IMG/VR virus record: IMGVR_UViG_3300044627_001345
Coordinates: 1-32,308 of that record
Length of the DNA: 32,308 nt
Direction: 5' to 3' (one strand)
DNA from: a virus
The first letter of the stretch is position 1; every line of letters begins with the position of its first letter. Both the position numbers and the translations under genes were made by a program. Below, piece by piece: positions 1 through 32,308 of the stretch. Under the pieces are notes generated by a model. That model was not told the DNA's origin. It searched no databases and saw only the letters and a list, made by a program, of their open reading frames with translations.

Positions 1-519
1 GGCAGGTGCTTCAAAGCGTAGCGTTCCTGAACCAATAGACTTAATCTCAATGAGGCAATCATCGCCTAGACCTTTGATCCAACCATCGGCATGGCCACGC
101 ATCATGTGCTTGTCACTACGTAACGGTACTTCTCTATAGCCAACGCTAGGGTGTATGTTTGTAGACAAATCCCAAGAAGTTCCGGTCTTGTCTCCCCACA
201 TACCATAGAGAACGCCCATCTCTCTAAACCAATTTTGCCACTTAGCGTGGATGGTATGTCCCTCTTCAAAGATAGAGGCAAGACGAGCTGTAGTCTTATC
301 ACGTGTCTCCGTATAGTTACCGGTTACAGCGTGGTACTGTGCTAACGCACACCAATCTTCTTTAATAATATCTGATGGATGAATGTAACTCATATCACGA
401 TCATCAAACGGCTTTGACAGCACGTGGCGTTCTACTGCACCCATAAGACGAGTTTCTCTCTTACTCGTATTAAGGAATGCCTTTAAATCTTTGCTGGCTA
501 TTGTCTTAGGTTTTGCCAT
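1..519 (-). CDS. PD-(D/E)XK nuclease, Cas4/RecB-like (partial, C-terminus outside window)
   Basis: An open frame reads from an ATG at 519 to the window edge, giving 173 residues without a stop; the C-terminus lies beyond position 1. The last visible part holds HADGW followed about ten residues later by CLIEIKS. This is the D...E-x-K pattern of PD-(D/E)XK nucleases, and the preceding histidine is typical of the RecB/Cas4 branch. Such phage enzymes usually process DNA ends for recombination or degrade host DNA. The start overlaps the end of the WhiB gene by 14 nt, with a purine-rich AGAAAG just upstream. It closes a recombination block with the RecA-like and Hjc-like genes. Whether the C-terminal cysteines of an iron-sulfur Cas4 are present cannot be seen. 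The nuclease-fold call is fairly secure; the exact subfamily is inferred. Confidence 0.72.
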   Translation of the reverse strand, partial: MAKPKTIASKDLKAFLNTSKRETRLMGAVERHVLSKPFDDRDMSYIHPSDIIKEDWCALAQYHAVTGNYTETRDKTTARLASIFEEGHTIHAKWQNWFREMGVLYGMWGDKTGTSWDLSTNIHPSVGYREVPLRSDKHMMRGHADGWIKGLGDDCLIEIKSIGSGTLRFEAPA

Positions 520-838
520 ACTTTCTGCCCTCTTTCTCCAACCACTCAGTAAGAGTGAGCCCCTGCTTCTCGTACTTGCGCTGAGCTGCGTTGCGTTCTC
601 TGTGTGACATACCACCAAAGATTCCATGTAGCTCATTATTCATTATAGCCTCCTTTAGACACTCTTGTCTAACCGGGCACTCTGGCTTGCCATCTGTACC
701 CCAACAGATAGCTTTAGCCCTATCAGCTATAGGCTTATATAAAGCTTTGTCTCGTGGTGGAAAAAATATTTCTGTATCTTCTCCTCGACACTTTGCTTGA
801 TATCGCCAAGTCCAGCTGGGGTCATCGCTGTAACGCAC
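506..838 (-). CDS. WhiB-family transcriptional regulator (divergent)
   Basis: This 110-residue protein carries the WhiB signature: Cys17, then Cys45, Cys54 and Cys60 in the region AICW...PECPVRQEC, followed by HGIFGG and the basic segment MSHRER. WhiB proteins bind a [4Fe-4S] cluster with four cysteines and regulate transcription with the primary sigma factor of Actinobacteria. Two points are unusual. The normal Cys-x2-Cys pair is expanded to Cys-x8-Cys by a short insert, and the conserved tryptophan of the G[VI]WGG turn is Phe74. The start is a GTG at 838 that overlaps the TAG stop of the upstream gene by one base (TAGTG), with AGAGGTGA ahead of it. A second, more canonical WhiB lies at 9668-9919. 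The family call is secure; whether it binds a cluster normally is open. Confidence 0.9.
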   Translation of the reverse strand: MRYSDDPSWTWRYQAKCRGEDTEIFFPPRDKALYKPIADRAKAICWGTDGKPECPVRQECLKEAIMNNELHGIFGGMSHRERNAAQRKYEKQGLTLTEWLEKEGRKYGKT

Positions 839-1155
839 TATTCACCTCTTATTGAATTACGTAATTCAAAGAAATCCTCCTCTAAAAGAACGACGTAATT
901 CTCACCATCAAGGTGAAGCCCTAGAACCGGAGTACGGCTATCTAGTATTGCTTCCTTTGTAATCTTTTGAAGTACCTCTGACTTAATAGTCACAGACTTC
1001 TTACCAGTCCACTTATGTTCGATGAGGAGATCATCACTTCTGACATCTCCTTTACGAGACCAAAATGCACCAGAGGCGGCACTGCGCTTACCACCTGCTA
1101 TTTTTTCCAAACGTTTTTCATGCTTTAAAGATTGTTTCTGGCCTTCACTCTTCAT
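838..1155 (-). CDS. Hjc-like PD-(D/E)XK endonuclease, putative Holliday-junction resolvase
   Basis: This 105-residue protein has the layout of small archaeal-type Hjc resolvases and related phage nucleases: a basic N-terminal helix, a short segment ending in SRKGDVRSDDLLIEHKWT, then a helix and a final beta strand. The residues GD...(S)DD...E-H-K match the D...E-x-K metal site. Such enzymes cut branched DNA formed during replication and recombination, which fits the RecA-like gene immediately upstream. The ATG at 1155 lies inside the last codons of the RecA-like gene (11-nt overlap) with no strong Shine-Dalgarno sequence, suggesting translational coupling. The nuclease fold is well supported; four-way-junction specificity is inferred from family resemblance and neighbours. 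Confidence 0.65.
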   Translation of the reverse strand: MKSEGQKQSLKHEKRLEKIAGGKRSAASGAFWSRKGDVRSDDLLIEHKWTGKKSVTIKSEVLQKITKEAILDSRTPVLGLHLDGENYVVLLEEDFFELRNSIRGE

Positions 1156-2206
1156 CGTTTGCTTCGATCATAAGAACTGGGCTTGACTTCAACGTGTCCA
1201 TTACAGCACGACTGATCTCATCCCTCAATTCTACTTCTTCACGAAGAGAATCGATCAACGCTTGAGCACCTTGCCACTTACGTTCGCCGTAGTACATCCA
1301 GCCACCACGACGATCTACAATACCATTAAGAATAGATAATGCCACAATCTCTTTGCCGGTATCAAATCCACCTGCTTCAATTGGTCCACCATCTGAGAAG
1401 TAGAAGTCTAGATACGCGGTTTGCTGTGGTGGGAAGGTCTTGTTTTTAATGGTTCTAACACGGATAGTTTGTCCAACACGGCGCTTATCCTGGCCAGTTC
1501 CAACCTCCAACCAGTCATCACGTTTAACTTCTGCTCTAATACTATAGGCATAGTCTTTTCCAAGACCACCTGGGGTGGTACGTGGGTCTCCATGCATTAC
1601 TCCAATTTTCATTCTATATTGATTAATCATAATTCCTAGTACTGGGCGCTCTGCCTCTACTAGATCTCGCTTTGTAGCTGATGCTACTTTTCTAAAGAAC
1701 TTGTTAGTGATAAGAGCTCCGCGTCCCACAGTGAACTCTTCCATGTGCTTTTCGTCTTCTGCTGAAGGAACGAGAGCCGGAAGGGAATCAACAACGACCA
1801 TATCAACAGCCTTACTCTCCATGAATTGGATAACCGCATCAAAAGCATCCTCCATACTATTAGTTTCTACAAGAATAACACGCTGAGTATCTACGCCACA
1901 AAGCTCTGCGTACTGTGCATCAAATGCTTCTGCAGCAATCCATACCGCAGTAAATTCAGGATTGTTCTTTTGGTTTGCACCAATGGTCTTGAGAGCCAAC
2001 GCTGTCTTACCATGCGAGGCTTCACCAACTAGTTCTACCCAGTGGTTCATAGGCCAGCCACCACCTAGCACAACGTCAAGCGTTAGAGACCCCGTAGTAA
2101 TACGCTCAGGTAGTCTAACCTTATCTGCAGTAACAACTGTTCCTGCGCCAAGCTTCTTGTTGATGTTTGCTACAACTTTAAGTGCTTCTGAATTGATAAC
2201 GGCCAT
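1145..2206 (-). CDS. RecA-like recombinase/ATPase
   Basis: This 353-residue protein matches the RecA core. After an N-terminal helix comes TTGSLTLDVVLGGG, then a Walker A motif GEASHGKTAL near residues 59-67, a Walker B strand MVVVDSLPALVPSAE near 135-150, INQYR, and a loop HGDPRTTPGGLG that corresponds to RecA's DNA-binding L2 region. It would form filaments on single-stranded DNA and drive strand exchange during repair or recombination-dependent replication. The ATG at 2206 overlaps the stop of the zinc-ribbon gene (TAATG). The polymerase lies upstream and two nucleases lie downstream, so it sits in a recombination cassette. Family membership is secure. The exact type (bacterial RecA, UvsX or Sak4-like) is less so; the L2-like PGG favours a true RecA/UvsX type. 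Confidence 0.9.
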   Translation of the reverse strand: MAVINSEALKVVANINKKLGAGTVVTADKVRLPERITTGSLTLDVVLGGGWPMNHWVELVGEASHGKTALALKTIGANQKNNPEFTAVWIAAEAFDAQYAELCGVDTQRVILVETNSMEDAFDAVIQFMESKAVDMVVVDSLPALVPSAEDEKHMEEFTVGRGALITNKFFRKVASATKRDLVEAERPVLGIMINQYRMKIGVMHGDPRTTPGGLGKDYAYSIRAEVKRDDWLEVGTGQDKRRVGQTIRVRTIKNKTFPPQQTAYLDFYFSDGGPIEAGGFDTGKEIVALSILNGIVDRRGGWMYYGERKWQGAQALIDSLREEVELRDEISRAVMDTLKSSPVLMIEANDEE

Positions 2207-2595
2207 TACTCTAGTCTCCCTACGATTGTTGTTGGATTAAATCCGCCACTTTGCCCTACTTGTTTTGATGCTACTACTGGACCATTACCTGTACCAGTTC
2301 CGGATAGACCGGAGCCTTGCTGGATAATTGGGTATCCACAGTCGTAGCAACGCATGCGTCCACCACCAGGTGAAGACATATAATTTCCTGAGTAACATGC
2401 CGGACAACGATCAGCTGCCCGTGCACTCTGTGCTTTAGTTACTAACTGATCTTGATTATGATCATAGCTTACCTGGGTGTTGGGTGCACCAGGTGTTGCC
2501 CGGTATACATTCCCTTGTGGAGGAGCTGTTGCCGGAGTAGGTGTAGAGTTTGGAGTCCCACCTAGTTTATTAGCCCACCAATTACTACTCATCAT
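2206..2595 (-). CDS. Zinc-ribbon protein with disordered N-terminus
   Basis: This 129-residue protein has one clear zinc ribbon: RCPACYSGNY, then MRCYDCGYP about 15 residues later, giving two Cys-x2-Cys knuckles near the middle. The N-terminal half is rich in Pro, Thr, Gln and Asn and looks disordered. The C-terminus is Gly-rich. There is no catalytic motif. It lies between an unknown acidic protein and the RecA-like gene, with an 11-nt overlap at its start and a 1-nt overlap (TAATG) at its end, so it is probably co-translated with the recombination genes. Two in-frame ATGs at 2595 and 2592 are both possible starts. A role in DNA binding or as a protein adaptor in the replisome is a guess. 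Confidence 0.7.
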   Translation of the reverse strand: MMSSNWWANKLGGTPNSTPTPATAPPQGNVYRATPGAPNTQVSYDHNQDQLVTKAQSARAADRCPACYSGNYMSSPGGGRMRCYDCGYPIIQQGSGLSGTGTGNGPVVASKQVGQSGGFNPTTIVGRLE

Positions 2596-3037
2596 CCACC
2601 GCCAATGACTTGATTAGTCCTAGATTAAATAAAGTTGATACACAAGATATAGAAGAAGATAGGGCAACTAGTCTAAACAGTTTTGTTAGCTGCTCAAGAT
2701 CTTCTATACCAAGCTTCTCTAATTCTCCGTAGTCTTCGTCTTCGTCTTCGATCATGTACGCTGATGCAGCAATCTTTGCTGCTATATCTGCGTGGGAATC
2801 TATAAACGGAATCAAAATTGCAAACTTCTCTAAGCGCTTCTGACTTTCACGCTCTTCCATTTCAGCCACGTCATCAGAGATTGGTGGCAAGCCCATGATG
2901 TTAGCAATCTCTTCTGCTGGCATAAGCATAGTGTCGTAGATTACCTGACGAATTAAAACTGGCAGCGGAAGATGATTAATCTCTAGACGCTTTACCTTAC
3001 GCTTCTTTTTCCAGAACACTATTTGGCTTCTCCCCAT
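2585..3037 (-). CDS. Hypothetical acidic, helical phage protein
   Basis: I do not recognise this 150-residue protein. The first 20 residues are very basic (KKKRKVKR); the rest is mostly helical. A conserved-looking segment, LPVLIRQVIYDTMLMPAEE, is followed by a Glu-rich helix, a hydrophobic stretch, an acidic EDEDEDYGELE patch, and a final hydrophobic helix that could sit in or on a membrane or pack against a partner. It starts 19 nt inside the end of the polymerase gene, so it is likely translationally coupled to it. Association with the replisome is only suggested by position. That it is a real gene is supported by its tight packing between two known genes in the same frame direction. Confidence 0.6.
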   Translation of the reverse strand: MGRSQIVFWKKKRKVKRLEINHLPLPVLIRQVIYDTMLMPAEEIANIMGLPPISDDVAEMEERESQKRLEKFAILIPFIDSHADIAAKIAASAYMIEDEDEDYGELEKLGIEDLEQLTKLFRLVALSSSISCVSTLFNLGLIKSLAVDDE

Positions 3038-4995
3038 CGCTGTACAGTCTTTACATCTGCGATCATAGGGATGTTAAGAGCTTTAATGCCTTCCATAGCT
3101 TCACGAATAGCTGCTGCTGTTTCCTCAGCTAAATGATCTGGGGTAACAGTTACCAATTCATCGTGAATAGTCAGGATCAAACTTGACTCATCCGGGATCA
3201 ACTTATGTGCCCTAATCATAGCAAGCTTAATCAAATCTGCCGAAGACCCTTGGATAACCGTGTTAAAAGCCTGGCGTTCAGCCCTAGAACGTTGCCACAT
3301 GACATTAGATCGTAGGTCTGGAATATACCTACGACGCTTTAGATAGGTCAGGGCGTAAGGTACTGGCCCACGTCTACGGCTATCAGCGATAACTTGCTTC
3401 TTGTACTTGGCCACTGATGGGAACTTAGCCATGAAAGCATCTAGTAGGTTGCGGGCTTCATTAACAGATACGCCAATTGACTCGGCAATCTTATCCGGCC
3501 CAACGCCGTACATCATTGCAAGTACCAATGTCTTGGCTGCACTGCGGTTTACACCAACCGTGTTGCCAATTGTGGTATAGATATCCTCTTCGTTAATATA
3601 TGCGTTGCACATAATTCTGTCGCCACTAAAGGATGCAAGAACACGTGGTTCAATCTGTGAGTAGTCGGCTACAACAAGCTTGCTACCCTCTGGGGCAACA
3701 AAGAGATTACGAATAGCCTTACCATTATCAGAAGATGCATTCGGCACATTCTGCAGATTAGGGTTACGACTAGAGAAACGACCAGTCTCTGCACCGTACT
3801 GAATAAAATCTGTGTGGATTCTACCATCGAGTAGTAGACTCTTTTTTGCTACAGTCTTAGACTTACCAAGGAGCGTACGAGTTATATCTCCGCCCATGTA
3901 AGGTATGACGTAAGTGGTTAACAACTTATTAAGATCAGAGTAGTTTAACATCTGGTCTACTAGATCATCTTTGCCAGCAAACATCTTTAGCGCAGGCTCT
4001 GCAACTGAGAAATCAGCGACGCTAGACTCTGCCCCGGCTTCCATACGCTTTTCTCCTGCGGGTGTTAAAACTTTTGGTCTAAGACCTCTGCCACCCTCTG
4101 CCTTCTTAGCAAATAGGATTCTCTGCTTTTCAGGGACGCTGTTGATGTTAAATGCTTTGCCAGCCAACTTATAGATGTTAGCTTTGGTGGTCTCTAGCTG
4201 GAGCTCTAAGTTAGCCTTGAGCTTACCTAACTCGTTAACATCAATGTCCGCACCACGTAGTTCCATAGTGCAGATAACCTCAAGAACATCCATCTCGAGA
4301 TTAAATAAACCACGAAGACTATCTATGTCTAACTTCTCTGCATACTTGTTCCAAAGCTTCCAGGTCCATTCAGCATCAAGACCTGCGTAGGTTGCTACCT
4401 CGTCGAAAGAATATACTTCTACTTCTTTACCGACACCCTTGACCATGTGATAACCAAACTCACGCTTCAAGCAGTCATCAAGACCAAGGTTTAGTCGATC
4501 TTGTGTGTTAAGAATAAACGCAGCATTAAGGGTACATGCGTATGGTTGCGCTGGGAGCTGACCAAAGTACTTGGTAACGCTCTGTAGATCAAACTTTAAG
4601 TTATGGCCAATCTTAACCTTGTCACTAAAGAACAAAGGTTTTAGTGCCTTAAATACTTCACCTGGATTTAACTGCTCCGGTGCCTCAGTAAAAATCTTTG
4701 TGGCTTTACGTTCATCCTTGCTGTAATCAGAAGCACGGATAGGTAAGCCTTTGATAATACGATCTTGGGCAGAGGGTAGCAATGGATATTCTGTACGAAC
4801 ATAATCTCCGTTTGGATGGCCCATAGGAATAACATCCACACGGCCTTCAGTGGCCAGTGCGATCCAAGTGATTATGTTCTGGCGTGGATCTCCCCGATGA
4901 TCCCCTACAGTTTCCACGTCAAAGACAAAGGCCTCTTGTTCACTGTAATAGGAAACAAGATCCTCTAACTTATCTAGTGTGGTAATAATATTCAT
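3019..4995 (-). CDS. Family A DNA polymerase with 3'-5' exonuclease domain
   Basis: This is the replicative polymerase of the phage, 658 residues from the chosen start. The exonuclease domain shows VFDVET (Asp26/Glu28), HNLKFDLQ and YAGLDAEW, the three exo motifs. The polymerase domain shows motif A VVADYSQIEPRVLA, motif B RSAAKTLVLAMMYGVG and motif C LTIHDELV. No 5' nuclease domain is present, as in T7-type enzymes. I chose the ATG at 4995 rather than one at 5052: AGAGGAGAG lies three bases upstream, whereas the longer form would translate through the hairpin at 5014-5050. That hairpin ends 18 nt before the start and may control translation. Downstream genes overlap the 3' end. Confidence 0.95.
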   Translation of the reverse strand: MNIITTLDKLEDLVSYYSEQEAFVFDVETVGDHRGDPRQNIITWIALATEGRVDVIPMGHPNGDYVRTEYPLLPSAQDRIIKGLPIRASDYSKDERKATKIFTEAPEQLNPGEVFKALKPLFFSDKVKIGHNLKFDLQSVTKYFGQLPAQPYACTLNAAFILNTQDRLNLGLDDCLKREFGYHMVKGVGKEVEVYSFDEVATYAGLDAEWTWKLWNKYAEKLDIDSLRGLFNLEMDVLEVICTMELRGADIDVNELGKLKANLELQLETTKANIYKLAGKAFNINSVPEKQRILFAKKAEGGRGLRPKVLTPAGEKRMEAGAESSVADFSVAEPALKMFAGKDDLVDQMLNYSDLNKLLTTYVIPYMGGDITRTLLGKSKTVAKKSLLLDGRIHTDFIQYGAETGRFSSRNPNLQNVPNASSDNGKAIRNLFVAPEGSKLVVADYSQIEPRVLASFSGDRIMCNAYINEEDIYTTIGNTVGVNRSAAKTLVLAMMYGVGPDKIAESIGVSVNEARNLLDAFMAKFPSVAKYKKQVIADSRRRGPVPYALTYLKRRRYIPDLRSNVMWQRSRAERQAFNTVIQGSSADLIKLAMIRAHKLIPDESSLILTIHDELVTVTPDHLAEETAAAIREAMEGIKALNIPMIADVKTVQRWGEAK

Positions 4996-5013
4996 TGCTC
5001 TCCTCTGATAGTA

Positions 5014-5050
5014 GAGGGGCCCGTGAGAAAGGAGGTAGACCGGGCCCCTC
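5014..5050 (-). promoter_or_regulatory. GC-rich hairpin with anti-Shine-Dalgarno loop before the polymerase gene
   Basis: Positions 5014-5023 (GAGGGGCCCG) and 5041-5050 (CGGGCCCCTC) are perfect inverted copies, forming a 10-bp stem with a 17-nt loop. On the transcribed (minus) strand the loop contains ACCTCCTTTCT, which is identical to the 3' end of actinobacterial 16S rRNA as I recall it. Its CUCCUUU can also pair with the polymerase Shine-Dalgarno AGAGGAG about 18-25 nt downstream, with one G-U pair. There is no U tract after the stem, so it is unlikely to be an intrinsic terminator. A translational operator, by analogy with the RNA hairpin to which T4 gp43 binds, is an inference. Confidence 0.6.
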
Positions 5051-5066
5051 AATTTAATGGGGTTGA

Positions 5067-5759
5067 CTAGTTGCTTGCTGCAATCTCTCGAGCAATCTCT
5101 GCAAGTTCTGCCTTAGTGGACATGTGGAGAGAGTCCTGTCCAAGAGGCTTCATTGTTTTGATTAACTCAGCAGCTGCAATAGGATCAATTTCCCATTCAT
5201 CAGCGAGGTCACGTTCCTTAACAGGAACGATGGAGTAAGAAGTCTTGGTGCCTTGACCAGTCTTGCTTACTGCCCAGTAGAGGTCAGGACGATTGAGTGG
5301 ACCTGTCTTCGCATTTGAAGCAAGCTTCTCAAGCTGACCACATAGACGAACCCCGACAATCATTAGTTGGAGTTGTGGGTCTTCATCAGAAAGGTTAAGA
5401 ACGGTAAACGCAAACTTTTGGTCTGGCTTACTACCCACTGCAATCAGTGGATCATCCTCACCGATACTAATGAAGGACTTTTTACCCGGACGATTAATCC
5501 AGTGTTGCATGAACACCATTGGTTCGTCAGAGATGAATTTGATGAGTTGAACATCTTCGTCAAAACGGAAATCCGTTGCGAAGGTTTTTGTTGACTTGGC
5601 TACAGCCTTCTTGGCTGCACCCCAACCTGATTGAATAACAGATGAGTGTGAAGGAACTTCGTTTTCATCTTCCTCAACGAACAGGTTTTCCTCAACTTCT
5701 GGAGCTGAGTATGAATCTACGTTAGGTAGATCTTTCTTTACTTTCAATGAAGCGCTCAT
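5067..5759 (-). CDS. Probable single-stranded-DNA-binding protein (phage gp32-like/SSB)
   Basis: This 230-residue protein begins with about 60 acidic, disordered residues, followed by a compact core with FRFDEDVQLIKFISDEP, QHWINRPGKKSFISI, a KP-x2-KFAFTVLNLSD strand pair and YWAVSKTGQGTKTSYSIVPV. I recall this layout from SSB-like proteins of actinophages and other phages, in which a loop reads CPLC...GDKP. Here the same loop reads DPLIAVGSKP, so the zinc cysteines seem to be missing. The protein would coat single-stranded DNA at the fork. The start is supported by GAGAGGAAG shortly before the ATG. It lies directly upstream of the polymerase and has inverted repeats on both sides. There is no acidic C-terminal tail as in bacterial SSB, so confidence is moderate. 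Confidence 0.55.
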   Translation of the reverse strand: MSASLKVKKDLPNVDSYSAPEVEENLFVEEDENEVPSHSSVIQSGWGAAKKAVAKSTKTFATDFRFDEDVQLIKFISDEPMVFMQHWINRPGKKSFISIGEDDPLIAVGSKPDQKFAFTVLNLSDEDPQLQLMIVGVRLCGQLEKLASNAKTGPLNRPDLYWAVSKTGQGTKTSYSIVPVKERDLADEWEIDPIAAAELIKTMKPLGQDSLHMSTKAELAEIAREIAASN

Positions 5760-5789
5760 GGCTTCCTCTCTTTACTTGGCTGATAGCTG

Positions 5790-5803
5790 AGACCCAAGGG
5801 TCT
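5790..5803 (-). repeat. Short inverted repeat in the gap before the SSB-like gene
   Basis: AGACCC and GGGTCT flank two bases in the 57-nt gap between the MerR-like gene and the SSB-like gene. As RNA it would give a 5-bp stem with a 4-nt loop. No U tract follows on the minus strand. It could be a small operator or an mRNA-processing stem, or chance; I cannot decide. Confidence 0.3.
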
Positions 5804-5816
5804 TTACGCTAGGTGG

Positions 5817-6284
5817 TTAGTTGGTTTCTTGATCGTGAATCACTTTCCAAGATTCTGCCAATTCAATTGACATATCCGGATAGCGATTCCAATCAATTCT
5901 CGGAGACTCTAAGAGCCCACGAGAATTAAAGATCCTAACAGTTTCCTCGATCATTGCTTTGGAATACATACGCCATCCTGGCTTCTTTACTCCGTCTACG
6001 ATGATTGACTTTAGGCGATAGGGTGCACGTGGTATATAACCTTTTCGTTCCCAAAGCCGTAGAGTAACTATCGGTCTTCCTAGTGCTTGGCACAATGACC
6101 CTGCACTATATAATTCTACCACGTTTCCGTTAGGTAGTTTTTTAACCTGTGGATTTGCATCCCAGGATCCTTCTTCTTTTGTTTTCTTTGGCTTAGCATT
6201 TGGGTCCACAGGGCGACGCTTCTTTTTAGACCCTGGATAGAAATCATCCAGGCTACTAAAGTACTTGTCTACCTGATCTTCCAT
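5817..6284 (-). CDS. MerR-like winged-helix DNA-binding protein
   Basis: This 155-residue protein has a basic, disordered N-terminal third (KKKRR...KPKKTKEE). It is followed near residues 58-120 by a MerR-type domain: LYSAGSLCQALGRPIVTLRLWERKGYIPRAPYR has the helix-turn-helix, the conserved 'R-W-E-x-x-G-x-I/L-P' wing and a further wing strand ending GWRMYS, then the helix AMIEETVRIF. There is no MerR effector or dimerisation coiled coil; such short forms occur in phages as excisionase-like or regulatory factors. It lies 2 nt downstream of the preceding gene in the same strand and immediately before the SSB-like gene. It may regulate phage genes or act as a DNA architectural factor. Confidence 0.72.
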   Translation of the reverse strand: MEDQVDKYFSSLDDFYPGSKKKRRPVDPNAKPKKTKEEGSWDANPQVKKLPNGNVVELYSAGSLCQALGRPIVTLRLWERKGYIPRAPYRLKSIIVDGVKKPGWRMYSKAMIEETVRIFNSRGLLESPRIDWNRYPDMSIELAESWKVIHDQETN

Positions 6285-6286
6285 TA

Positions 6287-6721
6287 TTAAGCCTTGCTAG
6301 TAAGAAATGCGTACGATACTTTCTTCGGGAACATCTTATCAACTTCTTCTTCTGTGATAAGACCTTCGTATAGACATGCCATAACTTCGTCTTCTTTAAG
6401 AACTGGAAGCATCGCATAGCAACGGTCGTACAGACCCTTTGCCTTAAGAAGTTCTACAGCAGTATCCTCATCTAAAGACTGAGACACCTTGCGCTGGCGT
6501 TGTAGAGATGTGAATCCGTCAACTTCGTGGGGAAGACGGAGCCACAGGTTTCCCTTTTCGTCAGGCTCGCCTACAGTATCAACTAGCTCTGACAAGTCTG
6601 CTTTGATTGAGTCTCGCTGTTTGCTCATGTCGTCAATACGACTACGTAAAGATATAAATTCTGAGACCTTTGGCATAAAACCTTGGTCTTGTGGGTCTTG
6701 GCGTTCAATAACATTTGGCAT
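6287..6721 (-). CDS. Hypothetical phage protein with N-terminal coiled coil
   Basis: I do not recognise this 144-residue protein. Residues about 17-48 (VSEFISLRSRIDDMSKQRDS and following) have the heptad pattern of a coiled coil. Then comes a compact part with GNLWLRLPHEVDG and a C-terminal part with two helices (LDEDTAVELLKAKGLYDRC, EDEVMACLYEGLITEEEVDKM). The ATG at 6721 is preceded by a very strong ribosome binding site, AGGAGG, so it is likely well expressed. It is followed after 2 nt by the MerR-like gene. A structural or accessory replication role cannot be told apart here. Confidence 0.65.
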   Translation of the reverse strand: MPNVIERQDPQDQGFMPKVSEFISLRSRIDDMSKQRDSIKADLSELVDTVGEPDEKGNLWLRLPHEVDGFTSLQRQRKVSQSLDEDTAVELLKAKGLYDRCYAMLPVLKEDEVMACLYEGLITEEEVDKMFPKKVSYAFLTSKA

Positions 6722-6755
6722 TTTTTCCTCCTGTTATTATTCTATACGGTAATCC

Positions 6756-6908
6756 TTAAGAACGCAAATCGCCAACATATGCCTTGAGAGCCTCAATAAT
6801 CACGTCTGTAACGGTGCGCTCTTCGATGGCAGCCTTGTCTTTCACAGCAGTCCAGAGGTCGTTAGACACACGGATAGTGCGAGTCGGGGTCTTAGGTGCG
6901 TTAGGCAT
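6756..6908 (-). CDS. Small ribbon-helix-helix DNA-binding protein
   Basis: This 50-residue frame runs from an ATG at 6908 to a TAA at 6756. The sequence TRTIRVSNDLWTAVKDKAA followed by RTVTDVIIEALKAYV has the beta strand (TIRVS), first helix (DLWTAVKDKAA), turn and second helix (TVTDVIIEALKAY) of CopG/Arc-type ribbon-helix-helix proteins, which bind DNA as dimers through the strand. Nine bases separate it from the stop of the SNF2 gene, and the bases before the ATG (GTGGG) give only a weak ribosome binding site. It could be a phage transcription repressor. No toxin partner is visible beside it, so an antitoxin role is unlikely. Confidence 0.75.
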   Translation of the reverse strand: MPNAPKTPTRTIRVSNDLWTAVKDKAAIEERTVTDVIIEALKAYVGDLRS

Positions 6909-6917
6909 CCCACTATT

Positions 6918-8459
6918 TTAGACCGAAACTGCCTCTAAGAAAGCCCTAAGTGTTCCGGCCGTTAAAGTTACTCCGCCCTCAGTATTGATACCTTCTCCAT
7001 CAATGATTGCGTTTGCTACAGCCATCTTCTGTACGAGCATAGCGTGCTGACGTTCTTCAATTGATCCATCCATAATGAAGTCTTGGATTACGATTGAGGG
7101 CCATGTGCTGGATGCTCTTCTGATTCGTCCATTACGTTGAAGTGCGAGTCCTGCGTTCCACGGAAGATCATAGTTAATAAGAAGATTAGCTTGAGGTAGA
7201 TCAACACCATACCCCCCAGCATCAGAGCTGACAAGGATGCGAACTTTGGGATCCGTCTGGAACTTGACTTTTGATTCTTCTTTTTCTTTAGCATTCATTT
7301 CTCCCGTGTATGGTGATGACTGATAGTCGAGTGCTTCTCTAATTAACTTAACCATATGTACATAGCTTGTAAAGATAACAACTTTGTTTCCTTCGTACTC
7401 TCCCAGAAAGTTATCTACATACTCTTTGAGTGCGGATAGCTTTGGAGTTTGCTTTAACTTATCAAGCTTGCCCGCCTCTTCCAACTGTCCTGCGTAGCCG
7501 GATGTAGATGATGAGACACGGATCAGCTCATGGTGATCACAGAGCATACGAAGTGCTGTCAGCTTTGACATTACCTTGCCCTTAAGTGCGTCCATGACAT
7601 CGTTGGAGTGCTCCCCAGCGTAGTGGCTGAACAAATCAAATGATGAGCCGAATGACTCCACTGCATCGTCTAGATCCTTTAGGAGTTCTCGTGCAATATC
7701 TTTATAGAGAACAGATCCGGCACGATCAAACTCTACCAAAATTGGCTCCGCAAAAATTGTGTCGGGCAAGTAGGGTGCGACGTCTGCATCTGTCTGTCTC
7801 TTACGAACTGTTGTTGTTGCAAGAGTTTTGCTAAGGGTAGTTAGGTTACGGTAGCGCTCAACACCACCAAAGCGATTGCGTACAATAAAGGTTTGGTCAA
7901 AGAGATCAAAGCGTCCTAATACCTTTGAATCTACAAACTGCATAATGCTGTAAAGTTCTTCTGGCTTACCGTTCTCGATAGGGGTGCCGGTTAACGCAAA
8001 CTTAACAGGGCTAGTAAGCTTTTTTACTTGCTTTGATCGTTTTGATCTAAAGCTTTTGATTGCGGTTGCTTCGTCGCATACGACGAACCCTCTCGCAAGA
8101 TGTTGAACATACTCCCAGTCGTTAACAACCTGCTCGTAATTGAGGATGACGTAGTCAGCTGTTTCAGCGGTAACGTATTGCTCTGCTCTTTTAGACGGGG
8201 TTCCATCCACGACCACAGTGTTTGCAGCACCATCGGTAAATTTCCTAATCTGATCTGCCCACTGATACTTCAGTGAGGATAAGCAGATAACTATACCAGG
8301 TTCTGTAATCTTTCCTTCGTCTTTTAACTGCTCAAGAGCAGCAATAGTCAAAACTGTTTTACCCAGGCCAAGGTCATAGGCCACAAGCATCTTCTTGCGG
8401 CCTACCATAGCTTCTACAGCCTCTACCTGGTACGGCAGAAGTGTTCCGGTAAAACTCAT
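6918..8459 (-). CDS. SNF2-type DNA helicase/ATPase
   Basis: This 513-residue protein carries the motifs of the SNF2/helicase superfamily 2: LLPYQVEAVEAM (Q-like), motif I DLGLGKT (about 29-35), motif Ia VICLSSLKYQW, motif II DEAT (about 128), motif III ALTGTPIEN, VVIFTSY for the second RecA lobe, and motif VI LQRNGRIRRA. It would translocate on double-stranded DNA using ATP. Related phage proteins are placed in replication, recombination or protection of DNA, but the exact role is not known. The ATG overlaps the primase stop (ATGA). Accessory SNF2 domains (bromo, chromo, zinc) are absent, leaving only the motor. Confidence 0.92.
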   Translation of the reverse strand: MSFTGTLLPYQVEAVEAMVGRKKMLVAYDLGLGKTVLTIAALEQLKDEGKITEPGIVICLSSLKYQWADQIRKFTDGAANTVVVDGTPSKRAEQYVTAETADYVILNYEQVVNDWEYVQHLARGFVVCDEATAIKSFRSKRSKQVKKLTSPVKFALTGTPIENGKPEELYSIMQFVDSKVLGRFDLFDQTFIVRNRFGGVERYRNLTTLSKTLATTTVRKRQTDADVAPYLPDTIFAEPILVEFDRAGSVLYKDIARELLKDLDDAVESFGSSFDLFSHYAGEHSNDVMDALKGKVMSKLTALRMLCDHHELIRVSSSTSGYAGQLEEAGKLDKLKQTPKLSALKEYVDNFLGEYEGNKVVIFTSYVHMVKLIREALDYQSSPYTGEMNAKEKEESKVKFQTDPKVRILVSSDAGGYGVDLPQANLLINYDLPWNAGLALQRNGRIRRASSTWPSIVIQDFIMDGSIEERQHAMLVQKMAVANAIIDGEGINTEGGVTLTAGTLRAFLEAVSV

Positions 8460-9427
8460 ACGAAAGCTCGCTCTCCAAACACAGAATGCTTTGCACTCTC
8501 TATACCCATTATAACCTGATCCTCAGGCATATCGCCAATGTCTTTGTAGTCGCCGGTATAGTTAAAGAAGAAACACTCCAGGCCTTCCTTCTTAGTACGA
8601 GCAAGCATGTCACGAGAAGCTTTCTCTCCGGCTAGATCTACCTTAGGATTATCAAAGGCGATAATTAACTTATCTGCACGACGCATGAGATCAACTTGAT
8701 CCTGGCTGATAGATGCACCAAAGGTTGAGACGCCTCCTGCAATTCCCAATGATGAGAGTTTTACTACATCGAGTGGAGACTCAACAATGATCATAGTTCC
8801 ACCGGCCCACACATCAAGACCAAACAAAGTTTTAGACTTCTGCACACCGGTAGGGCGATTACGGAAGTAGCGATTGACTTGTCCCTTTTCTTGCCAGCCC
8901 ATAAGCTTATTGGTATCGGGTTGACGGATAGGTGTGATCCAACCCTGCTGCTTTGCATCCCATTTAACAGAGTGCTTAATGCAAGCCTCTGCGGTTAAGT
9001 CTCTAGCAGATAAAGCCCAATCTGGGGGTAGGCTGTCGAAAATCGACAGACGTGCCTCACTCATTTCTACCAAAGGTTGGACAGGGATATAGCTATTCTT
9101 AGCCTCTTCCAACTGCTTTGCAATCAGTTCAAAGTTAACCTCGATGTTCTGACGCAACCAGTCTTTGGCTGCCTCAAAATCAAGGCGACCCCACTGAGTT
9201 TCAAACTCATTGATCTCGGCTACAAGGGTGAGAAGAGTTCCACGGTATCCGCAGGAAAAGCAATGGTGGACACCGGTCTCTACATTCATAGACCATGACG
9301 GGCGAGAGTCTGCACGACCAGTTCGTTCTAGGTGCATAGGACATAGACCAAGCAACTCATCGTTGCGCTGGTCTACTTCAATACCTAGTCTTAGTAGTAC
9401 AGACTCTACGTCGCCCTCACGATACAT
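8456..9427 (-). CDS. DNA primase (CHC2 zinc finger and Toprim)
   Basis: From the ATG at 9427 this is 323 residues. The N-terminal zinc-binding domain has CPMH (Cys29, His32) and CFSC (Cys56, Cys59), the CHC2 pattern of DnaG-type primases. The catalytic Toprim part has TMIIVESPLDVVKL, with the conserved glutamate, and LIIAFDNPKVD for the acidic metal site. It makes RNA primers for lagging-strand synthesis and would work with the DnaB-like helicase at 9885-11129. I prefer 9427 to the ATG at 9466: GAGGA lies just upstream and the stop of the zinc-ribbon gene is one base away, while the longer form would overlap that gene. No C-terminal helicase domain is fused, unlike T7 gp4. Confidence 0.92.
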   Translation of the reverse strand: MYREGDVESVLLRLGIEVDQRNDELLGLCPMHLERTGRADSRPSWSMNVETGVHHCFSCGYRGTLLTLVAEINEFETQWGRLDFEAAKDWLRQNIEVNFELIAKQLEEAKNSYIPVQPLVEMSEARLSIFDSLPPDWALSARDLTAEACIKHSVKWDAKQQGWITPIRQPDTNKLMGWQEKGQVNRYFRNRPTGVQKSKTLFGLDVWAGGTMIIVESPLDVVKLSSLGIAGGVSTFGASISQDQVDLMRRADKLIIAFDNPKVDLAGEKASRDMLARTKKEGLECFFFNYTGDYKDIGDMPEDQVIMGIESAKHSVFGERAFV

Positions 9428-9428
9428 A

Positions 9429-9647
9429 TTAGTCCTCTTCTGTATATTCTTCTTTTGGTCTGTCATCCATCATTACATAGTCTTCTGGCATGTCTGGCAA
9501 TGTTGGTGCGGTAGCTTTAGTGCCACACTCTGCACACTCCATGTCTAAGAAGTACATTGAGATTTCATAGTCTTGGAACATAGCCTTAACATTCCAAAGC
9601 ATTGAACCACACGGACAAACGTGAGTTGGTTCTCCACGTACATCCAT
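9429..9647 (-). CDS. Small zinc-ribbon protein
   Basis: This 72-residue protein has a Cys-x-Cys (HVCPCG) and a Cys-x2-Cys (MECAECGTKA) separated by about 25 residues, the spacing of a zinc ribbon. An acidic tail follows (PEDYVMMDDRPKEEYTEED). It ends one base before the primase start and begins shortly after the WhiB gene, so it belongs to the replication operon. There is no clear Shine-Dalgarno site before the ATG at 9647. A role as a small adaptor or single-strand-binding accessory is possible but not shown by the sequence. Confidence 0.65.
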   Translation of the reverse strand: MDVRGEPTHVCPCGSMLWNVKAMFQDYEISMYFLDMECAECGTKATAPTLPDMPEDYVMMDDRPKEEYTEED

Positions 9648-9667
9648 TGCGTTTGTGTAATCTGGTT

Positions 9668-9919
9668 TTAGATCGCTGATGTCTTTAATAATCGTTTCCT
9701 CTCCTGAGGTGTTGTTCCTGCCCAGATGCCCTCTAGGTTTGGGATCTGTATTGCGTACTTAAAACACTCTTCTTTAATCCAACAATCTCCACAAATTCCT
9801 TTAGCCCTCTGAACTGCTTTATGGTTTGTGTACTTTTCTGGAAAGAATACGTCTGGGTTTTCTCCAGCGCATAGTTGAGTTCCGTTAAAAGGGTTTGATT
9901 GGAGTGCCAAAGGTTCCAT
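9668..9919 (-). CDS. WhiB-family transcriptional regulator (canonical)
   Basis: From the ATG at 9919 this is 83 residues. Cys17, then GICGDCWIKEEC (Cys43, Cys46, Cys52), gives the normal C...C-x2-C-x5-C set for a [4Fe-4S] cluster, followed by the turn GIWAG and the basic helix TTPQERKRLL that contacts DNA. I rejected the longer frame from 10027 because its first 36 residues lie over the helicase gene and lack family likeness. The chosen start overlaps the end of the helicase by 35 nt and has GAAGAG nearby. Phage WhiB proteins are known to compete with host WhiB proteins at the sigma factor (for example WhiBTM4). It may switch host or phage transcription. Confidence 0.9.
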   Translation of the reverse strand: MEPLALQSNPFNGTQLCAGENPDVFFPEKYTNHKAVQRAKGICGDCWIKEECFKYAIQIPNLEGIWAGTTPQERKRLLKTSAI

Positions 9920-11129
9920 ACTCTTCGAACTTCCCTTCTTCCCAGTCCCATAGAAGATCGCTAGTTGCTGGACCGGAGTTACGGCTTGCAACAATACGAA
10001 GTTCACGGGATGAATCATCTTCTTCATCTTGTTTTTGAAGACCTAAAATAACATCTGAGTCTTGGAAGAACGAAGATGAATAACCAATCGCATCGGCAGA
10101 TACCTGACGCTTCTTCATTTTCCATAGAAGAACCTGGGTGGACACCACAATTGGAATATTAGCTTTCTGTGCTAAACGCTTTAGGTTACGAGTAATACTT
10201 GTCAAGGCCTGCGGTGTATTTGACTCACCGCTTGCCTCGTCAACCATAAGGTAGACACCGTCAACAAATACAATATCCGGTTTGATCTTCTCAATCTTTG
10301 CAGCCAAACCAGTAACTGTCATTGCAGAGGTACTATCTGTCAGGTAAAACTTCTGCATTGTTTCCATGCGCTCTAGGGTTGCTTTATATCTTTTCTCTTC
10401 GTCTAAGTTTAGATTTCCTCGTACCAAACGAGAGTGTGCAATCTTGGCACGCATAGCATCGTGACGATGTTGCTGCTCAATATTGCTCATCTCAAAAGAC
10501 TGGAACATTGGAACGTGCCCGTCCTCGTGTACGTTAACCGCAATCTGCATAGCAAGGACTGACTTACCAGTCTTAGGTGGTGCAATGATTGTAATCAACT
10601 GGCCATTCTGTAAACCGGCAGTAGCCTCGTCAATAGTTCTAAACCCTGTGCGGTACCCAAGCAAAGCACCATCACGAGTTTTAATATCTAAGTATTCTTG
10701 GTAACGCTTGTCGGGATCCTTAGTAAGATCAACGTCGCTAGATTGGGTAGCACCCTCATCATAGATAGTTGCAATGCCGGAACTCATCTCTGCAATCGCA
10801 CCGTCGTGATTTCCCGAAGCAATAAGCTCGGCGGCAGACTGAACTACTTCGATAGCTTTCTGACGTCTACGGTACTCTACTAGTTGATCTACCAGGTAGT
10901 CTAACGAATCTTCTACAGCAAGCAAACGGTATGTAGGAAAGTTATCCTTAACAGTTACTGCACTAGGGATCTCTTGGTAGCGAGTCCAGTGGGTACGAAT
11001 AAACTTCCAGACAGCACGGTTCTCATCAACAAAGAACCAACTATCGTCTACGCCCTTTTCTAAGGCAGGGATAATTTCCCGAGTCCTTACGACCCGAGAT
11101 ATTAATCTCTCTTCATTATCTGCTGCCAC
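9885..11129 (-). CDS. DnaB-like replicative helicase
   Basis: This 414-residue protein has a helical N-terminal domain (about 1-110), a linker, then TGFRTIDEATAGLQNGQL and a Walker A motif APPKTGKSVLA near residues 185-195. Then come FQSFEMSN, the Walker B strand IVFVDGVYLM and STQVLLWKMKK, matching the RecA-fold ring helicase DnaB. It would unwind the fork 5'-3' as a hexamer, loaded by the AAA+ protein at 11831-12508 and working with the primase. The start appears to be a GTG at 11129, overlapping the gene before it by 14 nt, with GGGGG a few bases upstream. The whole initiator-loader-helicase-primase set lies on one strand within 5 kb. Confidence 0.92.
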   Translation of the reverse strand: MAADNEERLISRVVRTREIIPALEKGVDDSWFFVDENRAVWKFIRTHWTRYQEIPSAVTVKDNFPTYRLLAVEDSLDYLVDQLVEYRRRQKAIEVVQSAAELIASGNHDGAIAEMSSGIATIYDEGATQSSDVDLTKDPDKRYQEYLDIKTRDGALLGYRTGFRTIDEATAGLQNGQLITIIAPPKTGKSVLAMQIAVNVHEDGHVPMFQSFEMSNIEQQHRHDAMRAKIAHSRLVRGNLNLDEEKRYKATLERMETMQKFYLTDSTSAMTVTGLAAKIEKIKPDIVFVDGVYLMVDEASGESNTPQALTSITRNLKRLAQKANIPIVVSTQVLLWKMKKRQVSADAIGYSSSFFQDSDVILGLQKQDEEDDSSRELRIVASRNSGPATSDLLWDWEEGKFEEYGTFGTPIKPF

Positions 11130-11532
11130 CGGCTGCCCCCATATCTAAATACCAATGCCCATAACGTAACGAACGTGCGGGTATATCAATAACATGCTTT
11201 AGCTCTGGCCTGTAAGCTAACTCTGCAACAAGATCTGCAGGAACTCTATAAGCCTTTGCATAGTTAAACGGATTAGTTCCAAGATTATCTAAATCTTCTA
11301 GAACCTCGTCCATTTCTTTTTGAGAAAATCCGTACCCTACTAATTCTAGAGTGTAGGAGTGGGTTTCTGCAAATCGCCAGAATAAAGATAACGACTGTCT
11401 ATTGTACGTAGTTTCTTCACCACTGACCGCCACACCAAATACCTTTTTAAAGGTGGGCCTGCGATCAAGGATACAGTCCAAAGTAACCACAACCCGCATA
11501 GGAGTTTCATTTGATATATCGCCCCCACGCAT
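11116..11532 (-). CDS. Hypothetical protein of the replication operon
   Basis: I do not recognise this 138-residue protein. It begins with a hydrophobic strand MRVVVTLDCILD, has FWRFAETHSYTLELVGYGF and an acidic helix KEMDEVLEDLDNL in the middle, and ends with a conserved-looking part, PADLVAELAYRPEL and DIPARSLRYGHWYLDMG. The first strand resembles the first motif of HAD phosphatases, but the needed D-x-D-x-T is incomplete, so I do not call it one. It begins 2 nt after the SWIM gene and overlaps the helicase start by 14 nt. An internal ATG at 11499 has no better ribosome binding site. Confidence 0.6.
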   Translation of the reverse strand: MRGGDISNETPMRVVVTLDCILDRRPTFKKVFGVAVSGEETTYNRQSLSLFWRFAETHSYTLELVGYGFSQKEMDEVLEDLDNLGTNPFNYAKAYRVPADLVAELAYRPELKHVIDIPARSLRYGHWYLDMGAAGGSR

Positions 11533-11534
11533 TT

Positions 11535-11819
11535 CTACAGTACTTCGATCTTGCCATACTTCAATAGGAAATCCCTAAACATAACGGGATCTAAACTTGC
11601 TAACGCTGCGTCAGTTTCTGGAGCCTTGTTAGAAATCTCTACTGGATATACTCCAGAGTTGTTCTTCATCTTTTCCGAAACATAACGTGTGTGCTTACAC
11701 ATGCTGCGGGTATTAAACCCTTCGCAATTACAGCGTAGCTTCTTATTGTCAATGTTAATCCAAACCTCATGTGGTCCAGAGTCAGACAAAAATAATTGCG
11801 TAACTTGCCATGTACTCAT
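11535..11819 (-). CDS. SWIM-type zinc-finger small protein
   Basis: From the ATG at 11819 this is 94 residues. Residues 30-43 read RCNCEG...MCKH, giving Cys30-x-Cys32-x8-Cys41-x-His43, the CxC...CxH pattern of SWIM zinc fingers, which bind DNA or proteins and occur with SNF2 ATPases and recombination regulators. GAAGGAAACTACT before the ATG includes a fair Shine-Dalgarno site. An alternative ATG at 11834 would overlap the loader stop (ATGA) and add five residues. The still longer frame from 11927 lies over the loader gene and is rejected. It may bridge the loader/helicase and DNA, or work with the phage's own SNF2 protein; neither is shown here. Confidence 0.7.
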   Translation of the reverse strand: MSTWQVTQLFLSDSGPHEVWINIDNKKLRCNCEGFNTRSMCKHTRYVSEKMKNNSGVYPVEISNKAPETDAALASLDPVMFRDFLLKYGKIEVL

Positions 11820-11830
11820 AGTAGTTTCCT

Positions 11831-12508
11831 TCATCCTCGTCTGTCCCCCTGTGGCGCTTCTACTTCGATTGGTATGAACGCTTCCATAGCAAAGCTTCCC
11901 ATAGGTGAACCATAAACACTTCCCCAATTTTCAAGAGGAACGTTTGTAGTTACAATCGTTGGAAGCCCTGCGTTAAATCTTGAACGTAGTAGTGCATCAA
12001 ATGTGTTCTCTGCCCAACCTGATGCGGTTCTATATTCCTTGCCAATATCATCTAGAACAAAAACTCTTACATTATTCATTCTATCCGAGTCACCATATAT
12101 GCCGTCAAGTAGGATTTGAGTTGCCTCATCCTCGTCAGAGAACTGGGACTTCTGAAGCCTCAAAAGCTTTGGATAGTCCATAAACCCGCCTATGCGTTTT
12201 GGGAAGCCTCCAGGGATCCCTAAGACGTCTGCTGGAATACCCCTGATAAGGCTCTGCAGGGCCGTAGAAGCCATTGTAGTCTTGCCGTGACCTGGATTAC
12301 CCACCAGCATAATTCCGAGCCCGCAGGACGGAGATCCAGCCTTTTGGATGATCTCCCCATTGACCACTCGAGCCACCCATTTCTTAACTGCTTCTAGGGC
12401 GGGTGTGGGATCCAAATCAGAAAATTCTTTCCCAATGGTTTTCATTGGGAGACCAGCCTGTACGATCTGCTTCCGAATGCTTGGTGCTTCTTTAGACAAG
12501 TCGTACAT
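11831..12508 (-). CDS. DnaC-like AAA+ helicase loader
   Basis: This 225-residue protein has an AAA+ core: Walker A GNPGHGKTT near residues 68-76, Walker B VFVLDDIGKE near 148-157, an arginine-rich helix (DALLRSRFNAG) and sensor I IVTTNVPLENWG. This matches DnaC/DnaI and phage loaders that open and place the DnaB ring at the origin. It starts with an ATG overlapping the TAA of the initiator-like gene (TAATG), so the two are probably made together. The next genes are a SWIM protein, an unknown and the DnaB-like helicase. This order of initiator, loader, helicase is the functional order of lambda O, P and host DnaB. Confidence 0.88.
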   Translation of the reverse strand: MYDLSKEAPSIRKQIVQAGLPMKTIGKEFSDLDPTPALEAVKKWVARVVNGEIIQKAGSPSCGLGIMLVGNPGHGKTTMASTALQSLIRGIPADVLGIPGGFPKRIGGFMDYPKLLRLQKSQFSDEDEATQILLDGIYGDSDRMNNVRVFVLDDIGKEYRTASGWAENTFDALLRSRFNAGLPTIVTTNVPLENWGSVYGSPMGSFAMEAFIPIEVEAPQGDRRG

Positions 12509-13416
12509 TATTCTCCCTCTAGTAGTCGCATCATCTTTTCTTGATGTGCTTTGAACTTATCAGTTGAGTACGTTGGTTGATCTGGCTTCTTAACAATTCC
12601 CTGGATCGTTGGGTAGTATGAAAAGAATCGTTGCCATAGTGGCTTGCCGATACCAAGGTCGTTTAGATTACGTGGATCCGCAAAGAACATACGCATAGCT
12701 TTTAGGACTTCATATCGTTGTGTTCCTTCACCAACCTGCTTGTTAATCCAAGTCGCTAGGTACTTGTTGTTAACTTGGCTGGAAGTGTTTGGTGCAGCCT
12801 TTTCAACTAGGTCGTAAAACTCTGCGATCAAGTCTGTGGTAGACCAAAGCTCTTCTGGAGTATTGATTCTATCCTTGCTGTCACGCTGAGCCTTTACTGG
12901 CTTCTTGTACTTTGCGTTGAGTCGAGCCTGGCGATCTTCGATCTTACCGATAGTTCCGGTGGCAGGTTCTTCCTGGCCTCGCTTTACCTTAGGAGCTTCT
13001 TCATCTCCATCAAGATTCCAAACCATCTCTTCTCCTTCTTGGGGCGCAGCCCCTATAGTTAAAGATACGTTAGTATCTTTAACTATATTAGTACTAGTAG
13101 TTATATCACTAGTAGCTATATAGTTGTCTATGTATAGGTGCCCTGAAAAGCCGTTGTCGGTAGAAAACAGCTTTTTAGCCTCTTCTGTGAATTTTAGACG
13201 GGCAATCCATTGCCCATTGTTCTGTACTCGGACAGACTTAACGTACTTGAGATCTTTCAATTCATTGATGGCAGACTGAAGCGCATCCCTACCTTCAGGG
13301 AATTCTTTGGTGCTTCGTAATTCGTCAGCCGAAATAACCCGACCCTTTTCAACAAAGTAATAGAAAAGTGATCTGGCCCGTAAAGATAATTTTGGGTTAA
13401 CAATTGGTCTTAGCAT
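12508..13416 (-). CDS. Replication initiator-like protein with N-terminal winged helix
   Basis: This 302-residue protein begins with a winged-helix domain (LSLRARSLFYYFVEKGRVIS, EGRDALQSAINELKDLKYVKSVRV, then wing strands to about residue 80). A low-complexity, Ser/Thr-rich linker (about 95-130) comes next, then a charged stretch, and a helical C-terminal domain (LIAEFYDLVEKAAPN...ATWINKQ...WQRFFSYYPTIQG) reminiscent of DnaD- or O-type partner-binding regions. It would bind the phage origin and recruit the loader encoded immediately downstream. The linker-coding DNA holds the inverted and tandem repeats at 13041-13122 and uses only ATA for isoleucine. The start is supported by AGAGGGAGGG before the ATG. 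The initiator role is inferred from domain layout and position. Confidence 0.65.
   Translation of the reverse strand: MLRPIVNPKLSLRARSLFYYFVEKGRVISADELRSTKEFPEGRDALQSAINELKDLKYVKSVRVQNNGQWIARLKFTEEAKKLFSTDNGFSGHLYIDNYIATSDITTSTNIVKDTNVSLTIGAAPQEGEEMVWNLDGDEEAPKVKRGQEEPATGTIGKIEDRQARLNAKYKKPVKAQRDSKDRINTPEELWSTTDLIAEFYDLVEKAAPNTSSQVNNKYLATWINKQVGEGTQRYEVLKAMRMFFADPRNLNDLGIGKPLWQRFFSYYPTIQGIVKKPDQPTYSTDKFKAHQEKMMRLLEGE
13054..13087. repeat. Perfect 15-bp inverted repeat, candidate origin element
   Basis: TATAGTTAAAGATAC (13054-13068) and GTATCTTTAACTATA (13073-13087) are exact inverted copies around GTTA. The element is AT-rich, lies inside the linker-coding part of the initiator-like gene and is directly next to a 5-bp GGGGC/GCCCC inverted repeat at 13041-13053. 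It could be a binding site for a dimeric initiator or a DNA-unwinding hairpin. As RNA it would be a stable stem without a U tract, so a terminator is unlikely. Confidence 0.8.
13093..13122. repeat. Two 15-nt tandem direct repeats, iteron-like
   Basis: ACTAGTAGTTATATC (13093-13107) and ACTAGTAGCTATATA (13108-13122) are adjacent and differ at two positions. Their length is five codons, so the reading frame is kept (the protein has YIATS then DITTS). They lie five bases from the 15-bp inverted repeat, in the most AT-rich patch of the gene. Iterons inside an initiator gene are known from lambda O; that this is an origin is an inference. Confidence 0.65.
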
Positions 13417-13439
13417 ATAACCCTCCCTCTTTATATATA

Positions 13440-13715
13440 CTACAGCCTATCCACCCTGTTTGGCAAACCGCGAGCTTGTCGTGGTGATATGCCGGTTAAG
13501 ACTTGCTCTGTAGCAAGCGAAAGGGTGAGGCTTACAAATGTAGACGCTAGCGTGTATACGGCTAGATATAGTAAGGGTGTGCTTAGATTCAGGCATGCAA
13601 GTAAGCTAACTATTAAAGCTAATAGTCCTCGCCACTTACCTAGCGGCTTGATTAAACTCTCCACAGCTGTTAAGATACACGCTGCAGCTAACCCCGCAAT
13701 TATTACTATGCCCAT
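13440..13715 (-). CDS. Small membrane protein, holin candidate
   Basis: This 91-residue protein is strongly hydrophobic. The first segment is residues about 2-22 (GIVIIAGLAAACILTAVESL); a second and possibly third lie between 28 and 70 (GLLALIVSLLACLNL, PLLYLAVYTLASTFVSLTL). The tail is short and basic (SPRQARGLPNRVDRL). Size, helix number and basic tail fit phage holins, and the position at the junction between tail fibre and replication modules would suit a lysis gene. No endolysin is next to it, so the call stays a candidate. The ribosome binding site before the ATG at 13715 is weak; the fibre gene stops 9 nt earlier. Confidence 0.55.
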   Translation of the reverse strand: MGIVIIAGLAAACILTAVESLIKPLGKWRGLLALIVSLLACLNLSTPLLYLAVYTLASTFVSLTLSLATEQVLTGISPRQARGLPNRVDRL

Positions 13716-13724
13716 AGATCTATT

Positions 13725-16700
13725 CTATTCTCTAAATACAACTCTGTCAATGTCGAAGGCTTGACCTGAGACATAAGTGGTTGGACTAAAAGTAATTCTG
13801 ACAATTGCGTAGGCTGCCCCAGTTATAGAACTTACTGGGAATGAGTTTCCAATATAAGCCCAACGGTCTGTATGAGATATGGTTGCAGCCTGAGTTCTAG
13901 CAGCAGTTGTAATAACTGTATTTGGTGCAGGAGGTGTAGTGTCTGTTCCCGCATCCATAGAGTTGGTAGTTTTATTTCCAGTTATGTTATCTTGATATAC
14001 AACGATTACGTTATCATTAAGATCATAGTAGTCAACTACTAATGAGTAGCTACCAAGTGAATTAGAATTGACTGGCCTAATTGCAATTGAAGCATAGTAC
14101 CCAGCGTCTGGATTTAAATATATTTTTCCAGTTTTAATACCAAAAGGTATTGCGGTTTCATCAGTTGTAACTCGGCAGTATCCTTGACCGTGAGTTACAT
14201 TATCTGCAAACAAAGTTCCCCCAGCAATTTTTCTTACTAGAGTTGAGTTAACTGCTTCCCAACCTAAAAGGCTAACCTCAAAAGAAGATGCAGGAATTTT
14301 TGCTCCAGGAAGATCTTCATATATTGCGGAGTTAATTCCTGGGTTAATGCCCCAAGTAGCTCCGACAGGCATGTAGTTACCTAGCGTGTCGTACAAACGA
14401 CTGATCTTTGTATCATAGTTGGAGAAGTAACTACTCTTTCCACCACCAATGCTTTGCACCTTACTTGCCCAAATAGTTTTGCCGGATGTAACGGGATTAG
14501 GAATAGCAAAAGTTGTGCCTAAAGTAATATCTAAATACTGGCTTACTACTCGACCGTAGTCTGCCTGCACTCCGTCAATATGGAAGTAAGTAGATGTAGA
14601 CCCTGAAGTATTAGCGACAGATACTGTAAAAGGAACAGTAGTTTGCCCAGCAGATAGCTGAACTGTAGTGTGAATTCTTTTCCACCCGTTAGCCTCAGCA
14701 GCAGATATTGTAAATGTGTTAGTGCCTAAAGTATAGGTAGCCTCTGCTTTACGTACGTACATAGAAACAGTAAAATCTTCTCCACCAATAGCTGCTAAAC
14801 CTAGGTGGGCGATACCAGATAAAGAACCTGTAGAGCTATAGGTTAACTTTCCAAAATACGTTCCAAACTTAGGTAACAAAGATCCGTCTGAAGCAATACG
14901 AGTAAGTGTTCCGCTATCTGCAGTCCAATCTGTCGTATTGGTTTCAAATCCGGAGTTACTTACATAGTTATATAGTTCTTTTGTTTCCCATTTACAGTCT
15001 GCTGGAGCATAATATTTTTGAGTTATTGGGTTAGAGATAACTGCTCCGCCGTCACCGGAAAAGAACGGGTCTACAATAGAAGACTTCTCAAGAAGTCCTC
15101 CGTCTAGCCAATAAGCATCTCCTGCAATATTGTCTGTAGAGTAAAAACTAACTTTTACTAAAGGGTTTCCAGCATCCTTAGAAAAAGGAGGGGTAACACC
15201 TTGTGCGTATACTTGTGTAGGTACAGTAGTTGAAAGAGTAAAGGGATCGCTATCAATAGTATAGACATCTGTAGGGTAGTACTGCCCATCTACATCTGAC
15301 AAAATTGATGATTGAAGTTCCCTACTAGGCTGGTTAGAAAACTCTAAACGTACCTTTATCGTTCTAGCTGCTGAACCCATCATATAAGCACTGGCAATAA
15401 TTTCTTGTCCAGGTTCTATAGCAACCCAGTCTGATATAAATCCTGTAGTACCTGTTGCTGTAGAGATTAACTTACCTATTGTAATTCCCTTAATAAGGGC
15501 TTCAGTCTTTATAGTATCCTGACTTAAAGACCCGTTTAAAGCTGTCCAAGAACTTAAACCGTATTCCATTTCAGGATTAAAGAAATAGTTTTCTTTTTCC
15601 CCAGCAACATCCACATAGATCTTACGGGCGTCTTCATACATAAAGCTGTGTTCTGGTGTTGAAAACTGAAACATATCAAAGTACACAATATTAGAGGTTG
15701 CAGCTGCAGGTGTTACTGTAAGAGTTACTTTAGCAAATTTAGCGTTTAAAGGAGAGAGCTTTCCATTTCTTCCAGAATCTGAAATGCTAGTAAACTCAGC
15801 AAAAGAAGTAGTTGTTGTGAGAGATGTACCTGCAGAAGTAGTTTCAATTAAAGTTCCAAACTGATCATACCAAGTAATAGTTGCTGAAACGGTTGTTGCT
15901 ACCGCAGTACGTCTAGCATGCCCAGAAAAAACATACCGAGTATTTCCTTCGATAGGAATTCCATTAGTTTTAATATCAAGGCCTGTGGCAGGCAAAGACA
16001 TAGTAATTGGAGTAGTAGACGCGGTTGCTAATCTTCCCACTCCTAGAGCTTTTACAGGGTTTAATGTATCGGTAAATGGTGTTGGAGCAGAGATGCCGGC
16101 TGCACTGTATGTAGTTGACGAAAGTGTTCCGCTAGAAACACCCCAGCGCCCAACTGATTGCTCAAAAGAAGAATCATTATAGTCAAGCATAATGTTATGG
16201 CCAAGACGATATACAGCTCCCCAGTGTGTAAGGGCTGTTGTATAAATAGTTAAACTTTGAGATGTGCCTTTATAGGAGTTAATAATATTGCCTGTAGCAG
16301 CTAAAGACCTATTATAAATATCTCCCAAAGCAGCCTCATATTGAAGACCTAAACTTGTAGTCTTTGCATTTAGTAGCGCACTTGGGGTATAGACTGGATC
16401 TAAAGAGTTTGCTAAAATACTTCCTTGTACTCGCAAATAGTCGTACATAAAAGAAAAAACACCTAAGGTAGTTACTAAGCTGTTAGTATTATAAGTTGAA
16501 AGTCCTTCTCCAGTACCATCAACTTCGTTAAGCCAGGCTTTAGGAAGCCAGCTAGCCATCTTAGATAAAGAAGTTGTTTCTCCTACTAGTATCGCATAAG
16601 ATGTTCCACAAAATTTCCAACCTGAACCATTAAATAACCAAATAGAATAAGAAACCTCTATGTTTTCTATGTCGGTGATAACATCAGTAAACGAGGTACT

Positions 16701-16955
16701 AATACTAGAGTAGTTACCTCCTGCAAGGATAGTTCCGTTATCGGGATCGTCTACGCTTCCAGAATAACTTTTAACTAAAGCCCAGTGTGTAGGGGCTGCG
16801 TCATTAGGGTCAGGGACAATTGGGTCCCAAACAACTCTAATTGTTTGATAGTCTATTGAGGTTGCAAATATGTTTGATTGGTAGTAGACACTTACTACAG
16901 AGGTTACGCCATAACGTACTCCAGACCCATATTTTCTAGTGCCGTACTTTGCCAT
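13725..16955 (-). CDS. Baseplate gpI-like/tail fibre fusion, putative receptor-binding protein
   Basis: This 1076-residue protein follows the gpJ-like gene, as gpI and the fibre do in P2-like tails. The first 125 residues look like a fibronectin-III-type beta domain. Residues about 135-250 (ASWLPKAWLNEVDGTGEGLS...SLDPVYTPSALLNAK...ALTHWGAVYRLGHNI) resemble the P2 gpI tail family. The rest consists of four modules of about 200 residues, each opening with F/N-E-x-G/S...W...G-T-L (near 263, 460, 667 and 890) and closing with a Y-x-D-x-x-x strand (YFDMFQF, YWLDGGLLE, YFHIDGVQ, FDIDRVVF). These resemble jelly-roll carbohydrate-binding modules. It would attach the wedge and bind the host surface. 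The fibre function is inferred from position and repeats. Confidence 0.78.
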   Translation of the reverse strand: MAKYGTRKYGSGVRYGVTSVVSVYYQSNIFATSIDYQTIRVVWDPIVPDPNDAAPTHWALVKSYSGSVDDPDNGTILAGGNYSSISTSFTDVITDIENIEVSYSIWLFNGSGWKFCGTSYAILVGETTSLSKMASWLPKAWLNEVDGTGEGLSTYNTNSLVTTLGVFSFMYDYLRVQGSILANSLDPVYTPSALLNAKTTSLGLQYEAALGDIYNRSLAATGNIINSYKGTSQSLTIYTTALTHWGAVYRLGHNIMLDYNDSSFEQSVGRWGVSSGTLSSTTYSAAGISAPTPFTDTLNPVKALGVGRLATASTTPITMSLPATGLDIKTNGIPIEGNTRYVFSGHARRTAVATTVSATITWYDQFGTLIETTSAGTSLTTTTSFAEFTSISDSGRNGKLSPLNAKFAKVTLTVTPAAATSNIVYFDMFQFSTPEHSFMYEDARKIYVDVAGEKENYFFNPEMEYGLSSWTALNGSLSQDTIKTEALIKGITIGKLISTATGTTGFISDWVAIEPGQEIIASAYMMGSAARTIKVRLEFSNQPSRELQSSILSDVDGQYYPTDVYTIDSDPFTLSTTVPTQVYAQGVTPPFSKDAGNPLVKVSFYSTDNIAGDAYWLDGGLLEKSSIVDPFFSGDGGAVISNPITQKYYAPADCKWETKELYNYVSNSGFETNTTDWTADSGTLTRIASDGSLLPKFGTYFGKLTYSSTGSLSGIAHLGLAAIGGEDFTVSMYVRKAEATYTLGTNTFTISAAEANGWKRIHTTVQLSAGQTTVPFTVSVANTSGSTSTYFHIDGVQADYGRVVSQYLDITLGTTFAIPNPVTSGKTIWASKVQSIGGGKSSYFSNYDTKISRLYDTLGNYMPVGATWGINPGINSAIYEDLPGAKIPASSFEVSLLGWEAVNSTLVRKIAGGTLFADNVTHGQGYCRVTTDETAIPFGIKTGKIYLNPDAGYYASIAIRPVNSNSLGSYSLVVDYYDLNDNVIVVYQDNITGNKTTNSMDAGTDTTPPAPNTVITTAARTQAATISHTDRWAYIGNSFPVSSITGAAYAIVRITFSPTTYVSGQAFDIDRVVFRE

Positions 16956-16958
16956 TTA

Positions 16959-18707
16959 TTAAATTCCGCCCTCGACTGTAGTTACCAAATTAGTAGACAA
17001 AAGGTATGGAATCTCATTTGCTGCTAAAGAAATAGTTCCTACTGATCCAGAAGCATCTTTAGAAAGCTGAGTTACGGTAGCTGAAACTACTCCAGGAAGA
17101 TTTTGAATAGCAGAAGTAATTGTAGAAAGAGGAATTGTTCTACCAAAGGTATTATTATCATAATAGAACAAGCCGGTTTCACCCAACATTGCCTGATAAA
17201 TAGATAGTTTTACATCTGAATTTTTCCAAGCAGAGTCAGCTACAACAGTAGCTGTTAAGTAAATTGGAACATAAGTTGGAGGAAGCACGCTTAACGTTGT
17301 GCCCGCTAAAATTTTATCTGACATGTAGCTTGCAACATCAAAAGAAAGATTAGTCCACGCAGATGTCGGAGTCAAAGAAATTGCTAACCCACCAACAACA
17401 TACGCTGTAGTTACTGTACTTGCTACGGTAAACGTTACAGTAGAAGGTACTGATGTAATAACCGCTCCTTGAAGGTTGTAGGCTACAGGATCAACACCAG
17501 AAATATTTACGGTATTGCCCACTGCAAATCCATGGTCTACGTCTGTAGCAAACGTTACTGCCGTGCCGGTTGTAGAAATACCAATAATGTTTGCTTGAGG
17601 ATACCCCGTAGCTGCTTGTCCATCATTTAAGGGTTGAATATACAAATTAACGTTGGTGTATACGCTAGAAGCTGCACTAGCTTTACCCACACCTTCAGCA
17701 AGATTTGCTAAGTAAGAAAAGTCTTCTAAGGTTACAGCTCGGCGTCTTGTAGAAACCGCAGCTTTAATTTTATTTTTAATGTTTACTGTAGTGTCTCCAT
17801 CAGCACCGCCTGACGCAGGTGAGCTATTAGACACAGTAAAGTAAGAAGTAATTTGTGGATCTAAATTGCCGGGAAAAAATGTAAGTTCTGTGATAGAGAG
17901 GGATTTAATATTTCCTGCAGACCCAACGCTTACCTTATACGTTGCACTTATAAGCTGGCCGCTTGGAGGAATAGATCCGTTTACATTGTCACCAAATACA
18001 ACATCAATTGTTCCATCTTCATTTGGAGTTGTAGTAAATACTCTATCGCCAGGTCCAGACTCAAAAAGATTATCTACATACGTCCAGTTACCAAAAGCAA
18101 CTCCTTGGCCAACATATACCGTAATAGAATTATTTACAATACCTGATTCAGGAATTGTAAAAGATTGAGTAGCTCTGCCGTCTGACGTACCTAAGTTAGC
18201 TGGCAAAGCAATGTTAAATGTACTATCAATTAAGTCTGGTTTATCAGTGTTTACTGTTTTTCCTTCTTGGCATGGGAGAGTAATTGATGCGCCAGGAACA
18301 ACTGCTGTAGCTGAAGTTGTCGTTTCAAAGTATACTTCAGAGTATTCACCAAAAGAAAGAGGGGCTATAACTTGAGTTCCAATTGGTATGTCAAGTGTGC
18401 TATTACTAATGTTAGTAAAGGTTACATTTACTGTAGCTGGAGTTGGACCTGAGATTACATAGTCGTACAGCTTAGCAAAAGACAACAAAGTTTTACGTTG
18501 AATGGCTGTGTCAATAGTAGTTTCGTTCGCAATACGGTCTAAGTAGTGAGACATAATGTCTCCCATATATGCAAACGTTTCTACTAGCACGTTTCCTAGA
18601 TCAGAGTAATCAGTAGGGTCCCAAGTAGTATTGGTACGCTCTTTGATTAAGTCAACTAAGTCTGCCTTTAATGCAGCAAAATCTCTAGATGTATAGTCAA
18701 TTTGCAT
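16959..18707 (-). CDS. Baseplate wedge protein, gpJ-like
   Basis: This 582-residue protein opens with MQIDYTSRDFAALKADLVDL and DLGNVLVETFAYMGDIMSHYLDRIANE, the typical start of baseplate J/T4 gp6-type wedge proteins. It continues with the known core: RRAVTLEDFSYLANLAEGVGKA and a C-terminal domain with LPPTYVPIYLTATVV and LPGVVSATVTQLS. An inserted beta-rich block near residues 370-445 (GFAVGNTVNISG...YNLQGAVI...FTVAS) resembles the insert in this phage's sheath. Wedges join the hub to the fibres and trigger sheath contraction. It starts 4 nt after the gp25-like gene and ends 3 nt before the gpI-like gene, the usual gp25-J-I order. Confidence 0.9.
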   Translation of the reverse strand: MQIDYTSRDFAALKADLVDLIKERTNTTWDPTDYSDLGNVLVETFAYMGDIMSHYLDRIANETTIDTAIQRKTLLSFAKLYDYVISGPTPATVNVTFTNISNSTLDIPIGTQVIAPLSFGEYSEVYFETTTSATAVVPGASITLPCQEGKTVNTDKPDLIDSTFNIALPANLGTSDGRATQSFTIPESGIVNNSITVYVGQGVAFGNWTYVDNLFESGPGDRVFTTTPNEDGTIDVVFGDNVNGSIPPSGQLISATYKVSVGSAGNIKSLSITELTFFPGNLDPQITSYFTVSNSSPASGGADGDTTVNIKNKIKAAVSTRRRAVTLEDFSYLANLAEGVGKASAASSVYTNVNLYIQPLNDGQAATGYPQANIIGISTTGTAVTFATDVDHGFAVGNTVNISGVDPVAYNLQGAVITSVPSTVTFTVASTVTTAYVVGGLAISLTPTSAWTNLSFDVASYMSDKILAGTTLSVLPPTYVPIYLTATVVADSAWKNSDVKLSIYQAMLGETGLFYYDNNTFGRTIPLSTITSAIQNLPGVVSATVTQLSKDASGSVGTISLAANEIPYLLSTNLVTTVEGGI

Positions 18708-18711
18708 TATC

Positions 18712-19107
18712 TTAATACTCCTCTGTCGTAGTTCCGTCGTAGTTAATTGTTGCGGTATTAATTGTTAGGGATGTAAGTGTATCATCTGGAAGCTTTAAAG
18801 ACACAATGACGTTTTCAGTGCCGTCGATATTTTCCCCAGCAAAGTCTACTGAGGTTACGGTTACCTGAGGGACCCATCTCGATACCGCCTCAGATATGGC
18901 AATAGGGATTGCAATTCTAGCGTCGCTATTGTTTTCAAATAAGGTCCTGCTCCAGTCAACTCCATAGGTTGGCTGCATTGGGCGTTGACCAACGTAAAAC
19001 GATAATAGGGTTAAAACCTTATCTAAATAAATTTTTGCAGGAGAATCTGTAGATTGAACTATTCCAGAAGGGCTTATAGTATATGGAAAGCTAATTGCTC
19101 TGTTCAT
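18712..19107 (-). CDS. Baseplate wedge protein, gp25/gpW-like
   Basis: From the ATG at 19107 this is 131 residues. AISFPYTISPSGIV, KIYLDKVLTLLSFYVGQRPMQPTYGVDWSRTLFE and AISEAVSRWVPQVTVTSVDF match the gp25/W family, including the conserved 'Y-G...L...F' region and a helix ahead of the EAV-RW-P motif. Gp25 connects the wedge to the sheath. I chose 19107 over 19125 because AGGAG lies seven to eight bases upstream and the ATG overlaps the stop of the spike gene (ATGA). The next gene is gpJ-like, as expected. Confidence 0.9.
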   Translation of the reverse strand: MNRAISFPYTISPSGIVQSTDSPAKIYLDKVLTLLSFYVGQRPMQPTYGVDWSRTLFENNSDARIAIPIAISEAVSRWVPQVTVTSVDFAGENIDGTENVIVSLKLPDDTLTSLTINTATINYDGTTTEEY

Positions 19108-19709
19108 GATTGTACTCCTATCCATACTGGGTAATCAGGATCTCCAGCGACAAACATAACCCATACTAATTGGTTTACAGCCGGAAAAGTTCTATAAAAG
19201 GGGTGTTCAGGTTTTGCTAAATCAGGATGCGTAGACTGTGTCTGCGTAGCAGTAGTACCTGGGGCACTAAGTCCGCTAGCGGCAGTATATCTGCTAACCT
19301 CTAAAGTGTCTGTAGTAGCAGTAGGAGAAGACACCACAACATTTTTATTTACAATTTTTTTAATAGTAGTGTGAGGATGGTTTAGCTGACCCCCACCGCT
19401 TTTAGCAACAACAGTCAACGCAGGAACTGTACCACCACCGCCACCGCTAACAGTAGCTGCAGTTGTTGTGAGTAGTGCTGCAATTTGTGCAGCAGTATGG
19501 GGTTGATGATCTGGGTGATAAGAAGAAGACGTGATTGGTAAACATGCCGGAGCCCAGTTATGGGACTCAACTCCTGTAGGTCCGTGTACTAAAACTTGAA
19601 TTCTATTCTGCTTCAGTGGGTCATTAACCCCAGTAACTTGTCCAGAATAAATACCATAAAAACGAGGACGACCTTGTGGGTCCATCATATACTCAGAAGC
19701 GTTGCTCAC
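19104..19709 (-). CDS. Baseplate spike protein, gpV/gp5 OB-fold type, with insert
   Basis: This 201-residue protein has FYGIYSGQVTGVNDPLKQNR, IQVLVHGPTG and NWAPACLPI at the start, then PFYRTFPAVNQLVWVMFVAGDPDYPVWIGV at the end; together these are the OB-fold of phage spike/VgrG-type proteins (with the G-D-x-x-x-P-V-W-x-G ending). Between them lies an insert of about 100 residues, rich in Thr, Ser and Gly with His pairs (HPDHQPHT, NHPHTT). It would sit under the hub and pierce the cell envelope. The start is a GTG at 19709 overlapping the stop of the hub gene (GTGA). The OB-fold call is secure; the insert's role is unknown. Confidence 0.82.
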   Translation of the reverse strand: MSNASEYMMDPQGRPRFYGIYSGQVTGVNDPLKQNRIQVLVHGPTGVESHNWAPACLPITSSSYHPDHQPHTAAQIAALLTTTAATVSGGGGGTVPALTVVAKSGGGQLNHPHTTIKKIVNKNVVVSSPTATTDTLEVSRYTAASGLSAPGTTATQTQSTHPDLAKPEHPFYRTFPAVNQLVWVMFVAGDPDYPVWIGVQS

Positions 19710-20320
19710 TTTAATACCCTTCCACTACTAGTAGCTACCCATTGTACCGTCTTTTTTATTCTATCTATATTTGGTGCCTGATCTTTAAAGGGAGTTGCCC
19801 CAGTAATTTTTGGCACAGCAACCTTAGAGGTATTTTGAACTGCTGTTTTGGAGGTGACTCCATATTTAGGGTCTACAGTGGAAGCATTAGGGGAAAGGTT
19901 ATACTCGCTAAGCTTGGCAGGAGCTACAGTAAGCGACTGATTAGCAAAATCGCTTTGAACATCTCTAGTATCAGCCCTAGTTTTAGCTTTTGAATCTGTC
20001 TCCCCTATTACGTCCGTTCCTACTTCAATTTTCATTAAGTACTTTGCTACACGTCCACCAAAAACATGCTCTACAGAAAGAACAGTCCAATATCCAGACA
20101 TACCATTTGGAAGACCATCTAGGTAAATAGGGTCATAAGGACGAAGAGTTGCATGGCCTACAATAGTTACCTTTGCCCTATGTTGATACTTTTTAGTGTC
20201 ACTAAATGCTTGAGCTATCTGTTTTGAGTTAGTTAAGTCTTTAATAACTTCATGAGGATAGTGAGTTTTAAAAAAAGCTGTTTGCGTTCCGTCAGATTTA
20301 TTAATTGAAAAGTTACTCAT
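19706..20320 (-). CDS. Baseplate hub protein, C-terminal part of gpD/gp27-like hub
   Basis: This 204-residue protein contains RAKVTIVGHATLRPYDPIYLDGLPNGMSGYWTVLSVEHVF, which resembles the last beta domain of gpD-type late control/hub proteins ('...P-G-x-x-v-x-v-x-g-x-x-x-x-G-x-W/Y-x-v-x-x-v-x-H'). It lacks the first hub domains, which are in the gene upstream (20320-21189). The C-terminal third is Pro/Ser/Thr-rich. The ATG at 20320 overlaps the stop of the first hub gene (TAATG), and its own stop overlaps the spike start. The hub is thus probably a two-chain form made in step. Confidence 0.68.
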   Translation of the reverse strand: MSNFSINKSDGTQTAFFKTHYPHEVIKDLTNSKQIAQAFSDTKKYQHRAKVTIVGHATLRPYDPIYLDGLPNGMSGYWTVLSVEHVFGGRVAKYLMKIEVGTDVIGETDSKAKTRADTRDVQSDFANQSLTVAPAKLSEYNLSPNASTVDPKYGVTSKTAVQNTSKVAVPKITGATPFKDQAPNIDRIKKTVQWVATSSGRVLK

Positions 20321-21189
20321 TATCTGTCCAATTTTTTAGCAAAGTAACTCTTACTTGGAATAACTACGCCAGCATTTCCTGGAGCCGGTGCCTTATGGGT
20401 GTGCGTAGCTTTAACCGCTGCTCCGGTATGGGTGTTAACTCCGCTTATAACTCTATCTATACGCACTGAATGTTCTGGTGATTGGTCAGAAATTATTGGT
20501 TCAAAAGCAAGAATAGTGCCGGTCATACGAAGAGACGCCGGAACAACACCACCAACTTCAGCGTCAACGTAGTTAAAATACGGCGCAGAATTTTTTTGGC
20601 TTTGATAAATCTTATCCTTAGATACAAAAATTATAGTTGTATTTTCAGTGCGTAAAGCAAACCCGTTTTGTTTAGCTAAGCTTCGACACAGCTGCCAGTC
20701 ACTTTGCCCAGACTGAGATATTTGAGCACGAACTCTTGGGTCTCTTTGAGTAACAGCTTCTAGGCTATTCTTCTTGGCAATTTTAGATACAACTTGATCT
20801 GCGGTAACATTTTTATAAATCTTTTGATCAGTGTTTTTTAGAACCCAAGACGCCCCTACGCATACGATGTCGGTATTGCCACCCTGTTGAGAAAAATCTT
20901 GCCGAACATGGTGAATGTACCCGTTCCAAGTAGACTTAAGTTTTCCAGAACGATAAGTAAAGACTATTGGATCTCCAGACACAATAGCGTTTTTTCTGTT
21001 AGTAGGCTTTCCTTTATAGTGAAGAACTAAACGATCATGCTCATCGGGATCTTGATGCAGCTCAGCGCCAATTAGAATAAGTTCCATATCAGGTGCTTTA
21101 GGAAACGACGCAACAAAGTCACTATCTTTTGCGTTAGAGTTCCATACAAAATTCTTTTGTGCAGGGGTTCCTGAGTAACTAGTTGCCAT
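20320..21189 (-). CDS. Baseplate hub protein, N-terminal part of gpD/gp27-like hub
   Basis: This 289-residue protein has FVWNSNAKDSDFVASFPKAPDMELI, strands through GNTDIVCVGASWVLKN, then TADQVVSKIAKKNSLEAVTQ and SGQSDWQLCRSLAKQNGFALRTENTTIIFV. This 'Q-S/T-x-W-x-f-l-x-x-L-A-x-x-x-G' pattern is that of gpD/gp27-like hub proteins. Hub trimers form the platform on which the tail tube starts and the spike attaches. The LysM-like gene overlaps it by 11 nt upstream. The final beta domain of a normal hub seems to be a separate gene downstream. The ending is rich in His/Lys (ATHTHKAPAPGNAGV). Confidence 0.75.
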   Translation of the reverse strand: MATSYSGTPAQKNFVWNSNAKDSDFVASFPKAPDMELILIGAELHQDPDEHDRLVLHYKGKPTNRKNAIVSGDPIVFTYRSGKLKSTWNGYIHHVRQDFSQQGGNTDIVCVGASWVLKNTDQKIYKNVTADQVVSKIAKKNSLEAVTQRDPRVRAQISQSGQSDWQLCRSLAKQNGFALRTENTTIIFVSKDKIYQSQKNSAPYFNYVDAEVGGVVPASLRMTGTILAFEPIISDQSPEHSVRIDRVISGVNTHTGAAVKATHTHKAPAPGNAGVVIPSKSYFAKKLDR

Positions 21190-21460
21190 ATGGAACCCTT
21201 AAAATAGTGCCTTCTTCGATATTAAATGGGTCTTGAATTTCTGGATTAATGTCCAAAATTTCCCACCAATACTTAGCCCCTACACCAAAAACTTCAGCAA
21301 GGTTAGATAAATTGTCTCCGTTTTTCCAAGTGTAAGTAATGTAGTTAACTTCTTTGTTATCAGCAAAACGTCTAAAAACAGAGATAACAAACCCATCAGT
21401 GTATTTGTCTGGAGTCTGAGTTAAAGAACCATTATAATATCTAGAAACTCTTTCTATCAT
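21179..21460 (-). CDS. LysM-domain baseplate protein (gp53/gpX-like)
   Basis: In this 93-residue protein, residues 40-92 (INYITYTWKNGDNLSNLAEV and then WWEILDINPEIQDPFNIEEG and ILRVP, approximately) carry the LysM pattern: 'Y-x-x-x-x-G-D-x-L-x-x-I-A-x-x' then 'P-x-x-i-x-x-G-x-x-l-x-v-P'. In tailed phages such short LysM proteins (P2 gpX, T4 gp53) sit in the baseplate between tube initiator and hub rather than act as lysins. It starts 3 nt after the preceding gene and overlaps the hub start by 11 nt. It would link hub and wedge. Confidence 0.8.
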   Translation of the reverse strand: MIERVSRYYNGSLTQTPDKYTDGFVISVFRRFADNKEVNYITYTWKNGDNLSNLAEVFGVGAKYWWEILDINPEIQDPFNIEEGTILRVPYGN

Positions 21461-21463
21461 TTT

Positions 21464-23224
21464 TTATCCATTCTGAGTGCTAGCTAAGTATTCTTTAGTT
21501 GATGCTACAGATGCACCTGTTCCAAAGGCTTCTGTTTCATTCCAAAGAGCTGGGTAACGAGCAAATGTAATGTTGACAGTACTAAGCATAGGCACCATGT
21601 TTAAATCAAACATTGCGTGGCTTACTGAAAAACTTGCAACAGATCCATAATACCGCAAGTTTTCATTTAAGACTAACCAGCAAGGCACACCAGTTGTATA
21701 TCCAAAGTCAGCGGTAGCACCCTTGTACTTTGTGCTTAGTAATAAGGAGTCCTTTAAAGGATCTCCATTTAGTACCCTATACAAAAATTCAATATCATAT
21801 TCTGTACCACGATTTAAAATACCTTGTTTTTCAATCTCAGTAAGATCTCTTCCATAAACCTGTGCCTCAGGAACTTTTGGATTCTTTAGGCGCAAGTATT
21901 TTAAATCAGGTATGCGGTTAATATATACCTCAACATTAACAGCAGAGTTACCTGTAAGTAAGGTAGCAGGATCACTCGCTCCTAATGTCCAGTCGACAGA
22001 ATTATTAGATGAACTTTGGTACCCAAAGGTAGAAGGATTATACATAAACCTAAAACCCCATTGATTTGTAGCCCCCTTAGCAGAGACCAGTTCCTTTAAC
22101 TTATCTGGATTTTTGTTTAAAACAGCAGCACTATTTGAGTCTTGAAAAATTCTTCCACGGTCTTTTTCTGAAAAAGCAGGGACAATATCATAATCTGGAT
22201 TAGCTTTGTAATTAACTCGTTCTCCAAAAGACGGGCCTCTTGCGTCACGATGAGGGGGTGGGTTCCACCTAGTGTCTCCCTTAGGAGGAGTTACAGTAGT
22301 GATATCTTTTAGTCCATTACCACTAGGTTGGTCGTCACATGCTGCGTTTGATTTGGCAGCAATCATCTTATTAGTTACATTCTTTTTAGTCCAGGCGTCT
22401 AGTTTTGTTTTTGTAGACAAATCGTTTGCGTTTGGTTTAGATGTTTGTTCACATTTATCACCATTTTTTGTGCATGTCCAATGTGCTTGATATCCTTGGC
22501 CACCATATTGTTTACTTTTATACTTTACAACAAAGTTCCATAACTTAGTACACTTATCCCAAGTGTAGTTTGTTAAGATTTGAATTACATTATCGTAACC
22601 ATAAGTTAATTGCAGCACAGGAATATCTCCGTTATTCTGGGCTTTGATTACTTCTTGTATAGCAACTAAAGGAAAAATAGGTGGGGTAACAACTGTTGTC
22701 CAAGTAATGTTAGGTACTGCGTTATTTGGGGTTCCCCAATTTATTCTATTATCAGGTATCTTTGTCCAGTTAGGGCTAGCATCGCTTTTCCATTGAATTG
22801 CTACTGTAGGTGTGGCAATTACATTTGTATTTGTAGCTCCACCCTTACGACTAAAGCTAACTTTTAAACGCCCGTTATCATTTGTAAGAGCGCCTTGTGT
22901 AACAAAACTAGCTTGAGCAGAACTAGTGTTTGGACTAGCAGTAGTGCTTGTAGTTAAACCATTGGCTAATCCATTGTCTTCATTGGTACCTGAGTTAGGA
23001 GAAACAAGTTGTCCAGCAAAAGTTCCATCTGATCCGGTAGCTACCCAAGTAGCAAAGTTACTAATACTAGTGGCGTAAACTTCAAATAAATAATAAACAT
23101 AAAATTTAGTGTTTGTTTTATGGTTGGCAGAAGTAATTCGAGTACTACTCATTAATTTTGCTGCAGAAAGACCACCAGCTTCATCTTGATAGCGACGAAC
23201 ATTTACATAGTAATAGGTGGCCAT
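21464..23224 (-). CDS. Tail tube initiator-like/baseplate protein with novel N-terminal half
   Basis: The C-terminal part of this 586-residue protein (about 380-560: NQWGFRFMYNPSTFGY, VEVYINRIPDLKYLRLKNPK, LNRGTEYDIEFLYRVLNG, DFGYTTGVPCWLVLNENLRYYG, MLSTVNITFARYP) resembles the baseplate proteins that cap or start the tube (T4 gp54/gp48; contractile injection system tube-initiator type). The first 220 residues are beta-rich and Thr/Asn-rich. Residues about 215-310 hold four to five cysteines in KCTKLW, HWTCTKNGDKCEQ and NAACDDQ with many Lys and Trp. I do not recognise that part. It lies between the tape measure and the LysM protein, the normal place of the tube initiator. Confidence 0.68.
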   Translation of the reverse strand: MATYYYVNVRRYQDEAGGLSAAKLMSSTRITSANHKTNTKFYVYYLFEVYATSISNFATWVATGSDGTFAGQLVSPNSGTNEDNGLANGLTTSTTASPNTSSAQASFVTQGALTNDNGRLKVSFSRKGGATNTNVIATPTVAIQWKSDASPNWTKIPDNRINWGTPNNAVPNITWTTVVTPPIFPLVAIQEVIKAQNNGDIPVLQLTYGYDNVIQILTNYTWDKCTKLWNFVVKYKSKQYGGQGYQAHWTCTKNGDKCEQTSKPNANDLSTKTKLDAWTKKNVTNKMIAAKSNAACDDQPSGNGLKDITTVTPPKGDTRWNPPPHRDARGPSFGERVNYKANPDYDIVPAFSEKDRGRIFQDSNSAAVLNKNPDKLKELVSAKGATNQWGFRFMYNPSTFGYQSSSNNSVDWTLGASDPATLLTGNSAVNVEVYINRIPDLKYLRLKNPKVPEAQVYGRDLTEIEKQGILNRGTEYDIEFLYRVLNGDPLKDSLLLSTKYKGATADFGYTTGVPCWLVLNENLRYYGSVASFSVSHAMFDLNMVPMLSTVNITFARYPALWNETEAFGTGASVASTKEYLASTQNG

Positions 23225-25635
23225 TAGAGCGCACTTCCAATCTGCTTAAGAACATTACTATCAGTAAGCTTCTTACCCACTAATCTTACTAGACGATCTG
23301 CTTCTTGGACACTTCCTTGAGCAATATTCACCTTCATTTGTAGATTAATTACAACGTTACCTGACTTAGAGCCTGTTGAGCTTGGGCTACCAAGATTCAT
23401 TTCTTGTACTGGACCACCAAGATCTTCATTAAAACCTGCTGAACTTAAAGAAGTAGTAAGGGCAGGACTTGAAAACTGTGTTAAATTTTTAGATTTAAAT
23501 CCTTTAAGAGCAGCTTTTTTAGCTGCCCAATTAGATTGAGGCCCAATTGCTTTAGGTCCAGCTGCTGCGGAAGATCTCATGCTTCCATTAATAGGGGCTG
23601 CAGGAGCACCACTTAAGTACGGGGCTGGGTTAACTTTAACGCCACGTTCATTAAGAATTTCAAAGTGAAGGTGGGCACCAGTAGAGTTGCCTGCACCTGC
23701 TTGCCCCTTCTTTCCTCCAGACCTGCCGATAACTTGTCCTGCAACAACTTTTTGTCCCTTATAAACATTAACTTGTGACATGTGTGCGTAACGAGATGAA
23801 GTGCCGTCTTCGTGCTTTACCTCAACCCAACGACCATAACCCTTAGCTTCATTTCCCATAATACTAATTACGCCATCTGTAACAGCTGTTAGGGCAGTAC
23901 CCGATGGAGTACCGAAGTCTATACCTTTATGGTTAGAAGAAATTTGTGGGTTCTGAGAATTATCTCTTGGACCAAAAGGAGAAGTAATTGGGGTTGCTTT
24001 TGGCACAGGGCTAGCAAATGGGCTTGGTACTTTTTCTTCTTTAGGTCCGCCAACACCTAAGTTACCGTGATCGTGTGGGCCACCAGAACCAAAGAAACCA
24101 CCAAGACCTCCAATAACAGTACCGATAACGGCACCAACAGGAGAGGTGAGGGGCGCAAGAGGGCCTCCAAGAAGACCTAACGCAGCACCTGTTGCTGCAC
24201 CAGCTCCTGCACCAGCAAGAGTACTTCCAACACGGGTTGTTGTGTTAGACACTCCAAGTTTATTTCCAACTGCTTTTCCAGCTTTACCGGTTCCATAACC
24301 TACAGCGCCTGCACCTAGTCCTGCTATAGCACCTGCTCCAGCAGCGGCAGCACCAGCACCTAATGCTGTAGTAACACCTTTACCAAGAAGACCAGCTGCA
24401 CCAGCACCACCTAGCAATCTACTTACTAAGACTACTTGTAAAATAGTTGAAGTAAGGCCTGCTAATGCACCAACAAAACCTGCAATAGCTCCACCCATAT
24501 TTCCTGCATTAGGTAGAGTCTGCAAAATTCCTTTAAGAGTCATTAAGCCGTCATTAACTGGGCCAAGAGTATCTGCCATAACACTGTAGGCATCATTAAG
24601 GGCTGCAGTACTACGAAGAGCAACGTTGTACCCGCCAACTAAACCTTCTTCAGTTGACTCAAGCTTTCTATTCTCACTGGAGTTAAATCTAAAATTAGAA
24701 CGAATAGGAGAACTCTTGTCTACACCCAATACGTCAAGCATTGAATTTGGATCTTTACTACTCATTGCAGAGCTAAATTTTTTATCGCTACCTGCACTGG
24801 CACGGGCAATAATACCTGATTGAATCATCTGCATTAGCTGAGCATCGCCACCAGTAATTTGCTGAAGAGTTGCGTAACCTTTGCTTCCAGGGTTTAGTAC
24901 AAGAGCGGCCTGTTGTTTTGTAATCTTTTGTCCACGATACAAGAATCTGTACACGTCGTTAATAATTTGATTAGGTGGTTTTAAATTTCCTTGAGGATCA
25001 CGAATTTGTACGCCAGCACGTAAGAAACTCATACCGTTCATGCCCGCTACACTTGCAGCAGCCATCTCGTTACTCATACCAGACATAGCACTCATACCAC
25101 CAATTTGTGACATGATGTTTTGAGAGCTTAATGAGCTAGCAGTATATCCGCCTTGGTAGGTTAAATTCATTGCAGCCATGGTTGGACCCATAGCGCTTGT
25201 TGCTCCGCCCCCTGCTTGACGGTTAGCCTGCGTAATTGCTTGGCGTGAAGACATTCCACTAAGGCCAGCATAAGTGTCTGCACCCATGCGTTGAGTAACT
25301 GCGGCCATAGTGTTAGGTGCTACAGCAGCATATGTGCTTGCACCAAAACCTGCTAGGCCAATTCCCAACCCAAATTTTTCAGCACGGGTAAAAGAACCAA
25401 GACCAAGACGTCCAGCGCCAGGTTTGTCTGAACTCATTTTACGTACAGAGTCTTCTGTACCCTTCATGGTTTTAGACCATGCTTCAGCGATTTCGTCTAC
25501 AAGTTTTTTAGCTTCTCTAAAATATTTAATAAAGCCTTTAGGCATGCCCTCAAACTCAAGGTCACTACCCGTAGATGAAAACGGGGTGGACGCAGCATCG
25601 GAAGCACTTTCCATATTTCCATATGCTTCTGACAT
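23224..25635 (-). CDS. Tail tape measure protein with M23 peptidase domain
   Basis: This 803-residue protein has a charged N-terminal part, Met/Gly/Ala-rich helices (AAASVAGMNGMSF), a long Gly/Ala-rich hydrophobic block near 390-520 (LLGGAGAAGLLGKG, GAGAGAATGAALGLLGG), then an M23/LytM peptidase near 548-675. The peptidase shows SPFGPRD, HKGIDFGTPSG (His and Asp ligands), RYAHMSQ and HLHFEI (His-x-His). Tape measures set tail length, and the peptidase would cut the host wall peptide bridges as the tube enters. It starts 6 nt after the small frame at 25641 and shares a 1-nt overlap (TAATG) with the next gene. Being only about 800 residues long it suggests a moderate tail of roughly 100 nm, using the known 1.5 angstrom per residue rule. 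Confidence 0.92.
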   Translation of the reverse strand: MSEAYGNMESASDAASTPFSSTGSDLEFEGMPKGFIKYFREAKKLVDEIAEAWSKTMKGTEDSVRKMSSDKPGAGRLGLGSFTRAEKFGLGIGLAGFGASTYAAVAPNTMAAVTQRMGADTYAGLSGMSSRQAITQANRQAGGGATSAMGPTMAAMNLTYQGGYTASSLSSQNIMSQIGGMSAMSGMSNEMAAASVAGMNGMSFLRAGVQIRDPQGNLKPPNQIINDVYRFLYRGQKITKQQAALVLNPGSKGYATLQQITGGDAQLMQMIQSGIIARASAGSDKKFSSAMSSKDPNSMLDVLGVDKSSPIRSNFRFNSSENRKLESTEEGLVGGYNVALRSTAALNDAYSVMADTLGPVNDGLMTLKGILQTLPNAGNMGGAIAGFVGALAGLTSTILQVVLVSRLLGGAGAAGLLGKGVTTALGAGAAAAGAGAIAGLGAGAVGYGTGKAGKAVGNKLGVSNTTTRVGSTLAGAGAGAATGAALGLLGGPLAPLTSPVGAVIGTVIGGLGGFFGSGGPHDHGNLGVGGPKEEKVPSPFASPVPKATPITSPFGPRDNSQNPQISSNHKGIDFGTPSGTALTAVTDGVISIMGNEAKGYGRWVEVKHEDGTSSRYAHMSQVNVYKGQKVVAGQVIGRSGGKKGQAGAGNSTGAHLHFEILNERGVKVNPAPYLSGAPAAPINGSMRSSAAAGPKAIGPQSNWAAKKAALKGFKSKNLTQFSSPALTTSLSSAGFNEDLGGPVQEMNLGSPSSTGSKSGNVVINLQMKVNIAQGSVQEADRLVRLVGKKLTDSNVLKQIGSAL

Positions 25636-25640
25636 TTACA

Positions 25641-25763
25641 TCACCGCCTTATTCTAGCCGTAGCTCTTTCTAGCCAATTTATACGCTCTCTAAGACTTAG
25701 ATTGCGTACTTCATTTAATGTCCACCCTGGATAGTTCTGGACTAATAAGTCCTGCATATCCAT
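25641..25763 (-). CDS. Small tail-assembly-chaperone-like frame, possibly made by +1 frameshift
   Basis: In the gap between the gp26-like gene and the tape measure lies a frame ending at a TGA (25641-25643). From an ATG at 25763 it gives 40 residues; the frame stays open back to about 25805, so it overlaps the end of the upstream gene. The sequence has YPGWTLNEVRNLSLRERINW followed by LERATARIRR, like the 'P-x-x-v-x-x-m-s-x-x-e-l-x-x-W' ending of the second tail chaperone frames (lambda GT, P2 E'). No good ribosome site precedes 25763. A +1 slip at TTT-C (TTG TTT CGT TAA) would fuse it to the upstream protein as about 320 residues. The frame is likely coding; the way it is made is inferred. 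Confidence 0.6.
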   Translation of the reverse strand: MDMQDLLVQNYPGWTLNEVRNLSLRERINWLERATARIRR

Positions 25764-25785
25764 AAGCAGTTCGTAATCAACCTCG

Positions 25786-26607
25786 TTAACGAAACAATTC
25801 CGCTAAAGTTAGCGGAAGCGGTACCTCCGCGCCGCAAGACTGACATGGGACTTTAATTTGACTGAGTTGTGGGCCTGGGTTGCGGTTTGTAATCTCCTGC
25901 AGAATATCTCTACGGTCTTTAAGACTCAGTTTTCTAACGTCATCCATGCCAAGAACTGGGGCACCGTTGATAGATTCAACACAGTTTTTCAGAAGAATTG
26001 TATCCAATTCCGCTGAGGTTTTGTTAGTAGAAGTTACGATAGCTTTTTGAGTGCTTCCTGTAGGAAGATTAACTACAACTTCTCCAACTTTACACTTAAC
26101 TACAAATGTGTGGTCCCCATCAAGTTTTTTAAGGGGCACGTCTCTAGTTAAATCTACTTCAAAAACTTGCTCTACTTCACAGCTTGGGCATGGTCCAGGT
26201 CCTAATTTAACATCAGAACCAAAAGTAGCTTTTCTAATTGCTAGCAGTAGTAGCTCACGATCACCTGCATAAAGAGCATCTAATGTCTCTTTGTTAGCCG
26301 GTTCGTCGCCAATCTTTACTGTTGCTCTTTCAAGAATTGTTAAAAGAGCTTTTCCTGGATCAGAAATCTTAGATATAATCTCCTCGTCTAGTCCAGTTAA
26401 CTCTCTAATCTCTGCTGTAGAAATAAGACCATTGATTGGATCTAGTAGTCCACCCAATAGTTCTACATCTGTATCGGGCGGTGGCGTAGTAGTTACCTTA
26501 GGGGCACCACTAGCCACCACCTGATCAGAAGGTTTCATAGCTTTATTAGCTAAGTTATTTGCTAAAGCCGGGTCGATTGTCGCATTTATAACGGTATCTG
26601 TAGTCAT
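25786..26607 (-). CDS. Baseplate/tail assembly chaperone, T4 gp26-like, with two zinc knuckles
   Basis: This 273-residue protein has a Pro/Thr-rich N-terminus, then LLLLAIRKATFGSDVKLGPGPCPSCEVEQVFEVDL near 120-150 and PCQSCGAEVPLPLTLAELFR at the end. The Ala-Ile-Arg-Lys-x-T/S-Y/F-G-x-x-V followed by C-P-x-C, and the terminal C-x-x-C...LPL, are what I recall of the T4 gp26-type baseplate family. Two Cys-x2-Cys pairs (about 139/142 and 253/256) likely bind one zinc. The gene sits between the tube and the tape measure, where tail assembly chaperones are encoded, and the next frame overlaps its end. AAGGAAAA lies ahead of the ATG. The chaperone role is inferred from the place. Confidence 0.72.
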   Translation of the reverse strand: MTTDTVINATIDPALANNLANKAMKPSDQVVASGAPKVTTTPPPDTDVELLGGLLDPINGLISTAEIRELTGLDEEIISKISDPGKALLTILERATVKIGDEPANKETLDALYAGDRELLLLAIRKATFGSDVKLGPGPCPSCEVEQVFEVDLTRDVPLKKLDGDHTFVVKCKVGEVVVNLPTGSTQKAIVTSTNKTSAELDTILLKNCVESINGAPVLGMDDVRKLSLKDRRDILQEITNRNPGPQLSQIKVPCQSCGAEVPLPLTLAELFR

Positions 26608-26626
26608 ATTATTTTCCTTTTTTTAA

Positions 26627-27247
26627 TTAGACGATTTCTTTAGCTGTATTAGTTAGTTCATAGCCCTTTGCGTAGGCAACGTCAAATCCTTCATGCACTA
26701 GAGACATTTCTTCTACCATAAGGGTATTAGCTCCTGCATCTAGATTGCTGTAGGACAGTGATGTGATCCATGCGTTGTAAACTTTAAAACGAAGTGATGT
26801 GTGCTGATCATACGGGGTACTTGCTTGAGCCTGAGTACCCTCTACATTACCAGTACTTGCTTGTGGATTTGGATGGCTCAAAACCTGAATGTCAATGTTG
26901 CAACGGAATCCTGCGCCAACACCTTGAGTAATACTTGGGGTGATAACTGAGAATAAACGTTTCATCCATGCCATATTTGATTCTTGACCCAACATTACTC
27001 CCTTAGAAAGGGTGATTGGTGTAAACGCTGATTGACCAGGGATCTGGTGGACGTTCGTATTGTATCCACCTTCACGATAGGCAATAGGTTCAGTTGTTAC
27101 GCTAAGACCTGATAGAGAAACAAACCCCATCTTTGCTGGCTTAACTGCGTCTTTCCAATCAGCAGTTGGTTGAAATGTAACTAAGAATCTAAAATTACGG
27201 ACTGGATCCGTCATTAAGTTACTTAGTGTATTTGTTATTGCGGCCAT
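26627..27247 (-). CDS. Tail tube protein, T4 gp19-like
   Basis: This 206-residue protein starts with DPVRNFRFLVTFQPT, followed by MGFVSLSGLSVTTEPIAYREGGYNT, HQIPGQSAFTPITLSKGVM and SLRFKVYNAWITSLSYSNLDAG with VEEMSLVHEGFDVAY. This is the characteristic sequence of the gp19 tail tube family, in which the 'F-x-V-x-G/S...E...Y-R-E-G' segment and 'P-x-x-L-x-K-G/G' are most conserved. Hexameric rings stack to form the tube through which DNA passes. AGGAGATAAATAAAAA precedes the ATG. It follows the sheath after 16 nt, the standard order. Confidence 0.95.
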   Translation of the reverse strand: MAAITNTLSNLMTDPVRNFRFLVTFQPTADWKDAVKPAKMGFVSLSGLSVTTEPIAYREGGYNTNVHQIPGQSAFTPITLSKGVMLGQESNMAWMKRLFSVITPSITQGVGAGFRCNIDIQVLSHPNPQASTGNVEGTQAQASTPYDQHTSLRFKVYNAWITSLSYSNLDAGANTLMVEEMSLVHEGFDVAYAKGYELTNTAKEIV

Positions 27248-27263
27248 TTTTTATTTATCTCCT

Positions 27264-29051
27264 TTACGCTGATGCGTTTCCGGTTAGTTGTCCAAGCTTA
27301 ATGACAACAAACTCTGCTGGGTATTCAAGCGCAACACCGACTTCAATGTTAACTCTACCGGCTTGAATTTCGGTAAAGGGATTGTTAGTACCATCACACA
27401 AGACATAGAATGCTTGACTTGGGTTTGTTCCTCGTAGGCCATTGGCTTCCCAGTAGGTGCGGAGGAAACTATTTAGTGTGTTATTAATTTGAGACCATAG
27501 CTCTGAATCATTGTTCTCAAAAACAGCAAATGAGGTTAGGTCTTCCATAGACTTCTTAATGTAAATTAAAGAACGTCGAAGATTAATATAGCGATTATTT
27601 GGCGTGTTGTCTAGAGTACGACCACCCATGATAACAATACCTGCACCAGGTACCTGGCGGATAGCATTGATAGGATCTACGCTTGTATTAATAGCATCAA
27701 GCTCAGCGTTAGTAAACAGGTGCTCAGTAGATACGGCTAGAGCCATAACATTCTGTAAACCTGCTGGAGTCTTTGCTGGACCACGGGCTGCATCAGTAGC
27801 AAGGTACTGACCTACTACACCAGCACCTGGAGCCTGTAGGCGAGTTACGCCAATGCTCTTAGTTGGATCTGGAATGTTGTACCATGGATAATAAGATGCA
27901 GCAATGTTTCCTGTATTGTTTGCAGCAAAAATAGCTGAAGTAGCCGTAATTTGTTCTTGCGCTGCAGCAACTGATAGTCCAGAAGGAGTATCAACAACAA
28001 CAAACGCATCAGCACGACCGGCAGCATAGGCTACTGCATCGCCATGAATCTGTGCAGTTAACGTACCTGTTGCAGCATACGGCGCATCTGGTGCGTACAT
28101 AACTAACGGGTTAACTACAGAATCAAATGTTGACCATGATGCTGAGTAGTCTGTACGAACAGGAGCTACTCCGTCAGCTCCACCAGCAAGTGTTCCTCCT
28201 CCAACAACAGTTACTCCTGGGAACCTAGATGCATTAAACCCTGTAGATCCAATGGTGATTACAGATGTAGGGTTAGAGTTAATAACTGAGCGAACAAAGT
28301 TTCTATCTGTAGATGTCATGCTTAGATCAGTATAAGATTCTACCAGATTAGTTGAAGTTGATCCCCCAACAATATTTGTTTGATAGACTTCAATACCAAA
28401 GCGGCTAGATGTTCCAGCAGCTTTAATAACTACAGAGTACTCAGAAGACCATTCTCCTGGGTTAACAGCACTAACTGTAAAGACTGCGTTTGGAGCAGTA
28501 GTTACTGCAACTGTTGCTACTCCAGAAGCACCTGTAACAGCAGTACCAGTAGCAGCACTTGTAACAGTAAACTGTGAGCTTGAACGGGTTGCAATAGTTA
28601 CGCTTGTTAGGTTAAAAGCTGATGTTGAAAGACCTGTAATAGATACAGTTTGTCCAACAGCAAACGTGTTAGTAGCAGTGTATGTGATAGTTCCATCTGT
28701 AGCAGAAGCTGCTGTAACGGTTGCGGTAACGTTAGTGGTAGTTCCAGGACCATCGTTAATTACGACTGAACCTGTTGCTGAACTTGCACCAATAACACGC
28801 TTTACGTATAGGTTGCGGCCGCCATTAGCAAAAAAGTTATAGGCAGCCCAAGTGGTTGGGTATGAGTCGTTTAATCCACCAAAAGCCTTAACAAAGTCTG
28901 TCCAAGTACTAACTAGTACTGGTGCAGTTGTAGGACCTTTAGGAAGAGCTCCAGCAAATGCTCCGACAGCGTTTGCAGTGTTTGCAGGCTGAACAGATTG
29001 TTGCAGAGCTACTTCTTGGATATAGACTCCGGGACGGGCAAAGTTTGCCAT
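27264..29051 (-). CDS. Contractile tail sheath protein
   Basis: This 595-residue protein begins MANFARPGVYIQEVALQ and continues with GAFAGALPKGP, TTWAAYNFFANGGRNLYVKRVIG, the usual sheath N-terminus. The C-terminal half has PDPTKSIGVTRLQAPGAGVV, VMALAVSTEHLF, NNRYINLRRSLIYIKKSMEDL and LRTYWEANGLRGTNPSQAFYV with VNIEVGVALEYPAEFVVIKL, the conserved sheath core. A beta-rich insert at about 105-182 (YTATNTFAVGQTVSITGLST, FTVTSAATGTAV) is similar to one in the gpJ-like protein. The sheath contracts to drive the tube through the cell envelope. AAGGAG stands nine bases before the ATG. Confidence 0.95.
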   Translation of the reverse strand: MANFARPGVYIQEVALQQSVQPANTANAVGAFAGALPKGPTTAPVLVSTWTDFVKAFGGLNDSYPTTWAAYNFFANGGRNLYVKRVIGASSATGSVVINDGPGTTTNVTATVTAASATDGTITYTATNTFAVGQTVSITGLSTSAFNLTSVTIATRSSSQFTVTSAATGTAVTGASGVATVAVTTAPNAVFTVSAVNPGEWSSEYSVVIKAAGTSSRFGIEVYQTNIVGGSTSTNLVESYTDLSMTSTDRNFVRSVINSNPTSVITIGSTGFNASRFPGVTVVGGGTLAGGADGVAPVRTDYSASWSTFDSVVNPLVMYAPDAPYAATGTLTAQIHGDAVAYAAGRADAFVVVDTPSGLSVAAAQEQITATSAIFAANNTGNIAASYYPWYNIPDPTKSIGVTRLQAPGAGVVGQYLATDAARGPAKTPAGLQNVMALAVSTEHLFTNAELDAINTSVDPINAIRQVPGAGIVIMGGRTLDNTPNNRYINLRRSLIYIKKSMEDLTSFAVFENNDSELWSQINNTLNSFLRTYWEANGLRGTNPSQAFYVLCDGTNNPFTEIQAGRVNIEVGVALEYPAEFVVIKLGQLTGNASA

Positions 29052-29100
29052 TCGGGGTTACTCCTTCGGTTAGGTTGTTTTCTTAGTGGGGCCGAGTTAT

Positions 29101-29712
29101 TTACTGATTTATGGTAAAAGGTATAGTTTGAGATACGAGTGATGTATTAACATCCAGCACTTGATATACATCAACGAGTTGTTGGGTAAACAACTCTGCG
29201 CTTATACGGATGTTATAGACATTGCTAAAGAGGCGTTTGCCACCTTCAGTAGTGTCTCTTTTTGAGAACCCCAACATATCCAAACGACGGTTTGTGCCAT
29301 CTTGAGGAACGGGTAGTTGCCCAAATCTAAATGGTAGTCTACCAGGTGCAAACAACTTAGCCATAATCTGACGATCATGACGAGGCTGGCGGGACCAGGT
29401 TGAGACTTGGTAGATAAGATCTACCGGGATAGGAAAGTCAATTGGTTGATTAATAGAGTCATCTTCATTAAGATTAGGTGTATAGCCTTCAGGCGTATAG
29501 GTTAGGTTTACCACACCTCGGTGGGCACGCTCAGTATCCTCACGAATCCCTACTAAGTCTAGAGTAATATATGGGTATACCTGCTGACGGATATCCTTGT
29601 CTGGCTGCCCATAGTAAACGCCTACAGGACGAGCAGAGTTACCTGCGTCTGAAACAGTGATCCCTTGAAGCAAAGTCTTAAGAGCTTCGTCCTCATTAAT
29701 AATAAATGGCAT
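29101..29712 (-). CDS. Putative tail-terminator or tail-completion protein
   Basis: This 203-residue protein is beta-rich with helices at the start (EDEALKTLLQGITV). It continues with YPYITLDLVGIREDTERA and PVDLIYQVSTWSRQPRHDRQIMAKL, then LFSNVYNIRISAELF near the end. The 'Y-P-x-I-x-x-D' strand followed by 'v-d-l-x-Y-Q-v-s-x-w' and a helix with R-x-D-x-x-i is common in phage tail terminator/completion proteins. It stands just upstream of the sheath, the usual place of the protein that caps the tail. Its ATG overlaps the stop of the gene before it. No sure family name can be given. Confidence 0.6.
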   Translation of the reverse strand: MPFIINEDEALKTLLQGITVSDAGNSARPVGVYYGQPDKDIRQQVYPYITLDLVGIREDTERAHRGVVNLTYTPEGYTPNLNEDDSINQPIDFPIPVDLIYQVSTWSRQPRHDRQIMAKLFAPGRLPFRFGQLPVPQDGTNRRLDMLGFSKRDTTEGGKRLFSNVYNIRISAELFTQQLVDVYQVLDVNTSLVSQTIPFTINQ

Positions 29713-29978
29713 TACATTACCCCCAGTATATAGGTAGTAATAGCTGGTGAAGGAGGCTGGTCTTGAGTACCGTAATTTAAAGTCATTGCGGCTTCTTTGT
29801 GCTTGGGGTGAGAAAATTTTACGGTGCCGTTAGGATGAAAAGTCATACTACTTACAACTTCTTGAGGCCACCCATATGATAATGCATGGGTACGCAAGTC
29901 TGCAGTCTCGTATTTTTTAGTGTGAGGCTTGGCAACCTGCTCTAGAACAGAGTATAGAAATGATTTAACTTTAGGCAC
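29712..29978 (-). CDS. Hypothetical neck-region protein
   Basis: From a GTG at 29978 this is 88 residues: PKVKSFLYSVLEQVAKPHTK, RTHALSYGWPQEVVSSMTFH, TVKFSHPKHKEAAMTLNYGT. I do not recognise the family. A short helix is followed by a beta-rich, histidine-bearing part. A longer start at 30041 would lie deep inside the small membrane-protein gene at 29971-30132; I therefore prefer the GTG that overlaps that gene by 8 nt. The end overlaps the next ATG by one base. Its place in the head-tail joining area suggests a neck or minor virion protein. Confidence 0.55.
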   Translation of the reverse strand: MPKVKSFLYSVLEQVAKPHTKKYETADLRTHALSYGWPQEVVSSMTFHPNGTVKFSHPKHKEAAMTLNYGTQDQPPSPAITTYILGVM

Positions 29979-30132
29979 GGTTACGGAGCCAATTCGATAG
30001 CAAATACCCTGCAGCAAAACCAATAACGATTTTCTTACCACCGTTTTGATTAAGGCTGGCTAAGCCACGAACAAACTCCTGTTTATCGGCATCAGTCTCT
30101 TCACGAGCAAGCCGATTAGCTAAATTAATCAT
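29971..30132 (-). CDS. Small protein with C-terminal membrane segment
   Basis: This 53-residue frame runs from an ATG at 30132 to a TAA at 29971. The ATG is preceded by GGAGGAATT, the best-placed ribosome binding site in this part of the window. The N-terminal 30 residues are charged (LAREETDADKQEFVRGLASL); residues about 33-50 (GKKIVIGFAAGYLLSNWLRN) form one membrane-like helix with basic residues on both sides. It is the first gene after the terminator at 30209-30230. It could be a membrane-anchored small phage protein; a lysis or exclusion role is speculative. Confidence 0.65.
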   Translation of the reverse strand: MINLANRLAREETDADKQEFVRGLASLNQNGGKKIVIGFAAGYLLSNWLRNRA

Positions 30133-30208
30133 AATTCCTCCATAGGAAGACGCAGGGTGTTACAAGCAGGGTTCCGGATTACTCCGGCGTTAATAGCAAT
30201 AGTAAACG
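30133..30208 (-). promoter_or_regulatory. Gap after terminator, possible promoter region
   Basis: This 76-nt stretch lies between the terminator and the ribosome binding site of the gene at 29971-30132. It includes a 5-bp inverted repeat, CCGGA-TTAC-TCCGG (30174-30187). Because the terminator would stop upstream transcription, a promoter for the tail genes is expected here, but I see no convincing -10/-35 pair. Confidence 0.3.
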
Positions 30209-30230
30209 AAAAAACCCCCTTGCGGGGGTT
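30209..30230 (-). terminator. Intrinsic terminator after the small-protein operon
   Basis: On the minus strand AACCCCC-GCAA-GGGGGTT forms a 7-bp GC-rich stem (30213-30230) followed directly by six T residues (30209-30214, partly in the stem). It begins 7 nt after the stop of the gene at 30237-30413, so it would end the transcript of the genes from 32305 to 30237. It is the only clear intrinsic terminator I see in the window. Confidence 0.85.
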
Positions 30231-30236
30231 AAATCG

Positions 30237-30413
30237 CTACTTCTTTTTAATCTTCTTAATGATCTTCTTGTCCATCTTGGCATCGTCTTCTTGAGACTTA
30301 GGCTTACGATGCTTTTTGTCAGCCTTATGAAAAGCCGCCTTCTGCTTAGGGGTCATGCCCTTGGTGTCCTTAGCGTCCTGCTTCTTGTCTGACTTCTCGG
30401 TGTACTTAGCCAC
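30237..30413 (-). CDS. Lysine-rich small protein with KGMTPKQK motif
   Basis: This 58-residue frame starts at a GTG (30413) and ends at a TAG (30237). It is almost wholly hydrophilic, with about a third lysine (KYTEKSDKKQDAKDTKGMTP, KIIKKIKKK). The motif KGMTPKQKAAF is also found, as KGMSPKQKKL, in the protein at 30556-30723. The GTG lies just before the stop codon of the gene upstream (overlap ATGTAGTG), suggesting coupled translation. The terminator follows after 7 nt. It has no cysteines. A nucleic-acid-binding role is suggested by charge only. Confidence 0.62.
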   Translation of the reverse strand: MAKYTEKSDKKQDAKDTKGMTPKQKAAFHKADKKHRKPKSQEDDAKMDKKIIKKIKKK

Positions 30414-30556
30414 TACATGCCAGTCTTTCTATTCATGGATGTTTTCTTTGCTGGCGCTCTCTTTACATCTTTCTTAATCATCTTACCCTTATGAGGGCCT
30501 TTGCCGTACTTTGGGTGAGTCTTATCTCTTTGCCCACAGCCGCATGTAGCACACAT
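30413..30556 (-). CDS. Tiny Cys-rich, basic protein with CxxCGCG head
   Basis: This 47-residue frame runs from an ATG at 30556 to a TAG at 30413. Its first residues are MCATCGCGQ, followed by PKYGKGPHKGK and a Lys/Arg-rich tail (KKDVKRAPAKKTSMNRKTGM). The head is the same type as in the gene upstream (MCVKCGCG...YGKG). Four cysteines could bind zinc, by themselves or as a dimer. The start overlaps the upstream stop by one base (TAATG). I know of no function. Confidence 0.65.
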   Translation of the reverse strand: MCATCGCGQRDKTHPKYGKGPHKGKMIKKDVKRAPAKKTSMNRKTGM

Positions 30557-30723
30557 TACTTCTTTTTCTTTCGTAGAGCAGCAAAGTCTGAGCCTTCTAG
30601 CTTGCCGTCTTTGTCCATATCAAGCTTCTTCTGCTTTGGGGACATGCCTTTTGAAGACGACTTCTTACCCTTGCCGTAGCCAGGCTCGCCTTTTTTCTTT
30701 CCGCAACCACATTTAACGCACAT
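30556..30723 (-). CDS. Tiny Cys-rich protein with EF-hand-like loop
   Basis: This 55-residue frame runs from an ATG at 30723 to a TAA at 30556. It has three parts: MCVKCGCGKKKGEPGYGKG (cysteine head), KGMSPKQKKL, and DMDKDGKLEGSDFAAL, followed by RKKKK. The third part fits the 12-residue calcium loop of EF hands, with Asp at 1, 3 and 5, Gly at 6, Leu at 8 and Asp at 12, but there is only one loop and the flanking helices are very short. Start and stop both overlap neighbours by one base (TAATG). Calcium binding is only a suggestion. Confidence 0.65.
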   Translation of the reverse strand: MCVKCGCGKKKGEPGYGKGKKSSSKGMSPKQKKLDMDKDGKLEGSDFAALRKKKK

Positions 30724-30935
30724 TATTTCTTGCCTTTCTTTCCAATATGGGGATTTTTCTTATGCCAGTCTTTGGTGGCTTTGATACCTTCCTTGACTGT
30801 CTTTGCTCCAGCTTTTTTGGTTAGGTTAATTTTATCCCACTTAGGGTCATTATCCCCTGCGTGGTCTACTATAACTTCGCCCTTTCTGTTCTTTTTAATT
30901 TCGTGTACTTTACCAGCAACTTTTACTTTTGCCAT
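30723..30935 (-). CDS. Lysine-rich small protein
   Basis: From the ATG at 30935 this is 70 residues: AKVKVAGKVHEIKKNRKGEV, IVDHAGDNDPKWDKINLTKK, AGAKTVKEGIKATKDWHKKN, ending IGKKGKK. The first part looks like a small beta hairpin; the rest is helical and basic. I chose 30935 over 31010 because AAGGA lies six bases upstream and the longer form would overlap the gene before it with no homology-like content; the ATG at 30938 is also possible. Its stop overlaps the next start (TAATG), so it leads the small-protein cluster. Function unknown. Confidence 0.62.
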   Translation of the reverse strand: MAKVKVAGKVHEIKKNRKGEVIVDHAGDNDPKWDKINLTKKAGAKTVKEGIKATKDWHKKNPHIGKKGKK

Positions 30936-30945
30936 CATAGTTCCT

Positions 30946-31527
30946 TTATAGTGTGGTCTCGTCAAATGCAGAGTAACGAGAGTAGTGCAAGAACTGTGAA
31001 TCGTTGACAAGTTCTTCTGCGTTTACTTGCTCACAGGTTACCTGTAACAAGGTGTATCGTTCTTTAATAATACCTCTAGGAGAGACCTGTGTTGGTGAGA
31101 ACACTTGATTTCTAAAGACAATCCTATCACGTAGGTAGGCATCTGGGTTGATCTCTACGGTAGAAAGCTGACGACGATTAGCGGCATTTCCGCCATAAAA
31201 ATTTATGTGGTTCTCAATAACGTCTGCGTTAATAGTTACAGTCAGCGTATCTGTGTTATAGAAACCACGGTCGCTCTGTACTGTAGCGCCCTGCTCTAGG
31301 TGAGCGTTAACTACGGGAATAGTAAATGGGGTAAGCCACTTACGTCCTCCGCCAATAACTGAAGACCCCACATCATAGATAGGGTCTACAACAGTATTGA
31401 CTGAATCAAAGATCCACCAGTCTACAAAGGTACCGACAGTTTGGACCAGCTCAACGCTAGTTCCTGATACGCTAGACCCACGCTCATAGGCGACATTGAA
31501 CCTGCCTTCACGCTGATCTCCACGCAT
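30946..31527 (-). CDS. Putative neck/head-tail connector protein
   Basis: This 193-residue protein begins with a basic flexible stretch, then FVDWWIFDSVNTVVDPIYDV, GGGRKWLTPFTIPVVNAHLE and DTLTVTINADVIENH. The rest holds RDRIVFRNQVFSPTQVSPRG and KERYTLLQVTCEQVNAEELV. The 'Y-D-x-G...G-R-x-W-x-x-P-x-x-I/L-P-V' segment and a late 'V-x-V-x-C-x-Q-V-x-x-E-E-L-V-N-D' segment look like phage head-closure/neck components. AAGAAGG stands ahead of the ATG. Its position before the tail module supports a joining role. No firm family name. Confidence 0.6.
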   Translation of the reverse strand: MRGDQREGRFNVAYERGSSVSGTSVELVQTVGTFVDWWIFDSVNTVVDPIYDVGSSVIGGGRKWLTPFTIPVVNAHLEQGATVQSDRGFYNTDTLTVTINADVIENHINFYGGNAANRRQLSTVEINPDAYLRDRIVFRNQVFSPTQVSPRGIIKERYTLLQVTCEQVNAEELVNDSQFLHYSRYSAFDETTL

Positions 31528-31564
31528 TTGTCTACCTTCTTGTTTAATGGTTTAGGGCTATTGT

Positions 31565-32305
31565 CTAAGACTGAGGGTGCTTTGTCAGGGCTTCCTCGTT
31601 TTTATTAGGGCTTACTACTTGAAGCTTTGTCTTTGTAACGTGTTGGTGAGGCCAAGAGGGCTTAGTGCCGTCATGTAAAATACCCTTTATATAGTGCTTA
31701 CCAAAAACCTCTTCCCCTTTCAATGTCTTATCTGCACGAAAAGCCTCAAAATCTCTTAAAGGTTTTTCTATTTCAGGAAAATCTGTTAGGCTAAAGTGTT
31801 CTGTTGAAAACTCTTCAATCATTGTTTTATGTACAGGAACAAAGAAAAATACGGGGTCTCCTTTTTTAAAGGTAACTGTACGTCCTGGATCTGTAAATTT
31901 CCAGTTCATAGTTGGAGATGATGGACTCCAATCAGTTTCTATAATTGCACTTAGTGGAGAAGCCCCCGGTACAACTAAATTTGGAGCTGGCATAATCCAC
32001 AGATTCCACCCAGGAGGAGTTCGGGGAATAGCATTTATGTGAAAAGTTAATATTCCATTACCGGTTCCACCATCAGCAAAAACAGCCCCATGTTCTGTAT
32101 ACCTACCACAAATTATAGTCATACCATTTGCGCTATCGCTTCCATCCCAAACAGCCTCTACATCACTAGGGGCATTTACTGCCCACCCATGTTGAGAGGC
32201 AAACGTCATAGGCAAACATCTATATGCGTAACCTTTATGGGTATTGTCCATCCATTCACGATCTATAGGAGATTGAGTTATTTCTACTCGTTTTCCTTCT
32301 GGCAT
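31565..32305 (-). CDS. DUF6065-like protein
   Basis: This 246-residue protein has YAYRCLPMTFASQHGWAVNA, DVEAVWDG, ILTFHINAIPRTPPGWNLWI, then NLVVPGASPLSAIIETDWSP, MNWKFTDPGRTVTFKKGDPV and FFFVPVHKTMIEEF. This series (Y-R-C-L-P, F/I-A-x-Q-x-G-W, R-T-P-P-G-x-N-L, E-T-D-W, M-N-W-K-F-T, G-x-P) matches what I recall of the DUF6065 family, which is found in bacteria and phages and has no assigned function. The fold seems beta-rich, cupin- or jelly-roll-like. It lies at the head side of the neck genes, so a minor virion protein or enzyme is possible. The ATG lies 3 nt from the window end. Confidence 0.7.
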   Translation of the reverse strand: MPEGKRVEITQSPIDREWMDNTHKGYAYRCLPMTFASQHGWAVNAPSDVEAVWDGSDSANGMTIICGRYTEHGAVFADGGTGNGILTFHINAIPRTPPGWNLWIMPAPNLVVPGASPLSAIIETDWSPSSPTMNWKFTDPGRTVTFKKGDPVFFFVPVHKTMIEEFSTEHFSLTDFPEIEKPLRDFEAFRADKTLKGEEVFGKHYIKGILHDGTKPSWPHQHVTKTKLQVVSPNKNEEALTKHPQS

Positions 32306-32308
32306 TAG

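Follow-up and report, generated by a model that had tools for sequence, protein, structure and literature searches.

Tandem hairpins conserved by structure in the linker-coding region of a freshwater phage initiator-like gene suggest a replication origin

The initiator-like protein described here had no relatives among GenBank phages (bar a short partial match), plasmids, or the genomes covered by one GTDB scan. Could the replication origin of the phages that encode it lie within the initiator gene itself? We addressed this question in a 32,308-base record, classified as a virus, which was analyzed over its full length and is referred to here as the window. Genes for the initiator-like protein, a DnaC-like loader, a DnaB-like helicase, a primase, PolA, and RecA form a replication block in the window, all on the minus strand. 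The 302-aa initiator-like protein is encoded by an open reading frame at 12508-13416 (minus strand) with weak winged-helix matches and weak matches to replication-initiator PHROGs. Directly downstream is the DnaC-like helicase loader (11831-12508, minus strand; PHROG 50, E 8e-25), followed by the DnaB-like replicative helicase (9885-11129, minus strand; Pfam DnaB_C, E 4e-33) and a DnaG-like primase with Toprim and zinc-ribbon domains (8456-9466, minus strand; PHROG 47). These Pfam and PHROG matches confirm the order of initiator, loader, and helicase given in a preliminary description of the locus, which had proposed a lambda-O-style origin within the initiator gene. The loader, helicase, and primase genes are found beside the initiator gene in distant relatives as well. 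In related ~100-kb genomes the initiator-like gene is located between the tail genes and the replication genes, and a tail sheath protein is encoded in the window.

A structure model of the initiator-like protein, with a mean pLDDT of only 67 and weak fold matches, has the arrangement of a lambda O-type initiator: a winged-helix N-domain (aa 1-86), a linker (aa 87-159) with pLDDT below 50 that is predicted to be disordered, and a helical C-domain (aa 160-302). The comparison with lambda O holds for the gene order and for the weak duplex described below, but not for the protein sequence. The window protein has no match to the Phage_rep_O Pfam family, its relatives have only weak generic helix-turn-helix matches in Pfam, and an O-like PHROG (678) matches just 5 of 28 family members (best E 1.6e-5) and not the window protein, so that membership in the lambda O family by sequence is not supported. 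A sequence search of the PDB with the initiator gave nothing meaningful, and a fold search of the PDB gave generic winged-helix matches only, none of them below E 0.001. Protein searches identified homologs on more than 100 viral contigs, and the family with this initiator is one of freshwater phages. No relatives were found among the plasmids searched, in one GTDB scan, or in a DNA search of GenBank phages, while a protein search of GenBank phages returned a sole match that covers 22% of the query. Within the family, the two domains have different histories in some pairs of phages: L119 and L174 share 97% identity in the C-domain and 61% in the N-domain, and the situation is reversed for L167 and L186, with 88% identity in the N-domain and 51% in the C-domain. 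The linker repeats are therefore also at a recombination boundary.

The DNA that encodes the linker contains the GC-rich hairpin, the 15-bp inverted repeat, and the adjacent direct repeats at the coordinates noted in the preliminary description. Hairpin 1, at 13054-13087, has a perfect 15-bp stem and a 4-nt loop, which is TAAC on the coding and GTTA on the non-coding strand. It is the sole perfect inverted repeat of at least 10 bp (loop of at most 8 nt) in the window. When the linker protein was recoded at random with synonymous codons and phage codon usage, a 15-bp inverted repeat arose in 4 of 20,000 recodings; it is not rarer because the amino acids of the linker are themselves compatible with a palindrome. 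Hairpin 2, at 13041-13053, abuts hairpin 1 and consists of a GC-rich 5-bp stem (GGGGC-GCA-GCCCC), with a loop that reads TGC (coding strand) or GCA (non-coding strand). As single-stranded DNA, the hairpin stretch folds with a z-score of -7.6 on either strand. Upstream of the hairpins, a repeat search identified two adjacent ACTAGT-type direct repeats at 13093-13107 and 13108-13122 (minus strand; 14 nt and 93% identical as called by the tool), which are candidate initiator-binding sites. The two repeats can pair with each other to form a third, weaker hairpin that was not part of the preliminary description.

To compare relatives we used 84 distinct linkers, which remained after removal of duplicates and come from proteins with identities down to ~41%. 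Some of the loci were retrieved by matching a DNA pattern in which a portion of the hairpin is mandatory, which biases them towards hairpin presence. In a first set collected by protein alone, the hairpin occurs in every gene (54 relatives and the window), and distant relatives collected by protein alone added new arm sequences and one exception with no hairpin. A few sequences that the script's motif could not place were left out of the 84, and of the two inspected by eye, the stem is perfect in L065 and contains a single mismatch in L352. Hairpin 1 is retained in 83 of the 84 linkers with ~24 different arm sequences, its loop being C-TAAC-G in 69 and C-TAC-G in 14. Across the 14 alleles with the TAAC loop, 98.6% of cells pair, compared with 25-41% in slid controls, and 12 of the 15 pairs have changed on both sides, with 46 cells showing two-sided changes and none showing one-sided changes. 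G-U (G-T) pairs are absent from the 14 main alleles. The nine alleles with the TAC loop have the same pairing behavior, with deviations at the outer ends only. Mapped on a C-domain tree, hairpin 1 shows at least 26 inner-arm changes but only 3 loop changes. Many of the changes replace an A-T pair by a T-A pair, for which either a mismatch or a concerted change is needed as an intermediate. Hairpin 2 is kept in nearly all relatives with an arm set of its own (~19 changes of arm class on the tree) and abuts hairpin 1 in most of them. Both hairpins thus behave as the preliminary description had anticipated for a functional element, in that they persist although the protein sequence of the linker drifts, and from this sequence comparison we consider it secure that the hairpin element is selected as a structure. 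The only relative among the 84 with neither hairpin is L254, which indicates that the hairpins are not indispensable. In L254 (103-1005), more ACTAGTACTA-type repeats are found in place of the hairpins.

The loops are restricted as well. In 72 of 83 sequences, the hairpin 2 loop belongs to the gCNNGc type or, read on one of the strands, to the GNA or GNNA type, and the hairpin 1 loops on the non-coding strand are GTTA or GTA. Loops of the GNA and GNNA types form unusually stable DNA mini-hairpins (PMC4686876). The non-coding-strand loops GCA, GTA, GTTA, and GTCA of the phages, closed by C-G, fit these classes, although the mini-hairpins are synthetic or short fragments (PMC4686876) and the class match implies no biological role. 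No further copies of the hairpin 1 type were found elsewhere in eight related ~100-kb records, and a dispersed palindromic element was rejected on this ground. One of these genomes, G019 (L430-L434), has a perfect 21-bp inverted repeat with an 8-nt loop at 77292-77341 that is longer than hairpin 1.

Codon choice also sets the linker-coding region apart. The claim that the linker isoleucines all use ATA proved correct for aa 96-121 (5 of 5), and the other 12 isoleucines in the gene use ATT or ATC (0 of 12 ATA). Over the 54 nt that precede hairpin 1 in the relatives, ATA is chosen in 72% of cases compared with 11% in the rest of the gene, and a bias in the same sense is seen for ACT (84% vs 37%) and AGT (63% vs 11%). 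The ACTAGT motif occurs 126 times in the linkers of the relatives, where 5 occurrences are expected by recoding, or 68 when the codon usage of the linker itself is applied. The motif was rejected as one confined to the linker site, being scattered genome-wide. With respect to the iterons of a lambda-type origin, the linker-coding region has two repeats in the window, with ACTAGT enriched in the linkers of relatives yet present elsewhere too. A nearest-neighbor scan, suggested along with the original proposal, identified 13056-13135 as the 80-bp stretch with the weakest duplex anywhere in the window (rank 0 of 32,228) and hence as a candidate unwinding region. The number of loci weaker than the linker site in eight related ~100-kb genomes is 0, 0, 1, 3, 1, 1, 9, and 47, with many such loci in two of them, G018 and G019. 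GC skew, which had also been suggested as a check, did not serve as one. The minimum of the detrended cumulative GC skew falls within 1.3 kb of the initiator gene in four of eight genomes, which are related to each other, and in the remaining four 10 to 20 of ~200 bins lie below the cumulative skew at the initiator gene. However, this minimum is confounded by coding composition: coding-strand skew at four-fold degenerate sites does not rise consistently across the initiator gene, unlike what is expected at an origin. Because the four-fold sites lack a switch, GC skew was dropped and is not counted as support.

The same stretch appears to hold a translation start, a feature that goes beyond the preliminary description. 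A Shine-Dalgarno (SD) sequence, AAGGAG, at 13032-13037 (minus strand) is followed after 5 nt by an in-frame ATG at 13024-13026, from which a 172-aa isoform consisting of the C-domain is predicted (12508-13026, minus strand). In the structure model, this start falls in the disordered linker ahead of the C-domain. An SD and an in-frame start, followed by x-Trp, occur after hairpin 2 in all 84 distinct sequences, with ATG in 72 and GTG in 12. Anti-SD pairing at the internal start ranges from -8.1 to -13.0 with a median of -10.4 (72 sequences), compared with a mean of -3.1 at other in-frame ATG and GTG codons. The use of GTG as proof from codon bias is weakened by the fact that GTG is the only valine codon one step from ATG. 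A better argument is the absence of any codon besides ATG and GTG at this position in the 84 sequences despite at least 7 changes. Short Rep proteins in the same frame are known from plasmids, and those of pIGRK have opposing functions (PMC6854812). As with RepR and RepR' of pIGRK, the phage initiator would have an N-terminally truncated form that begins at an internal start in the same frame, but the plasmid short form is demonstrated, whereas the phage isoform is predicted and would lack the whole winged-helix domain (PMC6854812).

What, then, is the hairpin element for? We think it on balance probable that the linker-coding stretch is a phage replication origin inside the initiator gene, a reading based on its position, the gene order, and the lambda precedent (PMC5043065). 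The main rival reading is that the hairpins are an mRNA element just upstream of the SD that governs the internal start of the C-terminal isoform, for instance by preventing occlusion of the ribosome-binding site, delaying ribosomes that arrive from upstream, or stabilizing a processed transcript, and that the AT-rich repeats merely encode a flexible Thr/Ser linker. This reading gains from the constant orientation of the hairpins immediately 5' of the SD, from the universal presence of the SD and start codon, and from a very stable RNA fold (-38 kcal/mol, z -5.3). The coding-strand loop of hairpin 1, UAAC in RNA, also resembles a type of RNA tetraloop; since the loops fit a DNA class too, loop sequence by itself cannot discriminate between a DNA and an RNA element. 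An mRNA element would, however, leave the weak duplex, the upstream repeats, and the codon bias unexplained, and the spacing between hairpin 2 and the SD is variable. The lack of G-U pairs in the main alleles of hairpin 1, the presence of a weak duplex and a repeat bias next to the hairpins, and L254, which retains the SD and ATG with no hairpins, lead us to favor DNA over RNA and to view an element of the mRNA as unlikely. A search for known RNA families gave no match. An intrinsic terminator was rejected, with no terminator-like site on the hairpins and no T-run after hairpin 2 on either strand, and a promoter search of the linker yielded one weak 9-of-12 match at 13109-13082, the number of matches being the same as in shuffled sequences. 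That the element acts both as DNA at an origin and as an mRNA structure, coupling the dosage of initiator isoforms to the same site, would fit the conservation of both sets of signals together in nearly every relative, and seems to us improbable rather than far-fetched.

Two further readings appear far less plausible still. The palindromes could be functionless, with template switching during replication keeping the arms identical and the protein sequence of the linker hardly mattering. Concerted changes are known to arise by template switching, which can alter the two arms of a stem in a single event (PMC8794818); in addition, the linker is predicted to be disordered, and domains have been exchanged at it. 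Yet the position, the abutting hairpin 2, and the sequence and orientation of the loop survive at least 26 arm changes, and the eight genomes have no such palindromes elsewhere, so that we give this reading very little weight; template switching would itself act on DNA. Similarly, the exchange of N- and C-domains at the linker might suggest that the double hairpin serves a different process on the DNA, as a recombination boundary, for instance, or as a hairpin promoter for an RNA polymerase, but no recombinase or virion polymerase gene is tied to the hairpins and there is a single site per genome, beside the replication genes, which makes this reading highly unlikely.

For the origin that we favor, the best reading is a site that operates in the manner of the lambda O origin, with the difference that its palindromic module is conserved as a structure. 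In this mechanism, the winged-helix N-domain of the initiator would bind the putative ACTAGT-type sites, the adjoining very weak 80-bp duplex would open, and the C-domain would recruit the DnaC-like loader and DnaB-like helicase encoded next door, after which the phage primase could prime synthesis. The two abutting palindromes would form DNA hairpins, either on exposed single strands or by extrusion under supercoiling. The feature that is read would be the stem with its compact loop (GTTA, GTA, GCA, or GTCA on the non-coding strand), leaving the arms free to drift while they remain complementary. The hairpins might delimit the bubble, keep it from closing, or provide a site for loading or priming, and the short C-domain isoform from the same site could tune initiation. 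We put forward more tentatively, as a proposal that may well prove wrong, that this is a double-stranded DNA phage origin with tandem DNA hairpins read by shape and loop and not by arm sequence, evolving by coupled changes of both arms within a coding gene, and that its position is shared with the internal isoform start so that the origin and the control of initiator dosage are one locus. If so, an origin can be maintained as a hairpin shape while its coding arms drift, and one short stretch would combine protein code, DNA structure, and a translation start. A structure-conserved element found family-wide in more than 80 distinct sequences offers a testable origin and a handle for searches in other phages.

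The lambda origin also lies within the initiator gene, with an AT-rich region adjacent to it (PMC5043065). As in gene O, origin-like repeats and an easily opened A+T-rich stretch are in the linker-coding part, and a helicase-loading gene comes next (PMC5043065). In lambda, four 19-bp inverted-repeat iterons of conserved sequence are bound by O dimers, whereas the window combines a pair of short direct repeats with two hairpins that abut and in which the arms vary and the pairing and loop are kept (PMC5043065). Lambda uses the host DnaB, in contrast to the phage-encoded DnaB-like helicase of the window (PMC5043065). The closest cultured relatives found for the loader and helicase, at ~30% identity, are in the Streptomyces phages BRock, LuckySocke, GiJojo, and pSt2308. 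The two of these that were checked, BRock and LuckySocke, have neither a full-length initiator homolog nor a hairpin of at least 9 bp near the loader gene. Just before the DnaC-like loader, both encode a ~155-aa protein (BRock, L435 2289-2750; LuckySocke, L436 2499-2972). We do not claim a stand-alone C-domain homolog in Streptomyces phages, as the match of the BRock protein to the C-domain is very weak (E 0.07 to 0.6). Among the other genes of the window, one among the tail genes (23224-25635, minus strand) encodes a protein of 803 aa that contains an M23 peptidase domain and is possibly a tape measure. Two WhiB-like proteins are encoded at 506-838 and 9668-10027 (minus strand), the second in an open reading frame that, as listed, overlaps the end of the DnaB-like gene, and WhiB-like proteins have been described as an indicator of actinophages (PMC10202952).
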